Origin: an uncultured Pelagibacteraceae bacterium | GTDB taxonomy: Bacteria; Pseudomonadota; Alphaproteobacteria; Pelagibacterales; Pelagibacteraceae | Assembly (NCBI GenBank): GCA_902576375.1 | Contig: CACGUZ010000001.1 | Span: 248,001-312,000, forward strand | DNA length: 64,000 nt | Direction: 5' to 3' | Shown: positions 1 through 64,000 of the stretch, piece after piece | Numbering within the stretch: the stretch's first letter is position 1 | How the letters are laid out: the number at the start of each line of letters is the position of its first letter | Notes under the pieces: model-generated | Told to the model about the DNA's origin: nothing | Seen by the model: only the letters and a program-made list of their open reading frames with translations | Databases searched by the model: none | Translations under genes and position numbers: made by a program

Positions 1-184
1 CTACAGTTTCTTTTGCAATTTTCTTTAATTTCTCAATTTTTTTATTTTTTGAAATATTTTCCCCAAGTAATTTAGATGCCCTATTTACAGTGGATTGTAC
101 AAAAATATCAGGCTCTATAGAAAATGAGTTAAATGTAGTCGAAAAAAAAACAATTAAAAATACTAACAATTTCTTTTTCATCAT
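1..184 (-). CDS. MlaC-like phospholipid-binding periplasmic protein (N-terminal part)
   Basis: Only the first 61 codons are in the window; the rest lies beyond base 1. Translation from ATG at 184 (or a second ATG at 181) gives MMKKKLLVFLIVFF followed by a typical signal peptide and a mature start SIEPDIFVQSTVNRASKLL. That beginning, with an amphipathic helix where a Ttg2D/MlaC protein has one, fits the periplasmic lipid shuttle of the Mla pathway. The gene starts 12 bp after mlaA stops on the same strand, so the two should be one operon, and this context is most of the evidence. Family assignment is an inference from a short N-terminus and the neighbour. Confidence 0.6.
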   Translation of the reverse strand, partial: MMKKKLLVFLIVFFSTTFNSFSIEPDIFVQSTVNRASKLLGENISKNKKIEKLKKIAKETV

Positions 185-196
185 TATGTAATGAAA

Positions 197-985
197 TTAT
201 TGTGTTTCTATTTCTTCCCAATCACTATCATCTTGAGTTTCAATAATTTTTTGACTATTCAAGATTCTTTGTTGCCTATCTTGTAAATAAAGACTTTTTA
301 CAGATGCATAAAAATCAAGTGAGTTTTTTTCAAGATTTTCAATTGAGTCGAAATTTTTGGCCCTAAAATCAATTCCACTTGTAACTTTAGATGTATAATA
401 ATCTACATCTCTAAAGTATTGAGTGTCATTTCTTACAGTTACATTATACCAAGCATCACCACCAAAAAAGTTAGCTAGTGAAGCAACAGTATCCCTAGCA
501 GTGCTAGGTCCTAATACTGGGAGCACCAAATAGCATCCAGGCCCTACACCATGTACTGCAAGACTTTGTCCATAATCTTCTTTTGTGTATTCTTCAAATC
601 CTATATATGATGCAATATCGAACAAACCTAAAATTCCAACTGTAGTGTTAATTATAAATCTTCCAGAGTTTAATCCTGCCAAGGCAAACTCTCCTTGTAA
701 AAGATTATTTGGAATTGTAACTAAATTGCCAAGATTATTTAATGAATTACTTACCCCAGTTTTTACTGGTGATGGCATTAATCTGTAAACGCTTGCTACC
801 GGTTTAAATATTACTTTGTCTAAACCTTGATTGAGTGCAAAAGAAGCTTTGTTAAAAGTTTCTGAGCAGTCTTTAATTTTAGATGGCTCATTTTTTTTTA
901 AAATTAATTCACCGTCAGAACCGGCGTGCAAATTTGAAACTAGCGCAAAAGTTGCAATTATTATAACTATAATTTTCTTAATCAT
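197..985 (-). CDS. mlaA: MlaA/VacJ family outer-membrane lipid asymmetry protein
   Basis: 262 aa, the usual size for MlaA, which removes phospholipids from the outer leaflet of the outer membrane and hands them to MlaC. The diagnostic block GVGPGCYLVLPVLGPSTARD is at about residues 146-165, and SETFNKASFALNQGLD near residue 45 matches the family's N-terminal 'FNR..F.FN...D' block. An N-terminal signal peptide ends around LHAG (about residue 22). Unlike E. coli MlaA there is no cysteine at the cleavage point, so this one appears to be a secreted rather than a lipidated protein. It is divergent from the amidase gene at 1051 with 65 bp between them, and mlaC follows downstream. Confidence 0.93.
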   Translation of the reverse strand: MIKKIIVIIIATFALVSNLHAGSDGELILKKNEPSKIKDCSETFNKASFALNQGLDKVIFKPVASVYRLMPSPVKTGVSNSLNNLGNLVTIPNNLLQGEFALAGLNSGRFIINTTVGILGLFDIASYIGFEEYTKEDYGQSLAVHGVGPGCYLVLPVLGPSTARDTVASLANFFGGDAWYNVTVRNDTQYFRDVDYYTSKVTSGIDFRAKNFDSIENLEKNSLDFYASVKSLYLQDRQQRILNSQKIIETQDDSDWEEIETQ

Positions 986-1050
986 TATTGATCCTATATA
1001 TTACAATGAGAAACAAAATAAAATAAGAATTAATCAAAATTATAGCTTAA

Positions 1051-1782
1051 ATGTGGCTTAAAATAACAAGTAATTATTCCCCAAACTTTAGTACACCTAA
1101 AAGACAAAAAAAAAACATTAAATATATAATCATCCATTACACAGGAATGAAAGATGAGTTATCAGCTTTAAATAGACTGACTGATCTTAAGTCAAAAGTA
1201 AGTGCTCATTACTTTATAAAAAAAAATGGAAAAATACTCAATTTAGTTCCAGACCTTTATGAAGCTTGGCATGCAGGAAAATCTAAATGGAAAAATATTA
1301 AATCTCTAAATCGATACTCTATTGGAATTGAAATTCAAAATCCTGGTCATGAAAATTTTTATAAAAAATTCTCTATCAAGCAAATGAATTCATTAAAAAA
1401 ACTTTTAAGATTTTTGATAAAGAGATACAAAATAAATATTAAGAATATTTTAGGACATTCAGATATTGCTCCAAATCGTAAAAAAGATCCGGGCGAAAAA
1501 TTTCCTTGGGAAGAATTGGCAAAACTTAAACTTGCGTATTGGCATAAACTTGATAAAAAAAAACTTGAAAAGTACAGATTTAAAAAAATTAAATCATCAG
1601 ATAGAAACAAATTTTTTATTAATCTTCATAAAATCGGTTATGTAAAAGTTCAATCAACAAGCCCCCTTAATAAAAAAAAACTTTTAGTCAAAGCTTTTCA
1701 GCGAAGATTTCGACAGGGTCTAGTAAATGGAATTTGTGACCAAGAATGTCTTATTTTGACTAAAAATTTGCTAAATTACTAA
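1051..1782 (+). CDS. amiD: N-acetylmuramoyl-L-alanine amidase, AmiD/AmpD type
   Basis: 243 aa. It cleaves the amide bond between N-acetylmuramic acid and L-alanine in peptidoglycan fragments, which serves wall recycling. The Amidase_2 fold is visible: first zinc histidine in IIIHYTG (H29), catalytic region SIGIEIQNPG near residue 90, and GHSDIAPNRKKDPG with the second zinc histidine and the aspartate ten residues later, as in AmpD. A C-terminal stretch from about residue 185 (HKIGYVKV...AFQRRFRQGLVNG) looks like a peptidoglycan-binding domain, which AmiD has and AmpD lacks. No signal peptide is evident. The start ATG at 1051 is the only good candidate before the first conserved block. Confidence 0.85.
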   Translation: MWLKITSNYSPNFSTPKRQKKNIKYIIIHYTGMKDELSALNRLTDLKSKVSAHYFIKKNGKILNLVPDLYEAWHAGKSKWKNIKSLNRYSIGIEIQNPGHENFYKKFSIKQMNSLKKLLRFLIKRYKINIKNILGHSDIAPNRKKDPGEKFPWEELAKLKLAYWHKLDKKKLEKYRFKKIKSSDRNKFFINLHKIGYVKVQSTSPLNKKKLLVKAFQRRFRQGLVNGICDQECLILTKNLLNY

Positions 1783-1825
1783 TTAATTATTGTTGAAAAA
1801 ATTCGATTTAGTAATAAATTGATTC

Positions 1826-2180
1826 TGCCAGATAAACGACTTATCGCTTTAAGCAATTAAAGAGGAAAGTCCGGGCTCCGCAAGGATACAGTGCCAGGTA
1901 ATACCTGGCGGGGGCAACCCTAGGGACAGTGCCACAGAAAATAAACCGCCATAACATGGCAAGGGTGAAAAGGTGTGGTAAGAGCACACCGGTTCTATTG
2001 GTAACAATGAACGCTGGAAAACCCCACTGGGAGCAAGACTAAGTAGAGGTGACATTGTTAAATAACTAAAAGCCATCCTTGGCTAGTCACCTGGGTTAGT
2101 CGCTTGAGTTTGGAAGAGATTTCAAACCTAGAGAAATGATAGGTTTAAATGACAGAACCCGGCTTATAGTTTATCTGGCA
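1826..2180 (+). ncRNA. rnpB: RNase P RNA (M1 RNA, bacterial type A)
   Basis: The ribozyme that removes 5' leaders from pre-tRNA. The outer helix is visible: TGCCAGATAAAC at 1826-1837 is the perfect complement of GTTTATCTGGCA at 2169-2180. Inside it are the universally conserved core blocks: GAGGAAAGTCCGGGCTCC just after 1860, and GACAGAACCCGGCTTATAG at 2151-2169. The length of about 355 nt fits. It sits just upstream of mraZ. Exact mature ends are inferred from the closing helix; I see no clear rho-independent terminator after it. Confidence 0.96.
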
Positions 2181-2257
2181 AACTTCTCCGTCTAAATAAT
2201 TCATTTATTATAATCTAAATCACGTAAATATGTTGATTAAACTATAAATTGTATGTA

Positions 2258-2286
2258 TTGACACTTAGCCCTAAAACCCATAATAT
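2258..2286 (+). promoter_or_regulatory. Sigma-70 promoter of the dcw (mraZ) cluster
   Basis: A consensus -35 TTGACA at 2258-2263 is followed after exactly 17 bp by TAATAT at 2281-2286, a near-consensus -10. The predicted transcript start is about 2293, giving a leader of roughly 37 nt before the mraZ ATG. This is the strongest promoter-like sequence I see in the window and the only clear one ahead of the cluster that runs to lpxC/bamD. Confidence 0.75.
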
Positions 2287-2300
2287 CCCAAATATTCCCA
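2277..2300 (-). promoter_or_regulatory. Putative MraZ operator: three TGGG boxes at 10-bp spacing
   Basis: On the plus strand CCCA occurs at 2277-2280, 2287-2290 and 2297-2300, exactly 10 bp apart; on the minus strand this reads TGGG N6 TGGG N6 TGGG. E. coli MraZ is known to bind TGGGN repeats separated by 5 nt upstream of its own gene. Here the boxes lie across the -10 element and the predicted start site, a position suited to autorepression. The orientation is opposite to that in E. coli. Confidence 0.65.
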
Positions 2301-2329
2301 TATTGAGGGAATAAAGGAATTTATGTTTT

Positions 2330-2773
2330 ATGTTTTTATCAACATACGAAAACAAATTAGACAAAAAAGGAAGGGTGTCAGTGCCTGCAAGCTTTAGATC
2401 TTATTTATCTAATTTAGGATACAATGGTGTTATTTGTTATCCTTCATTTAATAATCAATCAATAGAAGCATGGCCACAAGATAGAGTTGAAAAAATTTCG
2501 AATTCGATAGATACCCTTAATCCATTTGAGGAAAAAAGAGATTTTTTTGCCACATCAATATTATCAGAAAGCATCAATTTACAATTTGATAGTGAAGGAA
2601 GAATTTCACTTACGCCAAAATTATTAAAACATGCAAAAATTAAAAATAGCATGGTATTTGTTGGTCAAGGCAAGACCTTTCAGATTTGGGAACCAACAAT
2701 TTTTGAAAAATTTAAGGTCACTGCAAGAAAAAAAGCAAATTTAAATCGTGCTGGTCTTAAATGGGAGCATTAA
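2330..2773 (+). CDS. mraZ: Transcriptional regulator MraZ
   Basis: 147 aa, close to the usual 140-152. MraZ is a ring-forming AbrB-fold DNA-binding protein that represses the dcw cluster. Two SpoVT/AbrB-like repeats are visible: LDKKGRVSVPASFR near residue 11 and FDSEGRISLTPKLL near residue 85. The ATG at 2330 is preferred over the out-of-frame ATG at 2323 because it gives the conserved MFLSTYENKLD start; AAAGGA at 2314-2319 can act as a ribosome site. It is first in the cluster and has its presumed operators directly upstream. Confidence 0.95.
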   Translation: MFLSTYENKLDKKGRVSVPASFRSYLSNLGYNGVICYPSFNNQSIEAWPQDRVEKISNSIDTLNPFEEKRDFFATSILSESINLQFDSEGRISLTPKLLKHAKIKNSMVFVGQGKTFQIWEPTIFEKFKVTARKKANLNRAGLKWEH

Positions 2774-2799
2774 CTAATAAATAACGTGGGGATATAAAA

Positions 2800-4263
2800 A
2801 TGACAATTAACTTTAAAACACCGGAGATAAGAGAGCTACAACCAAGACTTTTAGTAATGGGAGTTGGTGGTGCTGGGGGAAATGCAATTAATGAAATGAT
2901 TGAAAATGGAATGCAGGGAGTGGAATTTATTGCTGTCAACACTGATGCACAAGATTTAAAACATAGTAAAGCAAAATCAAAAATTCAAATTGGTTTAAAT
3001 TTAACCAAGGGTTTAGGTGCGGGTGCAAAAATTGATATAGGTCAAGCCGCGGCAGATGAATCTCTAAATGATATCGTAAATGTTTTACAAGGTGCAAATA
3101 TGGTTTTTATAGCTGCTGGAATGGGCGGTGGAACAGGAACTGGTGCAGCGCACGTAATTGCAAGAGCTGCAAAAGAATTAAATATCTTAACAGTTGGAGT
3201 TGTAACATTACCATTTTTATATGAAGGTCCATCAAGAATGAGAAGAGCCCAGATCGGTCTTGAGGAGCTAAGAAAACATGTAGATACGATAATAGTTATT
3301 CCTAATCAAAATTTGTTTAAAATAGCAAATGAACAAACTACTTTTGAGGAGTCCTTTAATCTATCAAATAATGTTTTAATGCATGGGGTTCAAAGTGTAA
3401 CAGATCTAATGGTAAGACCAGGAATCATTAATTTAGATTTTGCTGATGTTGAGACAGTTATGGCATCTATGGGTAAAGCTATGATGGGTACAGGAGAAGC
3501 TGAGGGCGAAGGGAGATCCATGAAAGCTACGGAGATGGCAATCAGCAACCCTTTAATTGATGACTATACTCTAAAAGGTGCAAAAGGATTATTAGTAAAT
3601 ATTACTGGTGGCAAAGATCTTAAGTTATTTGAAGTTGATGAAGTGGTTAACAAAATAAGATCTGAAGTTGAGGCTGATGCAGAGGTAATTATAGGCGCAA
3701 TAACTGACCCATCTCTTGAAGGTAAAATTAGAGTATCAATTGTTGCGACTGCTTTAGATGGACAACAACCTGAGACAAAATCAGTAATAAATATGGTCCA
3801 TAGGATTCAAAATAGAAATCCCGGATATTCCGATTTTTCAAATTTGGGATCTAATACCTCTTTTAATTTTTCAACTAGCACACCAATTTCAAGCGGCGCT
3901 AATGCATTAAAATTAGAAAATGAAATTACAGCCGAAAATATTAGTGAAACTGCAAATGAAAATATTAATGAAATTAATGATCAATATCATGAGGAATTAT
4001 TAAAAAACCAGCAAGTTGAAAGTTTTGTTGAGAACACAAACGAGGATCAGGAAAATTCCTTCACTCATGAAGCTATAGTTGAATCAACTAATGAAGATAA
4101 GATAAAAAATGATTTAAAAGAGTTTGGAGTAGATAGTGATGCACCAGACTTATTTAGTTCTCAAGAAGAAACATCTTCAACAGAAAATCTTTTGTCCCAA
4201 GAAAATGAAGATCAAGAGGACGATTTAGAGATACCAGCATTTTTAAGAAGACAAAAAAATTAA
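2800..4263 (+). CDS. ftsZ: Cell division protein FtsZ (displaced to second place in the cluster)
   Basis: 487 aa tubulin-like GTPase that forms the Z ring. The GTP-binding block [15 protein letters not shown] is near residues 104-118, and the T7-loop region [11 protein letters not shown] near residue 209. A long acidic, Asn/Glu-rich linker runs from about 330 to 472, ending in the conserved C-terminal peptide [11 protein letters not shown] that binds FtsA and other partners. It follows mraZ by 26 bp. In most bacteria ftsZ lies between ftsA and lpxC; here that place is empty and ftsZ instead shares the mraZ promoter. Confidence 0.98.
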
Positions 4264-4281
4264 TGTTCTTCGTAAAAATAA

Positions 4282-5292
4282 ATGGAAGCCACCATAGTAC
4301 AGGATAAAACAAAACATTATCCAGTACTGCTAAAAGAAATTATTAGCATTATTACCCCTCAATATGGTGGCACATTTATCGACTGTACTTTTGGTCAAGG
4401 TGGTTACACTCGAGAAATTCTTAAGAATAAAAACAACAAAGTAATTGGGTTTGATAGAGACTCTGAAAGTTTAAAAATTGCAAAAGAAATTGAAAAAGAA
4501 TTTCCAGGAAGATTTAGCTTTAAAAATTTAAATTTTAGTAAATTAGGAAATTTAAAACTCAAAGATGAAAACGTTCGAGGTATTTTATTTGATCTAGGTT
4601 ATTCATTTACACAGATTAAAGATCAAAAAAAAGGATTGTCTTTTAATTCTAGAGGATCGTTGGATATGAGGATGGGTTTAAATGAATTTTCAGCTAAAGA
4701 AGCAATAAATAAATTAGATGGAAAAAGTCTTATTAAAATTTTTAAATTTTTTGGTGACGAAAGAGATTCAAAACTAATCGTTAAGAATATTCTTAAAGAC
4801 AGATTGTTAAAAGAAATAGATACCCCTCATTTAGTAAAAATTATTGAAAAATCAAAAAAAGGAAATAATAAAAAAATTCACTCTGCAACTAAAGTTTTTC
4901 AGGCGTTAAGAATTTTTGTTAACAAGGAAATAAGTGAGCTAATTTATGGAATGATATATGCAGCTAAAGTTTTAAAAAAAGATGGTCTTTTGGTTATTGT
5001 AACTTTTCATTCTTTAGAAGATAAAATTGTAAAATATTTCTTTAGAAGTCTCTCAGAACACAAAAGTATATCTAGATACCAACCCGATAAAATATACGAG
5101 GAAATCTTATTTAAATTACATCAAAAAAAGCCAATAGTGCCATCGACTCTAGAGCTTAAAGAAAACCCTCCTTCTAGGTCTGCAAAATTAAGGTGCTTAA
5201 TAAAAAAGGAAAATATTTACGATTTTAAAACTGATATTTTAGACAAATTTAAAGATTTAATTGAAATTGAAAATCTTGGACATAACTTATGA
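4282..5292 (+). CDS. rsmH: 16S rRNA (cytosine(1402)-N(4))-methyltransferase RsmH
   Basis: 336 aa, SAM-dependent methyltransferase formerly MraW. It methylates C1402 of 16S rRNA in the decoding centre. The N-terminal [10 protein letters not shown] block, the SAM motif [16 protein letters not shown] (about residues 31-46), the GILFDLGYS block and the C-terminal [13 protein letters not shown] block are all present. It starts 18 bp after ftsZ and overlaps ftsL by 4 bp (ATGA), which suggests translational coupling. Confidence 0.96.
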
Positions 5293-5600
5293 AAAAAATT
5301 CTAACTATTGGTTTAATTTTTTCACTTATTGTAATTACCTCTTTTATAAAAAATTCTACAAAGAAAATTGATGAAGAATTGTTCAGTCTAAAAGAGAATA
5401 TATTAGATTTAAATTCAGAATTAAAAAATATAAAACTTGAATTTGATTATTTAAGCTCTCCAGAAAAACTGATTAGTTATCAAAATCTTTATTTTGAAAG
5501 TAAATTAACCCAAAAGAGTATAAATGAAATTGGTATTATTGACTTCACGAGAGAAAAAATTCTTACAAACGATGTCAAAATTATAGATAGCGAAAATTAA
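5289..5600 (+). CDS. ftsL: Cell division protein FtsL
   Basis: 103 aa. FtsL proteins are small bitopic membrane proteins that join FtsB and FtsQ in the divisome and activate FtsWI. Here a single membrane segment (about residues 4-20) is followed by a coiled-coil-like stretch rich in Leu, Lys and Glu ([31 protein letters not shown] cut at natural heptads), the usual FtsL layout. The sequence is poorly conserved, as is normal, so position between rsmH and ftsI carries much of the call. Confidence 0.85.
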
Positions 5601-5604
5601 TATT

Positions 5605-7275
5605 ATGAAGTTTATTCTCCAAGAAAACAAAGAAGAATTTGAATTTAAAAGTGACAAAAAAAACTTTGATATTAAGTTTAATAGAGTTGCATTTATTTTT
5701 TTTATTTTTTTCCTAATTTCTTTAATCTATTGTATTCATCTTACTCATCTGGGATCAAGAGATTTAAATTCCAATATTTCAAAGAATTATGGCTCTTTTA
5801 AAAAAATTCAGAGAGCAAATATCTTAGATCGAAATAATCATTTTTTAGCAAAAACTGTTAATTCTATTGATATTGGAATAAATCCAGTTGAAGCGATAGA
5901 TAAAAAAAAATTGCTACTTAATCTAAAATACATTTTTCCTGATAAAGATTTTGAATTAATTAATTCAAAACTTTCAAAAGATAAATTTTTTTGGTTTGAA
6001 AAAAAAATTTCAGAGGAGAACTATGAGAAAATTATGATGTTGGGGGATAAATCAATAAAACCACATGAAAATCTTATCAGAGTTTATCCACAAAAAAATT
6101 TATTTAGTCATATAATAGGACAAATAGATGATGATAACCTGGGGATTTCTGGGTTAGAGAAATCATTAGATGTAGATTTAAAAAAAAACGATAAATCTAT
6201 TCAACTTACTGTCGATAAAGATATTCAGTTCCTGATAAGAGAAGAGTTAATAAGGTTTAATAAAATATTTAAAACTAAAGGTAGTGCCTCAATTTTAATG
6301 GATATTAATAATGGTGAGATATTATCGATTATTTCGCTGCCTGATTTTGACCCTAATCAAAGAGCAAATATTACAGATGTGAATTATATTAATAGAGCAA
6401 CTAAAGGTGTTTATGAATTAGGTTCTGTTTTTAAAACTTTTACTTTGGCTGCAGCTTTAAATGAAAAGATAATAGAGCCAAATACTGAATTTAAAAATTT
6501 AGAAAAAAATATTATTTGTGGAAAAAATAAAATAAGTGAATATGACAAAAAAATTCCTTCCAACTTAACTGCTGAAGAAATATTAATTCGCTCAGGCAAC
6601 ATAGGTTCGGTAAGAATCGGCCAATCAATTGGGATTGAAAAATATAAAAAATTTTTAAATGATCTTGACTTAATTAACTCAATACAATTTGACATAGAGG
6701 AAATGGGTAAACCAATACCCTTTAATTGGGGAAAGTGTAAGCTTGCAACAACTTCATATGGACATGGAATAACCACTACAATTTTGCAATTAACTAGCGC
6801 TTACTCTACTATTGCTAACGGTGGTTTTAGGATCAATCCAACTCTTATAAAAAAAGAAAAATATGTTAAAGGAGAAAGAATTTTAGAGGAAAATGTTTCA
6901 TCAAATCTTGTTTCAATATTAAGAAAAATTGTAACTACAAAAGAAGGTACAGCAACTCTAGCTAATGTAGATGGTTATGAGGTTGCAGGGAAAACTGGTA
7001 CCGCAGAAAAAATTTTAGAGGGTGGATATTCCCAAAAAAAAATTAATACTTTTGCCTCAGTATTTCCAGCCTCAAATCCCAAGTATAGCTTAGTTGTGAT
7101 GTTGGATGAGCCTAAAACAAACAGTGAGTACGTTTATAATTATAGAGATGGATCAGGAATAAAATACAAAGGAACTCCTTTTAATACTGCGGGTTGGACC
7201 TCAGTCGAAGTTGTTGGTCAAATTATAGAAAAGATTGGGCCTATTTTAGCCACAAAATACTCGCAAATTAATTAA
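5605..7275 (+). CDS. ftsI: Septal peptidoglycan transpeptidase FtsI (PBP3)
   Basis: 556 aa class B penicillin-binding protein that cross-links septal peptidoglycan together with FtsW. One membrane anchor lies at about residues 28-46, followed by the dimerisation block beginning RANILDRNNHFLA. The three catalytic motifs are present: SVFK with nucleophile S274, SGN at 330-332, and KTGTAEK near residue 465. Spacing to ftsL is 4 bp and to the next gene 2 bp, so it is embedded in the operon. Confidence 0.96.
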   Translation: MKFILQENKEEFEFKSDKKNFDIKFNRVAFIFFIFFLISLIYCIHLTHLGSRDLNSNISKNYGSFKKIQRANILDRNNHFLAKTVNSIDIGINPVEAIDKKKLLLNLKYIFPDKDFELINSKLSKDKFFWFEKKISEENYEKIMMLGDKSIKPHENLIRVYPQKNLFSHIIGQIDDDNLGISGLEKSLDVDLKKNDKSIQLTVDKDIQFLIREELIRFNKIFKTKGSASILMDINNGEILSIISLPDFDPNQRANITDVNYINRATKGVYELGSVFKTFTLAAALNEKIIEPNTEFKNLEKNIICGKNKISEYDKKIPSNLTAEEILIRSGNIGSVRIGQSIGIEKYKKFLNDLDLINSIQFDIEEMGKPIPFNWGKCKLATTSYGHGITTTILQLTSAYSTIANGGFRINPTLIKKEKYVKGERILEENVSSNLVSILRKIVTTKEGTATLANVDGYEVAGKTGTAEKILEGGYSQKKINTFASVFPASNPKYSLVVMLDEPKTNSEYVYNYRDGSGIKYKGTPFNTAGWTSVEVVGQIIEKIGPILATKYSQIN

Positions 7276-7277
7276 CA

Positions 7278-10121
7278 ATGTTATTAGGCAATTATTTTAC
7301 CAATATAGATAATAGTAAAAAAAAAATTTTTTTCTCAGGGATTTCATTCAATTCAAAAGATATTAAAAAAGATAATATTTTTTTTGCTATAAAAGGGAAT
7401 AATTTTGATGGAAATAAATTCATTTCTATTGCAATAAAAAAAGGCTCTAAAATTATTATAAGCGAGAAAAGAATTACAAATCCTCAAAAGGATATTTTAT
7501 TCATTCATACTAAAAATATAAGAAAACTTTTAGCAGAAATCGCTTTTAAAATTTATAAGAATAAACCAAATAATTTAATTGCTGTAACTGGAACAAATGG
7601 AAAATCATCTGTTTCAGATTTTTATTTTCAATTGTTAAAACTTAATAAAACAAAAGTCGCCTCAATCGGAACATTAGGTGTAAAATCGAAAAATATAAGA
7701 CGAAATTTACAAAATACTACGATAGACCCAATTCGAATGGGACAAATATTATCTAAATTAAAATCTCAAAAAATTAATAATGTAATTATGGAAGCATCCA
7801 GCCATGGTCTAACTCAACATAGGTTGGATGGTCTAAAGTTTTCATCTGGTATTTTCACAAATTTATCTCAAGATCACCTAGATTATCATAAAAATTTTTA
7901 CGAATATTTTAAAGCAAAACTGTACCTCTTTGAAAATTTGATAGGAAAGAAAGGAAATGTAATAACAGACGAAACATTACCAGAATTTAAAAGAATAAAA
8001 AAAATCGCAATTTCTAGAAAATTGAAATTGCAGGTTTTAAATAATAGCAAAAATCAATTTCAAATTTTATCTCATAGTTATAGAGGTGAGAAGCAAATAT
8101 TAAAGATTAGATACTATAATCTTACAAGAGAAATAAATTTAAATCTTATTGGAAAAATACAATTAAAAAATATTTTAATGGCTATTATTGCAGCAAAAAA
8201 TAGCAATATAAGTTTAATCAAGATTCTAAATGTTTTATCACAACTTAAGCCAATAGATGGAAGACTTGAAAAAATAGGTAAAATCAAAAATAGGTCTAAA
8301 GTAATACTTGATTATGCACACACACCAGATGCACTTAGAATGTGTCTTTCAAACCTTAAAGAGCAATTTCCAAATAAAAAAATAATTTTACTCTTTGGTT
8401 GTGGTGGAAATAGAGATCAAAATAAAAGATTTAAAATGGGAAAGATTGCAAGTGATTATTCTAACGAAATTTATTTAACAGATGATAATCCTAGATTTGA
8501 AGATCCAAGAAAAATAAGAGATGATATTAAAAAGGGTATTCAAGACACTTCTATAAAAGAAATTCCTGATAGAAAAAAAGCTATTTCTGAGGCCATTAAA
8601 AATTTAAATACAGGTGATATTTTGTTGGTTGCTGGAAAAGGTCATGAGAAAACTCAAGATTTTGGTAAAAAGAAAATTTATTTTTCAGACAAAAAAATTA
8701 TTTTAGATTGTATTAAACTTAAGAATACAAACTTATCAAAAAACTTTAAGATAAATATTATTAAAGAATTATCGAAAATCAAAAATAAAATTCCTTTAGT
8801 AAAAGCAGATAAAGCAAGAATTAACTCCAAAGAGGTAAATAAGAATGACATCTTTTTTGCTATTAAAGGAAAAAAAAATGATGGAAATAAATATATTGGA
8901 GAGGCATTTAAAAATAAAGCATCATTAGTTGTAGTAAATAAAGTTCAAAATAAATTTAATAGTAAATGTCAGATAAAAGTAAGAAATACATTAAAATTTA
9001 TGACTGAAATTTCAAAAATATTTAGACAAAATATCGATACAAATATTATAGCAATTACGGGAAGTTGTGGAAAAACTACTCTCAAAGAATTATTGGGCAA
9101 TGTGTTAGGAAAGATTTCTAGCGTTAGTATTTCTCCAAAATCATATAACAATAAATTTGGAGTTCCATTAAGTTTACTTAATTTAAAACATAGTGATGAA
9201 TTTGGAGTTTTAGAGGTTGGTATGGATAAAAAAGGGGAAATAGATAATTTAACAAATATTATAAAACCGAATGTTGGCTTGATAACTAACATAAATTATG
9301 CACATGCAAAAAATTTCAAAAATATCAAACAAATTGCTTTAGCTAAAGCAGAGATAATTAAAAATATATTACCCAATGGTTTTATTGTCTTGAATGCTGA
9401 TGATAGTTTTTTCAAATTACATAAAAAAATTGCTAAAAATAATAATATTAATGTGATTTCTTTTGGGATTAAAACTAAAAAAGCAAATGTTAAATTGTTT
9501 AATATTAAAAAAGTTAAAAAGGCATTTAAAATTAAAGTTAAATTTAATGATAAGTTTAAATATTTTAAAATTTCTAATAATTTTCAAAGTAATATTTATA
9601 ATATTTTAAGCGCTTTAAGTGTAATAAGTATTTACAAGGATGTGCTTAAACTTAATGAAAAAATTTTCTTAGATATTAGAAGTCCAGCAGGAAGAGGAGA
9701 TCATTCTACAATAAAGATAGGTAACAAAAAAATAAACTTAATTGATGAAAGTTATAATTCTAATCCTCTATCTTTAAAATCAGCCTTAAAAAATTATGAC
9801 AATATAAATACAAAAAAATATCGTAAATATCTTTTGCTTGGAGATATGATGGAACTTGGTTCACATTCAAAAAAACTTCACCAATCAATAGTTCCTTTAA
9901 TAAACGAGACAAATATTGATAAAGTATTTGTTATGGGAAAAATGGTTAGAGAAATATTCGATAATATTGTGAAAGTAAAAAGAGGAAGAATTTTAGAAAA
10001 TAAATCAGGAATTTTTGAATTAATTAAGAAAGATTTAAATAATAATGATTATTTAATGATTAAAGCCTCAAATGCGACAGGTTTCAACAGTATAGTAAAT
10101 AACTTGAAGGGTTTAGATTAA
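7278..10121 (+). CDS. murEF: MurE-MurF fusion: two consecutive muropeptide ligases in one protein
   Basis: 947 aa, about the sum of MurE (~480) and MurF (~460). The first half carries the ATP loop TGTNGKSS (103-111) and DDNPRF (402-407), the motif that in MurE marks specificity for meso-diaminopimelate, and ends with GKGHEKTQDFG. The second half restarts with a MurF-type N-terminal domain (ARINSKEVNKNDIFFAIKG) and has its own ATP loop TGSCGKTT (594-601). The protein should add meso-DAP to UDP-MurNAc-Ala-Glu and then D-Ala-D-Ala, both in the cytoplasm. No internal stop or frameshift separates the two halves. MurE-MurF fusions are annotated in some other proteobacteria such as Bordetella. Confidence 0.95.
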   Translation: MLLGNYFTNIDNSKKKIFFSGISFNSKDIKKDNIFFAIKGNNFDGNKFISIAIKKGSKIIISEKRITNPQKDILFIHTKNIRKLLAEIAFKIYKNKPNNLIAVTGTNGKSSVSDFYFQLLKLNKTKVASIGTLGVKSKNIRRNLQNTTIDPIRMGQILSKLKSQKINNVIMEASSHGLTQHRLDGLKFSSGIFTNLSQDHLDYHKNFYEYFKAKLYLFENLIGKKGNVITDETLPEFKRIKKIAISRKLKLQVLNNSKNQFQILSHSYRGEKQILKIRYYNLTREINLNLIGKIQLKNILMAIIAAKNSNISLIKILNVLSQLKPIDGRLEKIGKIKNRSKVILDYAHTPDALRMCLSNLKEQFPNKKIILLFGCGGNRDQNKRFKMGKIASDYSNEIYLTDDNPRFEDPRKIRDDIKKGIQDTSIKEIPDRKKAISEAIKNLNTGDILLVAGKGHEKTQDFGKKKIYFSDKKIILDCIKLKNTNLSKNFKINIIKELSKIKNKIPLVKADKARINSKEVNKNDIFFAIKGKKNDGNKYIGEAFKNKASLVVVNKVQNKFNSKCQIKVRNTLKFMTEISKIFRQNIDTNIIAITGSCGKTTLKELLGNVLGKISSVSISPKSYNNKFGVPLSLLNLKHSDEFGVLEVGMDKKGEIDNLTNIIKPNVGLITNINYAHAKNFKNIKQIALAKAEIIKNILPNGFIVLNADDSFFKLHKKIAKNNNINVISFGIKTKKANVKLFNIKKVKKAFKIKVKFNDKFKYFKISNNFQSNIYNILSALSVISIYKDVLKLNEKIFLDIRSPAGRGDHSTIKIGNKKINLIDESYNSNPLSLKSALKNYDNINTKKYRKYLLLGDMMELGSHSKKLHQSIVPLINETNIDKVFVMGKMVREIFDNIVKVKRGRILENKSGIFELIKKDLNNNDYLMIKASNATGFNSIVNNLKGLD

Positions 10122-11207
10122 ATGCTTTATCAATTTTTACTAAATTTTGTTGATAGTTTTAGTTTTTTAAATGTATTTAAATATCTAACATTTAGGACTG
10201 GTTTATCTTTTTTTACTTCATTAATTATTGTTTTAATTATTGGAGGAACTTTTATAAAATTTTTTTCAAAACAAAAAATTTTAAATCCTATCCGTAATGA
10301 TGGTCCTGAAGATCATATAGTTAAAAAAATAGGAACCCCGACTATGGGTGGAGTAATTATTTTGATTGGTTTGTTAATATCAGTACTATTCTGGGCTGAT
10401 TTATCGAATTTAAATGTTTTATTTTGTTTATATATCGCAATTTCTTTTGGTTTGCTTGGGGCATTCGATGATTATAAAAAAATAAAGTACAGTAACTCTT
10501 CAGGTATCTCATCAAAGTTAAAATTAACCTTTCAAATAATACTAGCAATAATTGGTGTTAGTTTTTATGTTTACTTTAATGACTATCAAGATTTAACTAA
10601 TCTATACTTTCCTTTTTTTAAAAACCTCATCATTAATCTCGGATGGTTTTTTATACCTTTTTCAATATTTGTAATTATTGGTTCATCGAATGCTGTAAAT
10701 CTCACTGATGGATTAGATGGGTTAGCAACAGTGCCTGTTATACTTGTTGCAGCTTGTTTTGCATTTATAAGTTATGTTACAGGAAACATTGTATTCTCAA
10801 CTTATTTACAAATTCCTTACATAGAGGGAACTGGGGAAGTTTCAATTTTTTGTGGAGCAATCATTGGCTCTTGCTTAGGCTTTTTATGGTTCAACGCACC
10901 TCCAGCAAAAATTTTTATGGGAGATACTGGATCTTTGTCTTTGGGTGGCTCTCTAGGAGCAGTTGGTATAATAACAAAACATGAAATAGTTTTAGCAATT
11001 ACTGGAGGTTTATTTGTTCTTGAAGCAGTTTCAGTGATTGTGCAAGTAATATCATTTAAACTTACTGGTAAAAGAGTTTTTAAAATGGCACCGATCCACC
11101 ATCATTTTGAGAAGAAAGGTTGGCCTGAGTCAACAGTTGTAATTAGATTTTGGATAATTTCTATTATTTTAGCAATGATAGGACTTGCTACATTAAAACT
11201 AAGATAA
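10122..11207 (+). CDS. mraY: Phospho-N-acetylmuramoyl-pentapeptide transferase MraY
   Basis: 361 aa integral membrane enzyme making lipid I from UDP-MurNAc-pentapeptide and undecaprenyl phosphate. About ten hydrophobic segments are visible. Conserved motifs include FDDYKK with the catalytic aspartates, SNAVNLTDGLDGLA, FMGDTGSLSLGG, and the histidine-rich APIHHHFEKKGW near residue 320. The ATG follows the murEF stop codon directly with no gap. Confidence 0.97.
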   Translation: MLYQFLLNFVDSFSFLNVFKYLTFRTGLSFFTSLIIVLIIGGTFIKFFSKQKILNPIRNDGPEDHIVKKIGTPTMGGVIILIGLLISVLFWADLSNLNVLFCLYIAISFGLLGAFDDYKKIKYSNSSGISSKLKLTFQIILAIIGVSFYVYFNDYQDLTNLYFPFFKNLIINLGWFFIPFSIFVIIGSSNAVNLTDGLDGLATVPVILVAACFAFISYVTGNIVFSTYLQIPYIEGTGEVSIFCGAIIGSCLGFLWFNAPPAKIFMGDTGSLSLGGSLGAVGIITKHEIVLAITGGLFVLEAVSVIVQVISFKLTGKRVFKMAPIHHHFEKKGWPESTVVIRFWIISIILAMIGLATLKLR

Positions 11208-12517
11208 TGAGTGACAATTCACAAATTTTCTTTAATAAAAAAATTTTAATTTATGGATTAGGAAAAAGTGGACTTTCGTCATTCAATTTTTTAAGAAATA
11301 AAAATGATGTTTATTTATTTGATGACAACCCAAATCTTAAAATAAATAAGTCGATTAAAAAAAAAACTCTCAATTTTAAAAAATTATTAAAAACCAAATT
11401 TGATATAATTATATTAAGCCCAGGAATTGATATAAAAAAATGTAAGTTAAAAAATTTACTTAGAAAAAAAAATAAGAATATCTATACAGATCTAGATGTT
11501 TTTTACTCATTTTATAAAAATGTCTCATTAACAATAACTGGCACAAACGGAAAGTCCACCACATGCAAACTTCTATATGATATCTTAAAAGATCAAAAAA
11601 AAGACGTAAGATTAGCAGGGAATATTGGTACACCAATACTATCTATAAATAAGATCTCAAAAAAAACAATTTTCGTTATTGAGGCTTCATCCTACCAATT
11701 AGAATATAGTAAAATTTTTTCATCAAAATTTACCGCTATCCTTAATATTGCTCCAGATCATTTGGAGAGACATGGTAATTTAAAAAATTATATAGAGGCA
11801 AAATTTAAAATTTTTAATAATCGAAAAAGAGGAGCAATTGGATTTGTAAATAAAAATGATCATTTAATTCAAAAAAGAATTAAAACAATAAAGCCTAAAT
11901 TAAAACTGGTAAATGTAGATACAAAATTGAACAATCTAATTTTGAAAAAAATTATAAACAAATATTTTTTATCAAGATCAAATCAAGCAAATCTCTCATT
12001 TGTTTTAGAAATGATAAAAAAATTTAATATAAAACCAAATAAATTATTAGAAAGCGTAAATAAATTCAAAGGATTGAATTATAGGCAGAAAATTATTTAT
12101 AACAAAAATAAATTAATCATCATTAATGATTCTAAATCAACAAGTTATTCTTCTTCAAAAGAATTACTAGAAATGTACAAGAATATTCATTGGTTAATTG
12201 GTGGTATTCCAAAAAAAGATGACAAAATATCGTTATCAAAAAAATATTTTAGAAATATTAAGATTTATGTCTTTGGTAAAAACTTTAAAAAATTTTCAAA
12301 AGATTTAAAGAAAAATGCGGAACTTAAAACTTTTAAAAATTTAAACCTTGCAGTATCAGCAATTTTTAAGAATATTCATAAAAAGAAACACTCAAATAAT
12401 ACAATCTTATTTAGTCCAGCCTCTGCATCATTTGATAGTTTCAAAAATTTTGAGGAAAGAGGATCATATTTTAATAAGTTGATAAAAAGATATATTAATG
12501 AAAGAAAAATTATTTAG
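11207..12517 (+). CDS. murD: UDP-N-acetylmuramoylalanine-D-glutamate ligase MurD
   Basis: 436 aa from the ATG at 11207, which overlaps the mraY stop as TAATG. A longer reading from 11150 exists but would run through the end of mraY and adds 19 residues with no family similarity, so I reject it. The N-terminal domain starts KILIYGLGKSG, and the ATP loop TGTNGKST is at about residues 109-116. It adds D-glutamate to UDP-MurNAc-L-alanine. The downstream ftsW overlaps it by 20 bp. Confidence 0.95.
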   Translation: MSDNSQIFFNKKILIYGLGKSGLSSFNFLRNKNDVYLFDDNPNLKINKSIKKKTLNFKKLLKTKFDIIILSPGIDIKKCKLKNLLRKKNKNIYTDLDVFYSFYKNVSLTITGTNGKSTTCKLLYDILKDQKKDVRLAGNIGTPILSINKISKKTIFVIEASSYQLEYSKIFSSKFTAILNIAPDHLERHGNLKNYIEAKFKIFNNRKRGAIGFVNKNDHLIQKRIKTIKPKLKLVNVDTKLNNLILKKIINKYFLSRSNQANLSFVLEMIKKFNIKPNKLLESVNKFKGLNYRQKIIYNKNKLIIINDSKSTSYSSSKELLEMYKNIHWLIGGIPKKDDKISLSKKYFRNIKIYVFGKNFKKFSKDLKKNAELKTFKNLNLAVSAIFKNIHKKKHSNNTILFSPASASFDSFKNFEERGSYFNKLIKRYINERKII

Positions 12518-13625
12518 TTATATTTCTTTTTATCAATGGTGGAAAAGTATTGATAAACCTATTCTATCATTGATCTTAATTTTATTTTTGGCAGGTTTAT
12601 TCTTCTCATTAGTGTCAACTTCCCTAATTGCATCTGATAAATTAGATACGAATACTTATTTCTTTTTTTTTAAACATACAGTTTTTGTTTTTTTTGGCTT
12701 TTTTTTAATTTTTATTTTATCTTTTATATCTGAAAAAAAGATTTATAGAATTTCACTAATATTTTTCTGTTTATCATTAGTTTTGTTGTTCCTGGTTCCT
12801 ATAATTGGAGTAGAGATTAAGGGTTCCAAGAGATGGATTGATTTGTTGGTATTGCCAAGAATACAACCTATTGAGTTTGTAAAGCCTTTTTTAATAGTGA
12901 TAATGAGTATGATAATTTGCTCTCAAAAATATACCAATTTTAATTTGAAATACTTTTTATCTTTTTTGTTAACTATATTGATATCAAGTCTTTTGATACT
13001 TCAACCAGATATTGGTCAAACTCTTTTAATCGGTTTTAGTTGGTTAGTTTTGATTTTTATTTCTGGTATTAGTATATTTTTTTTGAGCTTAGTTTTTTTT
13101 ATCTCTCTAGCCACGATAGCATCTATCGTTAGTTACTTTCCACAATTTAAATACATAAAAGATAGACTATTTTCTTTTTTTAATCCTGAAATGGGTACTC
13201 ATAACTTTCAATCAGATAAAGCATTAGAAGCTATAATAAATGGAGGTTTTTTTGGAAAAGGCATTGGAGAGGGAACATTAAAAAACAGAGTTCCTGAAGC
13301 TCATACAGATTACATTATTTCAGTAATTTCGGAAGAGTTTGGAGTAATCTTCATAATGTTAATTTTATTAACCTACCTGGTATTAATATTTTCAGTTCTG
13401 AAAAAAGTTTACAAAGAAAATGACAAAAAGATCAAACTAATCCTAACCGGATCTATTAGCTTAATACTCATGCAAGCAATGATTCACATAGGAGTAAATA
13501 TTAGATTATTCCCAACTACAGGAATGACTTTACCATTTTTAAGTTATGGGGGTTCATCGATTATAAGTATTTCTATAATGTCTGGTATAATTTTGAATTT
13601 AACAAAAAGAAAAGTAACTGAATGA
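12498..13625 (+). CDS. ftsW: Septal peptidoglycan polymerase FtsW (SEDS family)
   Basis: 375 aa with about ten membrane segments. FtsW polymerises lipid II at the septum with FtsI. SEDS motifs seen: KGSKRWIDL, QPIEFVKPFLI, LQPDIGQTLLI, NPEMGTHNFQSDKALEAIINGG, PEAHTDYIISVISEEFG (with the catalytic-region aspartate) and the C-terminal LPFLSYGGSSI. It overlaps murD by 20 bp and murG by 4 bp. Confidence 0.96.
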   Translation: MKEKLFSYISFYQWWKSIDKPILSLILILFLAGLFFSLVSTSLIASDKLDTNTYFFFFKHTVFVFFGFFLIFILSFISEKKIYRISLIFFCLSLVLLFLVPIIGVEIKGSKRWIDLLVLPRIQPIEFVKPFLIVIMSMIICSQKYTNFNLKYFLSFLLTILISSLLILQPDIGQTLLIGFSWLVLIFISGISIFFLSLVFFISLATIASIVSYFPQFKYIKDRLFSFFNPEMGTHNFQSDKALEAIINGGFFGKGIGEGTLKNRVPEAHTDYIISVISEEFGVIFIMLILLTYLVLIFSVLKKVYKENDKKIKLILTGSISLILMQAMIHIGVNIRLFPTTGMTLPFLSYGGSSIISISIMSGIILNLTKRKVTE

Positions 13626-14686
13626 AAAATGTATTAATTTCAACAGGAGGATCAGGGGGACATGTAGTGCCAGCAAAAATTCTGAGTGAACATTTGCATT
13701 CAAATTTTAATGTTTTTATTTCTACTGACTTAAGAGGGCTGAAATATCTAGATGATGAAAAAAATGATATTATTTTGATAAATACTCCTAAATTAAATCT
13801 TAATATATTTTTTATATTTAAAATATTCCAAGTAATTTATTTGGTGATTAAAACAGTTTTATTATTAAAAAAAAATAAAATTAATGTCGTTTTTTCAACA
13901 GGAGGATATATGTCATTACCTGTTTGTTTTGGTGCAAAATTATTAGGAATAAAGATATACCTACTTGAACCCAATATTGTTTTAGGTAGAGCAAACAGAC
14001 TCTTTTTAGGTTTTTGTAAAAAAATTTTTACTTATACAGAAAGCTTAAAAAACTTCCCTGAAAAACTTAAACATAAAATTCAAATAATAACTCCACTAGT
14101 TAAAAAAAATTTTTATGAGAAAAGAGACATTAAAACAGAAAATAAAGCATTCTGTCTTTTGGTTGTTGGTGGCAGTCAAGGAGCAAAGATTTTTGACAAT
14201 GTGGTAAAAAATGTAATCGTTAATTTGTCGAAAAAAAATAAAATTAAAATCATTCAACAAACTCATAAAAGTAATACTGATCAATTAAGAAGTATTTATG
14301 ATGAGGCTAAAATTGAAAATACCATTTTTGATTTTGAGGAAAATTTGGCAGATTTGATAAATCAATCAGACCTATGTATTACGCGTGCTGGTGCGTCTAC
14401 CTTAGCAGAATTATCAATCATGAATAAACCGTTCCTAACAATCCCTTTAGTTTCAGCAAAAGATAATCATCAATTTGAAAACGCAAATTTTTATCAAAAT
14501 TTAGGTTGCTGCTGGATTATGAATCAAAAAGACTTTAATGACGTTAATTTAGAAAAATTTTTAAATCGTATAATTATGAATAAGTCCGAATATAATATAA
14601 AAAAAAATAACTTAGAAAAACATAATTCCCAAAACTCATGGAATAATATAAATCAAAAAATATTGGAAATTATAAATGAAAATTGA
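13622..14686 (+). CDS. murG: Lipid II-forming GlcNAc transferase MurG
   Basis: 354 aa, GT28 family. It transfers GlcNAc from UDP-GlcNAc to lipid I on the cytoplasmic face of the inner membrane. The N-terminal G loop STGGSGGHVVPA (about residues 7-18), a second VVGGSQGAKIFD loop near residue 183 and the sugar-nucleotide site CITRAGASTLAEL near residue 253 are clear. The start overlaps the ftsW stop by 4 bp (ATGA). Confidence 0.96.
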   Translation: MKNVLISTGGSGGHVVPAKILSEHLHSNFNVFISTDLRGLKYLDDEKNDIILINTPKLNLNIFFIFKIFQVIYLVIKTVLLLKKNKINVVFSTGGYMSLPVCFGAKLLGIKIYLLEPNIVLGRANRLFLGFCKKIFTYTESLKNFPEKLKHKIQIITPLVKKNFYEKRDIKTENKAFCLLVVGGSQGAKIFDNVVKNVIVNLSKKNKIKIIQQTHKSNTDQLRSIYDEAKIENTIFDFEENLADLINQSDLCITRAGASTLAELSIMNKPFLTIPLVSAKDNHQFENANFYQNLGCCWIMNQKDFNDVNLEKFLNRIIMNKSEYNIKKNNLEKHNSQNSWNNINQKILEIINEN

Positions 14687-16070
14687 ATTAGCTAAAAAAG
14701 AAATTATCCATTTTATAGGCATTGGTGGAATAGGTATGAGTGGTCTTGCATTAATTATGAAGGCAAAAGGTTTTCAAATTCAAGGTAGCGATATTAATAA
14801 GAACAAAAATATCGAAAAATTAAAAAAACAGGGTGTTAGAATTTTTATTGGTCAAAAAAAACAAAATATAAAAGATGTTACAATTGTAGTGACTTCCTCT
14901 GCGATAAAAAAAAGTAATCCAGAATTACTAGAAGCTAAAAGAAAAAAATTACCAGTAATTAAAAGAGGGAAGATGTTAGCAAATCTTGTTTCTTTAATGA
15001 AAAATATTGTCGTAGTTGGATCTCACGGCAAAACAACAACGACATCTTTAGTAAGTTCTATTTTTGAAAATACAAAGTTAGATCCTACAATAATCAATGG
15101 AGGCATAATAAATTCGATAAAGAGCACTGCAAAATTAGGTAAGAGTGACTGGTCTATATTAGAGGCAGATGAGTCAGATGGAAGTTTTATTCATATTTCT
15201 CCAACATACTCAATTATTACAAACATAGATAGAGAACACATGGATTTTTATAAATCAATGAAGGATTTAAAAAATCATTTTCTACACTTTATAAAAAAAG
15301 TTCCATCATTCGGAAAAACTTTTATTTGTATTGATGATAAAATTAACAATGAATTAAGTAAAGATATTAAAAATAAAAATTTTTTTACATATGGAATCAA
15401 GTCTAATGCTAATTTTCTTATCAAAAATATAATTCAAAACAAACTTTTCTCAAAATTTGACTTATCTATAAATTTACCAAATAAAAAAAGAACAATCTTA
15501 AAAAACTTTCAGATCCCATTATTAGGTGTTCATAATATAAGAAACTCTACAGCAGCAATTGCAGTTGCTCTTACTGTAGGAATTCCAGTGTCTAATATTA
15601 AAAAAGGTCTGAAAAACTTTAAAGGTGTGCAGCGTAGATTTAATAAGATATTTACATTTAACGGAGTTGATTTTTATGATGATTATGCACATCATCCTAC
15701 TGAGATAAAATCTGTTTTAGAGGGAGTAAAAAAAGTTTTTGATAAGTGTGAAAAAGTCTGTGTTTTTCAACCACATAGAATTTCAAGATTAAAAGATTTA
15801 AGAAATGAATTTACTCATTGTTTCAGAGATGCAGACACAATTATATTATGTCCCATTTTCACAGCGGGAGAAAAAATTAAATTAGGTTTTCATTATAATG
15901 ATTTTGCAAAAGAAATAATTAAAAATTCAAAAGTAAAACTATTTATGATTAAAAATAATATTGAATTAGCAAAATTTCTCAAACAAAATATTTATGGAAA
16001 TAAAATCGTCATAGGAATGGGTGCTGGTACAATCTCAAATTGGATGAAAAAATTACCTGAATTAATGTAA
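14676..16070 (+). CDS. murC: UDP-N-acetylmuramate-L-alanine ligase MurC
   Basis: 464 aa. First of the Mur ligases, adding L-alanine to UDP-MurNAc. The nucleotide-binding N-terminus HFIGIGGIGMSGLA (about residues 12-25), the ATP loop VVGSHGKTTTTS near residue 113 and the C-terminal YDDYAHHPTEI block are diagnostic. It overlaps murG by 11 bp and shares one base with murB. Confidence 0.97.
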   Translation: MKIELAKKEIIHFIGIGGIGMSGLALIMKAKGFQIQGSDINKNKNIEKLKKQGVRIFIGQKKQNIKDVTIVVTSSAIKKSNPELLEAKRKKLPVIKRGKMLANLVSLMKNIVVVGSHGKTTTTSLVSSIFENTKLDPTIINGGIINSIKSTAKLGKSDWSILEADESDGSFIHISPTYSIITNIDREHMDFYKSMKDLKNHFLHFIKKVPSFGKTFICIDDKINNELSKDIKNKNFFTYGIKSNANFLIKNIIQNKLFSKFDLSINLPNKKRTILKNFQIPLLGVHNIRNSTAAIAVALTVGIPVSNIKKGLKNFKGVQRRFNKIFTFNGVDFYDDYAHHPTEIKSVLEGVKKVFDKCEKVCVFQPHRISRLKDLRNEFTHCFRDADTIILCPIFTAGEKIKLGFHYNDFAKEIIKNSKVKLFMIKNNIELAKFLKQNIYGNKIVIGMGAGTISNWMKKLPELM

Positions 16071-16978
16071 TGCAGATACATCAACTTAAAGATTTGTTAA
16101 AAGACTTTGATAAAAATGTAATTTACGATCAAGATTTAAAAAAAAAAAGTTGGTTTAATATTGGAGGAAAGTCCAAAGTTTTTTATAAGGCGGAAAATTT
16201 AAAAGATTTAGTTAAATTTCTCAAATTACTCGATAATAAGGAAAAAATCTTTATCATTGGCGCAGGATCAAACACCTTAATCTCAGATAATATTTTTGAT
16301 GGAGTCGTGATAAAGCTTAGTAAAAATTTTAATAGAATATCTTTATTAAGAGAAGACGTAATAATTTCTGGAAGTGGCGTTTTAGATAATAGCCTATCTA
16401 GTTTTGCTGCTGAAAATAATTTGAGTGGATTTGAGTTTTTATCATGTATTCCAGGATCTATTGGTGGGGGAATTAAGATGAACGCTGGATGTTTTGGAAA
16501 CGAATTTAAAGATATTCTTCTTTCAATTCAAGCTATAGATCAAAAAGGGAATTTAATAACAATTCCATCAAAGGAAATAAATTTTGGTTATAGAAAAAAT
16601 GATTTATCTGACGATCTGATTTTTTTAAGTGCTTCTTTCAAAGGAGTTAAAAGCACTTTCAACAAAGTTAATAGTGAAGTAATAAAAATGAAATCTTTAA
16701 AAGAAAAAAATCAACCAATGAGAATTAAAACTGGTGGAAGCACTTTTAAAAATCCAATAAATCAAACGAATAAAAAAGTTTGGGAGTTGATAAGAGAATC
16801 AGTTCCTATTGATACTAAGTTTGGTGATGCACATATCTCAGAAAAACATTCAAACTTTTTTGTAAATAACGGTAATGCAACGTTCAATGATATGAAAAAA
16901 TTAATTGATTTTGTTTCTAAAAAAGTTCTAGAAAAAACTGGTATAAAATTAGATAAAGAAATTAAAATATTAGAATAA
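16070..16978 (+). CDS. murB: UDP-N-acetylenolpyruvoylglucosamine reductase MurB
   Basis: 302 aa FAD enzyme that reduces UDP-GlcNAc-enolpyruvate to UDP-MurNAc. The FAD-binding loop FIIGAGSNTLISD is near residue 62. CIPGSIGGGIKMNAGCFG follows near 125, and KTGGSTFKNP (about 220) contains the catalytic serine. The start ATG lies inside the murC stop region (TAATG). Confidence 0.96.
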   Translation: MQIHQLKDLLKDFDKNVIYDQDLKKKSWFNIGGKSKVFYKAENLKDLVKFLKLLDNKEKIFIIGAGSNTLISDNIFDGVVIKLSKNFNRISLLREDVIISGSGVLDNSLSSFAAENNLSGFEFLSCIPGSIGGGIKMNAGCFGNEFKDILLSIQAIDQKGNLITIPSKEINFGYRKNDLSDDLIFLSASFKGVKSTFNKVNSEVIKMKSLKEKNQPMRIKTGGSTFKNPINQTNKKVWELIRESVPIDTKFGDAHISEKHSNFFVNNGNATFNDMKKLIDFVSKKVLEKTGIKLDKEIKILE

Positions 16979-16979
16979 A

Positions 16980-17894
16980 TTGAAAAAAAAAATTTTGATA
17001 ATCTCAGGTGGTATTTCTAAAGAGAGAATTATCAGCTTAGAGACAGGAAAACAGGTTGCTAAAGAACTAAAAAAAAATAATTATCTGGTAAGAACATGCG
17101 AACCAGATAATTATTTATTATCAATAATAAAAAACTTTAAACCTAATTGCATTTTTAATGCTCTACATGGTCAGTTTGGTGAAGACGGATACATACAAAC
17201 AATATTAGAAACAATAGGAATACCTTACACTCATTCGGGTGTTATTGCCTCTGCTAAGGCAATGGATAAAGAAATTTCGAAAAAAATATTTTTAAAAAAT
17301 AAAATTTTGACACCCAAATATTTTATTTATAATTTTGATAAAACTAATAAGGAGCTTATAAGTTTTGTTAAAAAAAAATTCAATTTTCCAGTTGTAATTA
17401 AGCCAACTAATGAAGGCTCAAGTGTGAATGTGTATATCTGTAATGAAAATGATTTATCAAAAAAATTAAAATTCTTAAAAGATTACAAAAAAGTAATGAT
17501 TGAACAGTTTATTCCTGGACGAGAAATTCAATCAGCTATAATTGGTAAGAAGAAACTTGGAGCAATCGAGCTAAAACCTAAGAGAAAATTTTATGATTAT
17601 CAAGCAAAGTATAATTCTAATGCTAAGACAGAACATATTATTCCAGTAGATTTACCAAAAAGAAAATACAAAGATCTTATGAACATAACTTTAAAAGCAC
17701 ATAATTTAATGGGATGTAGAGGAGTTACAAGATCAGATTTTAAATATTTCAAGGGTAAATTTTATCTTTTAGAAATTAATACACAGCCCGGAATGACAAA
17801 ACTATCTTTAGTTCCAGAGATATCAGCGTATATTGGAATTAATTTCATAGATTTAATTAAATTAATTTTAAAAGATGCATCTATTAATAAGTAA
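16980..17894 (+). CDS. ddl: D-alanine-D-alanine ligase
   Basis: 304 aa ATP-grasp enzyme supplying D-Ala-D-Ala for the MurF half of murEF. The N-terminal SGGISKERIISLETG, the HGQFGEDG loop, the ATP-binding KPTNEGSSVNV and the C-terminal LEINTQPGMTKLSLVPE metal-site block are all seen. The start is a TTG codon one base after the murB stop; no in-frame ATG precedes the conserved N-terminus. The end overlaps ftsQ by 20 bp. Confidence 0.95.
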   Translation: MKKKILIISGGISKERIISLETGKQVAKELKKNNYLVRTCEPDNYLLSIIKNFKPNCIFNALHGQFGEDGYIQTILETIGIPYTHSGVIASAKAMDKEISKKIFLKNKILTPKYFIYNFDKTNKELISFVKKKFNFPVVIKPTNEGSSVNVYICNENDLSKKLKFLKDYKKVMIEQFIPGREIQSAIIGKKKLGAIELKPKRKFYDYQAKYNSNAKTEHIIPVDLPKRKYKDLMNITLKAHNLMGCRGVTRSDFKYFKGKFYLLEINTQPGMTKLSLVPEISAYIGINFIDLIKLILKDASINK

Positions 17895-18549
17895 AAAAAT
17901 TATAATTTACTTATTGTTATTTTGTTTTCTTGTATCAATAAATAATATTTCATTGATGAATTTCAATTTTCCAAAAATAAATAAAATAGAGATTATTGGT
18001 CTAAATCTAAATGAGAGAAAAAAAATTGAAAGTATTATTAATGATGCAAATTTTAAAAATATTTTTTATTTAGATAAACAATATTTAAAAAAAAAGATTA
18101 ATTCGATTAATATTATTGAGCATTTTGAAATATTCAAAAATTATCCCTCAACTTTAAAAATATTTATAAAGGAAACAAAAATACTTGCACAAACAAAAAA
18201 AAATGGTTTCAATTATTTTATAGGATCAAATGGAAAATTAATTCTGAATGATTATTCAATTTCTGATCTACCATTTGTGTTTGGTGATTTAAATGTTGAA
18301 GAATTTCTAAAATTTAAGAATGAAGTTGATAAATCAAACCTTGATTTTAAAAAAATAATAAATCTATATTATTTCAAATCAAAAAGATGGGATATTGAAA
18401 CATCAGAGGGATATTTGATAAAATTATCGAGAAATGATGTTAAAAAAGATCTAAACTTGTTTGTTCGTTTATCTAATGAAGATGAGTTTAAGAATAAATT
18501 AGTAATTGATTTCCGTCAAAAAGATCAAATAATATTAAATGGTAAATAA
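17875..18549 (+). CDS. ftsQ: Cell division protein FtsQ (short form)
   Basis: 224 aa, short for FtsQ (commonly 260-310). FtsQ is a bitopic inner-membrane divisome protein that binds FtsL/FtsB. Residues 7-27 form the membrane segment. A POTRA-type domain follows: INKIEIIGLNLNERKKI, then YPSTLKIFIKETKILAQ, matching the FtsQ 'P..L.I.I.E..P.A' block. The rest is a reduced beta domain. Position between ddl and the ftsA-like gene supports the call. It overlaps the next gene by 11 bp. Confidence 0.88.
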   Translation: MHLLISKKIIIYLLLFCFLVSINNISLMNFNFPKINKIEIIGLNLNERKKIESIINDANFKNIFYLDKQYLKKKINSINIIEHFEIFKNYPSTLKIFIKETKILAQTKKNGFNYFIGSNGKLILNDYSISDLPFVFGDLNVEEFLKFKNEVDKSNLDFKKIINLYYFKSKRWDIETSEGYLIKLSRNDVKKDLNLFVRLSNEDEFKNKLVIDFRQKDQIILNGK

Positions 18550-19240
18550 TTTAGAAAATAAGATTTTTCTTTTTTTAGGAATTAATAAATTTACGATTGT
18601 TGCAATAAATTCTACTAATGAGTTTGTTTATAAAGAAGAAAAAGTAAGAAATAATCAGAACAATCAAATCGAGTTGGAGTTTTTAGATAATTTCCTTAAT
18701 GAAAATATTTTTAAGATAGAAAAAAAACTTAATGAATTTGTCAAAAATATTTTTTTGATTATTGATCATCAGAATATTTTTCCGATTTGTTTATCTATCA
18801 AAAATAAATTTGATAATATCATTATAGATTCTAATTCTATACATAAATTAATATTAGAGGCAAAAAGTTGCTGTAACAAAACTCTAGAAGATCTTGATAT
18901 TCTTCATATGAAGATTGATAAGTTTTATATTGATGGAACTTACTTTGAAAACTTACCAAAAAAAAAAGATTGTAATAATCTTTCTATTGAAGTCAGTTTT
19001 ATATGCATACCTAAAAGGATCTCAAAAACTATTGAAGATGTTCTTAATAAATACCAAATATCTTTAGATAAAATATTGAGCTTAGATTACTTAAATAGTT
19101 TTTTAGATAATAAAAATGATAATTTGTATGTGATGGCACAAAAAATCTTAGATGGTTTTAATGAAAATGAGGTCCATATCACAAATAAATACTCAAAAAA
19201 ATTGGGATTTTTTGAGAGATTCTTTAATTTTTTCAATTAA
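18539..19240 (+). CDS. ftsA: Reduced FtsA-like protein (domain 1A/1C part plus membrane helix)
   Basis: 233 aa in the exact place of ftsA (after ftsQ, before lpxC); normal FtsA is about 400-430 aa. FtsA is an actin-fold protein that tethers FtsZ to the membrane. The first ~30 residues resemble a worn FtsA 1A strand pair (FLFLGINKFTIVAIN), but the phosphate-binding DxGxxK is missing. Residues ~50-190 resemble the 1C (SHS2) domain, including DILHMKIDKFYIDG, which fits the FtsA 'ILH.IP..Y.VD' pattern. No GGG/GGT phosphate-2 loop occurs anywhere. The C-terminus KLGFFERFFNFFN is a clear amphipathic helix like FtsA's membrane-targeting sequence. The assignment is an inference from position and these partial patterns. 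Confidence 0.62.
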   Translation: MVNNLENKIFLFLGINKFTIVAINSTNEFVYKEEKVRNNQNNQIELEFLDNFLNENIFKIEKKLNEFVKNIFLIIDHQNIFPICLSIKNKFDNIIIDSNSIHKLILEAKSCCNKTLEDLDILHMKIDKFYIDGTYFENLPKKKDCNNLSIEVSFICIPKRISKTIEDVLNKYQISLDKILSLDYLNSFLDNKNDNLYVMAQKILDGFNENEVHITNKYSKKLGFFERFFNFFN

Positions 19241-19303
19241 TTTGTATTTTCTTGTAATATTAGTTGTTTTCAAATTTAGACATTTGCAGATTAAAAGTTC
19301 TAC

Positions 19304-20224
19304 GTGTCTTTATTAAATCAAAAAACTATTAAAAATTCTGTATCTTTTTGTGGAATTGGTCTTCACTCTGGAAAATCAGTTAAGATTTGTGTCAAACCAT
19401 CAAGTCCAGACACGGGCATTGTATTCAAAAGAATAGACTTAAAAGATAATAATCTAGTTTATCCAAATTTTATGAATGTGAGTAACACTGCTTTGAATAC
19501 TACTATCAGTAATAGTAGTGGTGTGAAAGTTTCAACTATTGAACATTTAATGGGGGCTTTATTTGGAATCGGTATCGATAATGCATTGGTTGAAATTGAT
19601 AATGAGGAAGTACCAATTTTAGACGGGTCAGCTAAAGCTTTTATCGAGGAAATATTAACAGCAGGTTTAGAGCAAAGTAATAAACCTATAAAAATAATTA
19701 AGATTAATAAAAAAATTGAATTTAAAAATGGTGATAAATTTATTTCAATTGAGCCTTCAAAATTAAGTTTGGATATTGATTTTGAACTAAAATATCAGAA
19801 TCAGATTATAGGAAATCAAAGAAACAAAAAAAATGTTTATGAAGACGATCTAACAGAAATTTTTGAGTCAAGGACTTTCTGTCTTTATGAAGACATAGAG
19901 AAAATTAAAAAAAACGGTCTTGCCAAAGGCGGAAGTCTAGAAAATGCTGTTGTTGTAAAGGGTGAGGAAGTATTAAATTCAGAGGGTTTAAGAAATTCAA
20001 AAGAATTCGTTAATCATAAGATACTAGATTGCATTGGCGATCTTTACACATCTGGATACAGAATGATAGCTAGTATAAAATGTTCTCAAGGTGGTCATTA
20101 CCTTACTAATAGCCTTTTGAGAAAACTGTTTGAAAATAAAGACAATTTTTCTATTATTGAAATTCAAGAAAGAACTCTTCCACATACATTAATTAACAAA
20201 AGTCTACTTAGATCAATAGCTTAA
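19304..20224 (+). CDS. lpxC: UDP-3-O-acyl-N-acetylglucosamine deacetylase LpxC
   Basis: 306 aa zinc enzyme for the committed step of lipid A synthesis. The N-terminal FCGIGLHSGK (about residues 14-23), the first zinc histidine in TIEHLMGALFGIGID, and the second site in EFVNHKILDCIGDLY (H and D ligands) are all present. The start is GTG at 19304; no ATG lies between the upstream stop and the conserved start. 63 bp separate it from the ftsA-like gene, the longest gap in the cluster, so a local promoter is possible (TAATAT at 19255-19260 is a candidate -10). Confidence 0.97.
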   Translation: MSLLNQKTIKNSVSFCGIGLHSGKSVKICVKPSSPDTGIVFKRIDLKDNNLVYPNFMNVSNTALNTTISNSSGVKVSTIEHLMGALFGIGIDNALVEIDNEEVPILDGSAKAFIEEILTAGLEQSNKPIKIIKINKKIEFKNGDKFISIEPSKLSLDIDFELKYQNQIIGNQRNKKNVYEDDLTEIFESRTFCLYEDIEKIKKNGLAKGGSLENAVVVKGEEVLNSEGLRNSKEFVNHKILDCIGDLYTSGYRMIASIKCSQGGHYLTNSLLRKLFENKDNFSIIEIQERTLPHTLINKSLLRSIA

Positions 20225-20273
20225 TCTAATATTCATCTTTATAATTTTTTTTTAGGAATATATAATTAATATA

Positions 20274-24816
<4,543 letters not shown>

Positions 24817-24820
<4 letters not shown>

Positions 24821-26853
24821 TTAATTCTTTTTTGGTATCTAATCCATCCCGGGCTTTTTTTAGTATCATTATCTAGCTCAACGTCTTGATTAAATTCAAA
24901 TTCACTAAATACCTCGTTACTTTCGTCGTAAAAAGAATTTTTTTCCAAATTTTCCTCTGGAAGTTCATCAATAAATCTTGACGCCATACTGTCAATCCAA
25001 TCGCCTTGGTAGAATCTATTCATTGAAAAAGAAATAATAGTTTTTTTTCTGGCTCTAGTAATACCAACATATGCCAATCTTCTTTCCTCTTCCAAACCAT
25101 CGTGACCTTTTTCTTCAATTGATTTTTGATGTGGAAATAATCCTTCTTCCCATCCAGGTAAAAAGATAACATCAAACTCCAAGCCCTTAGCAGCGTGCAT
25201 CGTCATCATATTAATCTTTTCGCCCTTCCAATCCTGATCAATTGAGGTTGCAAGAGATACATGATCTAAAAAACTTTCTAAATTATCAAACTCTTTCATT
25301 GCACTTAATAGTTCCTTTATATTTTCTAGGCGATTTTCATTCTCAAGATCTTTTTTATTTTTTAACATTGCAGAATATCCGGACTCATCTAAAACAATCT
25401 GTAATAATTTTACATGATTAAATTTTTTAATTTTTAAATCATTTCTCCATTTCAAAATTAAATCTAAAAAAAAATTTAGACCTAATTTTGCCTTTGGTTT
25501 AATTAAATTTTCATCCATCATTTTTCTTGATGAATTTTCTAAACTTATTCTATTTTTTTTTGAATACTCATGTATAGTTTTTATTGTGCTATCTCCAATT
25601 GATCTTTTAGGATTATTTACTATTCTTTCAAAAGCTAAATCATCCTGATCTTGATAAATTAACCTTAGGTAAGCAACACAATCTTTAATTTCAGCTCTTT
25701 CATAAAATTTGATTCCGCCCAAAATTCTGTATGGCAAGCCAATCTTTAAAAATCTTTCCTCAAATTCTCTAGTTTGAAAAATCGCTCTAACTAAAATTGC
25801 CATATTATTTAGTGAAAAATTATTCCTAATTTTTTCTACTTCATCTGATATACCTAAAGCTTCATCTTTTCCATTTTTGAAACAATTTAATTTAATTAAA
25901 TCGCCTTCTTCCATTGTTGACTTTAATGTTTTACCAACTCTATTTTGGTTATTAGAAATTAAACTGGAAGCGACTGTTAAAATATTTTTTGTAGATCTAT
26001 AATTGTGTTCAAGTCTTATTACCTTTGTATTATTGTAAGTTTTATCAAATTCTAAAAAATTTTTTATCTCTGCACCTCTCCAACTATAGATTGACTGGTC
26101 ATCGTCACCTACACAACATATGTTTTTATTTTTTTCTGCTAATAAATTTAGCCATTTACTTTGTATAAAATTAGTATCTTGATACTCATCAACAAGAATA
26201 TATTTAAAATTTTTAGAGTAAATTTTTCTTATATCTTCATTTTTTTCTAAAATTTTAACCGAGTGTAAAATTAGATCTCCAAAATCACAGGCATTTAATT
26301 CAATCAGTTTTTGTTGATAAATCTTATAAACTGGTAAAATGGTTTTTTCATAAATATCTTTAAAATTTATTTTTACCTCATTAGGGTAAAGATTTTTATT
26401 TTTCCATTTATCAATTATTGCTATTATATATCTTGGTGATAGTTGTTTAACATCAATATTTTCAGCTTTACAAATATTTTTAATTAATCTGATTTGATCA
26501 TCGGTATCAACGATTGTGAAATTTGATTTTAAATTAGCTGCTGAGGCGTGTTTTCTAAGAAGTTTAGCACAAATAGAATGGAATGTTCCAAGCCAAGATA
26601 ACCCAACAGCTGATGATCCTAAAATTTTACTTACTCTATCCTGCATTTCTTTTGCAGCTTTATTGGTGAATGTGACTGCAAGAATTTGATTAGGAAAAGC
26701 TTTCTTATTTTTAATAATATGAGCAATCCTGCTAGTTAAGACTTTAGTTTTACCAGAACCAGCACCTGCAACAATTAATAATGGCCCCTCCAAGGACAAT
26801 ACAGCTTCCTTTTGTGCTTCATTAAGATTTTTTAGATAATCAGAGTTTACCAT
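24817..26853 (-). CDS. uvrD: ATP-dependent DNA helicase UvrD/PcrA (SF1A)
   Basis: 678 aa 3'-5' helicase used in nucleotide excision and mismatch repair. All SF1 motifs can be read: LNEAQKEAV (Q), AGAGSGKT (I), GTFHSICAKLLR (Ia), DEYQDTN (II), GDDDQSIYSWRGA (III), RLEHNYRS (IV), MTMHAAKGLEFDVIFLPG (V) and EERRLAYVGITRARK (VI). The C-terminus is shorter than E. coli UvrD (720 aa). It is transcribed away from the AsmA-like gene with 32 bp between starts. Confidence 0.96.
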
Positions 26854-26885
26854 TTGAATAATTTAATTATAAGTCTGAACAATTT

Positions 26886-28469
26886 ATGTTTAATTTAAAT
26901 TTTTATAAAAAAAAATTTCGAAAATTATTATTACCAATAAATAAGATTATAGATAGTTTTTTTGCTGAATTGAGTAGGTCAAAATATCCAAAAAATAAGA
27001 GCGCGCCCATAAAAAAAAATTTTATTCGTCTGGACCAAAAGATTGAAAGTTTTTTCAATCAGTTTAAAGAATTTAAAAAATACAATCAGAGCAAGAAAAT
27101 ATTCAATATTTTTGAACATAAAAAATCACTAATCTTAGTGATAATTTTCTTGCTCTCATCTACTTATTTTATTTTACCCTCTTTTTATAACAAGGAGGAA
27201 ATTAAAAATTTACTGAAAAATCAAATTTCTAAAAAGTATGAGATAGATGTTAGTTTTAATGAAAAGATTGGTTATAGTTTATTACCTAAACCATTCTTTT
27301 ATACAAAAAATTTAGATATTGTTTACAAAGAAAAAATTCTGGGAAAATCTGAACATGTGAAGTTTAATATTTCTTTATCTAATTTATTCTCTTTAAAAAA
27401 AATAGTTATTAGAGATTTAATTTTTAAAAAAACAGAATTTGAAATTAATAATGATAATATAAATTTTTTTAAAAAAACTTTAAATAATCCTGAAAAAGTT
27501 GATCAGGTTTTTTTTAAAAACTCTAAATTTTTTTATAAAGACAAAGAAGATGAATTATTATTTTTATCAAAGATCGATGAATTAAAATTTTTTTATGATG
27601 AAAAAAATAAATTAAAAAAGGTAAAATCTTTTTTTGAAATTTTTAATATTCCATTTAAATTAGATATCTCTAAAAATATTGATGATAATAATAAAAATTT
27701 TAATTTAACATCAAAGAAAATTCGATTAAATATCGAAAGTTCAATTGAACACATCAATCAAGAAGTAAGTGGTATTTTTAATATAGAAATAATTAATAAA
27801 AACAATTCATTTAACTATATAATAAAGAATGATAATTTAAATTTTTCATCAAAAGATAAAAATTTTAATGGAGAATTAAATTTTAAACCATTTTATTTTA
27901 CGTCCGATTTAAATTTTGATTATATAAGTCAGAGAAAAATATTTCAAAAAGATTCTTTAATACTCGACTTATTTAATTCGGAATTATTAAATAATCCAAA
28001 TTTAAGTGCAGAAATGAATATCCTTATAAAAAAAATTGATAAATTTGAGTACTTAGAAGATTACAATTTAAAAATAGAATTTGATGGTGGAAGAATTTTT
28101 ATAAATGATTTTAATACAAAGTGGAATAAATCAGTCTCAATTAACTCAAATGACATCGAATTAACTAATGATGAAGATGGAAAAAAAATAATTGGGGAAA
28201 TTTTATTTGATTTTGAAGATTTAGAAAAATTTTTTAGATATTTTCAGATTAAAAGAAATTACAGAAATGTTTTTGATCAAATTAAAGCTGACATTAATTA
28301 TGATTTTATTACAAACAAATTGATCATCAATAATTTGAAAATAGATAATGTGTCATATCAAGCTCTGGATAATTACATAGAAAGCTTTAATAAAGATGAT
28401 AAAAATTTATTTAATAAGGTTATATTTAGAAACTTTGTAAAAAGTTTTTTTCAAATTTATGCAGGGTAA
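26886..28469 (+). CDS. AsmA-like membrane-anchored protein
   Basis: 527 aa. After a basic, charged cytoplasmic part of about 80 residues there is one membrane segment (about residues 79-100, [20 protein letters not shown]). Then comes a pattern typical of AsmA/YhjG relatives: a short helix ([21 protein letters not shown]), then [18 protein letters not shown] and [18 protein letters not shown]. The remainder is a long repetitive beta-strand region with many Asn/Lys. Proteins of this class are thought to move lipids between membranes. The unusually long N-terminal tail is odd. Assignment is by layout, not by strong motifs. It overlaps the convergent fumC by 13 bp. Confidence 0.6.
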
Positions 28470-29845
28470 ATCATTTTTTTTGGATTAACGATCCTATCAT
28501 AATCTTTTTCATTTATTAATTTTGATTTAATTGCTTCGTGTTTTAATGTGGTGTTATTTTTTAGTGCTAACTTTGCAATTTTTGCACAATTATCATATCC
28601 AATATGTGGGGCTAGTGCTGTTACTAACATCAAAGAATTATCTAAATAACCTTTTATTTTGTTTTTATCAGCTTTTAATCCTTTTACACAATAAAGTGAG
28701 AAGTTTTTGATACTATCAGCTAATAAATTAATTGATTGCAAAATATTATGAGCAATTAAAGGCTTGAATACATTTAATTCAAAATGACCATGAGAACCGG
28801 CCATAGTAATTCCGTTATGATTTCCAATTACTTTAACGCAAACCATTGTAACAGCTTCTGATTGTGTAGGATTAACTTTTCCAGGCATAATTGAAGAACC
28901 TGGTTCGTTAGCTGGTAAGATTAATTCTCCGTAACCTGCTCTAGGTCCTGACCCTAAAAATCTTATATCATTAGCGATCTTCATTAAACTCACAGCAGTA
29001 GTATTTAATGTGCCTGAAAAATTAACAATCTCATCATGTGCTGCAAGAGCCTTAAATTTATTTTTTGTTGGTTTAAATGGCAGTTTTGTAATCTTTTTTA
29101 TTTCATTAATTATTTTTTTATCAAAATTTTTTCTGCTATTTATACCGGTGCCTACAGCTGTACCACCTTGTGCTAAAGAATAAATCTCTTTCAAAGCTTC
29201 ATTAATTCTTTTAGTACAATCTTCGATTTGTGATTGATAACCAGAGAATTCTTGACCCAAAGAAAGTGGAGTTGCATCTTGTAAATGAGTCCTTCCAATT
29301 TTGATAATATTTTTAAAACTAGATGTTTTTTTTTTAAGCTCTTTGTTTAGCAACTTAAGAGATGGCAAAAGTTTATTTTTTGTCTCAATCGCTATTGCAA
29401 TGTGCATTGCAGTCGGAAAAACATCATTTGTTGACTGAGATTTATTTACATGATCGTTTGGGTGCACTGGTTTTTTTGAACCTTTTTTACCTCTTAATAT
29501 CTCTATAGCTCTATTTGATATCACTTCATTTACATTCATATTAGTTTGTGTACCTGATCCTGTCTGCCAAACTTTTAATGGGAAATGTTCATCAAGTTTA
29601 CCTTTTATTATTTCATCTGATGCTATGATTATTGCTTTTGAAATTTTAGGTAAAATTTGCTTCTCTTTTTGATGTACTTTTGCAGCAGCTTTTTTAATTA
29701 TGGCAATAGACTTTATTAAGATTGGTCTAACTAAAAAGTCTCCTATATCAAAAAATTTTTTAGATCTTTGGGTAGAAGCTCCCCAATATTTATCATCAGG
29801 GACTTTAATTGAGCCTATACTGTCAAATTCTTTTCTAAATTTCAT
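28457..29845 (-). CDS. fumC: Class II fumarate hydratase FumC
   Basis: 462 aa from ATG at 29845. The frame is open upstream to 29905, but the extra 20 residues (cysteine and tyrosine rich) have no family counterpart, whereas [28 protein letters not shown] is the standard N-terminus. It converts fumarate to malate in the TCA cycle. The superfamily signature [15 protein letters not shown] is near residue 315, and [18 protein letters not shown] near 95. Divergent from the MazG-like gene with 53 bp between starts. Confidence 0.97.
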
Positions 29846-29898
29846 TAATAAATGATAATTATATATATAATAAAATCTAAATAACTTACAGGAGCAAA

Positions 29899-30270
29899 AT
29901 GACAAATTTTGACAAAGTTGGTATATTTATGAAAACTTTTGGTCAAGAAGTAAAAGATGAACCATCATTTAGTTCTGATAAAATTAATCAACTGAGAATA
30001 AGTTTGATAAATGAGGAACTGAATGAATTAATAGAGGCAATGGAAAATAAAGATTTATTAGAGGTTGCTGACGCTTTAACTGACTTATTATATGTTACTT
30101 ATGGAGCAGGACATGCTTTTGGCATAAACTTAGACAAGTGTTTTGCAGAAGTGCAAAATTCAAACATGAGTAAATTAGGAGAGGATGGTAAACCGATCTA
30201 TAATGAATATGGTAAGGTTATGAAAGGCCCTAATTACTTTAAGCCAGATTTGACTAAGTTTATCAAATAA
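29899..30270 (+). CDS. MazG/PRA-PH-superfamily nucleotide pyrophosphohydrolase
   Basis: 123 aa all-alpha protein. [31 protein letters not shown] (written here as two parts around the metal site EELNEL and DALTD) follows the MazG/HisE pattern ExxE ... ExxD with four acidic metal ligands. The tail [28 protein letters not shown] matches a known branch whose members hydrolyse nucleoside triphosphates; it is not HisE itself. Good ribosome site ACAGGAGC at 29889-29896. The ssrA-derived att core begins 17 bp after the stop, so this gene was probably the native neighbour of ssrA before the insertions. Confidence 0.75.
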
Positions 30271-30286
30271 ATATTTATGTTTGAGA

Positions 30287-30315
30287 GGGGCGTTCTGTTG
30301 CCAGGTGCCCCGAAC
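30287..30315. repeat. att-like core copy 1 (ssrA 3' fragment, outer junction)
   Basis: 29 bp identical to 32161-32189 and to 33557-33585 inside ssrA. It starts GGGGCGTTC and ends GCCCCGAAC. Left of it lies sequence unlike the other copies (presumably the original chromosome); right of it TTTGTTTCA is shared with copy 2, as expected of an element start. Confidence 0.9.
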
Positions 30316-30379
30316 TTTGTTTCAATAATCCTTATATTGCAACAATCAGCAATAATCAAATCACACAAATTATAGAATA

Positions 30380-30437
30380 ATGCCGACCAAATGCCGACCA
30401 AAAATCTGGTCGTCACAGGCTTCATGATTTGATAGCC
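30380..30437 (+). promoter_or_regulatory. E1 left-end array: tandem hexamers, inverted hexamer, hairpin
   Basis: ATGCCGACCAA occurs twice in tandem (30380-30390, 30391-30401), placing CCGACC at 30383 and 30394, 11 bp apart. After an 8-bp spacer the inverse GGTCGT lies at 30408-30413, then CACAG. A hairpin follows: AGGCT at 30417-30421 pairs with AGCCT at 30434-30438, with GATTTG in the loop. E2 has the same plan with different hexamers and stem. It could be protein-binding arm sites, an operator, or an RNA leader; I cannot tell which. Confidence 0.75.
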
Positions 30438-30444
30438 TTGGATT

Positions 30445-30468
30445 ATGAAAAAGCTTTTAAAATATTAA
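30445..30468 (+). other. Eight-codon ORF MKKLLKY before the DUF3764-like gene
   Basis: ATG at 30445 lies 32 bp after the TCACAG box, exactly where E2 starts its first secreted-protein gene (32308, also 32 bp after TCACAG). It reads MKKLLKY then TAA, resembling a signal-peptide start that has been cut off. TAATAAGGAGG joins its stop to the ribosome site of the next gene. It may be a remnant of a replaced first gene or a coupling leader peptide. Confidence 0.4.
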
Positions 30469-30481
30469 TAAGGAGGTTCAT

Positions 30482-30796
30482 ATGGGAATACTAGTTAAAG
30501 GTGAAATTACAATTACTAAAGGATTTAAAACTTGGAAAGAGATGGTTTATGCTCAGGATGGAAAATTAAAAGAACATGGAATAAAGTTTATTTTTGCAGG
30601 CACACAAAAAGATGACCCGACAAAACTTCATACAGTAATGCAATTTCCAAACATGGAAGCACTCCAAGCTTTTAGAGATGATAAGGAACTTACTGAGAAA
30701 AGAAAGGAAGCAGGAGCTGTTATAGAAAGTGCTGTAATGATACCAATTTCAGATGAGCATTTAACCAACTATCCGGATGCATACACAAATCATTAA
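30482..30796 (+). CDS. DUF3764-like / dimeric alpha-beta barrel small protein
   Basis: 104 aa, no signal peptide. ITKGFKTWKEMVYAQDGKLKEHGIKFIFAGTQKDDPTKL (residues ~12-50, given here as its key segments GFKTWKEM and GIKFIFAG) and VMQFPNMEALQAFRDDKELTE have the strand-helix-strand rhythm of ferredoxin-like dimeric barrels, and resemble DUF3764 proteins of marine bacteria as I recall them. The function is unknown. It has the strongest ribosome site of the element (AAGGAGG at 30470-30476). It abuts the next gene (stop TAA followed by ATG). Confidence 0.6.
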   Translation: MGILVKGEITITKGFKTWKEMVYAQDGKLKEHGIKFIFAGTQKDDPTKLHTVMQFPNMEALQAFRDDKELTEKRKEAGAVIESAVMIPISDEHLTNYPDAYTNH

Positions 30797-31231
30797 ATGA
30801 AAAAACTTTTAGGGATCGTGGTTCTGGGTTTGTTTTTAAGCATGAATGCTTATGCTAAAATTGTCAACAAAACTTTTCAATTTAACTGCAATAATGTGTT
30901 TGATAGTGAAACTAGAGCAATTGTAACAATTACTTTTGATGATAAGACTGGCGAAATTAAAAAGGGGAAAGCTACATTATTAAGAGGAGATAAAAGATCT
31001 GATTATGAAAATTTAATCTCAGATAGCTCTTCTATCGGTGGATTTGAGAACGATCTTTATAGCGCAACATTTATTGAAAAAAGTAAAACTCATATATGGG
31101 GATTTCAAATAGAAGGTTTCGACAAAACGAGTTATGAACTTTATAAATTTCAAGTTGGTGATTATAAAACCAAAAATCCTTATATTCTCACAGGGGATGC
31201 AACTGATCGTTTAAAGTGTATAATGTTATAG
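30797..31231 (+). CDS. Small secreted protein with two cysteines (E1 cargo)
   Basis: 144 aa, not recognised. A clear signal peptide MKKLLGIVVLGLFLSMNAYA ends at AYA-K. The mature part is rich in beta-strand patterns and has just two cysteines, one close to its start (QFNCNN) and one five residues from the end (RLKCIML), as in the other cargo proteins of E1 and E2. Likely periplasmic with one disulphide. It follows the DUF3764-like stop directly and is followed by another secreted protein after 3 bp. Confidence 0.7.
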   Translation: MKKLLGIVVLGLFLSMNAYAKIVNKTFQFNCNNVFDSETRAIVTITFDDKTGEIKKGKATLLRGDKRSDYENLISDSSSIGGFENDLYSATFIEKSKTHIWGFQIEGFDKTSYELYKFQVGDYKTKNPYILTGDATDRLKCIML

Positions 31232-31234
31232 ATT

Positions 31235-31654
31235 ATGAAAAAAATTTTAGGGATTATGTTTCTGATTTTAATTATAACATCTAATGCTTTTTCTGAAATA
31301 ATAACATTAAAATGTGATGGCAAATATGCCACAAGATATGCAGTAATTGATTTAGATAACAAAAAATTAGGATTTGAAAAATCAATGCCAAGAGATTTAA
31401 ATTGGGAAATTGTAAATGTATCTAATTATGAAATTGTAGCAGAAAAGTTATTTATGAGAAAATACACAGATGGCCATATTTATAAAAGCACAAATATATT
31501 AATTATCAATAGAATTAATGGACAAGTTACTGACGATAGGCGAGTTGAACAAATAAACAAAAATCCAGATGCAAATTACGATTCAAGTGGAATACCTGTA
31601 ACAGTAATACCCAAAGTTGTTTGTGAACCATTTAGTGGAGAAGCTAAATTCTAA
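31235..31654 (+). CDS. Small secreted protein with two cysteines (E1 cargo)
   Basis: 139 aa, not recognised. The signal peptide MKKILGIMFLILIITSNAFS is very similar to that of the preceding gene although the mature parts do not look alike. The mature protein starts EIITLKCDGKY and ends KVVCEPFSGEAKF, again with only two cysteines near the two ends. The ATG is preceded by ATAGATT; no good ribosome site, as for several genes here. Confidence 0.68.
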   Translation: MKKILGIMFLILIITSNAFSEIITLKCDGKYATRYAVIDLDNKKLGFEKSMPRDLNWEIVNVSNYEIVAEKLFMRKYTDGHIYKSTNILIINRINGQVTDDRRVEQINKNPDANYDSSGIPVTVIPKVVCEPFSGEAKF

Positions 31655-31714
31655 TATCTTTATTTAAACAAAATTAAGACCTAAAAAAAACAATCAATAG
31701 TGCCAATATTTATA

Positions 31715-32083
31715 ATGCGTTTATTAGTAGCTTTCTTATTAATGTGCTCGAACTCATTTGCTGATCAAGGTCTTAAAATCTCCTGCCTTAATATTTTGAC
31801 TGCAATTGGTGAAAAGCACGAACATGAAAATTTCACTTTAGACGTAATACATTTTGAATTCTTAGATAAAAAAAATAATAGCTTTAAAAAAATTCAAACT
31901 AAAGATCTCATAATTGGTGATAATTATTTCACAGCAAAATTAAATGATTATGAAATGACATTTCAGAATATGATTTTTAAAGATGATCAGAAAGAGAGAA
32001 TGATGATGAGTAAATATGATATAAAAAATCATAAATATACAGATCATTATTTTTGCGATTACTCATTAGCAGATATAAATTAA
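31715..32083 (+). CDS. Small secreted protein (E1 cargo)
   Basis: 122 aa from ATG at 31715; a GTG at 31700 in the same frame would add five residues but gives a poorer signal peptide. MRLLVAFLLMCSNSFA is a compact signal peptide. The mature part has two cysteines, in LKISCLN near its start and YFCDYS near the C-terminus, continuing the pattern of this region. Function unknown. The stop TAA overlaps the first base of the right-end hexamer array, so the array directly follows the coding region. Confidence 0.62.
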   Translation: MRLLVAFLLMCSNSFADQGLKISCLNILTAIGEKHEHENFTLDVIHFEFLDKKNNSFKKIQTKDLIIGDNYFTAKLNDYEMTFQNMIFKDDQKERMMMSKYDIKNHKYTDHYFCDYSLADIN

Positions 32084-32143
32084 TGCCGACCACAGGCCGA
32101 CTCACTCAGTTGTATTTTTTAAATAACGTTGATACTGCAAACT
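32083..32143. repeat. E1 right end: hexamer pair plus conserved end block
   Basis: CCGACC at 32086-32091 and CCGACT at 32097-32102 are 11 bp apart and repeat the hexamer of E1's left end. They are followed by a block running 32110-32143 that ends in TAACGTTGATACTGCAAACT (32124-32143), identical to 33521-33540 in E2. The second hexamer ends 58 bp before the core at 32161. Confidence 0.75.
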
Positions 32144-32160
32144 AAATTAACAAATGAGAA

Positions 32161-32189
32161 GGGGCGTTCTGTTGCCAGGTGCCCCGAAC
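32161..32189. repeat. att-like core copy 2 (junction between E1 and E2)
   Basis: Identical over 29 bp to copies 1 and 3. Its left flank matches that of copy 3 (element ends) and its right flank TTTGTTTCA (32190-32198) matches that of copy 1 (element starts), the arrangement expected at the junction of two tandem insertions. Confidence 0.9.
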
Positions 32190-32245
32190 TTTGTTTCATT
32201 ATAGCCAATTATTTTTCCAAAACCACGTAAATTTAATGTATCAGG

Positions 32246-32301
32246 ACGAGTAGAGTACGAGTGAAAATCGACTCGTCACAGATTATTAGATTTGGTAATC
32301 T
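32246..32301 (+). promoter_or_regulatory. E2 left-end array: tandem hexamers, inverted hexamer, hairpin
   Basis: ACGAGT at 32246-32251 and 32257-32262 (11 bp apart), 8-bp spacer GAAAATCG, exact inverse ACTCGT at 32271-32276, then CACAG. The hairpin AGATTA (32280-32285) with TAATCT (32296-32301) has loop TTAGATTTGG. Every distance equals that in E1 (11, 8, and 32 bp from TCACAG to the ATG), while hexamer and stem sequences differ. Confidence 0.75.
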
Positions 32302-32307
32302 CAGATT

Positions 32308-32553
32308 ATGAAAAAAATTTTTTTAATATTGTTTTTTTTTATTTTTGTTTCTCAATCGTTTGCAGATGAAATGACAATAAATGGTCTATTAAAACAGGGA
32401 TATAAAATTAAAGACGAAACAATTATTAAAAATGGTCCAGGAAATTTTGATCAAAAAATTATTACATTAATTAGTGGCAAAAACTATGCTGTATGCACTA
32501 TTCAAATTAGCGCTCTCCAGGGTCCAAAATTTCAAAAATGTATAAAACCATAA
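32308..32553 (+). CDS. Very small secreted protein (E2 cargo)
   Basis: 81 aa with signal peptide MKKIFLILFFFIFVSQSFA and a mature part of about 62 residues: EMTINGLLKQGYKIKDE, then a short beta-rich stretch with two cysteines (YAVCTI and FQKCIKP). Short proteins starting with 'adeMT...LL..GYK' and ending with a cysteine near the C-terminus are common among SAR11 hypothetical proteins as I know them. Function unknown; likely periplasmic. The ATG follows the E2 hairpin. Confidence 0.7.
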   Translation: MKKIFLILFFFIFVSQSFADEMTINGLLKQGYKIKDETIIKNGPGNFDQKIITLISGKNYAVCTIQISALQGPKFQKCIKP

Positions 32554-32556
32554 ATT

Positions 32557-33474
32557 ATGAAAAGAATTTTAAGTATAATATTTTTTATAATACCCTGGAT
32601 CTTTTTTACTTCAATTATTTCAGCTAAAGCAGAGCTTATAAAAGCTAATTGCTTGATAGATGAATTTTATCTTCAAGAGCAAAAAATTGATAAATCAGAA
32701 CAACAGGTTCTGGCCGGAAAAGTTATTAAGTTGGAAGTAGACACAAATAAAAAATTAATCTTTGATAAATCAGACTTGAAAAGAATTATTATATTAACTG
32801 GTATTCCTGAAGAGGGAATTAAATACGAAGGCACCTCAAGCATAACTTATCAAAATGAATTAAAAGTAATTGATCAAGAAAATGATAAAGAATTAAAATA
32901 TATTTATAATAATTCTATATTATTGGAGAATAATGAAATATCTCAATTAAATATTAAAATTGATCAAACAGGAATATCATTAAATAAATGGAAATTTTTT
33001 ATTAAATGTAGATCAGGTGAATATACCGATATTGAAAAAAAAATAGCTAGAAGAACTCTGCCCCCAGATAAATCATTAGTAAAACCAAAATATAAACTTG
33101 ATGAAAATGGAAAACCAATTCTCTTTCTTTTTGAAGCCCCACCTAAAGTAAATAAAATGCCTAAAAATTTTATTTTAGATGCAGACATTAGTTCAAACCC
33201 TCCCATTGAAGATATGATATATGAGCTTGAGATTAAGAATGCTGAGGATCTTTTAAATTATTATAAAGCAAAATTATTCGACAATAATAAAAGAGTTTCT
33301 CTAGAGCTTTCAAGGCAATTTATGACTTTTAAAAAAGGTGAGAGAATTTCGTATGAAAATATAAAAGATCTTGAAGAGAAAAAATTTTTTAGAATTCCTT
33401 TAAAGGATGATATGGAAAGCCATATGCTAAAGTTTTATAAGAAAGAATATTACAAAGAAAAAAAGAAATTATAG
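32557..33474 (+). CDS. Secreted protein of unknown function (E2 cargo)
   Basis: 305 aa. Signal peptide to about residue 27 (FFTSIISAKA). The first ~150 residues form a beta-rich domain with cysteines in IKANCLIDE and FIKCRSGEY. The second half (KPKYKLDENGKPILFLFEAPPKVNK... to the lysine-rich end) looks mainly helical and charged. Not recognised. It starts 3 bp after the previous stop. The C-terminal lysine run YKEKKKL ends 9 bp before the right-end hexamers. Confidence 0.65.
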   Translation: MKRILSIIFFIIPWIFFTSIISAKAELIKANCLIDEFYLQEQKIDKSEQQVLAGKVIKLEVDTNKKLIFDKSDLKRIIILTGIPEEGIKYEGTSSITYQNELKVIDQENDKELKYIYNNSILLENNEISQLNIKIDQTGISLNKWKFFIKCRSGEYTDIEKKIARRTLPPDKSLVKPKYKLDENGKPILFLFEAPPKVNKMPKNFILDADISSNPPIEDMIYELEIKNAEDLLNYYKAKLFDNNKRVSLELSRQFMTFKKGERISYENIKDLEEKKFFRIPLKDDMESHMLKFYKKEYYKEKKKL

Positions 33475-33482
33475 TTTTCATG

Positions 33483-33540
33483 ACGAGTACAGGACGAGTC
33501 ATTAGGTTGTATTTTTAAAATAACGTTGATACTGCAAACT
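33483..33540. repeat. E2 right end: hexamer pair plus conserved end block
   Basis: ACGAGT at 33483-33488 and 33494-33499 (11 bp apart, separated by ACAGG as in E1) repeat the E2 left-end hexamer. The shared block follows from 33507 and ends TAACGTTGATACTGCAAACT at 33521-33540. The second hexamer ends 57 bp before the core at 33557. Confidence 0.75.
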
Positions 33541-33556
33541 TTTTTAATAAAAGGAA

Positions 33557-33585
33557 GGGGCGTTCTGTTGCCAGGTGCCCCGAAC
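33557..33585 (-). repeat. att-like core copy 3 = native pseudoknot at the ssrA 3' end
   Basis: Third identical 29-bp copy; this one continues into the rest of ssrA on its right. Read on the minus strand it can fold as an H-type pseudoknot: GTTC pairs with GAAC and GGGGC with GCCCC in interleaved order, joined by ACCTGGCAACA. Confidence 0.88.
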
Positions 33586-33816
33586 CCCGTTTACTTAATT
33601 AACAAAGTTAATTAAGCAGCAAGTGCGTAACTTTCGTTAGCAATTATAAAATAGCCCTTTTCGGAGGAACAATTCCGAACGAAAGAATAGCTTTTAGTCA
33701 CTCGTCGAATCTAGTTCACCCCCATAAGTTGTAAATGGTGGAGGTGGTGGGTACTGCCCCCACGTCCGCAATGGTTATTACGAAATTCGTTTATCGTCAT
33801 AGTTGGAAATCCAACT
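33557..33816 (-). ncRNA. ssrA: Permuted two-piece tmRNA (ssrA), tag ANESYALAA
   Basis: tmRNA rescues stalled ribosomes and tags their products for proteolysis. Read on the minus strand, the acceptor piece comes first: hairpin at 33801-33816, then T arm 33763-33747 (stem GTGGG/CCCAC, loop GGCAGTA), acceptor strand CACCTCC, A, and encoded CCA ending at 33736. After 12 nt the coding piece begins at 33723 with GGGGGTG, which pairs with CACCTCC over 7 bp; the third pair is G-U, the alanine identity element. AGATTCGACGAG follows, then pseudoknot 1 (TTCGGA/TCCGAA) and the tag codons 33641-33615, giving ANESYALAA with TAA at 33614-33612. The stop lies within the hairpin CTTAATTAAC/GTTAATTAAG, and the 3' pseudoknot ends the gene. 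The permutation is the alphaproteobacterial type. Confidence 0.95.
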
Positions 33817-33821
33817 TTATT

Positions 33822-33849
33822 AATATAAAAGGAAATGCAAGAGATTCAA
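33822..33849 (-). promoter_or_regulatory. Putative ssrA promoter
   Basis: On the minus strand TTGAAT (33849-33844) is followed after 16 bp by TATATT (33827-33822). The predicted start near 33815 is exactly at the first hairpin of the acceptor piece. It lies in the gap between ssrA and thyX. Confidence 0.5.
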
Positions 33850-33857
33850 TAACATTC

Positions 33858-34805
33858 ATGAAATTAACAAAAGAACAACAAGAAGATATTAAAAATCAAC
33901 AAACACAAAGCAATTCAACAAAAAGAGTAACTTCGCCTGAATTAGAAAAAATTCTTTATGAGGCTTTTCCTGCTCTTGATCATGGTTTTGTGAGAGTTGT
34001 TGACTATATGGGAGATGATACCTCAATCGTACAATCAGCTAGGGTTTCTTATGGTAAAGGTACCAAAAAAGTTTCTACAGATGCAGGGTTAATTAAATAC
34101 TTAATGCGCCATTGGCATAGTACACCATTCGAGATGTGTGAAATAAAATATCACATCAAACTGCCAATTTTTATTGCTCGTCAATGGATTAGACATAGAA
34201 CAGCTAATGTGAATGAATATTCAGCTAGATACTCGATTTTAGATAAAGAATTTTATTTGCCATCGAAACAAAATCTTGCAGCTCAATCAACATCTAATAG
34301 ACAAGGTAGAGGAGACGTCCTCGAAGGAGAACAGGCAAATGAAGTTTTGAAGCTTTTAAAAGATGATGCAGAAAGAACATATGCAAATTATGAAATGATG
34401 CTCAACGAAAAATATAATGGATCTACAATTGACGAAAATAAAAAAGGGTTAGCTAGAGAGCTTGCAAGAATGAACTTAACATTAAACACTTACACCCAAT
34501 GGTATTGGAAAACAGATTTGTTAAATCTTATGAATTTTTTAAGATTAAGAGCAGATCATCATGCACAATATGAGATTAGAGTATATGCAGATATTATGTT
34601 GGATACATTAAAAAGATGGGTTCCAATAACATATGAGGCTTTCATGGATTATAGAGTTGGCGGGACTGAAGTTTCAGCTAAAGGAAAAGTAATCATTCAA
34701 AAACTCATGAAGGGTGAAAACATTTCTATGGAAGATTCTGGACTATCCAAAAGAGAATGGAATGAATTAATGGAAGCTTTTGATCTTAAAGATAAATTGA
34801 TTTAA
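33858..34805 (+). CDS. thyX: FAD-dependent thymidylate synthase ThyX
   Basis: 315 aa from ATG at 33858. The frame is open upstream to 33735, but that extension would be translated from the tmRNA acceptor piece, so it is not coding. ThyX makes dTMP from dUMP using FAD and methylene-tetrahydrofolate. The signature [13 protein letters not shown] (RHRxxxxNExSxR) is near residue 115, and [12 protein letters not shown] near 240 completes the active site. It overlaps the convergent mrp gene by 20 bp. Confidence 0.96.
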
Positions 34806-35610
34806 TCTTATTAGCAAAATCTAAATAAATCTTTGATATTTGGTTATTAGGATCTTCTTCAACAATAGGCTTACCTCTATCCCCTGACTTTCCAACTTTA
34901 GGATCAATTGGAATTTCCCCTAAAAATTCTTTATTAAATTCTTTAGCAGTGTTTTTAACTCCACCTTCTCCAAAAATATTATATTTCTTATTATCATCTC
35001 CGACAAAGTAAGACATATTATCTACCAAACCTAAAATTTTAACTCCAAGTTTATCAAACATTCTTATTCCTCTTTTTACATCCAATAAAGCAACTTCTTG
35101 TGGAGTTGATACAATAATTGCACCATCCATCTTAATCTCTTGAGAAAAAGTAAGTTGAGTATCTCCAGTTCCTGGAGGCATATCAACAATTATAAAATCT
35201 AAGTCTTTCCAATTAACTTTTTGAGTAAAAGTTCTAATTGCGCTCGTCACCATTGGTCCTCGCCAAATCATAGGTGTTTGTTGATCAGTTAGGAAACCAA
35301 TAGACATACACTGAATATCATACTTGACTACTGGATCTAATTTTTGTCCATCACTTTTTGGTTTCTCACTAATCCCTAGCATTTTAGGAATAGAGGGACC
35401 ATATATGTCTGCATCTAACAATCCTACTTTACAGCCAATTGTTTTCAGAGCTAAAGCCAAGTTTGTTGCAAAAGTGGATTTTCCAACACCTCCTTTTGCA
35501 CTTGAGATTGCAATTGTAAACTTTGTGCCTTTAATTGGATTTTTCTCAGGTAATTTTCTACTCATTTTAGCTCTCATTGCGTCACTTAATTCTGGTTTTT
35601 CCTTTGGCAT
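34786..35610 (-). CDS. mrp: Mrp/NBP35-family Fe-S carrier ATPase (ApbC)
   Basis: 274 aa ParA-fold protein that carries iron-sulphur clusters to target proteins. The deviant Walker [12 protein letters not shown] is near residue 36; [14 protein letters not shown] (about 142) and [13 protein letters not shown] (about 167) are family blocks. The usual N-terminal MIP18-type (DUF59) domain is absent. Where E. coli-type proteins have the CxxC motif (NMSYF.CPHC), this one reads [17 protein letters not shown] without cysteines. Divergent from hflK with 51 bp between starts. Confidence 0.92.
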
Positions 35611-35661
35611 GATCGGATCTTAACTTGTTTTTCCTCATAAAGACATTATATAGATTGCCAT

Positions 35662-36777
35662 ATGCCAGATGATTTTAGACAAAGTGGTGGAAGTCCATGG
35701 GGAACACCTCCCGGGGGTGGTAGTGGTGGAAGCGGTAATGGATCTGGCCGAGGCCCGACTCCCCCAGATATAGATAAAATTATTAGAGAGTTTCAAGAAA
35801 AAGTTAAGAAATTTTTGCCAGGAGGTAGTTCTTCAGGTGGCAAACAAGTAATTTTAGTTTTAATAATTTTAGGTTTTGTTTGGTTAGCTAGCGGACTTTA
35901 TAGAGTTTTACCTGATGAACAGGGTGTAGTTTTAAGATTTGGCAAGTTTGTAAAAACAACTCAACCAGGATTAAATTATCATATACCTTTTCCAGTAGAG
36001 TCAGTGTTAACTCCAAAAGTTACGAAAGTTAATAGAATAGATATTGGCTTTAGATCTGAAAGAGATAGTGGTTTTACATCTCAAGGTGGAGTGGCTGATG
36101 TACCGCAAGAAAGCTTAATGTTAACAGGAGATGAAAATATTGTTAATATCGATTTCTCAGTTTTCTGGGTAATAAAAGATGCAGGAAACTTTTTATTCAA
36201 AATCCAAGATCCAGAAGGAACAGTTAAAGCAGCGGCAGAAACAGCGATGAGAGAAGTAATTGCAAGATCTGATATTCAACCTATTTTAACTGAAGGTAGA
36301 TCAGTAATAGAGACAGACACTCAAGAAATTATCCAAAAAATTTTAGATGAATACACTAGTGGTATTCAAATTACGCAAGTACAAACACAAAAAGCTGACC
36401 CACCAGATCAAGTTATTGATGCCTTTAGAGATGTACAGGCTGCAAGAGCTGACATGGAAAGATCTAAGAACGAGGCCGAAGCCTATGCAAACGATGTCAT
36501 ACCAAGAGCCCGTGGGGAAGCAGAAAAGATTTTACAAGCTGCAGAAGCCTATAAAAAGGAAGTTGTAGCGAAAGCTGAGGGTGAAGCAAGTAGGTTCTTA
36601 GCAATTTATAATGAATACAAAAATGCAAAATCTGTAACACAAGAGAGAATGTATTTAGAGACAATGGAAAAGGTTTTAGCTGACATTGATAAAGTAATTA
36701 TAGAAAAAAATGCAGGTTCTGGTGTGGTGCCATATTTACCGTTACCTGAATTACAAAAAAAGAAGATGACAAATTAA
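35662..36777 (+). CDS. hflK: FtsH protease modulator HflK
   Basis: 371 aa. HflK and HflC form an inner-membrane SPFH cage around FtsH. The N-terminus is glycine/serine/proline rich (about residues 1-35), a membrane segment lies at about 65-82, and the SPFH domain follows from VLPDEQGVVLRFGKFVKTTQPG. The C-terminal part has the alternating Ala/Glu helix (ARGEAEKILQAAEAYKKEVV). One base separates it from hflC. Confidence 0.94.
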   Translation: MPDDFRQSGGSPWGTPPGGGSGGSGNGSGRGPTPPDIDKIIREFQEKVKKFLPGGSSSGGKQVILVLIILGFVWLASGLYRVLPDEQGVVLRFGKFVKTTQPGLNYHIPFPVESVLTPKVTKVNRIDIGFRSERDSGFTSQGGVADVPQESLMLTGDENIVNIDFSVFWVIKDAGNFLFKIQDPEGTVKAAAETAMREVIARSDIQPILTEGRSVIETDTQEIIQKILDEYTSGIQITQVQTQKADPPDQVIDAFRDVQAARADMERSKNEAEAYANDVIPRARGEAEKILQAAEAYKKEVVAKAEGEASRFLAIYNEYKNAKSVTQERMYLETMEKVLADIDKVIIEKNAGSGVVPYLPLPELQKKKMTN

Positions 36778-36778
36778 T

Positions 36779-37648
36779 ATGAATGCAGGAAAAATTACAG
36801 CCGGAATTATTGTTGCTTTAGCAGTAGTTGCATTCTTTTCAATTTTTATTGTTAAAGAAGTTAACCAAGCTATTGTTTTACAATTTGGTGATCCAAAAAG
36901 AATAATTTTAAAACCTGGATTAAATTTTAAAATCCCGTTTATCCAAAACGTTGTCTTTTTAGATAAAAGAATACTAAATTTAGATACACCACCAGAAGAA
37001 GTAATTGCATCTGATCAGAAAAGATTAATAGTTGATGCATTTGCAAGATTTCAAATAGTTGATCCACTTAAGTTTTACATCTCAGTTGGAAATGAGAGAG
37101 TTGCAAGATCAAGACTAGCTACAATTATTAATTCAAGAATTAGGAACGTTCTTGGACAACAAGAACTTCAAACTTTACTTTCAGAAGATAGAACTAAACA
37201 AATGGCTTTAATTCAAGAGGGTGTAAATAATGAAGCAGAAAATTTTGGAATAAAAATAGTTGATGTTAGAATTAAAAGAGCAGATCTTCCCCAAGCAAAC
37301 AGTGATGCAATTTTTAGAAGAATGCAGACTGAAAGGGAGAGAGAGGCAAAAGAATTCAGAGCAAGAGGAGCTGAAATGGCAGTAACAATTACATCGACTG
37401 CTGACAAAGAAGTAACTGTAATTTTAGCTGAGGCTCAAAAAAAATCTGAAATTATGAAAGGTGAAGGCGACGGGAAAAGAAATAATATCTTCGCTGCAGC
37501 GTTTGGACAAGATCCAGAATTCTTTGCATTTTATAGAGCTATGCAAGCATATGAAAAAGCTTTAATAGGTGGAGAAACATCTTTAATTTTATCTCCAGAT
37601 AGTGAATTCTTTAAATTTTTTGGAAATATAAAACCACAAACAGAGTAA
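36779..37648 (+). CDS. hflC: FtsH protease modulator HflC
   Basis: 289 aa SPFH protein, partner of HflK. Membrane segment at about residues 6-24, then VNQAIVLQFGDPKRIILKPGLNFKIPF. ADLPQANSDAIFRRMQTEREREAKEFRARG is the conserved helix region near 175-205. The C-terminus ends SPDSEFFKFFGN, typical for HflC. A small DUF2065 gene follows after 6 bp. Confidence 0.94.
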   Translation: MNAGKITAGIIVALAVVAFFSIFIVKEVNQAIVLQFGDPKRIILKPGLNFKIPFIQNVVFLDKRILNLDTPPEEVIASDQKRLIVDAFARFQIVDPLKFYISVGNERVARSRLATIINSRIRNVLGQQELQTLLSEDRTKQMALIQEGVNNEAENFGIKIVDVRIKRADLPQANSDAIFRRMQTEREREAKEFRARGAEMAVTITSTADKEVTVILAEAQKKSEIMKGEGDGKRNNIFAAAFGQDPEFFAFYRAMQAYEKALIGGETSLILSPDSEFFKFFGNIKPQTE

Positions 37649-37654
37649 ACTTTG

Positions 37655-37840
37655 ATGAAAGAATTGATCATTGCATTTGGTCTATTCTTTTTTATTGAGG
37701 GAATTTTATATGCCTTATTTCCATCAAAAATGAAGAATATGATTAAAAAGCTTGAGTTAATCAAAGATAGTCAATTACGTACTGGTGGATTAATTTTTGC
37801 ATTAATAGGATTTATAATTATTTATTACGCAAAAAGTTAA
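37655..37840 (+). CDS. DUF2065 (YjeT-like) small membrane protein
   Basis: 61 aa from ATG at 37655; the TTG three bases earlier is an unlikely start. Two membrane segments (about residues 3-18 and 43-58) flank a short basic loop FPSKMKNMIKKLELIKDSQLRTGG, cut here at LELIKD. DUF2065 proteins commonly sit between hflC and a DegQ-type protease, as here. Function unknown; presumably linked to membrane protein quality control. Confidence 0.85.
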   Translation: MKELIIAFGLFFFIEGILYALFPSKMKNMIKKLELIKDSQLRTGGLIFALIGFIIIYYAKS

Positions 37841-37841
37841 A

Positions 37842-39254
37842 ATGATTAAAATAAAAGCAATATTTCTCTCTTTAATATTAATATTTAATCTTTCATCAAC
37901 ATCAAATTCTCAAAACATTCCTAATTCATTTGCAGATTTAGCTGAAAAATTAATGCCTTCAGTAGTGAATATTTCAACAACTCAAACAGTTGTGACAAGA
38001 AGTAATCCATTTCCAAATTTTCAATTTCCACCAGGATCACCATTTGGTGATATGTTTAAAGAATTTGGAACACCTCAAGAAAGACAATCTTCGGCATTGG
38101 GCTCAGGGTTTATTATTGATGAAGAGGGAATAGTAGTAACTAATAATCACGTAATTGAAGGAGCAGAAGATATTGTTGTTCAAGTCAATGGTGAAAAAAA
38201 ATTTAAAGCAAAAGTTATTGGTGCTGATCCACTTTCAGATATTGCAGTTTTAAAAATTGAATCAAAAGAAAAATTTTTACCTGTGAGATTTGGTGACTCT
38301 GATAAAGCAAGAATAGGTGATTGGGTTATAGCTATTGGAAATCCATTTGGGTTAGGTGGAACAGTTACCTCAGGAATAATTTCTGCAAGAAATCGATCAA
38401 TTGGATTATCAAGGTATGAAGATTATATTCAAACAGATGCTTCTATTAATTCTGGAAACTCAGGTGGACCTTTATTCGATATGAACGGAGATGTGATTGG
38501 AATTAATACTGCCATTCTTGGAAGAAGTGGAAATGTTGGGATAGGTTTTTCAATACCATCCAACAGTGCAAAGATTGTAATTGATCAATTAATTGAATTT
38601 GGAGAAACGAAAAGAGGATGGCTTGGAGTAAGAATTCAAGATGTAACAAAAGAAATTGCAGAAGTTGAAAAATTAGATGAACCTAGAGGAGCGCTGGTAG
38701 CGAGTGTTGCACCAAATAGTCCATCAGAAAAAGCTGGGGTCAAAAGTGGAGATATTATTTTGGAATTCAATGGTGAAAAAATAAATCAAATGAAAGAACT
38801 TCCTATAATTGTTGCAAGAACTGAAGTTGGAAAAAAAGTAAAAGTTAAAATTTGGAGAAATAAAAAAGAAATTATTAAAACAATTACACTTGGAAGATTG
38901 GAGACATCAGAAGATTTTAAAATTTCAGAAAAAAAAGATGAATTACCAAAGGAAACTTTAATTGAAAATCTTAAAATAAAAGTAAGAAAACTCTCTGATC
39001 AAGATATTAATTCAAGAAATTTACCAAACCAAACTAATGGTCTTGTTATTACAAGTATTGAAAAAGATAGTCCTTTAACTGGTTCGATAGAAGTGAATAG
39101 CATCATTCTTGAAGCTCAAAAGAAAAAAATAAGAAATATTGAAGACTTAAATCAAGTACTAAAACAAGTTTTGAATAGTAACCAGAAGACTATTTTACTT
39201 GTGATCTATAACAGCCAAAATCAAAAAAGATATATAGGCGTAAAATTAGATTAG
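37842..39254 (+). CDS. degQ: Do-family periplasmic serine protease (DegP/DegQ)
   Basis: 470 aa. A signal peptide of about 23 residues ends at SNSQ. The trypsin-like domain carries the triad: His in TNNHVIEGA, Asp in LSDIAVLKI and Ser in GNSGGPLFD. Two PDZ domains follow (first around GWLGVRIQDVTKEI, with APNSPSEKAGVKSGDIILEFNG cut at AGVKSGD). It degrades or chaperones misfolded periplasmic proteins. It closes the hflK-hflC-DUF2065 block and abuts miaA by 3 bp. Confidence 0.94.
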   Translation: MIKIKAIFLSLILIFNLSSTSNSQNIPNSFADLAEKLMPSVVNISTTQTVVTRSNPFPNFQFPPGSPFGDMFKEFGTPQERQSSALGSGFIIDEEGIVVTNNHVIEGAEDIVVQVNGEKKFKAKVIGADPLSDIAVLKIESKEKFLPVRFGDSDKARIGDWVIAIGNPFGLGGTVTSGIISARNRSIGLSRYEDYIQTDASINSGNSGGPLFDMNGDVIGINTAILGRSGNVGIGFSIPSNSAKIVIDQLIEFGETKRGWLGVRIQDVTKEIAEVEKLDEPRGALVASVAPNSPSEKAGVKSGDIILEFNGEKINQMKELPIIVARTEVGKKVKVKIWRNKKEIIKTITLGRLETSEDFKISEKKDELPKETLIENLKIKVRKLSDQDINSRNLPNQTNGLVITSIEKDSPLTGSIEVNSIILEAQKKKIRNIEDLNQVLKQVLNSNQKTILLVIYNSQNQKRYIGVKLD

Positions 39255-39257
39255 TTT

Positions 39258-40166
39258 ATGGATTTAAAATCCAAAATTATTTTAATTTATGGACCTACTG
39301 CATCTGGCAAATCTAAATTTGCAATTAAATTAGCAAAAAAAATTTCAGGTCAGATTATAAACGCTGATAGCATGCAAGTTTATAAAGAATTAAAAGTTTT
39401 AACAGCAAGACCCTTTAAAAAAGATTATCAAAATATCAAACATCATTTATATGGATTTCAAAATGCTAAAAAAAATTTTTCCACGGGAGACTGGCTTAAA
39501 TTGGCAAAACAAAAAATTTTGCATTGTAGAAAAATAAAAAAAACACCAATATTAGTAGGAGGTACTGGTCTCTATTTTAAAGCTTTGACAGAGGGCTTAG
39601 TAAATATTCCTAAAATTCCTATCAATTTTAGAAATAAAGTAAGAAATTTACATAAAAGGATAGGGCAAAAAAAATTTTTTCAAAAACTATTGCAAATAGA
39701 TCCTATGATTAAAGATCAAATTAATTCTCTAGATGTGCAAAGATCTTTAAGAGCATATGAAATTAAATCATTTACAAAAAAATCTATGATTAGTTGGTTT
39801 AAAAACACAAAGTCAGATTATGACCATAATGATTTTTTTAAAATTTGTATTGATTTTCCAAGGAAAGATTTATTAGACAGAATAAACCAAAGATCTGAAA
39901 ATATGATTAAACTAGGTGCAATTTTAGAAGTTAAAAAATTTATCAAATTGAGAGTTCCAAAAAATAAAAGCCTTAGTAAAGCAATCGGAATAAGTGAGAT
40001 TAAGCAATATCTTCAAAAAAAAATCCAAACAGAACAATTAATCGAGAAAATATCAATAAAGACAAGGCAATATGCCAAAAGACAGAGCACCTGGGCTCGA
40101 GGACATATGAAAGATTGGAATAAAGTTAATCCGACAGGTTTGGAAAAGCTCTTAAAAAAAATTTAG
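39258..40166 (+). CDS. miaA: tRNA dimethylallyltransferase MiaA
   Basis: 302 aa. It adds an isoprenyl group to A37 of tRNAs reading codons starting with U. The P-loop YGPTASGKSKFA (about residues 11-22), INADSMQVYKEL, VGGTGLYFKALTEG and the C-terminal TRQYAKRQSTWAR are family signatures. Length is normal. Confidence 0.95.
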   Translation: MDLKSKIILIYGPTASGKSKFAIKLAKKISGQIINADSMQVYKELKVLTARPFKKDYQNIKHHLYGFQNAKKNFSTGDWLKLAKQKILHCRKIKKTPILVGGTGLYFKALTEGLVNIPKIPINFRNKVRNLHKRIGQKKFFQKLLQIDPMIKDQINSLDVQRSLRAYEIKSFTKKSMISWFKNTKSDYDHNDFFKICIDFPRKDLLDRINQRSENMIKLGAILEVKKFIKLRVPKNKSLSKAIGISEIKQYLQKKIQTEQLIEKISIKTRQYAKRQSTWARGHMKDWNKVNPTGLEKLLKKI

Positions 40167-40183
40167 ATATTCTCTACTTAGTC

Positions 40184-40213
40184 TTGACCAATTAGCACAA
40201 CTTCAGCTAGATT
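40184..40213 (+). promoter_or_regulatory. Candidate promoter of ilvBNC (leaderless?)
   Basis: TTGACC at 40184-40189 and TAGATT at 40208-40213, 18 bp apart. Transcription would begin at or next to the ilvB ATG at 40220, leaving no room for a leader peptide attenuator or a ribosome site. The match is moderate. Confidence 0.35.
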
Positions 40214-40219
40214 GCTTGA

Positions 40220-41986
40220 ATGTCTAAATTATATACCGGTGCAGAAATTGTATTTAAATGTCTTGAAGATCAAGATGTTGAATACATTTTTGGTTATCCA
40301 GGTGGAGCAGTTTTACCAATTTATGATGAACTTAAAAATCATTCATCGATAAAACATATACTTGTAAGACATGAGCAAGGAGCAGGTCATGCAGCAGAAG
40401 GTTATGCAAGATCATCAGGAAAACCTGGAGTAGTTTTAGTAACATCCGGACCAGGTGCAACAAATGTTGTTACAGCATTAACCGATGCTTACATGGACTC
40501 AGTTCCTTTAGTTTGTATTTCTGGACAAGTGCCTACTCACTTAATAGGCACAGATGCTTTCCAGGAGTGTGATACAACCGGTATTACAAGACCTTGTACG
40601 AAACATAATTGGTTAGTTAAAGATATTAAAGAATTACCAAAAGTTATGCACGAGGCTTTTAAAGTAGCAACAACTGGAAGACCAGGACCTGTTCTAATCG
40701 ATATCCCTAAAGATATCCAATTTGCAAAAACAAATTATACAAAATTTAAAAAAGAAAAAAAATTAAATGGGAAATCACATAATAAGTTTTCTCAAAATGA
40801 AATTGATCAATTAATTGACCTAATTTCAAAAGCGAAAAAACCAGTTATTTATACTGGGGGTGGAGTAATAAATTCAGGCCCTCAGGCAAGTGAAACTTTA
40901 AAAGAGTTTGTAAGATTAATCGGTTTTCCAATCACATCAACTTTACAAGGATTAGGAGCATTTCCAGGGGATGATAACCAATTTATTGGAATGCTAGGTA
41001 TGCATGGAACTTATGAAGCCAATAATGCAATGCATGATTGTGATTTGTTAATTAATATCGGTGCAAGATTTGATGATAGAATAACGGGCAAGATTGATGA
41101 GTTTTCGCCAAAATCAAAAAAAGTTCATATTGATATTGATCCATCGTCAATCAATAAAATCATAAAAGTAGATTTGGCAATAGTTGGAGATGTCAATGAA
41201 GTAATAAAATTAGCGATCAAGAAAATAAATAAAAAACAAAACGGATTAAAAGATTCTAATAAACAAAGAATTTCAAAATGGTGGGAACAAATTCAAAAGT
41301 GGAGAACGAAAGATTCTTTAGGTTTTGTCAATAGCGATAAAGAGATCAAGCCTCAACATGCAGTAAAAAGATTATATGAGCTAACAAAAAATCAAGATAC
41401 ATTTATTACAACTGAGGTAGGACAGCATCAAATGTGGGCTGCCCAACATTATAAGTTTAATAAACCCAATAGATGGATGACATCAGGGGGCCTTGGAACC
41501 ATGGGATATGGTCTTCCAGCAGCAGTAGGTGTTCAAATTGCTCATCCAGATAAACTTGTGATCGATATTGCAGGTGAAGCATCTGTGTTAATGACCATGC
41601 AAGAAATGTCTACAGCAGTTCAATATAATCTACCTATCAAGATATTCATCCTGAACAACCAATACATGGGTATGGTTAGACAATGGCAAGAACTTCTGCA
41701 TGAAAAAAACTATTCAGAAAGTTATTCTGAAGCTTTACCTGATTTTGTTAAATTAGCTGAGGCTTATGGATGTAAAGGTATCAAGGCTGATAATCCTGAT
41801 GAATTAGATGATAAAATTAAAGAGATGATCGATTATAATGGTCCTGTAATATTTGATTGTCATGTAGATCCTAATGAAAATTGTTTTCCAATGATACCAT
41901 CTGGAAAGCCTCATAATCAGATGATTTTAGGTCCAAGTGATAAAGAGGAAAATAAGATTACAGGTAAAGGAAAATCATTAGTTTAA
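40220..41986 (+). CDS. ilvB: Acetolactate synthase large (catalytic) subunit
   Basis: 588 aa thiamine-diphosphate enzyme, first common step of valine, leucine and isoleucine synthesis. The catalytic glutamate is in HEQGAGHAAEGYA (near residue 53). The ThDP/Mg block IDIAGEASVLMTMQEMSTA near residue 450 is GDG-like but reads GEA where most family members have GDG/GDA. FAD-binding GGGVINSG and the C-terminal GMVRQWQELLH are also clear. It shares a base with ilvN. Confidence 0.95.
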   Translation: MSKLYTGAEIVFKCLEDQDVEYIFGYPGGAVLPIYDELKNHSSIKHILVRHEQGAGHAAEGYARSSGKPGVVLVTSGPGATNVVTALTDAYMDSVPLVCISGQVPTHLIGTDAFQECDTTGITRPCTKHNWLVKDIKELPKVMHEAFKVATTGRPGPVLIDIPKDIQFAKTNYTKFKKEKKLNGKSHNKFSQNEIDQLIDLISKAKKPVIYTGGGVINSGPQASETLKEFVRLIGFPITSTLQGLGAFPGDDNQFIGMLGMHGTYEANNAMHDCDLLINIGARFDDRITGKIDEFSPKSKKVHIDIDPSSINKIIKVDLAIVGDVNEVIKLAIKKINKKQNGLKDSNKQRISKWWEQIQKWRTKDSLGFVNSDKEIKPQHAVKRLYELTKNQDTFITTEVGQHQMWAAQHYKFNKPNRWMTSGGLGTMGYGLPAAVGVQIAHPDKLVIDIAGEASVLMTMQEMSTAVQYNLPIKIFILNNQYMGMVRQWQELLHEKNYSESYSEALPDFVKLAEAYGCKGIKADNPDELDDKIKEMIDYNGPVIFDCHVDPNENCFPMIPSGKPHNQMILGPSDKEENKITGKGKSLV

Positions 41987-42534
41987 TGTCATCCCCAAAA
42001 TCAGCATATAGTATACCCACTAAAAAAGGTAAATTAGATACTCATATATTTGTTGTTTGGGTTGATAATGAATCCGGTGTGCTAGCCAGAGTAGTTGGTT
42101 TATTTTCAGGAAGAGGTTACAATATAGAGTCTTTAGCGGTTGCAGAAGTTGATGCAACAAAAAATATTTCAAGAATTACCATCGTAACTACCGGAACACC
42201 ACAAGTTATTGATCAGATTAAACTTCAGCTGAAAAAACTTGTTCCGGTCCATAAAGTTGCAGATTTTAAAAGAGAAGACAAAAATGTTATTTTTAAAGAG
42301 ATGGCATTATTGAAGATAGTTGCACAGAAAAAAAAGATAGAAAAGTGTCTTAAAGAATGCAAAAAATTTAATCCTGTAGTTCTAGATAAAACGAATAAAT
42401 CAGTTGTCGTACAAATAACCGCTTTAAGAAGAGAAATTGATAAAATGAGTAAAAAATTAAAACCCTATGGTCTTACAAGCACTTCTAGAACTGGGGCAAT
42501 AGCTATGACCAGAGGTGCTCAAACATTTAAATAA
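41986..42534 (+). CDS. ilvN: Acetolactate synthase small (regulatory) subunit
   Basis: 182 aa. An N-terminal ACT domain (HIFVVWVDNESGVLARVVGLFSGRGYNIESL, written with the key segment VLARVVGLF) senses branched-chain amino acids, and the C-terminal ALS_ss domain activates IlvB. The size matches the longer IlvH/IlvN form. The start overlaps the ilvB stop by one base (TAATG). Confidence 0.95.
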   Translation: MSSPKSAYSIPTKKGKLDTHIFVVWVDNESGVLARVVGLFSGRGYNIESLAVAEVDATKNISRITIVTTGTPQVIDQIKLQLKKLVPVHKVADFKREDKNVIFKEMALLKIVAQKKKIEKCLKECKKFNPVVLDKTNKSVVVQITALRREIDKMSKKLKPYGLTSTSRTGAIAMTRGAQTFK

Positions 42535-42542
42535 ATCGATAA

Positions 42543-43577
<1,035 letters not shown>

Positions 43578-43615
43578 AATATTGATCCAAATTGGGCAAA
43601 AATAATTATTTTATT

Positions 43616-43643
43616 TTGCAATCTAAACGATAGGTTGTATATT
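43616..43643 (+). promoter_or_regulatory. Candidate promoter of the leuA-mre operon
   Basis: TTGCAA at 43616-43621 and TATATT at 43638-43643 with 16 bp between; predicted start about 43650, leaving about 14 nt before the leuA ATG. Just upstream, GCAAAAATAA and TTATTTTGC (43597-43620) form a weak AT-rich inverted repeat that may end ilvC transcription. Confidence 0.45.
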
Positions 43644-43663
43644 TCGATCACTAAAATAATTAT

Positions 43664-46275
<2,612 letters not shown>

Positions 46276-46280
46276 GAAAG

Positions 46281-47501
46281 ATGGCCGAAAGCAGAGATGA
46301 TTTTATAATAGCAATTAGATCTGCTTTTTTAAATAAAAGTACAAAACAAAAATTTTCTCTATTAACTTTAGTTTTTTTTTCAGTTGTTATTATTGTTTTA
46401 TCTAGTTTTAATTTCAAGGCGATAACTGTAACAAAGTCAGTAATAAAAGAAATTGTCTATCGATCTTCATTTATAGTTTCGATCCCAGAAAATTTTATCA
46501 AATCTTCTTATTTAAATTTTAATGAATACACTAATTTTTATAAAGAATATAAACAAACCAAAGAGGAATTAGATCAGTTAAAATCTGAAAATATTTCAAC
46601 AAAAATTATCAAAAGTGAAAATGAAGAACTCAAAAGTCTTATTGATGGTTATACCATTACTTCTAATAAGATTTTAGCGAAGGTAATTGTTGATCATGAA
46701 AGTCCTTTTTTAAGATCTATTATTATCAACAAAGGCAGTAAAGAAAAAATTAAGATTGGAACAAATATTTATGATCGAAGCTATCTTGTGGGACGGGTCA
46801 TCGAAGTAAATTATACAAATTCAAGAGTATTGTTATTAACTGATTTAAATTCAAATATTCCTGTTTCTATAACACCTGGAAATGTTCAAGCAATTGTTGT
46901 TGGTAATGGAGATAAAACAGGTGAAATTAAATATATTAAAAATGATCTTATAAACAAAATTGATGATCAAGGAATTGCATATACATCAGGAACTGGCTCA
47001 ATTTTCAAAAGTGGAATTCCTGTCGGAACGATTGATTTAAAAAATGAAAATGAAAAAATTTTGATCAACTTTTATAGTGATTTTAGTCAATTAAAATATG
47101 TTTTTGCAGAGATTGATGAGTTAATCCCCACACCTGTTGAGAATGAGGAAAATGATCAAACACAAGTTTCTTCAAATACTGAGCAAATAAAATTAGACTT
47201 AATAAGTGATGAATTACAAATTTTAGAGGATAGTAACACTAAATTTTTAGAGGAAAATAAAGAATTAAATACTTTAACAAACGAATTAAATAAACAAATT
47301 GAAATATTAAAGTCAGAAAATGAGTTTCAAAAAAGTGTTATTCAACAGCATAATTTAGACCAAGAAGAGCTAGAATTCTTAAGATTAAATTTAATTTATA
47401 GTTCAAAATGTCAATCCAAAAAACTTTTCAGTACTGGTTTTAGAGTAGGCACTGAAGAATATAAAGAATGTATAATGCGAAAAGGAAAGATCAGTGATTA
47501 G
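46281..47501 (+). CDS. mreC: Rod-shape protein MreC (with extended C-terminus)
   Basis: 406 aa; MreC is usually 270-370. MreC is a bitopic protein that links MreB with PBP2/RodA in the periplasm. Residues ~25-45 form the membrane segment, a coiled coil covers about 80-115 (YKEYKQTKEELDQLKSEN), and the beta domain (AKVIVDHESPFLRSIIINKG...) follows. After about residue 285 comes an additional acidic, coiled-coil-like tail (EENKELNTLTNELNKQIEIL, EELEFLRLNL) and a final segment with two cysteines (SSKCQ and YKECIM). The tail is not part of standard MreC. Confidence 0.9.
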   Translation: MAESRDDFIIAIRSAFLNKSTKQKFSLLTLVFFSVVIIVLSSFNFKAITVTKSVIKEIVYRSSFIVSIPENFIKSSYLNFNEYTNFYKEYKQTKEELDQLKSENISTKIIKSENEELKSLIDGYTITSNKILAKVIVDHESPFLRSIIINKGSKEKIKIGTNIYDRSYLVGRVIEVNYTNSRVLLLTDLNSNIPVSITPGNVQAIVVGNGDKTGEIKYIKNDLINKIDDQGIAYTSGTGSIFKSGIPVGTIDLKNENEKILINFYSDFSQLKYVFAEIDELIPTPVENEENDQTQVSSNTEQIKLDLISDELQILEDSNTKFLEENKELNTLTNELNKQIEILKSENEFQKSVIQQHNLDQEELEFLRLNLIYSSKCQSKKLFSTGFRVGTEEYKECIMRKGKISD

Positions 47502-48000
47502 ATTTCAAAAGAAAAATTTATTTTACAAGATATATACTTGGTTACCAATTCTTGCTTTATTTATATCTGTATTTAATGAATTTGATTTTAATTATTTAAA
47601 CATTGATTATTTTTCATTTAATTTTCCATTTATTTTAATTTTTTATTTCGCTTTAAAAGCATATCAGCGATTTGATTACTTTTTAGTTTTTTTAGCAGGG
47701 TTATTTAATGATACTGTTGTGGGTTTACCCTTAGGCATAAGTTCTATGTCATATATCTTAATTTGTATATTTGCCACTTACCTAAGAAATATAACAATTA
47801 GTCCAAATTTAATAAAAGATTGGTTCTATTTTTTGTTTATTATTAGTTTGATAAATTCAGTCAATTTTTCAGTTTTATTTTTATTTTTTTCTTATGAATT
47901 GGATATTACACTTTTTATTGTGAACAATTTTTTTACATTTTTATTTTACATAATATTTTCAATATTTTTTAAGAGGTATTTAAAAAGTTTAGATGATTAA
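47494..48000 (+). CDS. mreD: Rod-shape membrane protein MreD
   Basis: 168 aa with about five membrane segments. FLVFLAGLFNDTVVGLPLGISSMSYIL matches the MreD pattern 'F..G...D...G.PLG...L.Y' (key part GLFNDTVVGLPLG). Sequence conservation is low, but the position between mreC and mrdA and overlaps of 8 bp on each side make the call firm. Confidence 0.9.
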   Translation: MIRFQKKNLFYKIYTWLPILALFISVFNEFDFNYLNIDYFSFNFPFILIFYFALKAYQRFDYFLVFLAGLFNDTVVGLPLGISSMSYILICIFATYLRNITISPNLIKDWFYFLFIISLINSVNFSVLFLFFSYELDITLFIVNNFFTFLFYIIFSIFFKRYLKSLDD

Positions 48001-49873
48001 TATTAATATAAGTGACAGCGCGACTAAGTTAAATTCATTAAATCGAAGAATGTTTATTCTTGCGACAGCTAAAATTATAATTCTAGGTGGAATAGTTAGT
48101 AGATTATTTTTTTTACAAGTTAAGGAGAATAAAAAATACTTAACTCTATCTGATAAAAATAGAATTCGAGAATGGAAATTACCTCCTATTAGAGGAGAAT
48201 TTCAAGACTATTTTGGAAATACGATTGCTGGAAACTTTGAGGCTTATCAACTCCATATCATACCAGAAGAGGTGGAGGATTTTAGATATGTAATTTATCG
48301 TGTGAAAGAATTATTAGAATTAAGTGAAAAACAATTTAAAAAAATCGTAAAAAAAAAGAATGAAATAAAACCTTGGGAAACATTAATTGTAGCTGATAAT
48401 TTAAGTTGGGAAAAATTTTCTAAAATTAATAATCACCTTTATGATCTTAATGGTGTTAAGCCAGTCATTTCAATATCAAGAGATTACCCGTATAAAGAAA
48501 ATTTCACTCATGTTTTGGGTTATGTTAGCCAGGCTAATGAAAGCGACCTTTTAACAAATGAAAATATAAAAGAAAAATTTGTACCTGGATTAAAAGTTGG
48601 AAAAACAGGTTTAGAAAAATCATTTGAACAAAAGTTAATTGGATCAAATTCTGTAGAACGATATGAGGTTAATGCTTATGGTAGAAGGATTAGTCAATTA
48701 GCATTTCAAAAAGGAGATAAAGGAGAAACAATCAAACTTACAATAGATACAAAAATTCAAGAATTGACTAATGAGTTACTAAAAGAAAAAGCAGGATCGA
48801 TATGCGTAATGGATATTTATACGGGTGCAATAATTGCTATGCATTCTTCTCCCTCCTTTGATCCCAACTCTTTTGTCTTTGGAATAAGTCAAGATGAATG
48901 GCAACTGATAAGAAACAATCCAATGAAACCTCTAGTAAATAAATCATTATCAGGAAATTACTCACCAGGATCAACTATAAAACCTATAGTTGCCTTATCC
49001 GCTTTAGAAAATGAAATTATCAAACCAGATTTTACAGTTCAATGTAAAGGACACAAAAATCCATTGGAATTGTACGGGCAAACTTATCATTGCTGGAAAA
49101 AAGAAGGACACGGATTTGTAAACTTAAGAGAAGCGATGAAGCAATCTTGTGATACATATTTTTATGAAGTCGCAAGGCGATTAGGTGTAGATCGATTAAG
49201 TGTTACTGCAAAAAAATTTGGATTGGGGCAGAAAGTTTTTAAAGACGTATTCGAAAATGAAAAGAAAGGCTTAGTTCCTAATACAGAATGGAAAAAAAAT
49301 GCATTGGGAAGAAATTGGGTGCTTGGTGAAACAATAATTACTGGTATTGGCCAAGGATTTATTCAAACAACTCCAATACAATTATGTTTGATGACTGCTC
49401 AAATAGCTAATGGTGGATACAAAATTTATCCTAAAATAGTGGCAAATGATGATAATCAATATGCAGATAAGTTTACGCCATTATATAAAAAGTCTCGAAA
49501 TATTAAGATTGTTCAAGATGCAATGTTTAGTTCTACAAATGAAGTGAGAGGAACTTCTTACAGATCTCGTTTGGATGATCCTAAATACCGATTTGCTGGA
49601 AAAACTGGAACTTCACAGGTCAAGAAAATAACTGAACGAGATCGTGAGTTAGATCTTAAAACATTTCAAATTCCTTATGAAGAGAGGGATCATGCTTTAT
49701 ATGTAGCATTTGGGCCTTATAAAAGTCCAAGGTATGCGTTAAGCATAATTATAGAACATGGTGGTTCTGGTGGTACGGTTGCAGCTCCATTAGCTAAAGA
49801 ATTATTTAAAATGATTGTTGATAGACATGAAATAAGAAAAAATTACGACAACAAAAAATATTTGGATATCTAA
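47993..49873 (+). CDS. mrdA: Elongation-specific transpeptidase PBP2 (MrdA)
   Basis: 626 aa class B penicillin-binding protein that cross-links side-wall peptidoglycan with RodA. Membrane anchor at about residues 20-42, then PPIRGEFQDYFGNTIAGN. The catalytic motifs are STIK in SPGSTIKPIVALSAL (serine near residue 327), SCD in KQSCDTYFYE near 384, and KTGTSQVKK near 535. The C-terminal EHGGSGGTVAAPLAK is also typical. It overlaps mreD by 8 bp and rodA by one base. Confidence 0.96.
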   Translation: MININISDSATKLNSLNRRMFILATAKIIILGGIVSRLFFLQVKENKKYLTLSDKNRIREWKLPPIRGEFQDYFGNTIAGNFEAYQLHIIPEEVEDFRYVIYRVKELLELSEKQFKKIVKKKNEIKPWETLIVADNLSWEKFSKINNHLYDLNGVKPVISISRDYPYKENFTHVLGYVSQANESDLLTNENIKEKFVPGLKVGKTGLEKSFEQKLIGSNSVERYEVNAYGRRISQLAFQKGDKGETIKLTIDTKIQELTNELLKEKAGSICVMDIYTGAIIAMHSSPSFDPNSFVFGISQDEWQLIRNNPMKPLVNKSLSGNYSPGSTIKPIVALSALENEIIKPDFTVQCKGHKNPLELYGQTYHCWKKEGHGFVNLREAMKQSCDTYFYEVARRLGVDRLSVTAKKFGLGQKVFKDVFENEKKGLVPNTEWKKNALGRNWVLGETIITGIGQGFIQTTPIQLCLMTAQIANGGYKIYPKIVANDDNQYADKFTPLYKKSRNIKIVQDAMFSSTNEVRGTSYRSRLDDPKYRFAGKTGTSQVKKITERDRELDLKTFQIPYEERDHALYVAFGPYKSPRYALSIIIEHGGSGGTVAAPLAKELFKMIVDRHEIRKNYDNKKYLDI

Positions 49874-50997
49874 TGTACCAATACAGAAGATTTAATAATA
49901 AAAATGGTTTTTTCCAAAAATTTGGAAATTTAGACTATATCCTTTTATCATGTCTTCTAATTCTTGGATTTGTTAGTCTTACAACAATGTACTCTACTGA
50001 TGGAGGTGAAATTTTATTTCATACAAGAAGTCATTTCATAAAATTTGTAATTTTCTTCTCAATGATGCTTGTGATTTCATTCATTAATATAAAATTTTGG
50101 TTTTCTCTTGGGTATTTATCTTACGCAGTTATTTTAGGAATGTTAATTTGGACTATGAATTTTGGTATCACTGCATCAGGATCTAAAAGATGGATTGATT
50201 TATATTTCTTAAATATTCAACCATCTGAATTAATGAAAATTTTTATCATTTTATGTTTAGCAAAATATTTTCATAGAATGAAAGCGCAACACGTAAACTC
50301 TTTTTATAGTATTTGTTTCTCCTTAATAATTATTTTTGTTCCAATGAGTTTAGTGATTATTCAACCAGATTTAGGTACTTCTTTACTTATTGCACTTAGC
50401 GGTATTGTTGTATTGTGGTTTGCTGGGTTAAATCACAAATATTTTTTTTACTCTTGTTTATTATCAATCATTTCATTGCCAATTATCATTTCTTTTCTAA
50501 AACCTTATCAAAAACTTAGAGTATTAACTTTTCTAAATCCAGATAGAGATCCTTTAGGAGCTGGTTATCAGATTATCCAATCTAAAATTGCCGTTGGATC
50601 AGGAGGTTTCACTGGCAAAGGTTTTCTAAAAGGAACACAAAGTTATCTAGAATTTCTACCTGAGAAACATACAGATTTTATATTTACCCTTTTTTCAGAA
50701 GAATTTGGTTTTATAGGGTCAGTTTTGTTACTTTTAGTTTATAGTATAATAATCTACCGAGTTATCAGAATAGGTGCAATTTCCAGAAGTTACTTTGCAA
50801 AATTATTTTGTTACAGCTTTGGAACATCAATCTTTATATATGTTGTAATAAATATGAGTATGGTTCTAGGTTTACTTCCTATTGTAGGTTCACCCTTACC
50901 GATAATGTCATACGGTGGTTCATCAATGTTAGCCACGATGATAGGATTTGGAATTGTGATGAGTGCCAAAACTCATAGTCAACAATCCATTGCATAA
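49873..50997 (+). CDS. rodA: Elongation peptidoglycan polymerase RodA (SEDS family)
   Basis: 374 aa with about ten membrane segments; partner of PBP2. SEDS motifs: TASGSKRWIDL, NIQPSELMKIFIIL, IIQPDLGTSLLIALSG, LNPDRDPLGAGYQIIQSKIAVGSGG (key part GAGYQIIQSKIA), LPEKHTDFIFTLFSEEFG and LPIMSYGGSSML. End of the mre operon. Confidence 0.96.
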   Translation: MYQYRRFNNKNGFFQKFGNLDYILLSCLLILGFVSLTTMYSTDGGEILFHTRSHFIKFVIFFSMMLVISFINIKFWFSLGYLSYAVILGMLIWTMNFGITASGSKRWIDLYFLNIQPSELMKIFIILCLAKYFHRMKAQHVNSFYSICFSLIIIFVPMSLVIIQPDLGTSLLIALSGIVVLWFAGLNHKYFFYSCLLSIISLPIIISFLKPYQKLRVLTFLNPDRDPLGAGYQIIQSKIAVGSGGFTGKGFLKGTQSYLEFLPEKHTDFIFTLFSEEFGFIGSVLLLLVYSIIIYRVIRIGAISRSYFAKLFCYSFGTSIFIYVVINMSMVLGLLPIVGSPLPIMSYGGSSMLATMIGFGIVMSAKTHSQQSIA

Positions 50998-51047
50998 GTA
51001 TAATTTGTCGCTTAATCTTAATTGATATTTCATTATATAATCTTCTG

Positions 51048-52286
51048 ATGAATAAACTTAAGGTAGGTATAGTTGGAGCTGGTATTCAAGGTATTTCCAA
51101 TGCTTTATTTTTGCAGAAAAAAGGTTTTGATGTAACGATATTTGATAGAGAAAATCCAGGAAGCCCTGTAGCATCTTACGGAAATGCTGGTCATTTTTCT
51201 CCCTATGCTTCATTGTCTTTAAATAGAACTGATATTTTACTGGATGTTCCTGCAATGTTAATGAGCTCAACAGGACCTCTTGCTCTTAAATGGAACTATG
51301 TTCCAAAAATGATCCCTTGGTTTATGAAATTTATAATGAACACATCAAAAAATAAAATGATGCATACTGCCAAAAATATGCATCAAATTTTAGATTTGGC
51401 ACTGCCAGCTTATGATGAATTATTTGATGAAGTTGATATTGAAGGTTTAGTTGAAAACAAAGGAATTTTATATATTTGGAACGATCAAGATTTGAAAAGC
51501 AGAGAATTAGAAATTAATGTTAGAAAGGAATTAGGAGTTCAGCAACAACTTGTAAATAAAAAAGAAATTCATGATTTAGAGCCTAATATAAAACCTTTTT
51601 ATCATGCTGGTGTTTATTATCCTTACGCGAGACATGCAAGAAATCCAAAAAAAATTCTGCTTAAATTTTTTGATTTATTTCTTAAAAAGGGCGGGCAATT
51701 TAAAAAAACGGATATTAGAAATATAGACTTTCAAGATGAACAACCAATATTAAAAACGGAAAATGAAAAATTTTTATTTGATAAAGTGGTGGTAGCCTGT
51801 GGAGCTTTTTCAAAAAAATTGACTGATAATTTAGATGAAAAAATACCTTTAGATACTGAGCGTGGTTATCATGTTCACTTTAAAGATTGCGACCATCTTT
51901 TACAAAGACCAGTTATTTTTTCAAATCGAGGATTTGGTATTACTCCAATGGAACAAGGTTTAAGAGTTGTAGGCACAGTAGAGTTTGGTGGATTGAAAAA
52001 TCCTTTATCAAAATCTCGTATTAAAAATCTGATTAATAATGCAAAGTACATGTTGGGAGATTTACCCGATCATGAAGATGAATGGTTAGGATTTAGACCA
52101 ACATTACCTGATTTTTTACCTGTTATGGGTCCATCAAAAAATCATAAAAATGTATTCTATTGTTTTGGTCACCATCATTTAGGATGGACATTAGGACCAA
52201 TATCTGGAAAGATTGTCTCCGGAATGATAGCTAAAGAAAACACCAATTTAAATTTAGCCCCTTATAGCTCAACAAGATTCAATTAG
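51048..52286 (+). CDS. D-amino-acid dehydrogenase-like FAD oxidoreductase (DadA family)
   Basis: 412 aa. The N-terminal FAD loop VGIVGAGIQGISNALFLQKKGFDVTIFDRE (key GAGIQGIS near residues 10-17) is followed by SYGNAGHFSPYA, the family's 'S..NAG' block, and FRPTLPDFLPVMGPS with GHHHLGWTLGP near the C-terminus. Such enzymes oxidise D-amino acids or related secondary amines and pass electrons to the respiratory chain. The exact substrate cannot be read. It heads a tight run (4-5 bp gaps or overlaps) to msrB. Confidence 0.85.
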   Translation: MNKLKVGIVGAGIQGISNALFLQKKGFDVTIFDRENPGSPVASYGNAGHFSPYASLSLNRTDILLDVPAMLMSSTGPLALKWNYVPKMIPWFMKFIMNTSKNKMMHTAKNMHQILDLALPAYDELFDEVDIEGLVENKGILYIWNDQDLKSRELEINVRKELGVQQQLVNKKEIHDLEPNIKPFYHAGVYYPYARHARNPKKILLKFFDLFLKKGGQFKKTDIRNIDFQDEQPILKTENEKFLFDKVVVACGAFSKKLTDNLDEKIPLDTERGYHVHFKDCDHLLQRPVIFSNRGFGITPMEQGLRVVGTVEFGGLKNPLSKSRIKNLINNAKYMLGDLPDHEDEWLGFRPTLPDFLPVMGPSKNHKNVFYCFGHHHLGWTLGPISGKIVSGMIAKENTNLNLAPYSSTRFN

Positions 52287-52290
52287 TATA

Positions 52291-53184
52291 ATGCAAAATA
52301 CTAAAGCATATATCATGCTGGTATGTGCTACCTTATTTTGGGCTGGCAATTTTATGGTTGGTAAGTATGCTTTCTTGGTTGAGATACCTCCTCTAACTTT
52401 AGTGTTTTATCGTTGGTTACTTGTTTGGATTATATTGTTACCTTTTACTTTAAAAGAAATAATTAGATATAAAGAAACAATTTTAAATAATTTACCTTTG
52501 TTATTTTTTTTAGGTTTTACAAGTGTTGGTTTGTTTAATTCTTTTACTTACTTATCTTTAATTCATACCCAGGTCATTAACGCATCTCTTTTTAATACGG
52601 CTATTCCAGCTATAATAATTTTACTTTGTTTTTTATTTAAAGTTGAACAAACTAATAAGTATCAAATTTTAGGCCTTATTATTTCAGTGATTGGTATTCT
52701 AGCGATTATCACCAGGCTTAACTTAGACATTTTATTATCCCTCAATTTCAATAAAGGCGATTTGATAATGATAGGAGGTGTCATCACGTGGGGGGTTTAT
52801 TCAACTCTCTTAAAGAAAAAAAAATTTACTCTTCCATTATTAACTTTAGTTCATGTTATTTGCACATTCGGTTTGATAACTGTATTGCCACAATTTTTAT
52901 ATGAATACTCTAATGGAGAATTAATTAAGCTCGATATAAATATAGTCTACACCTTGATATTTCTAGCTCTTTTCCCAAGCATAGGATCTTACTATTGTTG
53001 GGCAGGTGCTGTTTCTATCATTGGAGCAAATAGAGCAGGCATCTTTTTATCTTTAATTCCGTTGTTCAGCACAATAATGGCAATATTATTTTATAATGAG
53101 CAATTTAAATTTTTTCACTTGATTGGAGCAATTTTAATTATATTAGGTTTATTTTTATCAAATAAGGAAATTAAAAATGATTAA
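52291..53184 (+). CDS. DMT-superfamily permease (EamA domains)
   Basis: 297 aa with ten hydrophobic segments forming two EamA repeats. Typical patterns are ATLFWAGNFMVGKYA near residue 13 and FLALFPSIGSYYCWAGAVSIIGANRAG near 225 (key part SYYCWAGAV). It probably exports or imports a small metabolite; the neighbouring oxidase and dehydrogenase suggest an amino acid or keto/hydroxy acid, as an inference. It overlaps the next gene by 8 bp. Confidence 0.85.
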   Translation: MQNTKAYIMLVCATLFWAGNFMVGKYAFLVEIPPLTLVFYRWLLVWIILLPFTLKEIIRYKETILNNLPLLFFLGFTSVGLFNSFTYLSLIHTQVINASLFNTAIPAIIILLCFLFKVEQTNKYQILGLIISVIGILAIITRLNLDILLSLNFNKGDLIMIGGVITWGVYSTLLKKKKFTLPLLTLVHVICTFGLITVLPQFLYEYSNGELIKLDINIVYTLIFLALFPSIGSYYCWAGAVSIIGANRAGIFLSLIPLFSTIMAILFYNEQFKFFHLIGAILIILGLFLSNKEIKND

Positions 53185-54127
53185 AGTTGCTATTTTAGAC
53201 GATTACCAAAATGTCTCTCAACAATTTGTTGATCTTGAAAAATTAGCAGGAAAGTACGAGATCAAAATTTTTAGTGAGCCTTTCGAGGATGAAGCAGATG
53301 CTCTTGATAAATTAGCTGATTTTGAAGCTTTATTAATTATGAGGGAAAGAACTCCGATTACAAAAAATTTAATTGAAAATTTAACTAAATTAAAATTTAT
53401 AATTACTAGCGGATTAATAAATAAGTCCATTGATCTTGAAACTGCAAAAAAAAGAAAAATAATTGTAAGTGGTACGGATAGTAATCAAAACTCTGTTCCT
53501 GAACTAACTTGGGCATTAATTCTTGGATTAGCAAGAAATTTAAAAGAAGAAATTGATAATATGTACCAGGGTTATTGGCAGACTACTATTGGAGTAGAAT
53601 TAAAGGGAAAAATTCTTGGTTTGATTGGTTTAGGAAAAGTTGGATCGCAAGTTGCTAAAATTGGAAAAGCATTTGGGATGCAAGTGATGGCGTGGAGTGA
53701 AAATCTCAATTTAGATACCTGTAAAGAATTAGATGTTTTACCTTGTAGCAAAGAAGATTTAATTAAGAACTCAGATTTTTTATCAATTCATGTTCAAGGT
53801 GGTGAGAGATACAAAGACTGTATTACAATTAAAGAGATGGATAAAATGAAAAAATCTGCTTTTTTAATTAATACTTCAAGAGGACCAATTATAAGCGAGG
53901 ACGATTTAATTATTGCATTATCCACAAATGAAATAGCTGGAGCAGGGTTAGATGTTTATGAAAAGGAACCTTTGCCAGAAAATAATAAACTTAGATTTTT
54001 ACCTAATGTATTATTAACTCCTCATATTGGATACGTGACTGCTGAAAATTATCAAATCTTTTACAGTCAAATGATCGAGTCACTTGAAGCTTGTGTAAAT
54101 GGTAAACCAATTCGTGTCATTGAATAA
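53177..54127 (+). CDS. D-isomer-specific 2-hydroxyacid dehydrogenase
   Basis: 316 aa. NAD-binding loop LGLIGLGKVGSQVAKIGKAFG near residue 145 (key GLGKVGS), catalytic arginine region INTSRGPIISEDDL near 232, glutamate in GAGLDVYEKEPLP, and histidine in LLTPHIGYVTAENY near 288. It interconverts 2-keto and 2-hydroxy acids; the substrate is unknown. It could act on keto acids produced by the DadA-like oxidase upstream. Confidence 0.88.
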   Translation: MIKVAILDDYQNVSQQFVDLEKLAGKYEIKIFSEPFEDEADALDKLADFEALLIMRERTPITKNLIENLTKLKFIITSGLINKSIDLETAKKRKIIVSGTDSNQNSVPELTWALILGLARNLKEEIDNMYQGYWQTTIGVELKGKILGLIGLGKVGSQVAKIGKAFGMQVMAWSENLNLDTCKELDVLPCSKEDLIKNSDFLSIHVQGGERYKDCITIKEMDKMKKSAFLINTSRGPIISEDDLIIALSTNEIAGAGLDVYEKEPLPENNKLRFLPNVLLTPHIGYVTAENYQIFYSQMIESLEACVNGKPIRVIE

Positions 54128-54129
54128 TA

Positions 54130-55023
54130 ATGGAATTACCAGTCGTTAACCATAAAGATTATTTTGCAAAAATTGGTGATGATCATAAATTTCCAATTAA
54201 CAAATTTGGTGATCTTGCAGATTATTTAATAAGCAAAAAAATTGTAAAAAAATTTCACGAACCCTACCCATGTTCAGTAGAAACTTTAAAGAGAGCACAT
54301 TCAGAGGAATATATCAATCACATTAAAAATAAAACTTTAGATGAAATGGGTGTCAAAAAAATAGGATTTCCATTAGTTGATAGCGTAGTTCAAAGATCTT
54401 TTATAGCAACTGGTGGTACAGTATTAGCCTCCAAGTTAGCAATAAATTATGGTGTAGCTTGTAACACTGCAGGCGGCAGTCATCATGCTAATTACCAGGG
54501 TGGTGCTGGTTATTGTGTTTTTAATGATGTTGCAGTGGCGTCACAATATTTATTAGATAGAGGGTTGGCTGGAAAAATCCTGATTGTAGATTTAGATGTT
54601 CATCAAGGCAACGGTAATTCAGATATATTTAAAGATAATAGAAATGTTTTTACTTTTAGCATGCATTCTAAATCAAATTATCCTGCAAAAAAATCTATTA
54701 GTGACTGTGATGTAGAGCTCGAAAACGACTTAGAGGATAAAGAATATTTAAAGATACTAAAATTTTATTTAAATCAATTAAATCAAGAAAATTTTGATTT
54801 TGTTTTTTATATTGCAGGAGTTGATATTCATTTTAACGATAGACTTGGAAAACTAAAAATTTCTGATGAGGGGGTTAAAAAAAGAGATGAAATTGTTACC
54901 GAAAACTTTTTTTCTAAAGGAATACCTCTTTGTGGTGTTTTAGGTGGGGGTTATAATAAAGACTCTAAAAAGCTTGTAGAATTACATTCTTATTTACACC
55001 AATCATGTGCTAAATTAGTTTAA
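54130..55023 (+). CDS. Histone deacetylase-family amidohydrolase
   Basis: 297 aa arginase/deacetylase fold, class IV/II-like bacterial type. The catalytic histidine pair is in GGSHHANYQGGAGYCVFND (near residue 117), metal ligands in IVDLDVHQGNGN near 157, and YIAGVDIHFNDRLGKL near 237. Bacterial members hydrolyse acetylated polyamines or small amides; the substrate here is not clear. Two bases separate it from the dehydrogenase and four from msrB. Confidence 0.87.
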   Translation: MELPVVNHKDYFAKIGDDHKFPINKFGDLADYLISKKIVKKFHEPYPCSVETLKRAHSEEYINHIKNKTLDEMGVKKIGFPLVDSVVQRSFIATGGTVLASKLAINYGVACNTAGGSHHANYQGGAGYCVFNDVAVASQYLLDRGLAGKILIVDLDVHQGNGNSDIFKDNRNVFTFSMHSKSNYPAKKSISDCDVELENDLEDKEYLKILKFYLNQLNQENFDFVFYIAGVDIHFNDRLGKLKISDEGVKKRDEIVTENFFSKGIPLCGVLGGGYNKDSKKLVELHSYLHQSCAKLV

Positions 55024-55027
55024 TAGT

Positions 55028-55399
55028 ATGAGCAAAAAGAACTCAAATTTAACTGCAGAACAAAAATTAGTAATGTTTGAAGATGGTACTGAACCAGCAG
55101 GCTCAAGCGAATTAAATAATGAAAAGCGAGAAGGAAGTTATCATTGTGCAAATTGTGATGTGAAATTATTTGACTCAAAAACTAAGTATGAAAGTGGATC
55201 CGGTTGGCCATCATTTTATCAATCACTGCCTGATGTATTTGAAACTAAAACTGACCATTTAATAGGCTATGCAAGAATAGAGTATCACTGTAAAAATTGC
55301 AATGCCCATCACGGACACATTTTTGATGATGGACCTTTACCTACAGGAAAAAGATACTGCAATAATGGTATATGTTTAGTTTTTAAAGAGACTAAGTGA
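55028..55399 (+). CDS. msrB: Peptide-methionine (R)-S-oxide reductase MsrB
   Basis: 123 aa. It repairs methionine-R-sulfoxide in proteins. The two CxxC zinc pairs are present (CANC near residue 38, CKNC near 87), with SGSGWPSFYQSL between them, and the catalytic cysteine is in GKRYCNNGICLVF near residue 113 (family RYC.N). No signal peptide, so cytoplasmic. Confidence 0.95.
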   Translation: MSKKNSNLTAEQKLVMFEDGTEPAGSSELNNEKREGSYHCANCDVKLFDSKTKYESGSGWPSFYQSLPDVFETKTDHLIGYARIEYHCKNCNAHHGHIFDDGPLPTGKRYCNNGICLVFKETK

Positions 55400-55411
55400 T
55401 GTAAAATTAAA

Positions 55412-55756
55412 ATGAGTAAAATTAAGTTTATTTTTTATTTAATATTAGCTTTTATTGCATACAAAGGTTTTGTTGCTTTTAAAAATTTTGAGATCGGTGT
55501 TGAAAATCGAGTAGTAGAAATAGAGGAGAAAGCAGGTTTAGAGAGAGAAGATGAAGTAATTGGCCTTATGATGTATTTGGGTGATCCTCCAGAATTGATA
55601 GAACATTTGTTTACAGAAAACAGATCAAAATGTTTGGAGATGAAAGAAATAGCAGAGGAAAGTTCGTTTGCTTATTATGAGTGTGCAAGAGTTAATGCAG
55701 TAATAAGCGGCAAAAAGATTGTGAGTATAATTGAGGAGCTTGAAGTTATTGAATAA
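55412..55756 (+). CDS. Small membrane-anchored protein of unknown function
   Basis: 114 aa, not recognised. One N-terminal membrane segment (about residues 5-22, IKFIFYLILAFIAYKGF) is followed by a hydrophilic, mostly helical acidic part. Two cysteines (SKCLEM and YECARV, near residues 72 and 91) lie in the soluble part, which is probably periplasmic. It is 12 bp after msrB and probably in the same transcript. Confidence 0.6.
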   Translation: MSKIKFIFYLILAFIAYKGFVAFKNFEIGVENRVVEIEEKAGLEREDEVIGLMMYLGDPPELIEHLFTENRSKCLEMKEIAEESSFAYYECARVNAVISGKKIVSIIEELEVIE

Positions 55757-55850
55757 TTACCAATTTAATTGATAAAATGCATAAAGTAGCAGTTATTTAA
55801 TCATAGTTAAGAGATGAAAATTTAGTTTAAATTTAATATAAGTTTCGTTT

Positions 55851-57647
55851 ATGCAAGAATTTTTTAAAGCCTTTGCAAAAGTATTCTTTTTTACAATATT
55901 ATGTTGTAGTTCTGTTTATGCAGAAAATATTACTGGGTCAGGCAACGAAGTAGCCGAAAACACAGACGAGCAACAGAATATTGCTGGTGATGATACTGAT
56001 GTAACTGTTAAAAGCTCTTTTACACTTGAAAGATCTACTGGCGCCATTAAGACAAATAATCATGAGAACACAACTATAGTTGTTGAATCTGGAGCAACAG
56101 TTTCAGCAACAAACTCTAATGCTATTCAAGCTGCTGATTCTGAAAAAGGGCGATTACTAATTAGAAATTCTGGAACTATTAAAGCAACTAGTTCTAAAGC
56201 AATAAATTTAAAGGATGCCCAAAAAGCTACCATAACAAATTATAGTGGTGGTATCATCCAAGCTAATACAAACACCATCTCTATGCTGGAGGATACTGGT
56301 GATGTAGTCAACGATATTATTATTAATAACTACGGAACAATTTTTGCAACCGACTCTAGTAACGTTGGAACTAATACAGTTAAAAGTGATGATGACTCCA
56401 CCAATGTTACTGTAAATAACTTTAAAGGTGGACATATTTACCATACTTCGGAAAGTGCAGTAGTTGTAGTGGGTGGTTCAGCAACTTTAACTAACAGTGG
56501 AAAAATTGAAAATAAAGATGGTCCATCTCAAAATGCAATTACACTGTCAACTGGTGGAGCTACTGGAGCAACATTAATCTTAAAGGATAGTGGTATTGTT
56601 ATCGGAAAGATTAACATTACAGATTCTGGTCATACGATAAAAGTAAACCATGGTATGGGACAATCGTATTATTATGATACCACCGGTGGAGGGGGTTATG
56701 ATTTAGAAGATCTTGATGGAAATATTATAGTCAAAGGCTCTGTTGGTTCAGTGGGACAGGGAGGAAATGAAATTTTAGATGAGTTACTAGGACAAAAATC
56801 AATTAATTTAAGAAAATCAATCAGTAAATTTAAAAGAAGCGAACAATATTTAAATCAAGAGGATGCATGGTCAGAGGTATTCTCATCTTTTGAGAAAAGA
56901 CAAGGCAAAAAAAAAACGTTGAGATTAGAACATAATAATTTAAGAGCTGGAGCAAATATCATTCAACCTGGAGAAAACTCAAATCAAATATTTTTGATTG
57001 AAACTGGAAGACAAGAATTTTCTAAAGATCATAATATAGATCGTATCAGTATCTCAGGTGGTTTGCTTACTGATGAAAAACAATCTAAACTTAATTCCAA
57101 TTCTGAAACCTTTTTTCTATTAGGTGTAACTTATAATAATAGTAAGAGAAGAATTCTTACAAACACAACCACCAGCGGATTATTAGACATAGAAGATGAG
57201 TATTTTAGTTATGATGCTCTTTTAGGAACTAAGTTTTTAAATGATATGACACCTGACATTAGCTATTCCATAGGTTACAGCTTAACTCCTTCTCACGAAG
57301 AAAGCCACTATTACAAATGGGAAAAAAAGGATTTTATAAATGCATCAGTTGCATTAAGTGATGAATATTTGATCTTAAGTGATGATAAATCAAAATTATA
57401 TTTTAATTGGCTTGCCGATTATAGACAAGTAGTTTTAGAAAACACCCAAGAGTTTAAAGTCAATAATGTTTCAGCTAGCTATAAACCAGATGATGATTTA
57501 TCAAGAGAAATAATCCTTACTGTAGGTTTAGATTATGAGTTTCAACCTCTAGAAAATAATTTATTTTCTGTAAATTTGGATGGTCTTTATTCAAGCCAAG
57601 AAACTTATGGTGCTCAAGCTAAATTATATTACAAATCAATATTTTAA
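55851..57647 (+). CDS. Autotransporter-like outer-membrane surface protein
   Basis: 598 aa. A signal peptide (about residues 1-24, ending VYA-EN) is followed by about 270 residues rich in Asn, Thr, Ser and Gly with repeating motifs such as LTNSGKIENKDG, IRNSGTIKATSSKAINLKD (key NSGTIKA) and INNYGTIFATDSS. This is the rhythm of a right-handed beta-helix passenger. From about residue 310 the sequence becomes amphipathic beta strands and ends in YYKSIF with a C-terminal phenylalanine, as in outer-membrane beta barrels recognised by BAM. Exposed on the cell surface by inference; the binding partner is unknown. Confidence 0.72.
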   Translation: MQEFFKAFAKVFFFTILCCSSVYAENITGSGNEVAENTDEQQNIAGDDTDVTVKSSFTLERSTGAIKTNNHENTTIVVESGATVSATNSNAIQAADSEKGRLLIRNSGTIKATSSKAINLKDAQKATITNYSGGIIQANTNTISMLEDTGDVVNDIIINNYGTIFATDSSNVGTNTVKSDDDSTNVTVNNFKGGHIYHTSESAVVVVGGSATLTNSGKIENKDGPSQNAITLSTGGATGATLILKDSGIVIGKINITDSGHTIKVNHGMGQSYYYDTTGGGGYDLEDLDGNIIVKGSVGSVGQGGNEILDELLGQKSINLRKSISKFKRSEQYLNQEDAWSEVFSSFEKRQGKKKTLRLEHNNLRAGANIIQPGENSNQIFLIETGRQEFSKDHNIDRISISGGLLTDEKQSKLNSNSETFFLLGVTYNNSKRRILTNTTTSGLLDIEDEYFSYDALLGTKFLNDMTPDISYSIGYSLTPSHEESHYYKWEKKDFINASVALSDEYLILSDDKSKLYFNWLADYRQVVLENTQEFKVNNVSASYKPDDDLSREIILTVGLDYEFQPLENNLFSVNLDGLYSSQETYGAQAKLYYKSIF

Positions 57648-57705
57648 CTTAAGACAAATCTATAAGATATTCTAATTTTTTTGGCAATTTATATCTTCTT
57701 CTTAA

Positions 57706-60036
57706 TCAAAATTTACGCCTTAAATGAAAGGATACTTCATCGTATTCTTCGGGACGCATTAAATCATTAGTCAATTTTAAATCAATATTATAATCATTAA
57801 TATTTTTACTTAGAACATAATTCGATTTAAAATTATCAGCTCCGTCTATTGAAAAAGCAAAATTTGTTTCCTTATTAGGCAAATAACCCAATGCAATATG
57901 TAATTTATCTGTGTGCCCAGAGCCTAATGCTTGATTACGTTCATATATTAAAAAAATACTAAATCTGTCAGGTAAAACAATATCAATACCAATTTCACCA
58001 CTAATGTTATGTAAAGCTCCTGTGTCCAAAGTGTCATTAAAATTTACACTGCTATCACCGACGTAGGTATATTTAAAATCAGAAGACCGATCGATATCTG
58101 CAATGTATTCGATTTTACCATGTCTTTTTATATCGTATTTATCATTGGATAGATCCTCAACAGCTGCAAGACTAGCTCGAATTTTTTTAGAAGTAATATT
58201 TTGTCCTTCAACATCAATACCACCTAATCCACTTTCTTTATAAGACTTTAAGTAAGTATGACCGATATCAAATCTACCTGAAGGGATTAAAGTAAGTTTA
58301 TCTTTTTTTATCTCATCCTTTATTCTAATCGTTCCATATATCTGACGACCATCTCTTTCAGCTGTTAATTTTTTTCCATCAAGCACAGTTAATAAATCAG
58401 AATCTAATTTACCAAGACCAATTATACTATCTAAGAACTTAGTATCATTTTCAATTGGTGAAGTTGAATAAAAGGTAATGTTATAAGTATCAGTATCTAA
58501 ATTACTTCCAGCAGTTCCAACATCAACATTATTTCTACCAATTCTAAATGCCCATCCTTTAATTCCATTTCCATCAGTAAATTTATCTGCACCAATTGTA
58601 ATTGCGTCCGTGTCAATTTTTTTGGTAGAAGAAGTACTGGTATCTCCAATTCTGCCAATTGCTATACTGCCCTCGCTCCAATAAAATACATCTTCCTCTT
58701 TATTTTCATCTTTTTTTTTCTTTTTATTAGCAGAAGTTTTAACAGCTTCGGTTAAAGAGGCTAATCTTTGATTAGTAAATTTAAAGTTAATATTTAAATT
58801 AGTTAAATTTTGTTTATTTTTATTTCTTCTAATCCACTTAAGTCTATTAAGAGCAGTATCAGTTGAATGATCGATAGTTCTTTTAGCAATTTCTATTTGA
58901 GCTAATGCAATACTATGTCTGTCATTATTCTCAGTAATTGAAGGACATTTACCAGCTATAATATTAAAAGGACAAACTAAATCATATTCAATAACTTGAT
59001 CAAGACCAGCATCAGGATTTGTGCTTCTATCCTTAGTTACATACATTTTTAATCCATTTGAGCTAAATGCAATCCCTCTTGGTTGTGAGTTTCCATAGGC
59101 TGATAAATTATCAATATCGAAACTACCATCTATTACAAATGATGATGTATCAAAGGCATTTGTCAAAGAAATTTGGAGTACTCTTGAAGTTCCACCATGA
59201 GCATGATTAACAATAAATAATCTTTTTCCATCAGGTCTAAATCTTAAAGAAGTTGGTCCATGTGCACCAGTTGAGTCATTTTCACTTAATTGAATTCCAG
59301 CTGTAGTAACAAGAGATAAAGACGACTCTGATAAATCATATGGAGTTGAGAGATTATATTCTAATAATCTACCCCCAACACCATCAGATCCATTATTATC
59401 TCTATACATTAAAAATAATTTAGTACCATCATTATTTATTTCGATACCTTCAACCAAATTATTTGATCTACCGGTGTTATTATCAGTTCTATTTCCAGCT
59501 AAACTACCGTTTTGAAAATCATTATGATCAAGATCATTAGTTGCTGATGCACGAGTACAAGAAGATATATCGTAAGGTGAAGTTAAATTCAGCACATACG
59601 CTTTGTCGAAATCTCTATTTGCAACATTACGTCTAGAAACTACTAAAATTTTCATTCCATCGCTAGTTATTTCTAAGTCATATAATTGTTGGCCTTGATC
59701 TCCTGTATCTAAGTTAAATACACATCTCTCACTGTCACCTGCAAAAGTTTTTGTGGATATGTCGTATGGTGTGGATAAATTAAATGTAACTATATGTCTT
59801 GGAACTGTTTCCATAGCATCTACCTGAGCATAACTTACAAACATTTTTGTTCCATCTTTATTAAACTCTATACCCGCAGCTAGTCCATAGTCATCATCAT
59901 CTGAACCAGTTCCCGAACCACCAGTGCCTTTAGTGTTGACAGTTGTTCTTTGATTAAAAGTTACCATTGCTGCAAATGTACTAGAAGCGTAAAACAACAG
60001 AAAAAAAATAATGAGTATTTTTTTTAAATAAGCCAT
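57706..60036 (-). CDS. Large surface protein: beta-propeller-like repeats plus C-terminal barrel
   Basis: 776 aa. Signal peptide to about residue 22 (STFAA). Residues ~50-365 hold about six repeats of the form 'G(I/L)(E/R)(F/I).(N/P)DG(T/K)(K/R)(M/L)F(V/I)' followed some 25 residues later by 'YNLSTPYD(I/L)S', e.g. GIEFNKDGTKMFV, GIEINNDGTKLFL and LRFRPDGKRLFI, which is a beta-propeller pattern. A lysine-rich linker (KKKKKDENKEED) is followed by about 300 residues of alternating strands ending HLRRKF. This fits an autotransporter with a propeller passenger. It is convergent with the previous gene. Not recognised as a named family. Confidence 0.68.
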   Translation of the reverse strand: MAYLKKILIIFFLLFYASSTFAAMVTFNQRTTVNTKGTGGSGTGSDDDDYGLAAGIEFNKDGTKMFVSYAQVDAMETVPRHIVTFNLSTPYDISTKTFAGDSERCVFNLDTGDQGQQLYDLEITSDGMKILVVSRRNVANRDFDKAYVLNLTSPYDISSCTRASATNDLDHNDFQNGSLAGNRTDNNTGRSNNLVEGIEINNDGTKLFLMYRDNNGSDGVGGRLLEYNLSTPYDLSESSLSLVTTAGIQLSENDSTGAHGPTSLRFRPDGKRLFIVNHAHGGTSRVLQISLTNAFDTSSFVIDGSFDIDNLSAYGNSQPRGIAFSSNGLKMYVTKDRSTNPDAGLDQVIEYDLVCPFNIIAGKCPSITENNDRHSIALAQIEIAKRTIDHSTDTALNRLKWIRRNKNKQNLTNLNINFKFTNQRLASLTEAVKTSANKKKKKDENKEEDVFYWSEGSIAIGRIGDTSTSSTKKIDTDAITIGADKFTDGNGIKGWAFRIGRNNVDVGTAGSNLDTDTYNITFYSTSPIENDTKFLDSIIGLGKLDSDLLTVLDGKKLTAERDGRQIYGTIRIKDEIKKDKLTLIPSGRFDIGHTYLKSYKESGLGGIDVEGQNITSKKIRASLAAVEDLSNDKYDIKRHGKIEYIADIDRSSDFKYTYVGDSSVNFNDTLDTGALHNISGEIGIDIVLPDRFSIFLIYERNQALGSGHTDKLHIALGYLPNKETNFAFSIDGADNFKSNYVLSKNINDYNIDLKLTNDLMRPEEYDEVSFHLRRKF

Positions 60037-60157
60037 CCGAGTTTTTTACATAAATTTTTCTAAATTTTCATCATGCTTATCACCTAAAATTTGTTGAAAA
60101 TCTTCAGTTTTTTTAACCATATTGAGCAATAAAGTTCTTTGGGAAACTATAAAAAAG

Positions 60158-60163
60158 TATAAT
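60158..60163 (+). promoter_or_regulatory. -10 box of a probable pilT promoter
   Basis: A perfect TATAAT at 60158-60163; the sequence 17 bp upstream (TTCTTT at 60135-60140) is a weak -35. A start near 60170 would leave about 30 nt before the ATG at 60201 and would exclude the TTG at 60165 as start codon. Confidence 0.45.
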
Positions 60164-60200
60164 CTTGTCTTTAAATAAATTTCTAGATAAAAATATTAAT

Positions 60201-61214
60201 ATGTTTGATAAATTAGAAGAGCTAGCAAAAAATAATAAAAAAATTTCAGATTTTCACATTAGATCAGGATCACCATTAGCATATAGACAAACTGGAGAAA
60301 TCGTAATGGTAAAGGATGTTGTGGTTAAACCACAGGATCTCATCGATATGATGACTACGAATTGCAATGAGCATGAAACCAAAAAATTTCAAGACACTCA
60401 TGAATTAGACTCTGCTGTAACTATAAGTGGATTAAGATTTAGGGCTAATTTTTATAAAACTTTAAATGGTCCAGCAGCGGTATTAAGACGTGTAGAAAGT
60501 AAAATACCAGAGATGGGCCAATTCGATTTGCCGGATGTTCTTTATGATATAATTGATATGCATAAAGGATTAGTATTAGTTACTGGACCAACTGGATCGG
60601 GAAAATCAACTACACTTGCTGCAATTGTAAATGAAATCAATAAAACAAGAACTGCCAATATTATAACTGTAGAAGATCCAGTAGAATTTATTCATACTGA
60701 CCAAAAAAGTATAGTCTCGCATAGAGAAGTAGGAAAACAAACACAAACATTTGCAAGTGCATTAAAAGCTGCTCTTAGAGAAGACCCTGATGTTATATTA
60801 GTAGGTGAGATGAGAGATTTAGAAACCGTAAGCTTAGCTTTAACTGCAGCAGAAACAGGACATTTAGTATTTGGAACACTTCATACTAGTGGAGCACCCA
60901 ATACAATTAACAGAATTATTGACGTATTTCCTCCAGAGCAACAAGCTCAGATACGTGCACAATTATCAACATCACTTAAAATGGTAGTGACCCAAAGATT
61001 ACTTAAAACAAAGGACGGACTAGGTCGAGTAGGTGCTTTTGAAGTCATGAAATGTAATGCTCCAATTCAAAACTTAATTCGAGAGGCAAAGATACACCAA
61101 ATACCAAGCATCATGCAGACTGCAGTCAAAGATGGAATGATAACGATGTCTAAGTCATTAGAAAATCTAGCACAGGCAGGAAAAATAGATGCAAATTCAG
61201 CAAAAGAAAATTAA
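60201..61214 (+). CDS. pilT: Type IV pilus retraction ATPase PilT
   Basis: 337 aa from ATG at 60201; a TTG at 60165 in frame would add 12 residues but lies next to the probable -10 box, and the ATG start fits the family, where the first conserved block (here ISDFHIRSGSP) is about 15 residues in. PilT disassembles pilin to pull the fibre back. Walker A GPTGSGKSTT near residue 130, Asp box LREDPDVILVGEMRD near 200, His box TGHLVFGTLHTSGA near 230. It overlaps the next pilin gene by 26 bp. Confidence 0.94.
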   Translation: MFDKLEELAKNNKKISDFHIRSGSPLAYRQTGEIVMVKDVVVKPQDLIDMMTTNCNEHETKKFQDTHELDSAVTISGLRFRANFYKTLNGPAAVLRRVESKIPEMGQFDLPDVLYDIIDMHKGLVLVTGPTGSGKSTTLAAIVNEINKTRTANIITVEDPVEFIHTDQKSIVSHREVGKQTQTFASALKAALREDPDVILVGEMRDLETVSLALTAAETGHLVFGTLHTSGAPNTINRIIDVFPPEQQAQIRAQLSTSLKMVVTQRLLKTKDGLGRVGAFEVMKCNAPIQNLIREAKIHQIPSIMQTAVKDGMITMSKSLENLAQAGKIDANSAKEN

Positions 61215-61974
61215 AGGCTTTTCATTATTAGAATTACTTGTTGTTGTAATGATAATAGGATTAGTGAGTTCACTAGCATTTTTACCTTTTCAAAAATGGA
61301 GAAGTGATAGAATGGTAAAAGCTGTAGCTGTAGAATCAGGATCAGTGATCCAAAGTATTTTTTCACAAGTTCAAAGAGGGCATTACTCTTTTGTACTTTT
61401 TAGAGTTCATAAAGGTATAGGTGAAGATTCACAAAAATGGTTTTTATCTTCATATGGCATGGAAACTGAAAATTTTACAACACTTTTAAGAAATAAATAT
61501 ACAGGTGATGTAAAAAGACCATTTCATGTTTTTGAAACAAGGTGTCAATCCAACTTAACATTCGATGGACAATTAATGTGGAATGATCAGGGATATCCAA
61601 TTAATTCTTCAGATGAAGAAAGTAAGAAATTAACAGTAACTAGTATTGAAATTGACGATAAAATTTCATTAGGAGTTCCAGGTGTTACTACTTTGTCAGA
61701 GGGCACAGTCTGTTTCTCAAACGATGGGTCATACTATGCTGTTGGTGGGATGTTTTTAAATCCATCAAAAGATGAGGAAAGCGAACTTATGGGGTGTGAG
61801 GCTGAAAGTGGCAGTCCTTGCCCATCAAATGATGATGTAACAATTGTTGAAGAATTATTTGTGTGCCAAAATGATGGTACTGATACACCATGTAGTGTTG
61901 AGGCAGGTCAGAAAAATTTTTATTCAGTTAAATGGGGTAGATTTGGTAATGTTGAAATGCAGAAATTAAATTAA
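61189..61974 (+). CDS. Type IV pilin-like protein (GspH/FimT-type)
   Basis: 261 aa. The prepilin motif KG-FSLLELLVVVMIIGLV is at residues 8-25: cleavage after glycine, glutamate at +5, then the hydrophobic helix. The remainder is a large globular domain with several cysteines (TRCQSN, EGTVCF, MGCEAE, SPCPS, FVCQN, DTPCSV) that could form disulphides. Long for a minor pilin. Coupled to pilT by overlap. Confidence 0.82.
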   Translation: MQIQQKKIKGFSLLELLVVVMIIGLVSSLAFLPFQKWRSDRMVKAVAVESGSVIQSIFSQVQRGHYSFVLFRVHKGIGEDSQKWFLSSYGMETENFTTLLRNKYTGDVKRPFHVFETRCQSNLTFDGQLMWNDQGYPINSSDEESKKLTVTSIEIDDKISLGVPGVTTLSEGTVCFSNDGSYYAVGGMFLNPSKDEESELMGCEAESGSPCPSNDDVTIVEELFVCQNDGTDTPCSVEAGQKNFYSVKWGRFGNVEMQKLN

Positions 61975-61994
61975 TTTTAGAATTAGGATGTAAG

Positions 61995-62693
61995 GTGAAA
62001 AATATAAATAAACCAAATAGAATAATTAAAAACTACAAAGAAAAAGGCCTTACTTTATTAGAGGCATTAATTTCTACTGCAATCGTTGGCATAGGATTTA
62101 TAGCTGTTTTTCAATTGGTTAATTTTTCTGTTAATTCTATTAATGTTTCTGCTGAAAGAACTAAAATTAATTATATCACAACTATGATTGCTGAAGATAT
62201 TTTAGGTTCTAGAGACTCACTGATGAATACAAATCCAGATAGAAATACAATTGCAATAAATGAATATGGTGAGCCAGTGAACCCTGATGGCTCAAGAGCA
62301 AGTAAAGTAAAATTTCCTCAGTGGTTAGAGAGCACAGGATGGACTGCAGGACAAGCAAATGCAGTTTGTAGTTCAAACAAAGGCAAGTTTTTAAAAAAAG
62401 CTGATATTGAAAGTGTTTATTTAAATTCAAATGTGAATTTAGGTTCACCAGAGAATAAAGTATCACGATGGAATCAAATCATCGGAGAAGATAGATATTT
62501 AAAATGCCAAAATAATAAAGATATTAAATCTGTCAAAGTATATAAGATATGTGATTCCGGCACAGGTTGTTTGGCGCCTCCGAATGCTACAGTTAATGAT
62601 GAATTATACATTGGTAGAGTTCAAATAAATACTAGTGGAGGAAAAAAGAGGAAATTTTTATATTTTCAAGCAGATTATATCTTTAAAAGATGA
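61995..62693 (+). CDS. Type IV pilus minor pilin, PilV-like
   Basis: 232 aa from GTG at 61995 with ribosome site AGGATGTAAGG at 61985-61994. The prepilin motif is KG-LTLLEALISTAIVGIGFIAVF near residues 17-38 (key KGLTLLEA), the 'LLEALIS..I...G' form typical of PilV. The globular part has cysteines in NAVCSS, LKCQN, KICDSG and GCLAPP. It overlaps pilW-like by 4 bp. Confidence 0.82.
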   Translation: MKNINKPNRIIKNYKEKGLTLLEALISTAIVGIGFIAVFQLVNFSVNSINVSAERTKINYITTMIAEDILGSRDSLMNTNPDRNTIAINEYGEPVNPDGSRASKVKFPQWLESTGWTAGQANAVCSSNKGKFLKKADIESVYLNSNVNLGSPENKVSRWNQIIGEDRYLKCQNNKDIKSVKVYKICDSGTGCLAPPNATVNDELYIGRVQINTSGGKKRKFLYFQADYIFKR

Positions 62694-63628
62694 TGAATAA
62701 AAAAAATATAAAAGGTTTAACATTAATAGAAATTTTAATCGGTGTAGCAATAACAGCATTGATGATGGGTGCTATGTTTGCAAGTTACTCAGTTGTAAAC
62801 AATAGTTACAATCAGGTAACTGATAAAGCTAAAGTAAGTAGATCATCTAGAGATATAGTTGGTATGATTATTAAAGACATAAGATTAGCAGGTTTTAAAT
62901 ATTATTACGGTGCAAATGATGAAGGTATAGAGCAGTTTCATGATCTAGAACATATATCAGGTTCTGAAAGTGACAGAACAGTCAATGATAGTCATGATCC
63001 CATAATAGTTTTTAAAGATACATTAGGTTATTCTACAGCAGATAACGCTGACGGAACATCTGAACCCCCCACAAGACACCAAAATCATCCTGATCAGTGT
63101 TGTGATCAAATCCGAATTGTATATGGAGATTTTGTTAAAGCAGATGATCAGAAATATAAAAAATATAGACTAACATATTATGCATTGCCAATGTCAAAAA
63201 ATGAAAATGATAAATATTACGGAATATATAAAGCAAAAGAAAGTTGGGTAAAAAATGATGAATATGAGAGAGGCGCATGGATCAGTACTTGCGCAGAGTG
63301 TTACAAAGACCAATTAGTCAGATCACATTTAGTTGATATGGAATTTCTGTTATTTGATGAAAATGGCAAGCATCTTTTCAATACTGAAACGCAAACATAT
63401 CCTCGTCCAGATAATATTAGTAGTGTTGATCTTTATAGGATTGCTCGAATTGACTTAAGACTAAGCTTTAGATCAAAAAAAAATTTTTATCGAACAGTTG
63501 GTACAGATGATAAACCGAGATTAGTTTTGGGTCTTGGATCAGATAAAGCTGCAGCTCAATATAAAGACAAATTTTTAAGAGACTCTACAGTTTCTAGTGT
63601 AACTGTCAGAAATATAGGGATTGAATGA
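62690..63628 (+). CDS. Type IV pilus minor pilin, PilW-like
   Basis: 312 aa. The prepilin motif KG-LTLIEILIGVAITALMMG is at residues 8-27. DIRLAGF near residue 64 matches the PilW-type 'D.R.AGY/F' block. The globular part contains paired cysteines (QCCDQI; STCAECY). Such proteins form the priming complex at the tip of the pilus with PilV and PilX. The stop overlaps the next start (ATGA). Confidence 0.85.
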   Translation: MMNKKNIKGLTLIEILIGVAITALMMGAMFASYSVVNNSYNQVTDKAKVSRSSRDIVGMIIKDIRLAGFKYYYGANDEGIEQFHDLEHISGSESDRTVNDSHDPIIVFKDTLGYSTADNADGTSEPPTRHQNHPDQCCDQIRIVYGDFVKADDQKYKKYRLTYYALPMSKNENDKYYGIYKAKESWVKNDEYERGAWISTCAECYKDQLVRSHLVDMEFLLFDENGKHLFNTETQTYPRPDNISSVDLYRIARIDLRLSFRSKKNFYRTVGTDDKPRLVLGLGSDKAAAQYKDKFLRDSTVSSVTVRNIGIE

Positions 63629-64000
63629 TAAAAAGAAAAAAAAAAAATGGTTTTGCTTTAGTATTGTCTTTAGTTTTATTGATGGTTATGTCATTGATGG
63701 GAGGCTCTCTAGTTGTTATTTCATCAACTGATCATAAATCAAATAATAGTAGCGATGAGTATCAACAAGCATTTTATGTTGCTGAGACTGGACTGCTTGA
63801 GGCTGAAAAAGACTTGGTTAATTATTTTATGGGAGATTGGGTAAAAGTTGAGAAAGAGGGAGTGGTTTCATATGAAAGATCAACTACTAAAGGTATTCCT
63901 CCAACTAATTCGGCTGTGCCTGATACATCCACGCCATGCTATAAAAGTTTTAGAAATATTACAAAGTTCGGTACAGATGCAAGTAACCCTTCAGAGACTA
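63625..64000 (+). CDS. Type IV pilus PilX-like protein (cut by window end)
   Basis: The first 125 codons are present; no stop before base 64000. It starts MIKRKKKNGFALVLSLVLLM with a run of A that encodes the basic stretch. The hydrophobic helix is followed by QQAFYVAETGLLEAEKDL, the PilX 'A.YAAEAGL..AE' block. The usual glutamate at +5 is absent, as is common in PilX. It continues the pilT-pilin series. Confidence 0.8.
   Translation, partial: MIKRKKKNGFALVLSLVLLMVMSLMGGSLVVISSTDHKSNNSSDEYQQAFYVAETGLLEAEKDLVNYFMGDWVKVEKEGVVSYERSTTKGIPPTNSAVPDTSTPCYKSFRNITKFGTDASNPSET

What the first reader, a model, noticed from the sequence alone, without database searches (positions are those of the whole stretch)
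30380..33499. Element-specific hexamer code at both ends of each cassette, always 11 bp apart
In E1 the hexamer CCGACC(T) occurs as an 11-bp-spaced pair near the left end (30383, 30394), inverted 8 bp later (30408), and again as an 11-bp-spaced pair at the right end (32086, 32097). In E2 the same frame is filled with ACGAGT (32246, 32257; inverted 32271; 33483, 33494). Layout and spacing are kept while the hexamer changes jointly at all five places. The pairs lie 56-67 bp inside the cores, as arm-type sites do in phage attP. Joint change suggests one element-specific binding protein or guide recognises both ends, so the hexamer may act as an identity tag deciding which enzyme mobilises or silences which cassette.
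Basis: seen in the sequence. Interest (0 to 1): 0.88.

Follow-up and report, generated by a model that had tools for sequence, protein, structure and literature searches.

The report
Integrase docking tags on hitchhiking cassettes
Two small gene cassettes inserted next to an essential RNA gene of a SAR11 ocean bacterium carry the same short DNA tag at both ends; the tag differs between cassettes and most likely marks where an integrase docks, and because neither cassette encodes an integrase, each probably depends on one supplied by another mobile element.

Summary
The 'core' is the 3' end of the permuted tmRNA gene (ssrA; 33553-33853, minus); E1 and E2 are tandem insertions there.

I cut 176 core-to-core intervals from relatives. 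A GC-rich hexamer repeated at an 11-bp step occurs at 74 left and 78 right ends, never in mid-element. Both ends share the pair in 62, against 6.4 when right ends are permuted. None of the larger elements screened encodes an integrase.

The key is a class of tyrosine integrases on elements at tRNA genes or ssrA in related genomes. Nearly all have the same kind of pair between attachment site and start codon, and it recurs at the element's far end (13 elements, p = 5e-5). One at ssrA (L153) fits E1's left-end frame and hexamer. Another at ssrA (L177) matches a cassette's hexamers exactly.

So the hexamers are best read as integrase arm-type sites, and E1 and E2 as non-autonomous cassettes moved in trans. 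Arm-type sites are a known kind of thing; arrays of integrase-less cassettes bearing many of them are a new variant. Not shown: binding, mobilisation, a helper for E2, or that the integrase N-terminus sets the hexamer. No sign of guides, silencing or exclusion.

The parts
30287..32160 (+). E1: integrase-less cassette, core to core (1874 bp)
32161..33556 (+). E2: integrase-less cassette, core to core (1396 bp)
30287..30315 (+). att core copy, left boundary of E1
   Evidence: exact 29-mer, 3 copies, 0 expected
32161..32189 (+). att core copy between E1 and E2
33557..33585 (+). att core copy inside the 3' end of ssrA, right boundary of E2
33553..33853 (-). ssrA, permuted alphaproteobacterial tmRNA (tag ANESYALAA): the integration target
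   Evidence: Rfam RF01849, 220 bits; ARAGORN
30383..30388 (+). E1 left arm copy 1, CCGACC
30394..30399 (+). E1 left arm copy 2, CCGACC
30408..30413 (-). E1 left arm, inverted copy (GGTCGT on +, 5/6)
32086..32091 (+). E1 right arm copy 1, CCGACC
32097..32102 (+). E1 right arm copy 2, CCGACT
32246..32251 (+). E2 left arm copy 1, ACGAGT
32257..32262 (+). E2 left arm copy 2, ACGAGT
32271..32276 (-). E2 left arm, inverted copy (ACTCGT on +)
33483..33488 (+). E2 right arm copy 1, ACGAGT
33494..33499 (+). E2 right arm copy 2, ACGAGT
32109..32142 (+). conserved right-end segment of E1 between arm and core (GTTGTATT...GATACTGCAAAC); possible bending-protein site or ssrA terminator, untested
   Evidence: shared with E2 and many relatives
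33506..33539 (+). conserved right-end segment of E2, as above
30482..30796 (+). E1 cargo ORF, DUF3764-like
   Evidence: PF12594 E=2.9e-7
30797..31231 (+). E1 cargo ORF with signal-peptide-like start, no Pfam family
31235..31654 (+). E1 cargo ORF with signal-peptide-like start, no Pfam family
31700..32083 (+). E1 cargo ORF, no Pfam family
32308..32553 (+). E2 cargo ORF with signal-peptide-like start, no Pfam family
32557..33474 (+). E2 cargo ORF with signal-peptide-like start, no Pfam family

Best explanation
The hexamer pairs are arm-type binding sites for the N-terminal domain of a tyrosine integrase of the phrog_1 type (closest solved structures 5c6k, XerA, HP1 and lambda integrases). E1 and E2 are non-autonomous integrative cassettes. 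Each would have a complete attP when excised: left arm (two direct copies plus one inverted), the ssrA-derived core, right arm (two direct copies). Neither has an integrase. When a satellite or phage brings an integrase that acts at the ssrA 3' end and whose N-terminal domain reads that hexamer, it can excise or integrate the cassette in trans. Repeated integration at the ssrA end builds the tandem array. Shown: target site, layout, shared hexamers, absence of integrases, and the same kind of pairs beside integrase genes and at their far ends. Inferred: binding, trans-mobilisation, and that the hexamer decides the helper.
For: Core is the ssrA 3' end; ssrA loci with one core and no arms exist in relatives (L217-L220). 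The 11-bp pair is specific to both ends and co-varies within elements. Larger elements lack integrases. An integrase-bearing element sits at ssrA in L153: integrase (phrog_1, 3.5e-55) and primase-like ORF; its left end ATCACGACCAAATGTAGACTCAAAAATGAGTCGGG aligns in E1's frame and its right end carries CCCGACC. Of 18 integrase loci of the first round, 15 have a clear pair at 11 or 12 bp with at most one mismatch in 7 between attachment site and start codon, L153 and L179 have two mismatches, L188 is unclear; further loci agree. For 13 with a located far end the hexamer recurs there, permutation p = 5e-5. L177 (at ssrA) matches cassette L008:1459 at 14 of 14 hexamer-pair letters; L207 shares an exact 18-mer with cassette L045:3583, and 13 cassettes hold its pair within one mismatch of 14 against 0 for shuffled versions. 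Precedent: tmRNA-integrating cluster K mycobacteriophages have two pairs of 11-bp arm-type repeats flanking the core, with arm sequence and integrase N-terminal residues differing between relatives (PMC3203893).
Against: No binding or mobilisation data. No integrase of this class in this genome. No satellite with E2's ACGAGT was found. L153's arms differ from E1's by several letters and score poorly in the automatic far-end test. The correlation of N-terminus with hexamer is weak. 22 of 84 elements have unlike ends. The helix-turn spacing is also typical of excisionase sites (PMC7498355).
Confidence: 0.85

Rival explanations
1. The pairs are binding sites of an excisionase (recombination directionality factor), not of the integrase: such proteins bind short direct repeats one helical turn apart beside att sites.
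For: Phage 186 Apl binds five 6-bp direct repeats at 10-11 bp spacing at attP (PMC7498355). The pairs lie just upstream of int genes, where such factors can also regulate int.
Against: The same hexamer occurs at both ends with similar layout, plus an inverted copy at the left, as expected for arm sites; from general knowledge, excisionase sites usually lie on one arm. No excisionase gene was identified in the cassettes, though small ORFs were not examined exhaustively.
Confidence: 0.1
2. E1 and E2 are inert relics of former satellites that lost their integrase, and the arms merely record their ancestry (compatible with the arm-site reading, but against present mobilisation in trans).
For: Decay to cis-mobilizable elements is the described route for integrase-less neighbours in tandem islands (PMC5704250). 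G078 carries a lone right end without a left core. 22 of 84 elements have unlike ends.
Against: 62 elements keep matched arms at both ends. Many are very small with varied cargo, and no satellite gene remains were recognised in the larger ones. Retained matching arms suggest selection or recent movement, but this was not dated.
Confidence: 0.25
3. The hexamer is an identity mark for exclusion or silencing between cassettes, read by a regulator or guide.
For: E1 and E2 differ in hexamer.
Against: Cassettes in one array share a hexamer at least as often as chance (8 of 39 against 4.8). No RNA family other than tmRNA was found at the locus and no silencing gene was seen.
Confidence: 0.03

Closest known systems
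Arm-type sites of tyrosine integrases (lambda; mycobacteriophages L5, Giles, cluster K)
   Same: Short repeats, often in pairs, on both sides of the core, read by the integrase N-terminal domain; cluster K phages also use the tmRNA gene and show arm variation between relatives (PMC3203893).
   Different: Here most carriers lack an integrase, and many different hexamers occur in cassettes at one target gene.
Cis-mobilizable elements (CIMEs) and integrase-less ssrA islands of Dehalococcoides
   Same: att-flanked elements without integrase, tandem at one RNA gene (PMC5704250, PMC3146451); 15 Dehalococcoides ssrA islands lack an integration module.
   Different: Dehalococcoides uses serine recombinases and no arm-type sites were found in that paper. 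SAR11 cassettes are much smaller and keep matched arms at both ends.
Marine satellites and tycheposons
   Same: Integrase-bearing elements of about 4-8 kb at tRNA genes or ssrA in streamlined marine bacteria, some with primase- or AAA-like genes.
   Different: E1 and E2 lack recombinase and replication genes. The original tycheposon paper was not available here.
Integron gene cassettes
   Same: Arrays of small cassettes without their own recombinase.
   Different: No integron integrase beside the array; arms on both sides of the core; the array adjoins an RNA gene.

Membership tests
Integrase arm-type sites | Repeated short sites on both sides of the att core | tested here: met
Integrase arm-type sites | Same kind of sites in elements that encode a tyrosine integrase, on both sides of their core | tested here: met
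Integrase arm-type sites | Bound by the integrase N-terminal domain | not testable with these tools
   Pfam Arm-DNA-bind_4 matched 2 of 15 integrases, only weakly
Integrase arm-type sites | Arm sequence tracks the integrase N-terminus | tested here: inconclusive
   Mantel r 0.14, p 0.06; close relatives mostly share hexamers, fairly close pairs L154/L207 and L183/L208 differ
CIME (cis-mobilizable element) | Flanked by att sites, no integrase or transfer gene | tested here: met
   no integrase or transfer family in the six window cargo ORFs; larger relatives screened by motif and by eye
CIME (cis-mobilizable element) | Derived by decay of an ICE or IME | tested here: inconclusive
   no conjugation or satellite genes recognised; origin unknown
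CIME (cis-mobilizable element) | Mobilised with or by another element | not testable with these tools
   inferred from shared arms
Tycheposon | Carries a tyrosine recombinase | tested here: not met
   none in E1 or E2
Integron cassette array | Integron integrase beside the array | tested here: not met
   the only PF00589 protein in this genome lies on another contig
Excisionase (RDF) binding sites | Direct short repeats one helical turn apart at att | tested here: met
   this feature is shared with arm-type sites
Excisionase (RDF) binding sites | Cognate excisionase gene in the element | tested here: inconclusive
   none recognised in E1 or E2; small ORFs not exhaustively searched

The most novel reading that the evidence does not exclude
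SAR11 ssrA holds a shared pool of tiny integrase-less cassettes whose arm hexamers act as a combinatorial address: integrase target choice (catalytic and core-binding domains) and cassette choice (N-terminal arm domain) evolve independently, so elements that use other target genes carry the same arm code, and each incoming satellite mobilises only the cassettes it can read.
Probability: 0.4. Interest if true: 0.75.

Novelty: new variant of a known kind. Interest (0 to 1): 0.62.

Why it matters
Cassette arrays of this kind occur widely in SAR11 genomes, one of the most abundant bacterial groups of the surface ocean. If arm hexamers set who can move whom, helper-cassette pairs can be predicted from sequence, and the many natural site variants become a data set for how integrase arm domains read DNA, a question so far studied in a few model phages.

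Tried and rejected
Exact 22-base core in viral contigs: no hit. The 20-base core there: 11 contigs; the sequence after the core looks like the body of a permuted tmRNA gene in all (Rfam-confirmed in L104, L105, L110; the others by eye), no arm pair was seen in the up to 130 bases before it, and L108 holds only 21 bases there. Core against the phage collection: only chance-level matches. Integrase relatives in viral contigs: none for L153 or L154 alone; two distant ones (26-29%) with the L177/L153 alignment. The near-universal 307-325-aa recombinase of the genus was considered as helper and set aside: in this genome it is Cre/Xer-like with a SAM-like N-terminal domain and no recognisable arm domain, and lies on another contig. 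Exclusion within arrays was tested and not found. A first permutation test with hexamers chosen separately per end gave a weaker result because registers slipped; one search replaces it. A first Mantel test with 17 integrases was null. A PADLOC scan failed on a wrong frame and was not repeated.

Full report
What is there. The window lies in a SAR11 (Pelagibacterales) genome; database relatives of the locus are titled Pelagibacteraceae. The 29-base 'core' occurs three times (30287, 32161, 33557) and nowhere else in this genome. Its rightmost copy is the 3' end of the coding piece of the permuted tmRNA gene ssrA (Rfam RF01849, 220 bits). E1 and E2 are therefore tandem insertions at the ssrA end. 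In relatives, ssrA loci with one core and no arms exist (L217-L220), and one keeps only a right end without a left core (L216). The left neighbours of ssrA differ between those genomes, so only the ssrA side was compared.

The hexamers. None of 20,000 shuffles reproduced the five-copy frame in either element.

Across relatives. I fetched loci from genome contigs and related genomes and cut them at core copies allowing up to three mismatches, so some intervals are not true cassettes. Of 176 intervals of at least 300 bp, 74 left and 78 right ends hold an identical GC-rich hexamer at an 11-bp step, none in mid-element. Of 84 with pairs at both ends, 62 share it, against 6.4 when right ends are permuted. 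That permutation was across all elements; the within-frame-class test, made with a cruder hexamer choice, is weaker but in the same direction (54 close matches against 27 expected, maximum 39). The script lists 35 hexamer strings, many of them shifted registers of one motif; by eye at least about 15 are distinct. Arms fall on an 11-bp lattice from the core.

No integrase inside. ORFs of elements over 2.4 kb include, by eye, a restriction-modification-like set (L072), large ORFs of possible defence type (L075, L090) and glycan genes (L044, L048), but no tyrosine integrase by motif and inspection. The window cassettes carry small ORFs, one DUF3764-like, the rest without a Pfam family. This genome has one PF00589 protein, Cre/Xer-like, on another contig.

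The integrase link. Among PF00589 genes of the genus, L153 proved to be an integrase-bearing element at ssrA itself, with a phrog_1-type integrase and a primase-like ORF. Its left end aligns with E1's left frame and its right end carries CCCGACC. Searches with the L153/L154 profile and then a 15-integrase profile found more. Dropping repeat fetches (L159, L160, L206) and near-identical copies (L210, L212, L213) leaves 24 integrases with readable start codons, 23 of them full length. Nearly all carry a pair at 11 or 12 bp between attachment site and int. L188 is unclear, and L153 and L179 are imperfect. For 13 with a far end located through the repeated attachment site, own far ends match best (mean score 12.3 against 9.4 for others; p = 5e-5). 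L153 and L188 score poorly in that automatic test, though L153's ends agree when aligned by eye.

Shared arms. L177, at ssrA, has TGGCGTC twice, as does cassette L008:1459. L207, at a site that looks like tRNA-Met, has GGGCACACATAGGGCACA, identical to the reversed right end of cassette L045:3583; 13 cassettes hold that pair with at most one mismatch in 14, against none for shuffled versions. So arm sequence and target gene are not tied one to one.

N-terminus and hexamer. The integrases match solved 5c6k, HP1 and lambda integrases only from about residue 55-100 onward, which leaves the first 50-60 residues as the candidate arm domain; Pfam recognises an arm domain only weakly in 2 of 15. Hexamer distance correlates weakly with N-terminal distance. 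Pairs L154/L207 and L183/L208 are 68% and 76% identical in the catalytic part yet carry different hexamers, with 69% and 59% identity in residues 1-30. This is suggestive only.

Array logic. Cassettes in one array share a hexamer at least as often as chance (8 of 39 pairs against 4.8), so the tag does not behave as an exclusion mark.

Known precedent. Cluster K mycobacteriophages integrate at tmRNA, have two pairs of 11-bp arm-type repeats flanking the core, and differ in arms and in integrase residues 17 and 19 (PMC3203893). Excisionase sites have a similar spacing (PMC7498355) and remain the main molecular rival. Integrase-less islands at ssrA are known in Dehalococcoides, with serine recombinases (PMC3146451), and CIMEs in general (PMC5704250). 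I found no account of the SAR11 arrays in the papers searched; subscription papers are not held.

Conclusion. Arm-type sites on non-autonomous cassettes is the best reading, at 0.85. Mobilisation in trans and hexamer-set helper choice are inferred.

Noticed in passing
L104-L114: Eleven viral contigs whose copy of the core is the end of what is or looks like a phage-borne permuted tmRNA gene (one on a 242-kb contig), with no cassette arm seen beside it.
   Followed up: partly
L077:3557, L100:1493; L099:2867, L055:1317: Core copies, some with cassettes, also occur away from ssrA: next to what looks like the end of rnhA (read from the translated sequence by eye), and next to a small basic ORF.
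   Followed up: partly
G000:C4:68667-69200 and most genomes of the genus: A single Cre/Xer-like recombinase of about 307-325 aa per genome, in a glycan-gene region here; the complete genome G078 has no other PF00589 match.
   Followed up: partly
window 30797-30861, 31235-31299; many cassettes: Cargo ORFs begin with similar signal-peptide-like starts (MKKLLGIVVLGL...) ahead of unrelated bodies.
   Followed up: no
left ends, e.g. L007:2241, L031:3520, L032:4175, window 30424-30450: A conserved leader GATTTGATAACCTTGGATCATG ends in an ATG; found in 12 of 176 elements, opening a long ORF in only some.
   Followed up: partly
L067:4402, L090:1504, L041:553, L040:5880: Right ends with three tandem repeats such as ACTTCGTGTAA at 11-12 bp, unlike their left arms: perhaps a different integrase system.
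   Followed up: no
L021, L029, L064, L067, L070, L091: Short core-to-core intervals without arms that hold the same small ORF, beginning MYELFANLT.
   Followed up: no
32109-32142 and 33506-33539: A 34-bp right-end segment is kept while the hexamers beside it change; it lies just downstream of ssrA and could serve as bending-protein site or ssrA terminator.
   Followed up: no

Follow-up and report, generated by a model that had tools for sequence, protein, structure and literature searches.

The tmRNA locus and its two elements

The window, that is, the whole 64,000-nucleotide stretch of DNA analysed here, contains a permuted alphaproteobacterial tmRNA gene of SAR11, the 3' end of which is an integration target. 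Copies of this 3' end (direct repeat D1) delimit two elements, named E1 and E2:

30287..32160, + strand: element E1, 1874 bp, four ORFs, no recombinase
32161..33556, + strand: element E2, 1396 bp, two ORFs, no recombinase
30287..30311, + strand: att copy 1, the displaced tmRNA 3' end at the outer end of E1 (D1; weak alpha_tmRNA match, 29.7 bits)
32161..32185, + strand: att copy 2, at the E1/E2 junction (D1; weak alpha_tmRNA match, 27.4 bits)
33557..33581, + strand: att copy 3, the functional tmRNA 3' end at the inner end of E2 (D1; within the tmRNA gene)
33553..33853, - strand: tmRNA gene (Rfam RF01849, 220 bits)
30445..30468, + strand: 7-codon start frame of E1, MKKLLKY, followed by an AAGGAGG site (read directly; same arrangement in other loci)
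30482..30796, + strand: E1 cargo 1, DUF3764/DUF1330-like, the first real ORF of E1 (Pfam E 2.9e-07)
30797..31231, + strand: E1 cargo 2, a small secreted-type protein with the shared start MKKLLGIVVLG
32308..32553, + strand: E2 first cargo, 81 aa, beginning at the ATG after the -10-like box
32557..33474, + strand: E2 second cargo, 305 aa, without a Pfam match

ARAGORN places the tmRNA at 33521-33831 on the minus strand. E1 and E2 are tandem integrase-less elements at the 3' end of this gene, and both carry the tmRNA 3'-end repeat at their two ends, the arrangement by which tyrosine-integrase att sites are recognised. The Pfam search of the E1 and E2 proteins gave no tyrosine-recombinase match. 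The att sequence was present in 292 of 397 family genomes. After intervals longer than 12 kb and near-duplicates had been removed, the relatives yielded 127 distinct att-to-att intervals with lengths of 0.1-4.7 kb, a range in which E1 (1.9 kb) and E2 (1.4 kb) also fall. No recombinase was seen among the cargo examined in these intervals; the cassette family does carry nuclease-type and possible anti-phage cargo.

Arm-like sites and the matching of the two ends

Inside the att copies, short direct repeats flank the cargo of both elements, and a third, inverted site follows the pair at the left end. They were read from the sequence as follows:

30382..30399, + strand: E1 left arm-like sites, GCCGACC twice, 11 bp apart
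30408..30415, - strand: E1 third arm-like site, inverted, GGTCGTCA (same place in relatives)
32085..32102, + strand: E1 right arm-like sites, GCCGACC and GCCGACT, 11 bp apart (D9 repeat)
32245..32262, + strand: E2 left arm-like sites, GACGAGT and TACGAGT, 11 bp apart
32271..32277, - strand: E2 third arm-like site, inverted, ACTCGTC
33482..33499, + strand: E2 right arm-like sites, GACGAGT twice, 11 bp apart

Many of the 127 intervals contain such pairs of 7-8 bp sites, 11 bp apart and about 56-82 bp inside each end; the left sites lie 56-73 bp from the core and most right sites 63-82 bp. When 11 intervals shorter than 450 nt (core copies included) were dropped, perfect 7-mer repeats in the remaining 116 showed a spacing peak at 11 bp, with 60 left ends and 49 right ends at this spacing, and in 67 of all 127 intervals the left end lacks a perfect 7-mer repeat with this spacing. 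The site sequence differs between elements, but within a single element the left and right ends usually agree. Pairs at 11 bp occur at both ends in 36 of the 127 intervals, and the two ends share a 5-mer in 26 of these 36, compared with a mean of 4.1 expected and a maximum of 11 in 5000 permutations. Likewise, the own-end matching score was 8.41 versus 7.88 +/- 0.05 for permuted ends and was reached by none of 2000 permutations. One arm pair was searched in 349 genomes, and all seven of its matches adjoin an att copy.

Putative arm-type sites are thus present on both sides of the core, and the arm-like pairs around the tmRNA core have the anatomy of integrase arm sites. With this anatomy, the hexamer arrays reported by the first-pass annotation need no RNA fold. 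The second hairpin that it proposed arises from the inverted site GGTCGTCA of E1, which also supplies the start of the TCACAG box. Within each end the hexamers covary as direct repeats, and they also do so from one end of an element to the other; base pairing does not account for this pattern, but a DNA-binding protein whose specificity changes would.

The arm-site reading is drawn from anatomy because the search of array genomes and viral contigs turned up no tmRNA-targeting integrase. PF00589 gave 38 matches in 40 array genomes, two of which clearly outscored the ~325-aa Xer-like one, and none of its matches lay beside the tmRNA att in the loci checked. At the 11 non-Xer integrase loci, none of the stretches examined had an att-like core, and eight had a tRNA gene. 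The sole PF00589 match in the genome of E1 and E2 is a divergent Xer-like protein, not an integron integrase. In viral contigs, searches with the att 23-mer and 18-mer found no attP, the matches being phage-borne tmRNA genes; 11 of the 12 contigs matched by the 18-mer carry a tmRNA gene and the twelfth (L258) does not. The class A left-end pattern gave one viral match, rejected since that contig stretch has no att, and the left-end pattern of the sister class B, the right-end pattern, and the arm pair ATCCCGTAC gave none. Two looser arm patterns matched 2 and 31 viral stretches with a GC of 0.41-0.64, none of which had an att-like core. The INPHARED phages, queried with 45 bases of att, offered short weak matches and nothing better.

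The dyad and the promoter-like box

Between the arm-like sites and the first ATG, each left end carries an inverted repeat and, overlapping it, a promoter-like box:

30417..30438, + strand: E1 dyad, AGGCTT-N10-TAGCCT, 5 of 6 pairs
32280..32301, + strand: E2 dyad, AGATTA-N10-TAATCT, 6 of 6 pairs
30430..30438, + strand: E1 extended -10-like box, TGATAGCCT, 6 nt before the ATG at 30445 (class-wide position)
32293..32301, + strand: E2 extended -10-like box, TGGTAATCT, 6 nt before the ATG at 32308 (class-wide position)

The first-pass annotation had described a covarying hairpin here, and its description agrees with the sequence: AGGCT (30417-30421) faces AGCCT (30434-30438) in E1, AGATTA (32280-32285) faces TAATCT (32296-32301) in E2, GATTTG is constant in both (30426-30431 and 32289-32294), and TCACAG (30413 and 32276) precedes the ATG (30445 and 32308) by 32 bp in both. 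The inverted repeat, the constant centre, and the fixed distance to the first ATG also recur in relatives. This ATG opens the first cargo gene of E2, as had been claimed, but in E1 it opens the 7-codon frame, the real ORF beginning at 30482. Similarly, two of the three reported compensatory pairs hold (G-C to A-T and C-G to T-A), but at the sixth position E1 has T.T where E2 has A-T, which is a pair gained and no compensatory change.

The dyad was examined in 30 of 90 deduplicated left ends, chosen for a fixed box place and a distinct 22-mer; three of the 30 (L043, L127, and L146) start like class B instead of class A and were retained. The consensus in relatives is RGGTTA-N10-TAAYCT. The named register pairs in 67.8% of cells over the 30 distinct members versus 24.4-53.3% for slides of 1-3 columns, with a register permutation P of 0.0005 for all 30 members and 0.0021 without E1 and E2. 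Such an excess over the slid registers indicates that the inverted repeat is more than chance. However, all six pairs form in just two members and the dyad is imperfect in the other 28, and while a cell-based covariation score was reached by only 4 of 500 shuffles, the measures least affected by relatedness were not significant (changes on both sides reached by 342 of 500 shuffles, pair types by 112 of 500). Compared with shuffled sequences, the two stretches fold modestly more stably, whether as single-stranded DNA (z -2.66 and -2.86) or as RNA (z -2.40 and -3.51). The hairpin has no Rfam match at gathering or at E<=1; when Rfam was run on the window and on 29700-34000, the only hits were the tmRNA, RNase P, and a chance snoRNA match.

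The upstream portion of an extended -10-like box, TTTGnTAnnnT, is provided by the constant GATTTG. The box lies 5-8 nt before an ATG, and its offset is kept across members. With viral contigs and four loci from unrelated bacteria left out of the count, TGnTAnnnT starts 14-17 nt before the ATG in 32 of 97 first cassette genes, compared with 14 of 445 other genes and 1 of 445 shuffled upstream regions. The box is missing at the place examined in 72 of 133 left-end candidates, a set that includes ends of other kinds. A consensus promoter scan calls neither the E1 nor the E2 box, and their -10 hexamers match TATAAT at three of six places. The position and enrichment of the box suggest that the cassette left end has a built-in leaderless promoter. 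A transcript starting at or near the ATG would leave the hairpin outside the mRNA, and the geometry of the -10-like box hence argues against a dyad lying inside the transcript. Compensatory change had been taken to mean that the fold matters; this does not follow, for the constant loop and 3' stem coincide with the -10-like box, the relatedness-robust covariation is not significant, and the hexamers covary as direct repeats.

Interpretation and comparison with known systems

We consider that the feature probably constitutes the left end of a small mobile cassette that lacks an integrase, and that this end combines arm-like sites, a leaderless promoter, and an operator-like dyad. Outward from the att core come an AT-rich spacer, the pair of direct arm-like sites with its 11-bp spacing, the inverted third site, and the putative promoter. 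A tyrosine integrase acting in trans, probably from a phage or satellite, would bind the arm-like sites through its N-terminal domain, and together with the core these sites would make up the attP of the excised circle. The TTTGnTAnnnT box about 6 nt before the ATG would give a leaderless message, and the dyad over the box may be a protein site, bound by a regulator or by an accessory factor of recombination.

Taken by itself, this account of the dyad amounts to an operator: a dimeric repressor or activator would sit on two half-sites spaced at 16 bp and so cover the -10-like box. Stated in this way, it has somewhat less than an even chance. The symmetric and conserved RGGTTA-N10-TAAYCT overlaps the box, and its symmetry is better kept than strict complementarity, as in protein sites; however, Pfam recognised no regulator to bind it in E1 or E2, the half-sites vary, and class B has no dyad.

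Short direct iterons with element-specific sequence occur also at replication-initiator and packaging (pac/cos) sites, and satellites copy the sites of their helper. The repeats could then be initiator or packaging sites of a helper phage and not arm sites, which we regard as rather unlikely: they flank the att core to the left and right at distances of 56-82 bp and with 11-bp spacing, which is the layout of an attP when the element is circular, and the ATCCCGTAC pair, the class B left end, and the right-end block were unmatched in viral contigs. We hold coincidence to be unlikely to a similar degree; in that case, two related ends would share an AT-rich promoter in which an inverted repeat arose by chance. 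The scarcity of perfect members (2 of 30) and the non-significant relatedness-robust covariation measures agree with it, but the register-specific excess persists without E1 and E2 and against slid registers.

As a protein site, the operator-like dyad over the promoter is likelier than a hairpin of RNA or single-stranded DNA. The first cargo gene might instead have a cis-regulatory RNA leader or a switch in which the hexamer hairpin provides the competing pairing; in favor of this reading, both stretches fold better than shuffles and the dyad pairs above slid controls with a cell-based score rarely reached by shuffles. It is nevertheless improbable, because the loop and 3' stem are themselves the -10-like box 6 nt before the ATG, so that the transcript would begin after the hairpin; it also has no Rfam family, the covariation of the hexamers is that of direct repeats and extends across the two ends, and class B, without the dyad, keeps the TGnTAnnnT box in 23 of 36 left ends. 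Nor was evidence found for the proposed switch-like arrangement or for a single-strand stage. Least probable of all is a single-strand DNA hairpin used in recombination or replication, like integron attC or IS200/IS605 ends, since despite the adjoining recombination sites, a DNA fold z of about -2.7, and the resemblance of integrase-less cassette arrays to CALIN arrays, the repeated core, the necessary crossover place, lies ~100 bp from a dyad that is present at one cassette end, falls short of full pairing in 28 of 30 members, and is missing in class B.

The cassette family with a matching address code at its two ends is more interesting than the hairpin. To our knowledge, few mobile elements have been described in SAR11, and full-text literature searches, mainly of open-access papers, found no description of SAR11 tmRNA cassettes. 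We tentatively suggest, as a possibility well short of an even chance, that the tmRNA is a shared docking site at which promoter-bearing, recombinase-less cassettes are addressed by an end-matched arm code to different helper integrases, the dyad being the expression switch of the helper. If so, the helper integrases would be phage- or satellite-borne, many arm variants would stand over one invariant core, and the dyad would be the point where an entering helper turns cargo expression on or off. The cassette family is seen across many single-cell genomes, and its readable end code offers a route to the missing helper, namely, a search for an integrase whose arm-binding domain fits the code. 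The locus also illustrates that a covarying hexamer can pass for RNA structure when changing protein specificity is the likelier cause.

The attP of lambda-type tyrosine integrases consists of a core and arm-type sites. In the SAR11 cassettes, too, short direct sites spaced by roughly one helical turn stand on either side of a core, but the arm sequence varies by element over one core, and the likeness is one of sequence. Additive flexible genomic islands with tRNA 3'-end repeats are reported in Ca. Methylopumilus (PMC10872708) and Ca. Actinomarinales (PMC7771536). As there, tandem small cassettes of very variable content are stacked here at an RNA gene and flanked by repeats of its end; however, the target in SAR11 is the tmRNA, and the arm-like pairs, the end code, and the built-in promoter do not appear in the portions of those papers that describe the islands. 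CALIN, that is, integron cassette arrays without an integrase (PMC11389934, in its relevant part), are likewise integrase-less arrays of mobile cassettes with mobilisation presumed in trans, but the SAR11 junctions are tmRNA 3'-end copies, those of CALIN being attC sites, and each cassette has its own putative promoter and arm-like sites. Tycheposons, VEIMEs, and PICMIs, as covered in sections of PMC10872708, PMC10803314, and PMC11389934, are also marine integrative elements, likely helper-dependent and in some cases with defence cargo. Compared with tycheposons, which by the account excerpted from PMC10872708 span 4-200 kb and encode a tyrosine recombinase, a description that E1 and E2 do not fit, and with PICMIs, which carry int, alpA, and a primase, the SAR11 intervals measure 0.1-4.7 kb and have no recombinase in the cargo examined.

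Tandem cassettes at the tmRNA gene

Because the tmRNA 3' end recurs at three places in the window, the integrase-less elements E1 and E2 are seen to lie in tandem, and the outer two copies (30287 and 32161) score as partial tmRNA matches.

Features of the tmRNA locus
29899-30270, phosphoribosyl-ATP-pyrophosphohydrolase/MazG-like gene, one flank of the E1-E2 pair
30287, 32161 and 33557, copies of the att core GGGGCGTTCTGTTGCCAGGTGCCCC (tmRNA 3' end)
30287-32160, E1, 1874 bp
32161-33556, E2, 1396 bp
33553-33853, minus strand, tmRNA gene
33735-34805, thyX (Pfam Thy1), other flank of the pair

The genome carrying the window is 1.17 Mb in size. In HTCC1062, the direct tmRNA neighbours listed in Table 1 of PMC2704228 are thyX and COG4696, and that locus looks like an empty site. 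Exact-pattern matches fell in 48 stretches, 44 from Pelagibacteraceae or Pelagibacterales (SAR11 single-cell genomes) and four from unrelated bacteria. The att sequence is present (at most two mismatches) in 292 of 397 family genomes, many with 2-4 copies, and the catalogue from relatives holds 127 distinct att-to-att intervals, each 0.1-4.7 kb long. In three cases (L293/L297 in genome G645, L070/L071 in G051, and L038/L039 in G083), att copies lie off the tmRNA gene or at two widely separated loci of a single genome and may mark secondary sites of integration. Four intervals (L002, L027, L071, and L078) contain solely an opposite-strand gene of ~68 aa ending near an att copy, with no arm-like sites visible, and are perhaps a second kind of cassette.

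The 180 forward-strand ORFs of the 127 intervals (at least 80 aa, this strand only) form 151 loose clusters. A Pfam scan of 20 large cassette ORFs found several to be nuclease-type or defence-like (MrcB_N/NOV_C, HNH, GIY-YIG, SRA, PD-(D/E)XK, and NucS), and PADLOC matched PD-T4-1, TmtA, and MzaA models among 10 ORFs. The cargo of E1 and E2 comprises one DUF3764 protein plus small proteins that belong to no clear family. A near-constant 32-bp stretch at 30797-30828 encodes the signal-peptide start MKKLLGIVVLG; it precedes unrelated mature proteins in 27 of the 127 intervals (31 places, at most six mismatches), occurs once in its own genome, in E1 (at most three mismatches), and looks like a reusable secretion module for cassette cargo.

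Arm-like sites and their agreement between ends

Perfect 7-mer direct repeats show a sharp peak at a distance of 11 bp, in 60 of 116 left ends and 49 of 116 right ends. Measured inward from the core, these arm-like sites lie at 56-73 bp in left ends and, for the most part, at 63-82 bp in right ends. Their sequence varies by element, being GCCGACC in E1, GACGAGT in E2, and TGTGCCA, ATCCCGT, AGTGCGG, TGAGTCC, and others elsewhere, and the two ends of one element agree in it. The best 9-mer match averaged 8.41 between an element's own ends versus 7.88 ± 0.05 between permuted ends (0 of 2000 permutations reached 8.41). The 5-mer test was limited to the 36 elements whose two ends both have a clean pair; in 26 of them the ends shared a 5-mer, whereas 5000 permutations averaged 4.1 and never exceeded 11. 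One arm pair scanned through 349 genomes gave seven matches in four genomes, all adjoining an att copy. The first-pass annotation had read the hexamer and its inverted copy as a second hairpin; pairing does not account for this covariation, which belongs to a wider agreement that takes in the direct repeats and the far end.

Integrase attP sites consist of a core flanked by arms, and an excised circle would place the core between arms in an attP-like layout. Helper searches in array genomes and viral contigs found no tmRNA-att integrase or attP, so the arm-site reading is anatomical and the integrase is a prediction. The single PF00589 match in the own genome is a divergent Xer-like protein (75 bits, where the XerD cut-off is 329.6), which also accounts for most of the 38 matches in 40 array genomes. 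At 11 non-Xer PF00589 loci, eight of them near a tRNA gene, the flanking stretches lacked an att-like core in every case. Viral contigs searched with the att sequence yielded phage-borne tmRNA genes and no attP; eleven such loci (L052-L059, L256, L257, and L259) each carry a permuted tmRNA gene whose 3' end has an 18-base stretch in common with that of SAR11 (23 bases in L052-L059).

Right ends (e.g., 32110-32135 and 33506-33530) hold a conserved block, GTTGTATTTTTnAAATAACGTTGATA, between arm-like sites and core, which somewhat resembles an IHF site. Class B left ends, one of the two sister sets (e.g., L038 at 3070), hold a conserved palindrome, ATTATTCGCGAATAAT, ~10 bp inside the core.

A promoter-like box and its dyad

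Downstream of the left arm-like sites lies a box, TGnTAnnnT, at a place fixed per class: counted from the core, position 88 for the majority of class B ends and position 107 or 118 for class A. In both E1 and E2, 6 nt separate the end of the box from an ATG downstream. Taking all loci together, 32 of 97 first cassette genes have a box that begins 14-17 nt upstream of their ATG; the counts are 14 of 445 for other genes and 1 of 445 for shuffled upstream sequences. This spacing fits a transcript that would start at the ATG as a leaderless message. Counting against a promoter, the -10 hexamers of E1 and E2 match TATAAT at only three of six places, and a consensus promoter scan called neither box. 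The constant GATTTG, earlier taken for a hairpin loop, is best read instead as promoter sequence. In E1, the ATG frame encodes MKKLLKY only; after it come an AAGGAGG resembling a Shine-Dalgarno site and, from 30482, the first genuine ORF. This arrangement of seven-codon frame, Shine-Dalgarno-like site, and second gene (30445-30481) is common to several elements (L133, L181, and L222); the frame may encode a translationally coupled leader peptide or be the remnant of a gene that was replaced.

The dyad RGGTTA-N10-TAAYCT spans 30417-30438 in E1 and 32280-32301 in E2. Its six pairs are formed in 67.8% of cells (30 distinct members), versus 53.3, 32.8, 33.3, 46.0, 36.7, and 24.4% in registers slid by -3, -2, -1, +1, +2, and +3. 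Permuting halves between members gave P = 0.0005 (0.0021 without E1 and E2), with pairs two and three contributing most of the signal. A perfect dyad is present in two of the 30 members, and ten form five or more pairs. The dyad symmetry in class A is real. In class B, the same register forms 2.11 of six pairs versus 1.63-2.98 in other registers, and therefore there is no dyad in that class.

Cells changed on both sides numbered 13 versus 7.1 expected (reached by 2 of 500 shuffles). The measures described as least affected by relatedness were not significant, with three pairs changed on both sides versus 2.6 expected (342 of 500 shuffles) and ten further pair types versus 8.5 (112 of 500), so that the compensatory covariation proposed earlier is not established. 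A functional RNA or single-stranded DNA hairpin, as first claimed, is unlikely, and the surrounding cassette system is of greater interest. The likeliest reading is that the dyad, which overlies the putative promoter, serves as an operator-like site or one for an accessory protein.

Comparison with known cassette arrays

Cassettes stacked at RNA genes with gene-end repeats are described, in the relevant passages of PMC10872708 and PMC7771536, from streamlined aquatic bacteria, and the SAR11 tmRNA cassettes are like them in both respects. In lacking an integrase, the arrays also resemble the CALINs, a known class of integrase-less arrays in the corresponding text of PMC11389934. The full-text literature searched held no description of an arm code that is matched between the two ends around an invariant tmRNA core, nor of a putative built-in leaderless promoter with a dyad.
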